Source: an uncultured Variovorax sp.
GTDB taxonomy: Bacteria; Pseudomonadota; Gammaproteobacteria; Burkholderiales; Burkholderiaceae
NCBI GenBank assembly: GCA_946478645.1
Contig: CAMLCW010000201.1
Location: forward strand, 1-9,455
Direction of reading: 5' to 3'
DNA length: 9,455 nt
Program-made: the position numbers and the translations under genes
The notes under the pieces: generated by a model
Told to the model about the DNA's origin: nothing
Databases searched by the model: none
What the model saw: only the letters and a program-made list of their open reading frames with translations
Shown: piece by piece, positions 1 to 9,455 of the stretch
Layout: every line of letters begins with the position of its first letter
How positions within the stretch are numbered: the first letter of the stretch is position 1

Positions 1-1
1 G

Positions 2-697
2 CGCCTGCTCGAATGGCACCGCCGCAACGAGCTGCCGCGCGTGGCCGCCCTGCTCCAGGAGGCCGAGGCGCTGGCGCCGGGCGAGGTGAACGCCGGCCAA
101 GCCTGCCGCATGGCCGGGCAGATCCGCGAGCGCCTGCTCGCGGTGGCGCTGCAGGCGGAACCCGCGATCGCCGACATCGCGTTGGGCCTGGGCACGGCGC
201 AACTGCAGCAGCTCGAGCGCAAGTACGCGAAGATCAATGCCGAATACCGCAAGGAATGGCTCGACCCCGGCAGGGCCGAAACGCTCGAACGGCGCTACGA
301 CCGCTTCCTCGAACGCCTCGAAGACTTCTACGGCCGCCTCGAGCCCGCGCAGCGCGACCTGCTTCGCCAGCAGATCGCGCAGTCGGTGTTCGATCCGAGG
401 CTCGCCGATGCGGAGCGCCGGCAGCGGCAGCAAGAGGTGTTGGCGCTGCTGCGCGGCTTCCAGGCCGACCGCCCGCCGGCGGCCGAGGCACGCGCTGCGA
501 TCCACGCCCACGTGCTTCGCATCGCCGATCCGCCACCCGGCCCCTGGCGCGAGCACCAGCAGGCGCTGCTCGAGGAGGGCTGCCGCAACCTGGCGGCGCT
601 GCACGGCGTCACGAGCGCCGGCCAGCGCGACAAGGCCGCGCGCCGGCTGCAGGCCTACCGGGACGATCTGCGGCAGTTGATGGCGGCGGCGCCGTGA
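2..697 (+). CDS. DUF6279-type lipoprotein, 3' part (5' end outside window)
   Basis: The frame is open from base 2 and ends at TGA 695-697, leaving 231 residues of what is normally a protein of roughly 270-300. A GTG at 41 is in frame, but clear family sequence (RLLEWHRRNELPRVAALLQEA) lies before and across it, so the true start is upstream of the window. The missing part should hold the lipoprotein signal peptide and lipobox cysteine. What remains is almost all helix, rich in Arg, Gln, Glu and Leu, with the family-like stretch LERKYAKINAEYRKEWLDP, then a second helical block (ERRQRQQEVLALLRGF), suggesting an extended helical periplasmic protein. No enzymatic motif is visible and the function of the family is not known to me. 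It converges on the Crp/Fnr gene with a 10-bp gap. Family assignment is from remembered sequence pattern and is fairly secure; the function is open. Confidence 0.8.
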   Translation, partial: RLLEWHRRNELPRVAALLQEAEALAPGEVNAGQACRMAGQIRERLLAVALQAEPAIADIALGLGTAQLQQLERKYAKINAEYRKEWLDPGRAETLERRYDRFLERLEDFYGRLEPAQRDLLRQQIAQSVFDPRLADAERRQRQQEVLALLRGFQADRPPAAEARAAIHAHVLRIADPPPGPWREHQQALLEEGCRNLAALHGVTSAGQRDKAARRLQAYRDDLRQLMAAAP

Positions 698-707
698 TGC
701 GGCGCAG

Positions 708-1478
708 CTAAATCAGCGGCGTCGGCCGCATCGGCCGCTCGAAGTAGTCGCCCAGCCTTTCGAGCGCATGCGGCTCGAGGATGCGCAGCCAGCCGGCATC
801 GAGCTTGTAGAGCCCGAGCGCCTGGAGCTTGCGCAAGGTCTTGTTGGTGTGCACCAGCGACAGCCCGAGCGCGTCGGCGATGTGCTGCTGGCTGAACGGA
901 AACTCCACCCACTCGTCGCGCACCATGCCGACGCGCTGCGCGCGCCGGTACAGATGCATCAGCAGCATGGCGACCCGCTCGCTCGCGTTGCGGCGTCCCG
1001 CGGTCACGAGGTTGTCGTCGACCAGCTTTTCCTCGCGCGCGGCGAGCCAGGTGATGCTGTAGCCGAGCTTCGGCTGGGCATGGAAGAGTTCCCAGAGCCG
1101 GGCGCGCGGAAAGGCGCAGAGGGTGGTGTCGGTCACGGCCTCCACGCCGTGCGTCTGCCCGTCGGCGAATTCGTCCTGCAGCCCGATGAAGTCGCCCGGC
1201 AGCAGGAAATTCAGGATCTGGCGCCGGCCGTCGCTGAGCGTCTTGAAGCGGAAGGCCCAGCCGGCATAGATGGTGAACAACTCGGGGCTGGGCCGATGCT
1301 CGTCGATGATCGCGCGCCCGGCCGCGACATGGCGCGATCCGGTCCTGAACGCCTGGATGGTCGCGAGTTCGTCCTGCGACGCGGGCAGGAAGGCGTCTAG
1401 CCGCCGCAGCGCGCAGTCGTCACAAGGGTTCGGGCCTGCGGGCGGCGGCGCGGGAAGGGCGTAGTCATCGGATCTCAC
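708..1478 (-). CDS. Crp/Fnr-family transcriptional regulator with partial FNR cysteine set
   Basis: 256 residues. An N-terminal cyclic-nucleotide-binding-type beta roll (about 35-150, with FLLPGDFIGLQDEF at 91-104) is followed by the dimer helix and a C-terminal winged helix-turn-helix (about 165-245; recognition helix region ALGLSLVHTNKTLRKL). Cys19-x2-Cys22 and Cys121 align with FNR Cys20, Cys23 and Cys122, but the FNR Cys29 position is Asp28. Oxygen or redox sensing through a cluster is therefore possible but not canonical. The FNR contact residues E209/S212/R213 are V209/N212/K213 here, so the operator should differ from TTGAT-N4-ATCAA. The start is GTG at 1478: an in-frame TAG lies three codons upstream, and the ATG at 1466-1468 is out of frame. 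There is no well-placed Shine-Dalgarno; a TATAGT hexamer sits 5 nt before the start. The gene is divergent from BLUF across a 14-bp dyad. Family is certain; ligand and targets are inferred. Confidence 0.93.
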   Translation of the reverse strand: MRSDDYALPAPPPAGPNPCDDCALRRLDAFLPASQDELATIQAFRTGSRHVAAGRAIIDEHRPSPELFTIYAGWAFRFKTLSDGRRQILNFLLPGDFIGLQDEFADGQTHGVEAVTDTTLCAFPRARLWELFHAQPKLGYSITWLAAREEKLVDDNLVTAGRRNASERVAMLLMHLYRRAQRVGMVRDEWVEFPFSQQHIADALGLSLVHTNKTLRKLQALGLYKLDAGWLRILEPHALERLGDYFERPMRPTPLI

Positions 1479-1483
1479 GCCGC

Positions 1484-1489
1484 ACTATA
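1484..1489 (-). promoter_or_regulatory. Putative -10 element of the Crp/Fnr gene (TATAGT)
   Basis: Read on the minus strand, TATAGT (5 of 6 to TATAAT) lies 5 nt before the GTG start. Transcription would then begin at or next to the start codon, giving a leaderless or nearly leaderless mRNA. No good -35 hexamer is found at 16-18 bp; that region is occupied by the dyad at 1502-1515. Confidence 0.45.
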
Positions 1490-1501
1490 GGTCCTTTGCC
1501 T

Positions 1502-1515
1502 ATGTCTTTTGACAT
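1502..1515. promoter_or_regulatory. ATGTC-N4-GACAT dyad, candidate operator of the Crp/Fnr regulator
   Basis: A perfect inverted repeat with 5-bp arms and a TTTT spacer gives the 14-bp geometry of FNR-type boxes, though the half-site is not TTGAT. It lies in the 90-bp gap between the divergent Crp/Fnr and BLUF genes. Its centre (1508.5) is at -41.5 from the BLUF start site predicted from the TAAACT hexamer, the class II activator position. On the other side it covers where the regulator gene's -35 should be, which fits autorepression. It also contains TTGACA (1509-1514), so part of the signal could be a sigma-70 -35 box. Confidence 0.5.
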
Positions 1516-1537
1516 TTCTAGCGTCCCCGGAGCTCCC

Positions 1538-1543
1538 TAAACT
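1538..1543 (+). promoter_or_regulatory. Putative -10 element of the BLUF gene (TAAACT)
   Basis: TAAACT keeps the T1, A2, A4 and T6 of TATAAT. The hexamer 17 bp upstream is the poor -35 TTTCTA (1515-1520), as expected for an activator-dependent class II promoter. Transcription would begin near 1550 and leave a leader of about 19 nt. TTGACA at 1509-1514 is a perfect -35 but is 23 bp away, too far for this hexamer. Confidence 0.35.
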
Positions 1544-1568
1544 TCGCTCGCCTTTTGCCTCCGAACGC

Positions 1569-1973
1569 ATGACAGAACAACAAGCACTTCACGAGATCTT
1601 CTACTGCAGCCTTCTGACGCAAGACCTGCCGCCGGCCACTGTCGGCGCCATCGTGACCCAGGCCCGCGTGCGCAATGCACAACAACGGATCACCGGCCTG
1701 CTGGTGTTCGACGGCATGCGCTTCTGCCAGCACCTCGAAGGCCCCCTCGGCGCCGTGGAGACGCTGATGGACCGCATCGGCCGCGACCCGCGGCACACGG
1801 CGGTGCGGGTGCTCTACCGCGGCGCGCTCGACAGCCGCCGCTACAACGGCTTCGGCATGGGCCTGGCCGAGAGCGAGGGCCCCGACCTGATGGCCGGCGT
1901 CCATGCGCTCGACGGCGAGGCCGCGCTGAAGCACTTCCTGGCGCTGCGGCCCAGCTTCGACATCAGCATCTGA
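1569..1973 (+). CDS. Short BLUF-domain blue-light sensor protein
   Basis: 134 residues, nearly all one BLUF domain (about 8-100), which binds FAD and senses blue light through a Tyr-Gln-flavin hydrogen-bond switch. Tyr12, Asn36, Gln54 and Met97 match AppA Tyr21, Asn45, Gln63 and Met106 with identical spacing. The family core QQRITGLLVF and the HLEGP motif are present. The semi-conserved Trp104 of AppA corresponds to Phe95. About 34 C-terminal residues follow, too few for an EAL, GGDEF or cyclase output domain, so it should act through a partner protein, as PixD and BlsA do. ATG 1569 is chosen; the frame is open back to a TTG at 1509, but that segment is not BLUF-like. The ribosome site is weak. 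It is divergent from the Crp/Fnr gene, a plausible regulator or partner. Photochemistry is inferred from the residues; the partner is unknown. Confidence 0.95.
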   Translation: MTEQQALHEIFYCSLLTQDLPPATVGAIVTQARVRNAQQRITGLLVFDGMRFCQHLEGPLGAVETLMDRIGRDPRHTAVRVLYRGALDSRRYNGFGMGLAESEGPDLMAGVHALDGEAALKHFLALRPSFDISI

Positions 1974-1987
1974 ATCGGCCGGCCACG

Positions 1988-2010
1988 AAAAAGGCGGCCG
2001 AAGCCGCCTT
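1988..2010 (-). terminator. Rho-independent terminator with UUCG loop for the DUF2917 gene
   Basis: On the minus strand an 8-bp stem (AAGGCGGC / GCCGCCTT, 1991-1998 with 2003-2010) closes a TTCG tetraloop and ends in a T run continuing to 1988. It lies 37 bp beyond the DUF2917 stop codon. On the plus strand the same stem has a CGAA loop and only TTCC after it, so it may stop BLUF transcripts less efficiently. Confidence 0.85.
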
Positions 2011-2046
2011 CCGTCCGTGGGAAACACGCGCTGCCCGAAGGCAGGC

Positions 2047-2367
2047 TCAGGCCGGATCCCACGAATAGGTGGCACCGTAGCCGTCCCAGGCTTCCATCAC
2101 GATGCGCCGGCCGGCGGCCACCGCGAGCGACTCGCCCGGCGCGAGCACGAGGTCTTCGCTCGCGGAGGCTGCATTGGCGTCGGCCGTGACCCAGACCCGC
2201 CCCTGCTTGATGCGCAGCACGCTGGGCGTGCGCGCGCGCAGGCTCATGGCCTCGCCGGGTGCGATCTGCCAGGCACCACGGCGCACGGCCGGCGGCACGG
2301 CCGCGGTGGTGCGGGCGGCGCCCGGCAGGGCGGCGAGCGATTCGTTGGTGCAGACGGCGGTGGACAT
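2047..2367 (-). CDS. DUF2917 domain-containing protein
   Basis: 106 residues. A low-complexity Ala/Thr-rich N-terminus (1-30) leads into the DUF2917 domain (about 31-95), recognised by W-x-I-APGEAMSLRA, the core KQGRVWVTAD (54-63), the acidic ASEDLVLAPGESL segment (69-81) and the closing IVMEAW (89-94). The pattern suggests a small cupin-like beta fold; no metal-binding His cluster or catalytic site is visible and the role is unknown. There is no signal peptide or membrane segment, so it is probably cytoplasmic. The ATG at 2367 is supported by an AAGGAG ribosome site (2374-2379, minus strand) 6 nt away. The gene is divergent from a LysR-type regulator, a common clue that the regulator controls it, and it ends in a strong terminator. 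Family call is good; function is not known. Confidence 0.88.
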   Translation of the reverse strand: MSTAVCTNESLAALPGAARTTAAVPPAVRRGAWQIAPGEAMSLRARTPSVLRIKQGRVWVTADANAASASEDLVLAPGESLAVAAGRRIVMEAWDGYGATYSWDPA

Positions 2368-2450
2368 AAGAGGCTCCTTGGCTGGGCCGCTGCGCGTTAA
2401 CAGGACGGGAGGTTTGCGCAGTTCGGGAATGAATGATCGGTTTCGGGGCG

Positions 2451-2479
2451 TTGGCAGTCCAATGAAAACGAAGTAGCCT
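2451..2479 (+). promoter_or_regulatory. Putative sigma-70 promoter of the LysR gene
   Basis: TTGGCA (2451-2456, 5 of 6 to the -35 consensus) is followed after 17 bp by TAGCCT (2474-2479), which keeps T1, A2 and T6 of the -10 consensus. The predicted start near 2486 falls inside the LysR-type dyad at 2482-2500. Confidence 0.5.
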
Positions 2480-2481
2480 AC

Positions 2482-2500
2482 TGATTCCGATTTCGCATCA
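2482..2500. promoter_or_regulatory. LysR-type T-N11-A box (TGAT-N11-ATCA)
   Basis: Perfect 4-bp arms TGAT and ATCA are separated by exactly 11 bp, the classical LysR operator geometry. The box covers the predicted LysR transcription start, 20 bp before the ATG, which suits autorepression. It is about 115 bp from the DUF2917 start codon, so it could also influence that gene. Short arms make chance occurrence possible. Confidence 0.5.
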
Positions 2501-2519
2501 ATGCCGGCTCCGACCCTCC

Positions 2520-3503
2520 ATGCAGCACTCGCAAACCCACCTGCGCTCCCGCCCGATCTCCGCCGGCCACCTGCGCGCCTTCGAGGCGGTGGCGCGCCAC
2601 CTGAACTTCCGCGCCGCCGCCGAGGAGATGGCGCTCACCCAGTCCGCGGTCAGCCGCCAGATCCAGTCGCTCGAGGAAGAAGTGGGCGTGGCGCTGTTCC
2701 TGCGCCACACGCGCGCGGTGGAGCTCACGAGCGCCGGCGCGCAGCTGCTGCTCGCGGTGCAGCAGTCGCTGCCGCGCATCGACACGGCCGTGCGCCAGAT
2801 CCGCCAGAGTGCGGGGCGCAAGAGCGTCTCGCTGACGACCTTTGCGTCTTTCGCATCGATGTGGCTGATCCCGCGGCTTGAGGCCTTCCAGCGCGACAAC
2901 CCCGAGATCGACATCCGCATCGACGCCAGCGACGTCGCGGTCGACCTCGAGGTGGCCGACGTGGACATCGCGCTGCGCTATGGCCCGCGCGAAACCATGC
3001 CGGCCTCGGCGCTGCGCCTGTTCGGCGAAACGCTCACTCCGGTGGCGAGCCCGTGGCTGCTCAAGAGCAGCCCGCCGGTCAAGACGCCGGCCGACATCGC
3101 GCGATTCACCTTGATCGAAGCGGGCGACGCGCACCGCTCGCACCTCGAATGGCTGACCTGGCGGCGCTGGTTCGAACTGAACGGCCTCGAACGGGCGCAG
3201 CCGCGGCGCTGGCTCTACTTCAACTACGCCTACCAGATGGCCCAGGCCGCGCTCACCGGCCAGGGCGTGGTGCTGGCGCGCAGCTCGCTGATCGCCGAGA
3301 GCCTGGCCAACGGCGACCTGGTCGAGGTGCTGCCGCAGCACCGCATGGATTCGCCGATGGCCTACTGGCTCATCGCCGGTCCGCGCCAGGCGCTGCGGCC
3401 CGAGATCAAGGCGTTCTCGGACTGGCTGCAGGCGCAGGCCGTGACCACGCGCGAAACCATCGGCGAGGTCCCCGACCCCGACACCGTCGATAACATCGAT
3501 TGA
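2520..3503 (+). CDS. LysR-family transcriptional regulator, GcvA-like
   Basis: 327 residues. An N-terminal winged helix-turn-helix (about 16-75, LRAFEAVARHLNFRAAAEEMALTQSAVSRQIQSLEEE) and a linker helix to about 98 are followed by a periplasmic-binding-protein-type effector domain (about 101-311) containing the GcvA-group feature VDIALRYG (148-155). GcvA-like proteins are dedicated regulators of metabolic or transport genes; the effector cannot be read from the sequence. The C-terminus has an acidic tail (EVPDPDTVDNID). ATG 2520 begins just before the HTH; upstream in-frame codons offer no ATG, GTG or TTG before a stop at 2463, and the ribosome site is weak. It is divergent from the DUF2917 gene with a 152-bp gap holding a sigma-70-like promoter and a T-N11-A dyad, so autoregulation and control of the neighbour are plausible. 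Confidence 0.95.
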   Translation: MQHSQTHLRSRPISAGHLRAFEAVARHLNFRAAAEEMALTQSAVSRQIQSLEEEVGVALFLRHTRAVELTSAGAQLLLAVQQSLPRIDTAVRQIRQSAGRKSVSLTTFASFASMWLIPRLEAFQRDNPEIDIRIDASDVAVDLEVADVDIALRYGPRETMPASALRLFGETLTPVASPWLLKSSPPVKTPADIARFTLIEAGDAHRSHLEWLTWRRWFELNGLERAQPRRWLYFNYAYQMAQAALTGQGVVLARSSLIAESLANGDLVEVLPQHRMDSPMAYWLIAGPRQALRPEIKAFSDWLQAQAVTTRETIGEVPDPDTVDNID

Positions 3504-3506
3504 CGC

Positions 3507-3580
3507 CCCCCGAAGCGCCTGCGGCGCCTCCCCCCACTGGGGGGCAACACCAGCGGCCCGGCAAAGCCGGTTCCGCGGCG
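3507..3580. repeat. Palindromic intergenic repeat of Comamonadaceae type
   Basis: Three adjacent hairpins follow the LysR stop codon: GCGCC-TGC-GGCGC (3515-3527), CCCCCC-ACT-GGGGGG (3530-3544), and a nested one with outer arms GCGG (3553-3556) and CCGC (3573-3576) around CCGGC-AAA-GCCGG (3558-3570). The last motif, CCCGGCAAAGCCGGTTCCGCGG, is one I recall in many intergenic regions of Variovorax and Acidovorax genomes; only one copy is seen here. It lies between convergent genes and may also act as a terminator, but has no U-run. Confidence 0.6.
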
Positions 3581-3632
3581 TTCACGCTTGGGCCCTGACA
3601 CTTCAAGCGCCATGGGACTGACGAGGGCCGGG

Positions 3633-4250
3633 TCAGCCCACCGGCCAGACCACGCCGTTGTCATTCAGGATCGCGTCGAGCGGCAGGTCGTGCGGCTCGG
3701 GCTGGTATTCCTCGAGAAAGCCGTTCGTGAAGCCGAGGCCGACGGTGAACGGCCGCGGCTCGAGCGTGGCCAGGGTGCGGTCGTAGAAGCCGCCGCCGTA
3801 GCCCAGGCGGTAGCCGCCGGCGCTGTAGCCCACGCAGGGCACGAACAGCAGCGTCGGCACGATGAGCTCGGTGTCCTTGGGCTTCGGAATGCCGTAGGCG
3901 TCTTCTTCCATCTGGCAGCCCGGGTACCAGGCGTGGAAGGTCAGCGTCTTGTGGACCTTGTTCATCACGGGCAGGCCGATGCGGCGGCGCTGCGGCTCGT
4001 CCATCAGTTCGCCGTCTTCCTTCCAGCGGTGCAGCGCGGGCAGCGGGTCGAACTCGCCCTTGATCGGCCAGTAGGCGCCGATCACGGTGTCGGGGCGGCC
4101 CACCAGCCAGATGCGCATCACGCGCTGCAGCAGGTCGGCCCTGGCCAGCCGGTCGGGCATCTCGAGGCGCTGCTCGATGAGTGCCTTGCGCAGTTGTGCC
4201 TTGAGAAAACTTGCGGTCGCCGAGGTGCCGGCATCCTGTGACTTGTCCAT
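3633..4250 (-). CDS. 5-formyltetrahydrofolate cyclo-ligase
   Basis: 205 residues, the usual family length (about 180-210). The enzyme (5,10-methenyltetrahydrofolate synthetase, EC 6.3.3.2) uses ATP to convert 5-formyl-THF to 5,10-methenyl-THF, returning this storage or inhibitory folate to one-carbon metabolism in the cytoplasm. Seen in order: the basic LRKALIEQR segment (20-28), AYWPIKGEFDPLP (59-71) with the substrate-site Glu, LIVPTLLFVPCVGYSAGGYRLGYGGGFYDR (129-158) ending in the signature GYGGGFYDR that binds phosphate, and EPHDLPLDAIL (185-195). ATG 4250 follows a GGGGGA ribosome site; the frame runs much further upstream only because it is antisense to the transglycosylase gene. Names used for such genes include ygfA, fau and fthC; I leave the symbol open. 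Its start is 9 bp from the divergent transglycosylase start, so each promoter must lie inside the other gene's coding region. Confidence 0.96.
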   Translation of the reverse strand: MDKSQDAGTSATASFLKAQLRKALIEQRLEMPDRLARADLLQRVMRIWLVGRPDTVIGAYWPIKGEFDPLPALHRWKEDGELMDEPQRRRIGLPVMNKVHKTLTFHAWYPGCQMEEDAYGIPKPKDTELIVPTLLFVPCVGYSAGGYRLGYGGGFYDRTLATLEPRPFTVGLGFTNGFLEEYQPEPHDLPLDAILNDNGVVWPVG

Positions 4251-4253
4251 AAT
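4248..4253 (+). promoter_or_regulatory. Putative -10 element of the lytic transglycosylase gene (CATAAT)
   Basis: CATAAT (5 of 6 to TATAAT) overlaps the start codon of the divergent cyclo-ligase gene and ends 6 nt before ATG 4260, so transcription would begin at or next to the start codon. No Shine-Dalgarno precedes the ATG, which fits a leaderless mRNA. There is no convincing -35 hexamer. Confidence 0.4.
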
Positions 4254-4259
4254 CCCCCG

Positions 4260-6293
4260 ATGCAGTTCCCGAGCATTTTGGCACCCAAGCACCACAGCCC
4301 GCGCCGAGCGGCCTCCGCACTGGTCGTTTCCGCCGTCCTGGCCACCGCCGCCCTGCTCGCGCAGGCGCCCGCCGCCGCGCAACAGGCCAACAGCAACGAC
4401 GATGTGCTGGTCCAGATGAAGCAGGCCTACCAGCGCGGCGACAAGGCGCGGCTGGCCGCCCTGTTGCCGCAGGCCCGCGGCCATGCGCTCGAGCCCTGGG
4501 CCGCCTACTGGGAGCTCAAGGCACGCCTGAAGGAGGCCCTGCCGAACGAAGTGCAGGACTTCTTCGCGCGCTACCCCGGCACCTACCAGGAAGACCGGCT
4601 GCGCAACGACTGGCTGCTGGTGCTGGGCGAGCGCCGCGACTGGGACGGCTTCTCGGCGGCGCTGCCGAGCTTTCGCATGAACGACGATCCGCAGGTTCGC
4701 TGCTACGCGATCCTGGTGGAGTCGCTGCGCACCGGCACCGCCACCCAGGCCCAGGCCGACGAGGTGCGCCGCAACTGGCTCGGCCAGAAAGAGGCGGACG
4801 ACGGCTGCCTCACCGCGGCCGACCGCATGGTTGCGGCCCGGCTGATGTCGCCGAACGACGCCTGGAAGAAGGCGCGCCTGGCGATGGAAGTCAATCGCGC
4901 GCAGGCCGCGCGCGGCGCCGTCGCCATCGCCGCGCCCGACGCGCTGCCGCTGTTCGAAGAGGTCAACGCCAGCGCCGCCAAGTTCCTCGCGGGCCGCGCC
5001 TTCGTGGCGGCCAAATCGCGCAAGGAGATCGTCGTGCTGGCGCTGATCCGCATCGCCATGGCCGACCCCGAACAGGCGGCGTTGCAGCTCGACAGCAAAT
5101 GGGGCCCGATGCTCTCGGCCGAAGAGCGCAACTGGCTCTGGGGCACCATCGGCCGCCAGGCCGCGAACAAGCTCTCGCCGCTGGCCGGCAGCTACTTCGC
5201 CAACGTCACGAAGAACAGCGACCTTTCCGACGACATGCTCGGCTGGCGCGTGCGCGCCGCGCTGCGCGCCGGCAATTGGAAGGACGTGGCGCCCGCCATC
5301 AACGCCATGAGCGAGAGCGCCCAGCTGGAGCCCACCTGGGTCTACTGGAAGGCGCGCGCACTCGGCACCGCGGGCGGCGACGAGCGCCGCGCGCAGGCGC
5401 GCGAGCTCTACCAGAGCATCGCGGGCACGCGCGGCTTCTACGAAATGCTCGCGCTCGAAGAGCTGGGCCAGCGCATCGTGGTGCCCACGCGCCCGGCGCC
5501 GCTCACGGCCGAGGAGAAGAACGCAGCGCGCACCAATCCGTCGCTTGCGCGCGGGCTCTACGCGATCTCGATCGGGCTGCGCTCCGAGGGCGTGCGCGAG
5601 TGGAACTACGCCACCAACCTGCACGACCGGGGCGGCATGGACGACCGCGCGCTGCTGGCCGCGGCCGACCTGGCCTACCAGCGCGAGGTCTGGGACCGCT
5701 GCATCAACACCAGCGAGCGCACCAAGGGCGCGATCGACGCCGAGCAGCGCTTCCCGATGCCCTTCCACGACACGGTGCTGCGCAAGAGCCAGGAGATCGG
5801 GCTCGACCCGGCCTACGTCTACGGCCTGATCCGCCAGGAAAGCCGCTTCATCATGGATGCCCGCTCCGGCGTCGGCGCCTCGGGCCTGATGCAGGTCATG
5901 CCCGCTACCGCGCGCTGGACGGCGCGCAAGATCGGCATGACCGACTTCACGCCGGGCCGCATCAACGAGCGCGAGACCAACATCACGATCGGCACCAACT
6001 ACCTGAAGCTCGCGCTCGACGATTTCGACGGCTCCATGGCGCTGGCCGCGGCCGCCTACAACGCCGGCCCCGGCCGGCCGCGCAGCTGGCGCAACGGGCC
6101 CGTGCTCGAAGCCGCGATCTGGGCCGAGAACGTGCCCTTCAACGAGACGCGCGACTACGTGAAGAAGGTGCTCGCCAACACCACCAACTACGCGGCGCTG
6201 ATCAGCGGCCGTCCGCAGTCGCTCAAGCAGCGCCTCGGCCAGGTCGGGCCGCGCAATGCAGCCGAGCCCGAACCCAACAAGGACCTGCCTTGA
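4260..6293 (+). CDS. slt: Soluble lytic murein transglycosylase (Slt70 family)
   Basis: 677 residues, close to E. coli Slt70 (645). It cleaves the MurNAc-GlcNAc bond of peptidoglycan in the periplasm, forming 1,6-anhydromuropeptides. Residues 1 to about 41 are a signal peptide: basic start with HHSPRR, hydrophobic ALVVSAVLATAALLA, and cleavage probably after AAA near 40. A long alpha-helical superhelix (about 45-500) precedes the catalytic lysozyme-like domain (about 505-625), with YGLIRQES carrying catalytic Glu527, then GLMQVMP (542-548) and a later AAAYNAGPGRP loop. All key motifs are intact. The start at ATG 4260 gives a full signal peptide but has no ribosome site; a CATAAT -10 just upstream suggests a leaderless message. 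The stop is 1 bp before the MgtC/SapB gene, so the two are probably co-transcribed. Function is secure; the exact cellular role is inferred. Confidence 0.96.
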   Translation: MQFPSILAPKHHSPRRAASALVVSAVLATAALLAQAPAAAQQANSNDDVLVQMKQAYQRGDKARLAALLPQARGHALEPWAAYWELKARLKEALPNEVQDFFARYPGTYQEDRLRNDWLLVLGERRDWDGFSAALPSFRMNDDPQVRCYAILVESLRTGTATQAQADEVRRNWLGQKEADDGCLTAADRMVAARLMSPNDAWKKARLAMEVNRAQAARGAVAIAAPDALPLFEEVNASAAKFLAGRAFVAAKSRKEIVVLALIRIAMADPEQAALQLDSKWGPMLSAEERNWLWGTIGRQAANKLSPLAGSYFANVTKNSDLSDDMLGWRVRAALRAGNWKDVAPAINAMSESAQLEPTWVYWKARALGTAGGDERRAQARELYQSIAGTRGFYEMLALEELGQRIVVPTRPAPLTAEEKNAARTNPSLARGLYAISIGLRSEGVREWNYATNLHDRGGMDDRALLAAADLAYQREVWDRCINTSERTKGAIDAEQRFPMPFHDTVLRKSQEIGLDPAYVYGLIRQESRFIMDARSGVGASGLMQVMPATARWTARKIGMTDFTPGRINERETNITIGTNYLKLALDDFDGSMALAAAAYNAGPGRPRSWRNGPVLEAAIWAENVPFNETRDYVKKVLANTTNYAALISGRPQSLKQRLGQVGPRNAAEPEPNKDLP

Positions 6294-6294
6294 A

Positions 6295-6846
6295 ATGACC
6301 TGGACCACCGAGGTGCTCGACACGGTGGCGGCCGAGTTCTCGGACGTGGGCGATGTCGCCCAGCTCACGCGCATCGTGGTGCGGCTCATGCTCGCGGCGG
6401 TGCTCGGCTTCATGCTCGGTTTCGAGCGCGAACAGCACGGCAAGGCGGCCGGCGTGCGCACCCACATGCTGGTGGCGATCGGCTCGGCCATGTTCGTGCT
6501 GATTCCGCAGCAGTCGGGCATCGAGCCGGCCGACATGAGCCGCGTGATCCAGGGCCTGGTGGCGGGCGTGGGCTTTCTCTGCGCCGGCACCATCCTCAAG
6601 CGCGGCAGGAACGAGAACCATGTGCAGGGCCTGACCACCGCGGCCGGGCTCTGGATGACGGCGGCCATCGGCATGGCCTGCGGGCTCGGGCGCGAGGTCA
6701 CGGCGGTGCTGAGTGCGCTGCTGGCGCTGGCGGTGCTGTCGGTGGTGCCGCGCCTCGTGGACCTGATCGAACGCGCGGTCGGCCCGCCGCGCGACGATGG
6801 CCGGCGGCGCGTGATCGCCGCGCCCGAAGACGAACCGCCGCGCTGA
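6295..6846 (+). CDS. MgtC/SapB-family inner-membrane protein
   Basis: 183 residues. The family core is clear: GFMLGFEREQHGKAAGVRTHMLVAIGSAMF (38-67), GLVAGVGFLCAGTI (87-100) and the GLTTAAGLW motif (112-120). About five hydrophobic segments are visible (about 27-43, 56-73, 84-101, 112-128, 131-149), followed by a charged cytoplasmic tail (PPRDDGRRR...EDEPPR). MgtC of Salmonella supports growth in low magnesium and inhibits F-ATP synthase; this protein lacks the long C-terminal domain of that MgtC and belongs to the short SapB-like group, whose role is poorly defined. ATG 6295 lies 1 bp past the transglycosylase stop, with AAGGA (6279-6283) inside that gene as ribosome site. An in-frame ATG at 6256 would need a long overlap and adds non-family sequence, so it is not chosen. 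Co-transcription with slt links it to envelope homeostasis by context only. Confidence 0.92.
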   Translation: MTWTTEVLDTVAAEFSDVGDVAQLTRIVVRLMLAAVLGFMLGFEREQHGKAAGVRTHMLVAIGSAMFVLIPQQSGIEPADMSRVIQGLVAGVGFLCAGTILKRGRNENHVQGLTTAAGLWMTAAIGMACGLGREVTAVLSALLALAVLSVVPRLVDLIERAVGPPRDDGRRRVIAAPEDEPPR

Positions 6847-6859
6847 AGCGCAGCGGCGG
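6835..6859 (+). terminator. Possible hairpin terminator at the end of the slt-MgtC unit
   Basis: CCGCCGC (6835-6841) and GCGGCGG (6853-6859) form a perfect 7-bp GC stem with an 11-nt loop across the MgtC/SapB stop codon. There is no U-run after it, so intrinsic termination would be weak. Confidence 0.3.
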
Positions 6860-6967
6860 CGCAGTGTGTGCCGCGCATCAATCCGCCGCCGCTTCGGCAT
6901 CAATGCGGGCCCGCGGCCTCGTTAGCATCGAGGTCTTCTTCCTTTCCTTGATTCGCAGGATCACACG

Positions 6968-7651
6968 ATGCGCAAGCTCTACATCGGCAACAAGAACTAC
7001 TCTTCCTGGTCGATGCGGCCCTGGGTGCTGATGAAGCAGGTCGGCATTCCGTTCGAGGAGGTCAAGGTGCGCTTCGATTCCTTCGAGGCCGACTCGCAGT
7101 TCAAGAAGACCATCGCCCAGCTCAATCCGGTGGCCAAGGTGCCGGTGCTGGTCGACGGCGACCTCGTGGTGTGGGACAGCCTGGCGATTGCCGAATACCT
7201 CGCGGAGACCTTCCCCGACAAGAAGCTCTGGCCGATTGCCGCCGCCGACCGCGCCCGCGCGCGCAGCGTCTGCGCCGAGATGCATGCGGGCTTCGGCAGC
7301 CTGCGCACGCTGTGCGGCATGAACATCGAGGCCTCGCTCGCGCAAGTGGGCGCACAACTTCTGAAGGAGCATGCCGCGCTCGGCGCCGAGGTCGAGCGCA
7401 TCGTGCAGATGTGGAGCGGCCTGCTCGATGCGCACGGCGGGCCGATGCTCTTCGGCGAGTTCGGCATCGCCGATGCCTACTATGCGCCCGTCGGCGCGCG
7501 CATCAAGACCTACGGCCTGCCGGTGCCGGCCGCCATCAGCGCCTACATCGAGCGCGTGCAGGCCCTGCCCGGCGTCAGGGCCTGGATCGACGACGCGCTG
7601 GCCGAGCACGACTTCCTCGACTTCGAGGAGCCCTACCGGCAGCAGCGCTGA
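6968..7651 (+). CDS. Glutathione S-transferase family protein
   Basis: 227 residues, normal for a cytosolic GST. The N-terminal thioredoxin-fold domain (about 1-82) starts [17 protein letters not shown]; the serines at 12, 13 and 15 sit where zeta-, theta- and related GSTs carry the catalytic Ser that activates the glutathione thiol. NPVAKVPVL (53-61) has the cis-Pro of the fold, and DSLAIAEYL (70-78) is the usual glutathione gamma-glutamyl contact (normally E/D-S). An all-helical C-terminal domain (about 90-215) contains the [12 protein letters not shown]-capping-box region. The substrate is not predictable. ATG 6968 has AGGA (6957-6960) at 7-nt spacing. It is preceded by a 121-bp gap, so it may have its own promoter, and converges on the ompW gene with 19 bp between stops. 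Family is certain; whether it conjugates, isomerises or reduces is open. Confidence 0.94.
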
Positions 7652-7670
7652 TGCGCCGAACCGCTGGCAC

Positions 7671-8399
7671 TCAGAACCTGTAGGTCGCCGACAGGTAGGT
7701 CACGATCGGGTTGAGCTTGAGCCGTGCTTCGCTGGTGGCGATCGGCAGGCCGCCGAGCGAGGTGGTGGTGAGCGTCGCCTTGGTCTTCAGCGGGATGTAG
7801 GAGACCGAGAACGAGACGCCCCAGTGCTTGTCGAACTGGTAAGACGCGCCGACGTTGAGCACCGGTGCGAACGAGCTGTCGAGGTCGGCCGTGGTCGAGG
7901 TCGACATGGGCGGCCGGTGCAGCTGGCTGCCGAGCGCACCCTGCAGGCCCGGCGTGAGCTTGACGTCGCTGTACCAGACATAGGTGCCGCCCAGGCCCAC
8001 GAACGGGCGGAACGCCGAATTGCCTTCGTTGAAGTAGTACTTGGCGAGGATCGTGGGGCTCCACTGGCGCGCCTCGCCCAGTTCACCCACGCGGCCCAGC
8101 GTGCCGGTACCGTCGAGCTTGAACTTGGGCGGCACGCCCAGCACGCCCTCGACCGCCCAGTGGCTGTCGATGAAATACACCGCGCTCAGGCCGAGCGTGT
8201 CGGAGTCGCTGACCGAGGCGCCCGAGCCCGCGACCACGCTGCGCACCGGCGCGGTCAACGTGAGCGGCTTGCTCGAATCCTGCGGCGCCAGGTGGAGCCA
8301 GCCGGCCCCGACGACCCAGTCGCCCGCGTTCTGCGCCCAGGCGCCGCCCGACGCCAGGGTGCCGCATGCCGCCAGGGCCCACATGTTTTTCTTCATCAT
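7671..8399 (-). CDS. OmpW-family outer-membrane protein
   Basis: 242 residues. Signal peptide 1-22 ([22 protein letters not shown], cleaved before QN) leads to an eight-strand beta barrel of the OmpW type. Family features are the first strand [14 protein letters not shown] (26-39), [47 protein letters not shown], and the last strand ending in Phe (ATYRF), the BAM recognition signal. OmpW proteins form narrow hydrophobic channels for small hydrophobic molecules and respond to stress; the substrate is unknown. The first of two tandem ATGs (8399) is chosen because AAGGAG (8407-8412, minus strand) is 7 nt from it. The open frame extends further upstream only because it is antisense to the CCA gene. 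The upstream AT-rich gap holds a TAATAT -10 candidate and a TetR-type palindrome. Family is secure. Confidence 0.95.
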
Positions 8400-8446
8400 C
8401 TGTCTGCTCCTTTGGTTGAGATCCTTGGTACCGCCCGACAAACGAA

Positions 8447-8452
8447 ATATTA
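8447..8452 (-). promoter_or_regulatory. Putative -10 element of ompW (TAATAT)
   Basis: Minus-strand TAATAT lies in the AT-rich part of the ompW-cca gap, giving a leader of about 40 nt with a good ribosome site. The -35 position (TGTGAA) is poor. The palindrome at 8451-8464 overlaps this hexamer, so a bound protein would block it. Confidence 0.35.
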
Positions 8453-8464
8453 CGAACGGTCGTA
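8451..8464. promoter_or_regulatory. TetR-type palindrome TACGAACGGTCGTA
   Basis: A 14-bp palindrome with 6 of 7 matching pairs (only A8456/G8459 do not pair). The ACGAACG-type half-site resembles operators of several TetR-family repressors. It overlaps the predicted ompW -10 and occupies the -35/-10 spacer, a repression position; it is about 40 bp before the cca start codon. No TetR gene lies in the window. Confidence 0.5.
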
Positions 8465-8488
8465 CTATTTTCACACTTTGGGAGTCCC

Positions 8489-8494
8489 TACACT
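8489..8494 (+). promoter_or_regulatory. Putative -10 element of cca (TACACT)
   Basis: TACACT (4 of 6 to TATAAT) ends 7 nt before ATG 8502. Transcription would begin at or next to the start codon, and no Shine-Dalgarno lies at normal spacing (the nearest GGGAG, 8480-8484, is 17 nt away). No clear -35 is seen. Confidence 0.4.
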
Positions 8495-8501
8495 CGGCGC
8501 C

Positions 8502-9455
8502 ATGAAAACCTATCTCGTCGGCGGCGCGCTGCGCGACCGGCTGCTCGGGCGGCCGGTGACCGACCACGACTGGCTCGTGGTCGGCGCCACGCCCGAGGAG
8601 ATGGCGGCGCGCGGCTTCCTGCCCGTGGGCCGCGATTTCCCGGTGTTCCTGCATCCCGAGACGCGCGAGGAATACGCGCTCGCGCGCACCGAGCGCAAGA
8701 GCGCGCCCGGCTACCGCGGCTTCACCATCCACGCCGCGCCCGACGTCACGCTCGAGCAAGACCTCGCGCGGCGCGACCTCACGGTCAACGCGATCGCGAT
8801 GCCGGCCGAGTTCGTCGAGGCCGACGGCAGCTTCGAGCCCACGCCCGACAAGCTGGCCGATCCCTTCCACGGCCGGCGCGACCTGGCGCAGAAGCTGCTG
8901 CGCCACGTGACCGACGCCTTCCGCGAAGACCCGGTGCGCATCCTGCGCGTGGCGCGTTTCGCAGCGCGCTTCGACGATTTCACGGTCGCGCCCGAGACCA
9001 TGGCGCTGATGCGCGAGATGGTCGCGGCCGGCGAGGCCGACGCGCTGGTGCCCGAGCGCGTCTGGCAGGAACTGTCGCGCGGGCTCATGGAAGCGCGCCC
9101 CTCGCGCATGTTCGAGGTGCTGCGGGCCTCGGGCGCGCTCGCGGTGCTGCTGCCCGAGGTCGACCGGCTCTGGGGCGTGCCGCAGCCTGCCGCGCACCAT
9201 CCGGAGATCGACACCGGCGTGCACCTGATGATGGTCCTGGACACCAGCGCGCAACTCGGGGCGCCGCTGGCGGTGCGCTTCGCCTGCCTGATGCACGATC
9301 TCGGCAAGGGCACGACCGAGGCGGAGATGCTGCCGCGCCACATCGGCCACGAGAAGCGCAGCGCCGAGCTGCTGCGCACCGTGTGCGACCGCTGGCGCGT
9401 GCCGGTGGAGATCCGCGAACTGGCGGACGTGGTGGCGCGCGAACACGGCCACATC
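8502..9455 (+). CDS. cca: CCA tRNA nucleotidyltransferase with HD domain, 5' part (runs off window)
   Basis: 318 codons are present, open to the last base; E. coli Cca has 412 residues, so about three quarters is visible. The enzyme adds or repairs the 3' CCA of tRNA from CTP and ATP without a template. Seen in order: the class II nucleotidyltransferase head [21 protein letters not shown] (4-24) with metal-binding Asp21 and Asp23, the long near-identical run [52 protein letters not shown] (nucleotide-selecting region), [17 protein letters not shown] and the HD phosphohydrolase motif MHDLGKG with His265-Asp266. The HD domain, found in gamma- and beta-proteobacterial enzymes, gives 2',3'-cyclic phosphodiesterase, 2'-nucleotidase and phosphatase activity. 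About ten extra residues relative to E. coli lie near 102-115. ATG 8502 matches the E. coli N-terminus (MKTYLVGG) exactly and has no ribosome site. Confidence 0.97.

Follow-up and report, generated by a model that had tools for sequence, protein, structure and literature searches.

In Pseudomonas mendocina the short LOV protein PmSB-LOV binds the adjacently encoded PmlR2 in the light and inhibits it (PMC9758184), and in E. coli the photoreceptor BluF antagonises BluR (PMC3509220). BlsA of Acinetobacter acts on Fur in a light-dependent fashion, the interaction occurring in the dark (PMC5955987). Signalling by BLUF proteins that have no output domain is known in few cases only. A CRP/FNR protein, LdrP, lies in a light-response locus of Thermus, where the photoreceptor is the B12 protein LitR. 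Here we describe a locus in which a Crp/Fnr-family regulator is encoded head to head with a short BLUF photoreceptor, in a 9,455-nt stretch of DNA from an uncultured Variovorax sp. (the window). The initial annotation of this DNA knew of no described BLUF–Crp/Fnr pair, in agreement with our search of mainly open-access literature, in which no paper joins BLUF with the Crp/Fnr family by name and the best-ranked matches name no such pair in their titles or the opening lines of their abstracts; Crp, Variovorax and Polaromonas also go unmentioned in a review of prokaryotic blue-light sensors (PMC4844311). The pair is compact and occurs in culturable soil and plant bacteria. Since the candidate operator, the promoter and the candidate sensing residues are all placed to the base, a single short stretch of DNA and the two proteins suffice to address the question.

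Organisation of the locus

The regulator gene and the BLUF gene (bluf) are divergent and separated by 90 nt. The features of the locus are as follows.

708–1478, minus strand: Crp/Fnr-family regulator of 256 aa with a GTG start; Pfam HTH_Crp_2 and cNMP_binding
1484–1489, minus strand: TATAGT, candidate −10 hexamer of the regulator gene
1502–1515, no strand: ATGTC-TTTT-GACAT, operator candidate, a perfect palindrome with a four-base spacer (core 12-mer TGTC-TTTT-GACA, 1503–1514)
1538–1543, plus strand: TAAACT, −10 hexamer of bluf, 23 nt past the palindrome; predicted transcription start at about 1550
1569–1973, plus strand: short BLUF photoreceptor of 134 aa; Pfam BLUF (PF04940)

The ORF list and the Pfam matches confirm the coordinates initially assigned to both genes; the candidate operator at base level is new here and absent from that earlier description. 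The preferred start of bluf is the ATG at 1569, and an alternative TTG at 1509 in the ORF list falls within the palindrome. In a species-level collection with one genome per species, the closest matches to the BLUF protein belong to Variovorax and are at most 83% identical.

Conservation of the gene pair

A BLUF scan of this collection yielded 48 loci, 28 from Variovorax and 20 from Polaromonas or Acidovorax. The regulator lies upstream of and divergent to bluf in 46 of them, or 47 when counting L046, whose contig stops within the regulator gene. In L026 the two genes are 1,368 nt apart with another gene inserted between them, and in L041 (Polaromonas sp. P2-4) there is no regulator beside bluf, the best match in the whole genome (G006) being 30% identical. 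A sample of 61 genomes from the genus was scored with presence cut-offs of E ≤ 1e-45 for the regulator and E ≤ 1e-15 for BLUF; both genes are present and adjacent in 50, neither is present in 11, and a single gene is found in none (Fisher p 2.4e-12 on the assumption of independence, which related genomes do not satisfy). The co-occurrence is more than chance, the same 50 genomes having both genes and the same 11 having neither. The pair is real and is kept across at least three genera, and the pairing is probably old. That the genes might be adjacent only in this strain, an outcome which the initial annotation had allowed for, is excluded by the 50 of 61 genus genomes and the 46 of 48 loci of the species-level scan.

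Adjacency could also be retained by phylogenetic inertia, as part of a syntenic block with no functional meaning. Within Variovorax, DUF2917 and LysR genes adjoin bluf in 28 of 28 loci and a DUF6279 gene adjoins the regulator in 17 of the 28, as this explanation would have it. Outside the genus 13 of the 20 loci still have DUF6279 on the left, convergent with the regulator gene, so that the adjacency is partly general synteny; the notion that every flank scatters outside Variovorax was dropped for the same reason. The right flank behaves differently. Among the 20 Polaromonas and Acidovorax loci DUF2917 is found within 700 nt in four and LysR within 1,300 nt in two, yet no more than 400 nt separate the regulator from bluf in 18 (19 if L046 is counted), which makes the regulator–bluf pair more stable than the right flank. 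Furthermore, the pair is gone from between intact flanks in L203, L206 and L207, where DUF6279 and DUF2917–LysR are in place, and in the stretch examined around L204, L205 and L208–L210 DUF2917–LysR is present without regulator or BLUF. The flanking LysR gene was found in 10 of 12 genomes, namely the 11 pair-less genus genomes and G006; at one of these loci (L212) the stretch stops at the contig edge. The intergenic region is moreover constrained in operator and spacing, as described below. Phylogenetic inertia is thus already disfavoured, and we regard it as very improbable.

The candidate operator and the bluf promoter

ATGTC-TTTT-GACAT has a single match within the window and none in 200 shuffles of it. 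The palindrome or a near copy is present in each of 45 related intergenic regions from the loci of the species-level scan, and G020, G038 and G044, which bear the pair and have no one-mismatch match, carry it in a more diverged form. The positional analysis began from 84 loci, of which L063 and L083 were dropped because they have no BLUF gene, leaving 82 rows and 74 distinct intergenic regions. In these the palindrome is perfect in 43 and scores at least 8 of 10 in 72, with six of the 12 positions of the 12-mer invariant and the half-site near-invariant.

In 70 of the 74 distinct regions a TANNNT hexamer begins exactly 23 nt beyond the 12-mer. Within the range of 8–35 nt the other offsets are 24 (three) and 25 (one), and the regions with no hexamer at 23 are that of L164 and those of L013, L015 and L017, in which it follows one base further on. 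A second set, made up of 24 other loci in which BLUF is linked to a less closely related regulator, has the hexamer at 23 in 18, or in 17 of the 22 whose palindrome scores at least 8.5, and within 8–39 nt the other offsets are 24 (two) and 34 (one); the fixed spacing from palindrome to −10 extends to loci whose regulators share as little as about 50% identity. If the −10 is taken to span −12 to −7, the offset of 23 puts the palindrome centre at −41.5 from the predicted start. Class II activators of the Crp/Fnr family bind at −41.5, and by this predicted geometry the candidate operator is centred as in a class II promoter. A scan for sigma-70 promoters found none, as one would predict for a promoter that needs an activator and has no −35 at 16–18 nt, and counts neither way. 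The opposite strand has a TANNNT hexamer, 13–15 nt away from the palindrome, in 64 of the 74 regions, which would place the palindrome centre at about −31.5 from the predicted transcription start of the regulator gene, overlapping its −35.

Specificity of the site

The best supported part of our reading is that the linked regulator binds the operator and activates bluf, which we hold to be very probable. Crp/Fnr paralogues are common, and loci of a second regulator subclade (see below) sometimes have another Crp next door, so a global FNR/ANR homologue or a second Crp protein might bind the palindrome instead and leave the linked regulator a mere neighbour. The −10 hexamers fit such a reader in so far as TATATT takes this position in five intergenic regions, L041 and the regulator-bearing L032, L039, L043 and L048, suggesting that promoter strength varies for other reasons; because of those four, we do not read the TATATT of L041 as showing that its promoter is independent of an activator. 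A site read by a global regulator should recur, however, and TGTCTTTTNACATT occurs once in seven of eight genomes and in G006 not at all. When the 14-mer TGTCTTTTGACATT was sought with at most one mismatch in the 61 genus genomes it gave 79 matches against 12 for the reversed control, 47 of the 79 being at the pair and 32 elsewhere (coordinates compared by eye). In G006, the one genome that has lost the linked regulator and is without a close homologue of it, the bluf site of L041 is weakened to GGTC-TTTT-GGCA, a single case. On this evidence we consider a different Crp/Fnr reader improbable.

A further single case is offered by L026, in which the insert is a 385-aa ORF, acyltransferase-like by eye: the palindrome and the −10 have stayed with bluf and the TATAGT box with the regulator. 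Across the genus the pair and the site are absent together bar one stray match, that of G043, the only one of the 11 pair-less genomes with a match, which lies inside a coding stretch by eye. This joint absence, together with the palindrome at −41.5, its fixed spacing and its staying with bluf in L026, lends good support to the proposal of the initial annotation that the regulator may be the controller of its neighbour.

Of the 32 off-locus sites 29 were inspected, and they fall into recurrent groups that include bphO–bphP, a hydrolase locus and a galactose-oxidase-like gene, all names except that of the phytochrome being assigned by eye. A search for bphP gave 36 matches, 30 of which were examined as loci; the upstream palindrome scores at least 9 in three of the 30 and 8.5 in two, the maximum in a control stretch of equal length being 8. 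The palindromes before bphO–bphP are suggestive and do not make a regulon. In the 20 Polaromonas and Acidovorax genomes there are 28 exact 12-mers, 15 at the pair and 13 elsewhere; several of the 13 lie within genes, two of them in dnaK, and we treat these off-pair copies as mostly chance. At L158 a palindrome (2900) overlaps the start of a listed heme-oxygenase ORF and counts as weak evidence. A 138-aa ORF of the same locus was considered as a BLUF relative and rejected, having no Pfam match.

The regulator

The regulator matches HTH_Crp_2 (7.1e-14) and cNMP_binding (2.8e-13), both above cut-off, and thus combines the cNMP_binding fold and the HTH_Crp domain of the Crp/Fnr superfamily. It scores far under the cut-offs of the individual curated families: 83.7 bits against 300 for FnrL, the nearest NCBIfam model, 56.2 against 228 for Fnr, 75.5 against 300 for FixK and 25.6 against 266 for CRP (cAMP receptor). 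It is therefore filed under none of them, though its fold is nearest to FNR. Structure searches with an AlphaFold2 model (pLDDT 84.2) are led by FNR/CRP folds, with A. fischeri FNR as the best match (TM by query length 0.68–0.78) and FixK2 in the top 11 (0.68); these two are its solved relatives.

The cluster cysteines of FNR in E. coli are C20, C23, C29 and C122. When the regulator is aligned to A. fischeri FNR, C19 and C22, which form a CxxC at residues 19–22, take the places of N-terminal cysteines one and two and C121 that of the later one, and D28 stands where the third N-terminal cysteine would be. None of C19, C22 and C121 varies across 31 aligned homologues, and in a larger set of 79 distinct rows they are kept in 73, 73 and 75, respectively; the third position is P, D, E, G, A, S, K or R in these 79 rows and Cys in none. 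The protein accordingly has three of the four cysteines of the oxygen-sensing [4Fe-4S] FNR, and because the third is missing FNR-like oxygen sensing is not established. It had been credited from the start with part of the FNR cysteine set, which is what we find, and with a candidate redox role, for which the three conserved cysteines are the sole basis, the FNR set of four being incomplete. The recognition helix reads LGLSLVHTNKTLRK in the window, and LGLSLVHTNKTLR is near-invariant among the homologues, both in the 79 rows and in the 31-homologue alignment.

The BLUF protein

PF04940 matches residues 7–98 of the 134 (9.2e-24; 83.8 bits against a cut-off of 25). It is the sole domain that Pfam recognises in the whole protein, and no output domain was recognised in it, the 36 residues after the BLUF domain included, as the term output-less in the initial annotation had implied. 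Its solved relatives are BlrP1, the BLUF-family receptor 2byc and AppA. Aligned to AppA, residues Y12, N36 and Q54 correspond to what we take to be Y21, N45 and Q63 in AppA numbering, and hence the photocycle tyrosine and glutamine and the flavin-binding asparagine are all present. The earlier statement that the photocycle residues are kept is mostly right; among the homologues Tyr and Asn are found in 74 of 74 rows and Gln in 70. The position of the AppA tryptophan is taken by Phe in 73 of the 74 and by Tyr in one.

Distribution beyond the genus

Of 250 genomes sampled from the order, 88 have BLUF and 13 have the regulator (E ≤ 1e-25). The five regulators with at least 50% identity all adjoin BLUF and the eight below 50% do not; two of the eight (G183 and G116, 46–47% identical) lie in light loci, the first beside genes for heme oxygenase, a phytochrome kinase and a response regulator and the second in a gene cluster that also encodes phytoene synthase and the H subunit of the reaction centre. 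The idea that the whole regulator lineage is light-linked is thus only partly supported, by two of the eight distant regulators. Around the 30 best other BLUF loci of the order sample this regulator was found in none, up to 1.5 kb to each side, which makes the pairing a feature of one BLUF lineage.

In 299 genomes of the family the regulator (E ≤ 1e-45) is present in 59, with a divergent BLUF gene in 30 (L302 by a weak match). The conserved adjacency for which a survey had been proposed therefore holds in the genus, with 50 of 61 genomes, and at the level of the family in 30 of 59 regulators. Some of the 29 regulators without an adjoining BLUF are 64–68% identical, the top one being L269 at 68%, and the BLUF-less regulators of 54–68% identity include L270, L273, L280, L281 and L290–L292. 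A class sample of 369 genomes has a regulator match (E ≤ 1e-30) in 22, and none of eight class-level loci with wider flanks (L318–L325) has BLUF, with L318 and L319 at 55–56% identity. Near the regulators of the second subclade (47–51% identity) the genes are, by eye, mostly of a stress type or for another Crp.

On a tree of 80 regulators, built by a quick search and with 31 of 77 inner branches weak, BLUF linkage can be explained by 11 changes, where shuffles need 27 on average, and is found in both main subclades. Such a pattern is consistent with an ancient pairing that has been lost repeatedly. BLUF and palindrome occur together at 38 of the 80 regulators, BLUF without the palindrome at 4, the palindrome without BLUF at 12 and neither at 26 (Fisher 4e-8, kinship ignored); L026 was scored by hand as having the palindrome, which lies 1.3 kb from its regulator. 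A tree-aware comparison has five independent pairs only and a median p of 0.5, with many weak branches. The palindrome near the regulator at 12 of the 38 BLUF-less loci, together with the 29 of 59 family regulators that have no BLUF, means that the palindrome may serve autoregulation or other neighbours.

These solitary regulators also bear on the direction of control. The regulator could drive bluf transcription while the BLUF protein signals to an unlinked partner and never contacts the regulator. The operator evidence concerns transcription alone, the 29 of 59 regulators with no adjoining BLUF indicate that BLUF is dispensable for the regulator, and BlsA targets Fur and not a dedicated partner (PMC5955987). 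The genus pulls the other way, the pair being kept or lost as a unit with 50 genomes having both genes, 11 neither and none a single one. We consider such one-way control a serious possibility that falls somewhat short of an even chance.

A proposed control unit

The fixed site and spacing, taken with the joint presence and absence of the genes, make the regulator and bluf look like one unit. The reading that we favour, and hold to be moderately probable as a whole, is that the two form one dedicated control unit, a light-and-redox feedback switch. A Crp/Fnr protein, presumably this regulator, would bind TGTC-N4-GACA in the shared intergenic region and, from −41.5, would activate bluf as a class II activator touching RNA polymerase by the −35. 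The same bound regulator would cover the −35 of its own gene and so limit its own synthesis; for this autorepression, which the geometry of the site suggests, we put the chances at level. C19, C22 and C121 would probably gate the activity of the regulator by the cellular redox or iron–sulphur state. The BLUF protein, produced while the regulator is active, would then most likely act back on it in a light-dependent manner, a step proposed by analogy with the systems described above and one that we rate at, or a shade under, an even chance.

More tentatively, and with somewhat less than even confidence, the locus may represent the first BLUF–Crp/Fnr signalling pair, in which an FNR-like activator with three cysteines drives, through a class II promoter, the synthesis of a light-sensing protein that in turn antagonises or co-activates it. 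BLUF would dock in one light state, bluf would answer to redox and light together, and the regulator lineage would be wired elsewhere to phytochrome loci (some Variovorax bacteriophytochrome operons, and G183) and to a photosynthesis locus (G116). If the feedback is true, the pair would be a naturally occurring gate for light and redox and perhaps a component for optogenetics, of a kind not met in the open literature searched.

Comparison with known systems

The regulator resembles FNR and FixK2 in its fold, in three of the four FNR cysteines, in the palindrome with a four-base spacer and in the −41.5 position. It differs from FNR in the recognition helix, in lacking the third cysteine and in the half-site, which is TGTC here and TTGAT in FNR. 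Thermus LdrP–LitR likewise places a CRP/FNR protein in a light locus, with the B12 protein LitR instead of BLUF. Acinetobacter BlsA is a short BLUF protein that works on a transcription regulator, as ours may do, but Fur is no Crp/Fnr protein, and an adjacently encoded partner is not reported in the available part of the source (PMC5955987). The E. coli BluF–BluR (YcgF/YcgE) system also combines a BLUF protein with a neighbouring regulator (PMC3509220); in contrast to the present pair, BluF carries an EAL domain, BluR belongs to the MerR-like repressors and the operator layout is different. PmlR2/PmSB-LOV of Pseudomonas mendocina consists of a LOV protein and a LitR/CarH-family repressor, whereas here a BLUF protein stands beside a Crp/Fnr regulator and contact between them is only proposed. 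Both systems encode an output-less blue-light flavoprotein beside a transcription factor (PMC9758184), and the adjacent, co-conserved genes of the PmlR2/SB-LOV type are found again in the present pair, 29 of the 59 family regulators without BLUF notwithstanding.

Genomic surroundings of the regulator-BLUF pair

The divergent pair formed by the Crp/Fnr-family regulator gene and the short BLUF gene is bordered on both sides by genes that can be followed into related genomes:

2-697, DUF6279 gene, tail to tail with the regulator gene (left flank)
2047-2367, DUF2917 gene (right flank)
2520-3503, gene for a GcvA-like LysR regulator (right flank)

The right flank, consisting of the DUF2917 gene and the GcvA-like LysR gene, is found in all 28 of the surveyed Variovorax loci with a BLUF protein, and on the opposite side the DUF6279 gene remains next to the regulator in 13 of the 20 Polaromonas and Acidovorax loci. 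In two Polaromonas loci (L029 and L033) BLUF genes are arranged in tandem, downstream of the divergent regulator.

Only a few nucleotides separate the end of the candidate -10 element of the regulator, TATAGT, from its GTG start codon (window 1476-1489), and because of this short distance the regulator mRNA may be leaderless. A comparison of intergenic regions revealed a comparable distance between the TATAGT box and the start in related Variovorax and Polaromonas loci.

Regulator homologues and palindromes in other contexts

Homologues of the regulator also occur without a BLUF gene. In L305, L306 and L315 they are approximately 50% identical to the regulator and retain a perfect upstream palindrome that faces other genes. 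In three BLUF-negative genomes (L158-L160) the homologue is convergent with a gene for a CheY-like response regulator and one for a conserved protein, approximately 230 amino acids long, the L158 copy of which had no Pfam match; among these three genomes a phytochrome is also present only in G183.

Palindromes of the same kind are located approximately 650-690 nt upstream of the bacteriophytochrome gene bphP in L096, L088 and L178, in the first two (site at position 3001 in each) directly 3' of an AMP-nucleosidase-like gene (named by eye). A palindrome score of at least 9 out of 10 was reached in 3 of 30 bphP loci. Another off-locus palindrome is conserved in four genomes (L094, L102, L103 and L105; site at position 3001), flanked on one side by a gene resembling those of alpha/beta hydrolases and on the other by a small uncharacterised gene (both assigned by eye). 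Lastly, a photosynthesis-type gene cluster contains a 46%-identical regulator and a second Crp/Fnr gene, and between the two lies the palindrome TGTCTTTCGACA (L161, positions 8741 and 8812-9648).
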